A stretch of 9,229 bases of DNA, from contig CAMNHM010000105.1 of assembly GCA_946539475.1 (NCBI GenBank), forward strand, positions 1 through 9,229, read 5' to 3'. The translations under genes and the position numbers were made by a program. The stretch comes from an uncultured Prevotellaceae bacterium. Its GTDB lineage: Bacteria; Bacteroidota; Bacteroidia; Bacteroidales; Bacteroidaceae. The notes beneath the pieces are model-generated. The model searched no databases. It had not been told where the DNA came from and saw nothing but the letters and a program-made list of their open reading frames with translations. Positions 1-9,229 of this stretch are shown here, piece after piece; the stretch's first letter is position 1, and each line of letters opens with the position of its first letter.

Positions 1-312
1 GAAGCCATGCAGGCCCAGGAGGAAGAGAAAGCCGCTGCCGAGGAGGCCAAGGCTACGGCCAAGGCCGAGAAGGAGGCTGCCAAGGCTAAGAAGCCCGGCA
101 TGATGAGCAAGGTGTGGAAGGCCGTCATCACAGCCGTCACCTCTACCCTCGCCACCATCCTCGGCACATATATCAGTGACAAGGTGACGGGCAAGAAGAC
201 CAAGTCGTCGACATCGGCCACGGGGCGCGTGGTGAAGAATGCCACCAGCGCTGCCACACGTTCCATCACCAAGGAACTTACACGCGATATCTTAGGAAAT
301 CTTGTAAAATAG
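1..312 (+). CDS. C-terminal end of a probable HerA-like (DUF853/YjgR family) NTPase, 5'-partial
   Basis: The reading frame is open from the first base of the window (E-A-M-Q...), so this is the last ~103 residues of a gene that starts upstream; the ATG at 7 is probably internal. The visible part begins with a highly charged Ala/Glu/Lys stretch (about residues 3-30) that looks like a helix or linker. A hydrophobic/Thr-rich segment follows (KAVITAVTSTLATILGTYIS). The tail SATRSITKELTRDILGNLVK resembles the conserved C-terminus of DUF853 HerA-like NTPases, in which an Ala/Glu-rich linker precedes an 'R-x-x-x-R-x-(I/V)-LG-x-L' end. The ATPase core would lie outside the window, so no Walker motif can be checked. 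The family call rests on this tail only. Another protein with a coiled linker and a short hydrophobic C-terminus remains possible. The stop TAG at 310-312 directly abuts the heptamer array. Confidence 0.55.
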   Translation, partial: EAMQAQEEEKAAAEEAKATAKAEKEAAKAKKPGMMSKVWKAVITAVTSTLATILGTYISDKVTGKKTKSSTSATGRVVKNATSAATRSITKELTRDILGNLVK

Positions 313-368
313 ATTGAACATTGAACATTGAACATTGAACATTGAACATTGAACATTGAACATTGAAC
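313..368. repeat. Tandem heptamer array, 8 x ATTGAAC
   Basis: Eight perfect head-to-tail copies of ATTGAAC begin at the base after the upstream stop codon. A degenerate ninth copy (ATTAACT, 369-375) leads into the ATG at 377. The array and its degenerate copy fill the whole 64-bp gap between the two + strand genes, and no TAnnTTTG-like promoter is seen in it. Seven is not a multiple of three, so every forward frame meets a TGA within 21 nt, whereas the reverse strand has no stops. A perfect short array of this kind is prone to slippage, so copy number may differ between strains (inference). It would change only the spacing between genes, not a protein. Confidence 0.97.
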
Positions 369-376
369 ATTAACTA

Positions 377-2770
377 ATGAAAATTATTAATCAACTATTC
401 ATGACGCTGCCACTGCTGACAGCGATGCCTGTTATGGCCCAGGATGAGAATCCTGACAAACTAGTGATCAACGAACTGATGCAGTCGAACATCGACTGCA
501 TCATGGACGACCTGAACGAATTCCCCGACTCGTGGGTGGAGCTCTACAACCCCACCGACAAGGCCATCGAACTGAGTGACTACAAGATTGGCACTTCCGA
601 CAAGCTGAAGAAGGCCAATGCGCTGCCCTCCCGGAAAGTGCCGGCGAAGGGATTCGTAGTGATCTATTGCGACAAGTCACGCGAAGACGGCGATAAGGTC
701 TCCCTCCACACCGACTTCCGCCTCGAATCGGGCAAGGACGGTGCCGTCTGCCTCTTCAAGGGCGATGCCGTCATCGACCAGGTCACCGGGATGAAGAAAC
801 AGCCCGCACCCAACATCGCCTACGGCCGTGAGACCGACGGCGCCGACAAGTGGGGCTACCAGCTGACACCCACCCCCGGCAAGGCCAACACCGGCGGCAT
901 CTGCGACGCCAAGCAGATACTGGGCGAGCCCGTCTTCAGCGAACCGGGACGTGTCACCGCCGGAGCCCTCAGCCTGAAATTGGACATCAGCGCGCCCGAG
1001 GGCTCGCCTGAGGGAACCATCGTCCGCTATACCACCGACGGCACAGAGCCCAACGAGACGAGCAAGCGCCTGAGGGGAAAGATCCACATCACCCAGTCGA
1101 CGGTCGTCAAGGCCAAGCTCTTCTGCGACGGATGGCTGTCACCCAGAGCCACGGCACAGTCGTATATCAGCCACGGGCGCGACGTCACCATCCCCGTCGT
1201 CTCCATCTCCATCGACAACAGCTATCTCGACGACTCGAAGATAGGCATCTACGCCAACAACGGCAACGACAAGCGCAACGACTGGCGACGGCCCCTCAAC
1301 ATCGAGTTCTTTTTCGACGAGGGGAAGAGCAGTGTCATCAACCAGCTCTGCGAGGCTCGCGTGGCTGGTGGACAGTCGAGAAACGCAGTCCTGAAGACCC
1401 TCGCCATCTACGCCAACAAGCGCTTCGGCGAGAAACGATTCAACTATGAATTCTTCCCCGACGACAAGCCGGGACTCACCGACTTCAAGTCGCTCATGCT
1501 CCGCAACGCGGGCAACGACTTCGACTATCTCTACATGCGCGACCCCATCATCCAGCGCAATGCAGCCCGCCATATCGACCTCGACTGGCAGGCCTACCGC
1601 CCGGCAGTCCTCTATATCAACGGACAATACCGAGGCATGCTCAACATCCGCGAGCGTTCCAACGAAGACAACATCTACACCAACTACGACGGCCTCGAAG
1701 ACCTCGACATGTTCGAGAACTGGTGGGAGCTGAAGGAAGGCTCGTGGGACAACTACAACGCCTTCAAGGCCTTCTACGAACAGGAGGGCCACACACTGGC
1801 CGAATACGAGCAGTGGATGGACGTGGAGGAGTTCATCAACCTGATGATCATCAACCTCTACCACACCAACTTCGACTTCCCGGGCAACAACATCGTCATG
1901 TGGCGCCCACTGGCCCAGGACGGACGATGGCGCTGGATCATGAAGGACACCGACTTCGGACTCGGACTCTATGGCCGCGACCCCAACTACAAGATCATGG
2001 ACTGGCTCTACAACCACAACTACGACAAAGACCAGAACTGGGCCAACAAGCCCGAGCACACGGTGCTATTCCGCCATCTCATGGACGACGCCGACGCCCG
2101 CCGCATGTTCATCGACCGCTGCTACATCTACATGGGCGACTTCCTCAACCAGAAGCGCATCGAGCAGTTGATGGACCAGATGATGGCCGAGGCAAAGCCC
2201 GAGATCGTCAGGCAAAAGGACGTCAACAAGCCAAGCTGGGCATGGTGGGGCTACGATGCCGAGAACGTGCTCAACGACGAGATCAAGTCGATACGCACAT
2301 GGCTCAGCAAGCGCGGCAATGCCTTCAGCAAGAACATCGCCGACTACTACAAGCTGGGCACGCCTATCACGCTGACCATCAGCCAGGAACAGGCAGACCA
2401 ACAAGCCGCCATCAGCTTCAACGGCCACCGTCTGTCGGAGGGCACGTTCGACGGGAAGTTCATCAAAGATCACCAGATAACGCTCCAGGGCGACGAGCAG
2501 GTCAACGGGTGGCTCGTGAAGACCGTCACCTCAAGCGGCATGAGCGAGGAGACCATCACCGGCCCGCAGCTCACGCTGACCATGCCCCAGTGCAACAACC
2601 TCAGCATCACGGCGCTGACACAGACCACCGCCATCCGAAGCGTGGAGAGCACAAGACTGCAGACCGACGATGCCGTCTACGACCTGCAAGGCCGCAAAGT
2701 GGCTGAGAGTGCTTCGGACAATCTGCCCCGTGGTATTTACATCATCAACGGGAAGAAAGTGGTCAAATAA
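377..2770 (+). CDS. Exported lamin-tail / CotH-kinase-like protein with a T9SS-like C-terminal tail
   Basis: This 797-residue protein starts with a signal peptide (cleavage likely after VMA, about residue 21). A lamin-tail-like beta-domain follows (about 28-135: KLVINELM..., WVELYNP, LSDYKI). Next is a chitobiase/hexosaminidase C-terminal-like module (about 190-265, with YTTDGTEP at 218). A CotH kinase-like domain covers about 272-560: IPVVSISID at 272, YINGQYRG...NIRERSNE with E426, and WRWIMKDTDFGLG with D524 and D526. In Bacillus CotH, an atypical protein kinase acting on spore-coat proteins, a comparable acidic motif binds metal. The last ~31 residues (VYDLQGRKV at 767 to NGKKVVK) resemble the C-terminal sorting tails common on Prevotella secreted proteins. 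This suggests export by the Sec system and possibly cell-surface delivery by type IX secretion. The substrate is unknown. The call is firm at the architecture level; kinase activity is inferred. Confidence 0.88.
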   Translation: MKIINQLFMTLPLLTAMPVMAQDENPDKLVINELMQSNIDCIMDDLNEFPDSWVELYNPTDKAIELSDYKIGTSDKLKKANALPSRKVPAKGFVVIYCDKSREDGDKVSLHTDFRLESGKDGAVCLFKGDAVIDQVTGMKKQPAPNIAYGRETDGADKWGYQLTPTPGKANTGGICDAKQILGEPVFSEPGRVTAGALSLKLDISAPEGSPEGTIVRYTTDGTEPNETSKRLRGKIHITQSTVVKAKLFCDGWLSPRATAQSYISHGRDVTIPVVSISIDNSYLDDSKIGIYANNGNDKRNDWRRPLNIEFFFDEGKSSVINQLCEARVAGGQSRNAVLKTLAIYANKRFGEKRFNYEFFPDDKPGLTDFKSLMLRNAGNDFDYLYMRDPIIQRNAARHIDLDWQAYRPAVLYINGQYRGMLNIRERSNEDNIYTNYDGLEDLDMFENWWELKEGSWDNYNAFKAFYEQEGHTLAEYEQWMDVEEFINLMIINLYHTNFDFPGNNIVMWRPLAQDGRWRWIMKDTDFGLGLYGRDPNYKIMDWLYNHNYDKDQNWANKPEHTVLFRHLMDDADARRMFIDRCYIYMGDFLNQKRIEQLMDQMMAEAKPEIVRQKDVNKPSWAWWGYDAENVLNDEIKSIRTWLSKRGNAFSKNIADYYKLGTPITLTISQEQADQQAAISFNGHRLSEGTFDGKFIKDHQITLQGDEQVNGWLVKTVTSSGMSEETITGPQLTLTMPQCNNLSITALTQTTAIRSVESTRLQTDDAVYDLQGRKVAESASDNLPRGIYIINGKKVVK

Positions 2771-2837
2771 ACATTTAAACAAATAAAAACTGTGCCGACC
2801 GCGCCGTTTTCGCTCTAACACATTAGATATCAATGCT

Positions 2838-2889
2838 ATAATAACGGCATAGTTGCTCCAAAACCTAGCCGCAACTATGCCGTTATTAT
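2838..2889. terminator. Perfect 19-bp inverted repeat; possible bidirectional terminator
   Basis: The arm at 2838-2856 (ATAATAACGGCATAGTTGC) is exactly complementary to 2871-2889, with a 14-nt loop. It lies 67 bp after the CotH-like stop in a convergent region, which fits a transcription terminator. A run of T does not follow the right arm directly, so it is not a textbook intrinsic terminator. It could instead be a protein-binding palindrome or part of a small RNA. TATGCCGTT from the right arm (2876-2884) recurs 11 bp later at 2887-2895. Confidence 0.6.
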
Positions 2890-2936
2890 GCCGTTTAGCC
2901 GCAAAGAAACATTCCTGCTGACGAATAGGGGCCTTC

Positions 2937-3002
2937 AAAGTGGGAGGAAGGTACATCTATAGTGGAAAGAAGGTACATCCAAAGTGGTAGAGAGGTGCCT
3001 TT
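2937..3002. repeat. Three tandem 22-bp repeats, first block
   Basis: Units lie at 2937-2958, 2959-2980 and 2981-3002. The shared frame is A-(A/T)-AGTGG followed by purine-rich sequence and AGG. Units 1 and 2 share GAAGGTACATC at the same offset, while unit 3 has diverged (GAGAGGTGCC). A weak fourth copy may precede 2937 (GGGGCCTTC). The period is about two helical turns, so equivalent positions would lie on about the same DNA face. Confidence 0.75.
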
Positions 3003-3010
3003 AAACTACC

Positions 3011-3076
3011 TTTCGCCTTGGCGCAAAATACCTTACGCGCCTACGCAAAACACCTTACGCGTATACGCAAAATGGA
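3011..3076. repeat. Three tandem 22-bp repeats, second block, dyad-centred
   Basis: Units lie at 3011-3032, 3033-3054 and 3055-3076, after an 8-bp gap from the first block. Period and copy number match that block, but the sequence differs (TT-(T/A)-CGC... followed by CGCAAAA). Each unit has a short dyad near its centre: CGCCTTGGCG at 3014-3023, GCG-CCTA-CGC at 3037-3046, and the perfect palindrome GCGTATACGC at 3059-3068. Dyads repeated at regular spacing are typical of protein-binding sites; no binding protein can be named from the sequence. Confidence 0.7.
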
Positions 3077-3199
3077 AGAGGCTTCAGAAGCACAGCCAAT
3101 CTTCAAGGGATAAGACGGGTTAATCTCTGTCAAGAAATCAGAATGAAGAGCCCAAAAATCACCGAAAAACGTGTCAAAATATCGGAAACAGGCCAAAAA

Positions 3200-3303
3200 T
3201 AGCAGGGTTGGTAGCAGGATTGTAGCGGCATTTAAGGCAACCCCGCTACCGATAATGCACTGCATCACAGCATATTATGGAAATTGTAGCGGGGATAGCG
3301 GGG
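3200..3303 (+). repeat. Cluster of TAGC(A/G)GG words
   Basis: Direct copies of TAGCRGG start at 3200, 3212, 3223, 3287 and 3296, and an inverted copy (CCCCGCTA) lies at 3241-3248. The first three are 11-12 bp apart, about one helical turn. The inverted copy can pair with 3222-3228, 3286-3294 or 3296-3305, so alternative mutually exclusive hairpins are possible. Confidence 0.6.
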
Positions 3304-3308
3304 TTTTT
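3239..3308. terminator. Terminator-like stem beside the rsgA stop
   Basis: AACCCCGCTA (3239-3248) is complementary to TAGCGGGGTT (3296-3305), a 10-bp GC-rich stem that runs into a T tract on the + strand (3304-3308). The loop is long (47 nt) but partly folds itself (ATAATGC against GCATATTAT). On the - strand it lies just past the rsgA stop and would fold in that transcript too, without a strong T tract. It may therefore stop transcripts from either side. Confidence 0.5.
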
Positions 3309-3321
3309 CGCGTTATATGTA

Positions 3322-4251
3322 TTAGTACGCCTCGCGATATTTGCTGCTGTCCTTGTCGCCGAGCATGCTGAGGTAGCTCTGATAACGGCTCTGGGCGATA
3401 TAATGGTCCTCGAGGGCCTGCAGCACGGCACAACCCGGCTCATGGGTATGGGTGCAGTTGGAGAAACGGCAGTCCTTGGAGAAACGGAATATCTCACGGA
3501 AATAGCTGGTAAGCTCCTCGGGCTCCATGTCGAAGGAACCGAAGCCCTTGATGCCCGGTGTGTCGATGAGCCAGCCGCTGCCGATGGAGATCATCTCGGA
3601 GAAAGTAGTGGTGTGCTGGCCCGTATCGTGGGCATCAGAGATGTCTGCCGTGCGGAGGTTCACGCCCGGCACAAGACTGTTGATGAGCGTGGACTTGCCC
3701 ACCCCGCTGTTGCCGCTGAGCAGCGTGACGCGGTCGGAGAGCAAAGGGCGCAGCGCGTCGACCCCCTCGCCCGTGGCGGCAGAGATCTGCCGGCACTCAT
3801 AGCCCACGGTCTCGTAGAGCGTGACGAGCATCCCGAGGTAGCGGCGCTCGTCGTCGTCGTAGAGATCGGTCTTATTAAATAATAGGATCACGGGCACGCG
3901 ATAGGCTTCGGCCGAAGCCAGGAACCGGTCGATGAAGGTGGTGGAGGTCTGTGGATGGCTGACGGTGACCAGGAGCAGTGCCTGGTCGACATTGGCGGCA
4001 ATGATATGACTCTGCTTGGAGAGATTCTGGGAGCGCCGGATGATATAGTTGCGACGGTCGGCAATCTCAGTGATGAGGGCGGTGCCCTCGGGATTGGGGA
4101 CAATCGTCACGCGGTCGCCCACAGCCACGGGATTGGTGCTGCGGATGCCCTTCAGGCGAAAGTTGCCCTTGACCTTGGAATCAATCAGCTGGCCATCGTC
4201 CGTGAGGACGGTGTACCAGCTGCCTGTATTCTTGACGACAAGACCGTGCAT
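3322..4251 (-). CDS. rsgA: Ribosome small-subunit-dependent GTPase RsgA
   Basis: This cytoplasmic GTPase helps late maturation of the 30S subunit; GTP hydrolysis is stimulated by the subunit. The 309-residue protein has the family's diagnostic circularly permuted G-motif order. An N-terminal OB-fold (about 1-70) is followed by G4 NKTD (126-129), G5-like SAA (157-159), the P-loop GNSGVGKST (180-188), the G2 threonines (214-216) and G3 DTPG (230-233). The C-terminal zinc motif C-x4-C-x-H-x5-C is complete (C261, C266, H268, C274). Length is usual for the family and all key residues are present. The ATG is one base past the frr stop (TAA-A-ATG on the coding strand), so it probably shares the frr transcript and may be translationally coupled to it. 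Both genes serve the ribosome. The identification is secure. Confidence 0.97.
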
Positions 4252-4252
4252 T

Positions 4253-4813
4253 TTAGACGGTCATGATTTCCTTGTTCTTGGCCTCGATGAGGGCGTCGAG
4301 CTTCTTGATGTACTTGTCGTGGAGCTTCTGCAGCTCGAGTTCAGCATCCTTCTCGTTGTCCTCTGAGAGTCCGTCCTTGATGGCCTTCTTGAGCTTGTCC
4401 TTGATGTCGGCACGCACGTTGCGCACCTCCACCTTGGCCTTCTCGGCGATCTTGTTGCACTGCTTCACCAGGTCGCGGCGACGCTCCTCGGTGGGCTGCG
4501 GGATGTTCAGACGGATCACCTCGCCATTGTTCTCGGGGGTGATGCCCACGTCGCTGTCCATGATAGCCTTCTCGATGGCCTTGATCTCCTTGCGGTCCCA
4601 GGGCTTGATGGCGATGGTGCGGGCATCGGGCACGCTGACGTTGGCCACCTGGTTCAGGGGCACCTTGCTGCCGTAGGAGTCCACGCGGACAGCATCGAGG
4701 ATAGCCACATTGGCACGGCCCGCACGGATGCGGTTCAACTCGTCCTCGAGGAACATGGCTGCCATCTCCATGCGCTCCTCGCTCTTCTTCAATGTCTCTT
4801 TTACGTCGATCAT
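4253..4813 (-). CDS. frr: Ribosome recycling factor
   Basis: With EF-G, ribosome recycling factor splits the post-termination ribosome into subunits so they can be reused. The 186-residue protein has the standard length and start ([15 protein letters not shown]). It also has the conserved domain I/II hinge region [13 protein letters not shown] (28-40), the domain II strand region around [13 protein letters not shown] (61-73), the [14 protein letters not shown] segment (104-117) and the RNVRAD helix (131-136), which carries conserved arginines needed for ribosome binding in the family. It is the first gene of a two-gene unit with rsgA. A Bacteroidota-type promoter lies about 40 bp upstream of its ATG and implies a leader of roughly 33 nt. 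Nothing is unusual in the protein. Confidence 0.98.
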
Positions 4814-4853
4814 AACTCTACTGATTGATTAAACATTTTACTGATTTTGACTA

Positions 4854-4885
4854 CAAAAGTAATGTTTTTATCGCAAACTTCCAAA
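4854..4885 (-). promoter_or_regulatory. Bacteroidota-type promoter for frr-rsgA
   Basis: Read on the - strand, TTTG (4885-4882), a 20-nt spacer and TACTTTTG (4861-4854) match the primary-sigma consensus TTTG-N19-21-TAnnTTTG known from Bacteroides. The expected start of transcription is near 4847. Confidence 0.75.
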
Positions 4886-4922
4886 TATTTGCCCTCAATT
4901 TGTACTTTTTTGGGAAAATAAT

Positions 4923-4953
4923 TTTGTCCGTTTGCCACTTTTCACTATCTTTG
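4923..4953 (+). promoter_or_regulatory. Bacteroidota-type promoter for the kinase pair
   Basis: TTTG (4923-4926), a 19-nt spacer and TATCTTTG (4946-4953) form a full consensus match. A second TTTG at 4931 is too close to serve. The expected transcription start is near 4960, about 25 nt before the ATG at 4986. This rules out the in-frame TTG at 4932, which lies inside the promoter. It sits back-to-back with the frr promoter. Confidence 0.8.
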
Positions 4954-4985
4954 CAGTTGATTACTACAACGACGTGACAACAAAT

Positions 4986-7118
4986 ATGCACAAGACCAAT
5001 AGCTATAAGCTGGCCTGCTTGGCTGTTCTATGCATGTATTCCGTGACTGCCATGGCTCAGAAGGAGAACATGGAGACATTGTTTGACGCCCCCCACATGA
5101 TGGCTTATCTGGTGGCGGGGCTCATGATCACCATCTTTGTCATGATCTTCTCCAACCGTGTGTTCTTCTACCGAGAGCAGGAAGTGAGGTCGGAGTCGGA
5201 GCGCCTCAACGCGCAGCTGGCACTGATCATGGATGCCAACATGACGCAGGCGTGGACCTACAGCCAGAGCAAGAACGTGTTCAAGATCATCTCCGGGCGC
5301 AACGGCCTCGAGAAGACCATGCTGCCCATCGACTTCTCGCAGACTTTCGAGCGTGAGGACTTCCTGGAGCTGCGCAGCAGGATGCAGGCCATCTTCGAAG
5401 GCGACCTGCTCAGCGACCAGCTCTACGCCAAGGGCGTACAGCCCAAGACAGGAGGACGACAGCGACAGTACGAGATCAACCTCTCCATCCTGCGCCGCGA
5501 CCGCAGGGGCAGGCCCACGATGGTGCTGGGCGTGCAGACCGACATCACCGACGACCAGATGAAGATGGAAAAGGTGCACAAGCTGAGACTCAGGTTCCAC
5601 ACGGTGTTCTACTCGTCGCTCATCGACATGATCTACTTCGACGGCGACGGCTACATCAGCGACATGAACGAGAAGGCCTGCGAGACCTTACACATCGCCA
5701 ACCGGGAGGAGGCCATTGCCAAGCATACCCACATCAACGACATACCTCCCTTCATCAACATCGACTTCAGGACGACGGACAGTATGCAGACCACCACGAT
5801 GGTACACGCCAGCGAACTGAAGCGACTGAACCTGCTGCCGCAGGAGATCCCCGACCGGTTGTTCTACTACGAGGTGACCGTGAGCACCATCCGCGACCCG
5901 GAGGGCAACCTGATAGGCATCTTTACGGCAGGGCGCAACGTGACGGACATGGTGGAGTCCTACCACCACCAACAGGAGAGCACCAAGCTGCTCTCGCAGG
6001 CTACCCGCGACATACAGAACTACGTGGAGAACATCAACTACTCGCTGAAGGTGAGCAACGTATGGCTGATGAACTACTACCCCGACACCCACACGCTCGA
6101 CATCTCCAGCGACCTCAATGCCGCGCAGTACCGCCTGCCGCAACTGCGCGCCATCACCATGATCAAGGTGAGCGACCGCCGCAAGGCCAAGGGCCTGCTC
6201 ATGAGGATGGACCGCCGGCACCCGGGCATCATCAACTCGACGCTGCACACGATTATGCGCGACGAGCAGGGGCGCGACGTGTTCCTGCACTTCAACGTGA
6301 TGCCCATCTACAATGCCAGCGGAGAGCTGACCCACTACTTCGGCATGTGCCGCAACGTGACCGAGATGACCTATACGGAGATCAAGTTGCGCCAGGAGAC
6401 AGAGAAGGCCCAGGAGACGGAACAGCTGAAGAACACCTTCCTGCTGAACATGAGCTACGAGATACGTACGCCGCTGAACGCCGTGGTGGGATTCGCCGAA
6501 CTCTTCAAGGAAGAGCACGACGTGGAGGACGAACCCGTCTTCGCCCAGGAGATCAAGCAGAACACCAGCGAGCTGCTCAAGCTGATCAACGACATCCTCT
6601 TCATCTCGCGGCTGGATGCCAGGATGATCGAGTTCGACTATCAGGAGGCCGACTTCGCCACCATGTTCGAAGCCTGGTGCTACATGGGATGGAGCACCCT
6701 CGACCCCAGCATCAAGATGGGAGTGGACAATCCCTACAACCACCTGACGGCACGACTGGACACGCAGAACCTGGGAATGGTAATCGAGAAGATATGCGCC
6801 TTCTCGGCCAGCATGGTCACCGAAGGAGCCGTCAGGGCGAAGTACGAATACCGCCACGGGGAACTGATGATCACCATCGAGGACACCGGCTGCGGCATCG
6901 CCAAGGAGGACCTGCCCCATGTGTTCGACCGCTTCGTGCGCAACGCTCAGAACGAGCATTTCGGCTCAGGCCTCGACCTGCCCATCGCACAGGAACTGCT
7001 GGAACAGATGGGAGGCTCGATTGAGGTACAGTCGGAAGAGGGGAAGGGCACCAGCTTCTACCTGAGCATCCCCTGTGAGAGCGACAGTCTGGAGAAGAAA
7101 TCGGAAATCATCGTATAA
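4986..7118 (+). CDS. Multi-PAS histidine-kinase-like protein with degenerate catalytic boxes (probable pseudo-kinase)
   Basis: The ATG at 4986 is chosen because it begins a signal-like segment (1-25, ending TAMAQ) and lies just past the promoter; the protein then has 710 residues. A transmembrane helix (38-56) leaves only a ~12-residue outer loop, so sensing is probably cytoplasmic or within the membrane. Three PAS-like domains follow (about 75-190, 197-322, 345-465; each ends in a D-I/V-T-D/E type motif), then HisKA (475-545) and HATPase (590-695). The H-box reads NMSYEIRTPLN, with Tyr491 in place of the phospho-acceptor His. In an ungapped alignment with the downstream kinase the N-box Asn becomes Phe606, and the G2 Gly becomes Asp664 (GSGLDL). 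Kept are the E-x-x-T motif after the H position, G1 DTGCGI (D633) and FDRF. Autophosphorylation on His is impossible; a regulatory or phosphatase-like role, or dimerisation with the neighbour, is inferred. Confidence 0.9.
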   Translation: MHKTNSYKLACLAVLCMYSVTAMAQKENMETLFDAPHMMAYLVAGLMITIFVMIFSNRVFFYREQEVRSESERLNAQLALIMDANMTQAWTYSQSKNVFKIISGRNGLEKTMLPIDFSQTFEREDFLELRSRMQAIFEGDLLSDQLYAKGVQPKTGGRQRQYEINLSILRRDRRGRPTMVLGVQTDITDDQMKMEKVHKLRLRFHTVFYSSLIDMIYFDGDGYISDMNEKACETLHIANREEAIAKHTHINDIPPFINIDFRTTDSMQTTTMVHASELKRLNLLPQEIPDRLFYYEVTVSTIRDPEGNLIGIFTAGRNVTDMVESYHHQQESTKLLSQATRDIQNYVENINYSLKVSNVWLMNYYPDTHTLDISSDLNAAQYRLPQLRAITMIKVSDRRKAKGLLMRMDRRHPGIINSTLHTIMRDEQGRDVFLHFNVMPIYNASGELTHYFGMCRNVTEMTYTEIKLRQETEKAQETEQLKNTFLLNMSYEIRTPLNAVVGFAELFKEEHDVEDEPVFAQEIKQNTSELLKLINDILFISRLDARMIEFDYQEADFATMFEAWCYMGWSTLDPSIKMGVDNPYNHLTARLDTQNLGMVIEKICAFSASMVTEGAVRAKYEYRHGELMITIEDTGCGIAKEDLPHVFDRFVRNAQNEHFGSGLDLPIAQELLEQMGGSIEVQSEEGKGTSFYLSIPCESDSLEKKSEIIV

Positions 7119-7124
7119 GAAAAG

Positions 7125-9197
<2,073 letters not shown>

Positions 9198-9229
9198 GTA
9201 ATGACAAATAATAATATAATAAGGTATAG
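9198..9229 (+). other. AT-rich end of window, possible start of a next gene
   Basis: An ATG at 9201 opens a frame (M-T-N-N-N-I-I-R-Y) that runs off the window. It sits right after an array, as the ATG at 377 does. The nine residues are low in complexity and may be chance; the frame cannot be judged without downstream sequence. Confidence 0.2.

Follow-up and report, generated by a model that had tools for sequence, protein, structure and literature searches.

Pseudo-histidine kinases are already known, and those described in the available parts of PMC4211667 and PMC5992135, DivL and RetS among them, are isolated examples. DivL, found in Caulobacter and other alphaproteobacteria (PDB 4q20), is described in the available part of PMC4211667 as carrying a Tyr at the phospho-acceptor site, also in most of its orthologues, while apparently retaining the other kinase motifs (the N, G1, F and G2 boxes); it binds ATP weakly, works without kinase activity and acts via a separate kinase, CckA. 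Binding of DivK-P together with control of CckA is a mark of the DivL family. RetS of Pseudomonas aeruginosa (PDB 6dk7 and 7n0e) has a degenerate ATPase domain, a phosphatase motif and receiver domains, and keeps its H-box His; the available part of PMC5992135 describes it as incapable of autophosphorylation and gives three routes by which it lowers signalling through a separate partner kinase, GacS. A further Caulobacter protein, the hybrid kinase CCNA_03265, lacks the conserved His and, according to its authors, may heterodimerise with another kinase; it is a single hybrid kinase with a receiver, and the available part of PMC11481889 does not describe an adjacent sister pair.

Here we describe a kinase-like protein, U1, that is paired with its own sister kinase, D1, in a 9,229-nucleotide contig from an uncultured Prevotellaceae bacterium (the whole stretch of DNA analysed, hereafter the window). 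Among the titles and abstracts listed from the open-licence literature, none concerned pairs of this kind, whether in Prevotella or elsewhere in the Bacteroidota. The two genes share a strand and are separated by 6 bp, with D1 downstream (Table 1). U1 has a single N-terminal membrane segment, as read by eye, and in domain plan and core fold it resembles WalK, HK853 and other conventional HisKA kinases: it scores 54.3 bits against Pfam PF00512 and 73.5 bits against PF02518 (curated cut-offs of 26.9 and 26.4 bits), which places it within the HisKA/HATPase_c fold family with a kinase-core fold. What sets it apart from WalK and HK853 is the loss of the acceptor His and of ATP-binding residues.

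Table 1. Coordinates of the U1 and D1 genes and of their kinase boxes in the window.
Feature	Position	Strand	Size and basis
U1, PAS/HisKA/HATPase_c pseudo-histidine kinase without acceptor His	4986..7118	+	710 aa; ORF and Pfam
U1 H box NMSYEIRTPLN, E-x-x-T kept	6447..6479	+	read from sequence
U1 Tyr491, codon TAC replacing the phospho-acceptor His	6456..6458	+	numbering from the ATG at 4986
U1 degenerate N box VIEKICAFSASMVTEG; K602 and F606 opposite the two Asn of D1	6780..6827	+	U1/D1 alignment
U1 G1 box DTGCGI, kept	6882..6899	+	U1/D1 alignment
U1 G2 box GSGLDLPI; third Gly replaced by Asp (D664)	6963..6986	+	U1/D1 alignment
D1, intact PAS/HisKA/HATPase_c histidine kinase	7125..9149	+	674 aa; ORF and Pfam
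D1 H box NMTHEIRTPLN; His466, codon CAC at 8520-8522	8511..8543	+	read from sequence
D1 intact N box VITNFVTNAVKYT	8847..8885	+	sequence and alignment

D1 has every box of a competent HisKA kinase intact (H, N, G1, F and G2). Its structure model has a mean pLDDT of 82.1, and the solved structures nearest to it in sequence are HK853 entries, one of which refers to cis-auto(phosphorylation) in the visible part of its title. The sequence-only reading of the locus had set Tyr491 of U1 against His466 of D1, and both codons lie exactly where it had placed them. U1 departs from a competent kinase not only at this acceptor position but also at the N-box Asn (K602, F606) and the G2 glycines (D664), losses which that reading had not noted: opposite VIEKICAFSASMVTEG D1 reads VITNFVTNAVKYTQQG, and its G2 box is GTGLGLAI, as against GSGLDLPI in U1. 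The N-box and G2-box motifs have established roles in Mg-ATP binding. Because both N-box Asn are gone and the G2 box reads GSGLDLPI, U1, which has no acceptor, should not bind Mg-ATP in the normal way.

DivL, offered as a precedent by the sequence-only reading, resembles U1 in its acceptor-site Tyr, its PAS domains and its HisKA and ATPase fold. The parallel holds at the acceptor site and ends at the ATP-binding residues: U1 has lost the N-box Asn and a G2 Gly, whereas DivL reportedly keeps these boxes (available part of PMC4211667), so that, judged by residues, the loss in U1 is deeper than that reported for DivL. Unlike DivL, U1 is encoded beside its own sister kinase, and it shows no special kinship to DivL, since 4q20 matches U1 at an E-value of 5.7e-18 and D1 at 5.6e-20, and ordinary kinases score better against both. 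RetS shares with U1 a degenerate ATPase domain (in U1, at the N and G2 boxes), the E-x-x-T and a similar core fold. It differs in its H-box His, U1 reading YEIRT, with the E and T of HExxT and without the His, and in its receivers, for which U1 gave no Response_reg match at E-values up to 1; moreover, U1 and D1 are paralogues in one gene pair, unlike RetS and GacS. By analogy, RetS appears to be as good a functional model for U1 as DivL.

We surveyed 121 regions, the window and 120 fetched ones, which yielded 377 kinase cores; profiles with the acceptor column masked divided these into 188 U (U1-like), 181 D (D1-like) and 8 other kinases. The counts omit the 8 other kinases and cores with fewer than 150 aligned residues, including further core pieces in loci L118 and L121. 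One U was without the H site, leaving 187 for residue counts, and two more were too short for the tree, leaving 185. A total of 100 fetched regions had been chosen by their match to U1, from the best ~150 matches listed; because of this, 20 loci picked from the D matches listed were added, and 16 further regions served as another control on the U-based choice. Not every region stands for a separate species, and L031 is a near-identical relative of the window.

The acceptor site of the 187 U is occupied by Tyr in 138, His in 25, Phe in 13, Gln in 7, Ser in 2 and Glu in 2. As in DivL, Tyr is thus kept in most orthologues. Five of the 187 retain the first N-box Asn, and none combines His with both N-box Asn (0/187). 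The E and T of the E-x-x-T motif, which the sequence-only reading had reported as kept in U1, are both kept in 173/187. The 181 D, by contrast, all have the His, both N-box Asn, the N-box Lys, the G1 Asp and both F-box Phe, and their only departures over 15 scored positions are one R-to-L change and two unreadable G2 cells. Two loci (L142, 9142-12210, and L143, 7160-10081) carry a U with Gln at the site and other H-box changes, again followed by a D with His.

The idea that Tyr491 might be confined to a single strain fails against these data. The same TAC codon is present in the closest compared genome, which has 80% of sampled words in common with the window, and Tyr occupies the site in 120/120 homologues at 51–100% identity (the best 120 of 1803 at E ≤ 1e-40). 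Tyr491 is therefore neither a sequencing error nor a single-strain mutation. In the same set together with the U1 query, the first N-box Asn is present in 0/121 proteins and the second in 21/121.

By the length ahead of the kinase core, the U proteins form two grades, a PAS-only grade with 350–600 residues (n = 84), which includes U1, and a long-N-terminal grade with more than 600 residues (n = 101); the two remaining U are short or cut and stand outside both. Tyr accounts for 80 and His for 4 of the PAS-only proteins, the third G2 Gly is lost in 84/84 and the second N-box Asn in 72/84. The long-N-terminal U are more varied at the acceptor site (Tyr 56, His 21, Phe 13, Gln 7, Ser 2, Glu 2), and they keep the second N-box Asn in 89/101 and the third G2 Gly in 83/101. 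Loss of ATP binding is accordingly not general among U, since the second Asn of the N box and the glycines of the G2 box mostly survive in the long-N-terminal grade. The one long-N-terminal U that was scanned has an SBP_bac_3 sensor part, and so does its D.

Genes of both kinds recur across the genus: U1-like genes were found in 157 of 398 genomes (E ≤ 1e-100) and D1-like genes in 160 (E ≤ 1e-110). At these strict cut-offs 155 genomes had both, two U only and five D only. A looser search of the seven one-sided genomes recovered separate U and D matches in six, confirmed in fetched loci; the seventh, G159, matched only at its D locus, where the contig ends within the adjoining U and leaves a fragment of it. 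At least three named loci in Prevotella match nearly all of U1. A search of 301 genomes of the family at E ≤ 1e-60 found matches to U1 in 11. Five of these belong to a second genus, and each of the five has a U with Gln at the acceptor site and a D core downstream (one as a broken frame).

The adjacency of the two genes recurs in both genera with the same polarity. In transcription order, D is preceded by U in 178/181 cases and U is followed by D in 178/188, and strands are never mixed. The 13 partner exceptions, three D included, have 1 to 2535 bases remaining on the relevant side, too short for a whole partner. Loci picked by D behave alike, with U directly upstream in 20/20 (in G159 as the contig-end fragment), and the 16 further regions contain a U-D pair in 14 (one with a broken D frame) and a lone kinase in two. 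The pair in the window also belongs to a larger repeated arrangement, which the sequence-only reading had not described: the order is U-D-U-D in 60 regions, U-D in 47 and U-D-U-D-U-D in one, with cut forms in 13. In three loci, from three genomes, D1 and the next U2 occupy one uninterrupted frame with the D core first (L034, 2-4135, 1378 aa, starting at the contig end; L053, 5643-10412, 1590 aa; L062, 5590-10386, 1599 aa). From their sequences these frames may represent either a fusion or an internal start; the L062 junction has, by eye, a hydrophobic, signal-peptide-like stretch.

The H box itself was also used as a search pattern. Its His form gave 106 matches in 37 of 60 genomes across the order, and its Tyr form matched 4 times across 3 of 393 genomes, twice in the closest kin of the window and once in each of two genomes from another genus. 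Such a pattern is narrow, and the 393-genome sample includes only three genomes of the window's genus. The two other-genus matches (L132 and L133, 3 kb each) are independent Tyr-for-His replacements in ~940-aa kinases that read MSYEIRTPL and have receiver-like C-terminal stretches, as judged by eye.

We then consider what surrounds the clusters. Within 2.5 kb, in the 120 regions without the window, 119 of which have neighbours, no response regulator was consistently present; a response-regulator family lies upstream in 6. The commonest neighbours were a downstream opposite-strand family (48 regions), an RsgA-like family (42 regions, assigned by likeness to the window's own gene) and an upstream opposite-strand family (39 regions); a family in 22 regions we take to be cysteine-synthase-like. 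An AraC-type regulator lies on the same strand from -88 to 122 bp past the last D in 30 of the 120 regions, including L031 (4953-5822), and is possibly an output candidate or a chance neighbour.

Other features of the window lie outside the pair. A 7-bp tandem repeat, GTGAATA (8.3 copies, 9142-9199), sits at and past the end of D1, and another, ATTGAAC (8.4 copies, 313-371), precedes a gene for a 797-aa protein with CotH kinase-like, lamin-tail and chitobiase-like domains (377-2770). A gene-poor stretch contains a perfect 19-bp inverted repeat with a 14-nt loop (2838-2889) and 22-bp tandem repeats (2936-2996 and 3022-3073).

A tree of 185 U and 31 D recovered U as monophyletic on a long branch (support 0.995), and an equal-rates model assigned Tyr to the U ancestor at 0.997. 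The acceptor state changes 18 times on this tree, compared with 47 times on average when the labels are shuffled, and His in U falls into nine separate clades with 25 tips. A non-His ancestor with regain gave a log-likelihood of -36.2. A His-ancestral U with many losses was rejected: it gave -48.8 without regain, needing 30 losses, and -40.7 with regain. These results support the view that the U lineage was without its acceptor His from the start, or nearly so. Later regain of His seems to have happened some nine times, a number that is approximate, as the ancestral-state models are simple and the inner forks of the tree weak.

A second tree of 75 rows included 12 outgroup kinases, obtained from a scan of genome contigs with mostly unrelated kinases among the matches listed, and 25 rows from 14 of the 16 further regions. 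U and D were again separate, with SH-aLRT values of 99 and 100. A core-only tree joined U and D only with 17 other rows inside (support 0.707), ten of them within the U or the D clade, and a longer alignment grouped U, D and two lone kinases against the 12 outgroup kinases with an SH-aLRT of 96, a value from a quick method with no bootstrap and no mixture model. Judged by sequence, the U and D clades are both old and sister-like.

The earliest branch of U and that of D comprise the same three loci, from two genomes. At two of these loci, L240 and L244, the acceptor site of U is Phe or Tyr and the N box is still complete, a pattern suggesting that loss of the acceptor preceded loss of ATP binding. 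A lone intact kinase without a U is also present in each of the two genomes (L241, 5368-8094; L250, 5332-8088); it branches outside the U and D clades and is possibly a candidate for the unduplicated form.

The sequence-only reading had further pointed to the bases that follow the acceptor position, and the 23-base identity between the two genes (6457-6479 and 8521-8543) was confirmed. The run is a long one, given a median of 4 over 157 scorable U/D pairs, with one longer pair (25) and L031 also at 23. Gene conversion was tried as its cause and set aside: there is no sign of it, because codon identity near the H box is not above that of the rest, the same-codon fraction at equal residues of the 157 pairs being 0.521 over the seven codons past the site and 0.520 elsewhere.

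As to what the pair does, the recurrence of the same pairing in many species of the genus indicates that the "dead" partner is probably a functional component under conservation and not a one-off mutation. The sequence-only reading had gone further and proposed a pseudo-kinase/kinase signalling module; its genomic part is strongly backed by the non-His residues and the adjacency, and it is not absolute, because 25/187 U have His, so that the acceptor need not be strictly lost in every case. We put it at slightly better than an even chance that U1 and D1 form an obligate two-gene sensor module in which U acts by way of D, most likely within a U:D heterodimer where D alone is phosphorylated. One membrane kinase would have been duplicated in the Prevotella lineage to give U and D. 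Sequence comparison supports a common origin and the steps that followed: the PAS-only subclass of U lost ATP-binding residues after the acceptor His, D kept the scored catalytic residues, and the pair stayed together in fixed order and multiplied as a pair. U would be unable to autophosphorylate and would act through D, most likely via a four-helix DHp bundle. Since the acceptor and the intact ATP site of the window pair are both in D, only cis phosphorylation would be possible in such a dimer: the ATP domain of D would phosphorylate its own His, and that His only. U would contribute its own PAS and membrane input, its H-box surface and E-x-x-T may dock on or dephosphorylate a shared response regulator, and U would thereby set the kinase/phosphatase balance, dampening the output. 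By analogy with the HExxT of RetS, the kept H-box surface and E-x-x-T fit such docking or dephosphorylation. Covariation between U and D, at an effective depth of only 49 (178 pairs), placed 5 of the top 40 column pairs near the diagonal against 4.3 expected, with 2 for mispaired and 6 for cognate pairs of the same clusters. Several observations count against the proposal: the long-N-terminal U mostly keep their ATP-site residues, 25 U have His at the acceptor site, the lone intact kinases have the same plan and no U, though they stand outside both clades, and the output is not pinned by any neighbouring response regulator within 2.5 kb of most clusters.

Several rival explanations can be weighed against the obligate U:D module. 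It is conceivable, though we think it rather unlikely, that U1 is an antagonist in the manner of RetS without a stable heterodimer, its homodimer acting as a phosphatase or decoy for the response regulator of D1 through the H-box surface and E-x-x-T. The retention of E and T in most U, with the acceptor His mostly gone, agrees with this, as does the precedent of RetS itself, where a degenerate ATPase domain accompanies HExxT-dependent phosphatase activity and inhibition of GacS autophosphorylation (available part of PMC5992135). The near-absolute adjacency and co-occurrence, however, exceed what a diffusible antagonist needs, and the target of RetS is a receiver domain inside its partner kinase (available part of PMC5992135), whereas no receiver domain was matched in U1 or in D1. 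Lower still we rate a DivL-like arrangement with reversed information flow, in which U1 would sense a phosphorylated response regulator through its DHp surface and switch D1 allosterically. Both the absence of special kinship to DivL and the neighbour families listed, with no recurrent single-domain regulator among them within 2.5 kb, argue against it.

In a split-labour kinase acting in trans, a U with an ATP site would be the catalytic partner and phosphorylate the His of D. In its favour are the ATP-site residues kept in the long-N-terminal grade and the early-branching L240 and L244, where the H site is Phe or Tyr and the whole N box is kept. The PAS-only U, that of the window included, hardly fit it, having lost the third G2 Gly in all cases and the second N-box Asn in most, and we regard this reading as very improbable. 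The least probable of all, and disfavoured, is that U1 is a decaying redundant copy without function. It has indeed lost several catalytic residues; against decay, its dN/dS relative to the closest compared genome is 0.146 (20 synonymous and 11 non-synonymous differences), close to the 0.168 of D1 (19 and 12), both values coming from few differences, 49 U1-type proteins have many invariant columns in common, including most other H-box positions, and U is maintained beside D across the genus. Despite its residue losses, the U of the window looks to be under constraint.

Returning to the obligate U:D module, its extension to the whole genus is more tentative, and we hold it at a little under an even chance: these would be obligately two-chain histidine kinases, heterodimers of an alpha (kinase) and a beta (pseudokinase) chain that arose by one duplication and were amplified as pairs, with two grades of beta decay, of the acceptor or of the acceptor and the ATP site, within one operon-like array. 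The finding also carries a warning for annotation, since U1 passes the Pfam HisKA and HATPase_c cut-offs, and domain models thus count proteins that should not be kinases. For the family itself, the 178 scored pseudokinase/kinase pairs offer a natural series that runs from loss of the acceptor only, through loss of acceptor and ATP-binding residues, to an apparent return of His, and that makes it testable whether a histidine kinase dimer can function with one active subunit, whether phosphorylation is in cis or in trans, and what retains a dead partner.
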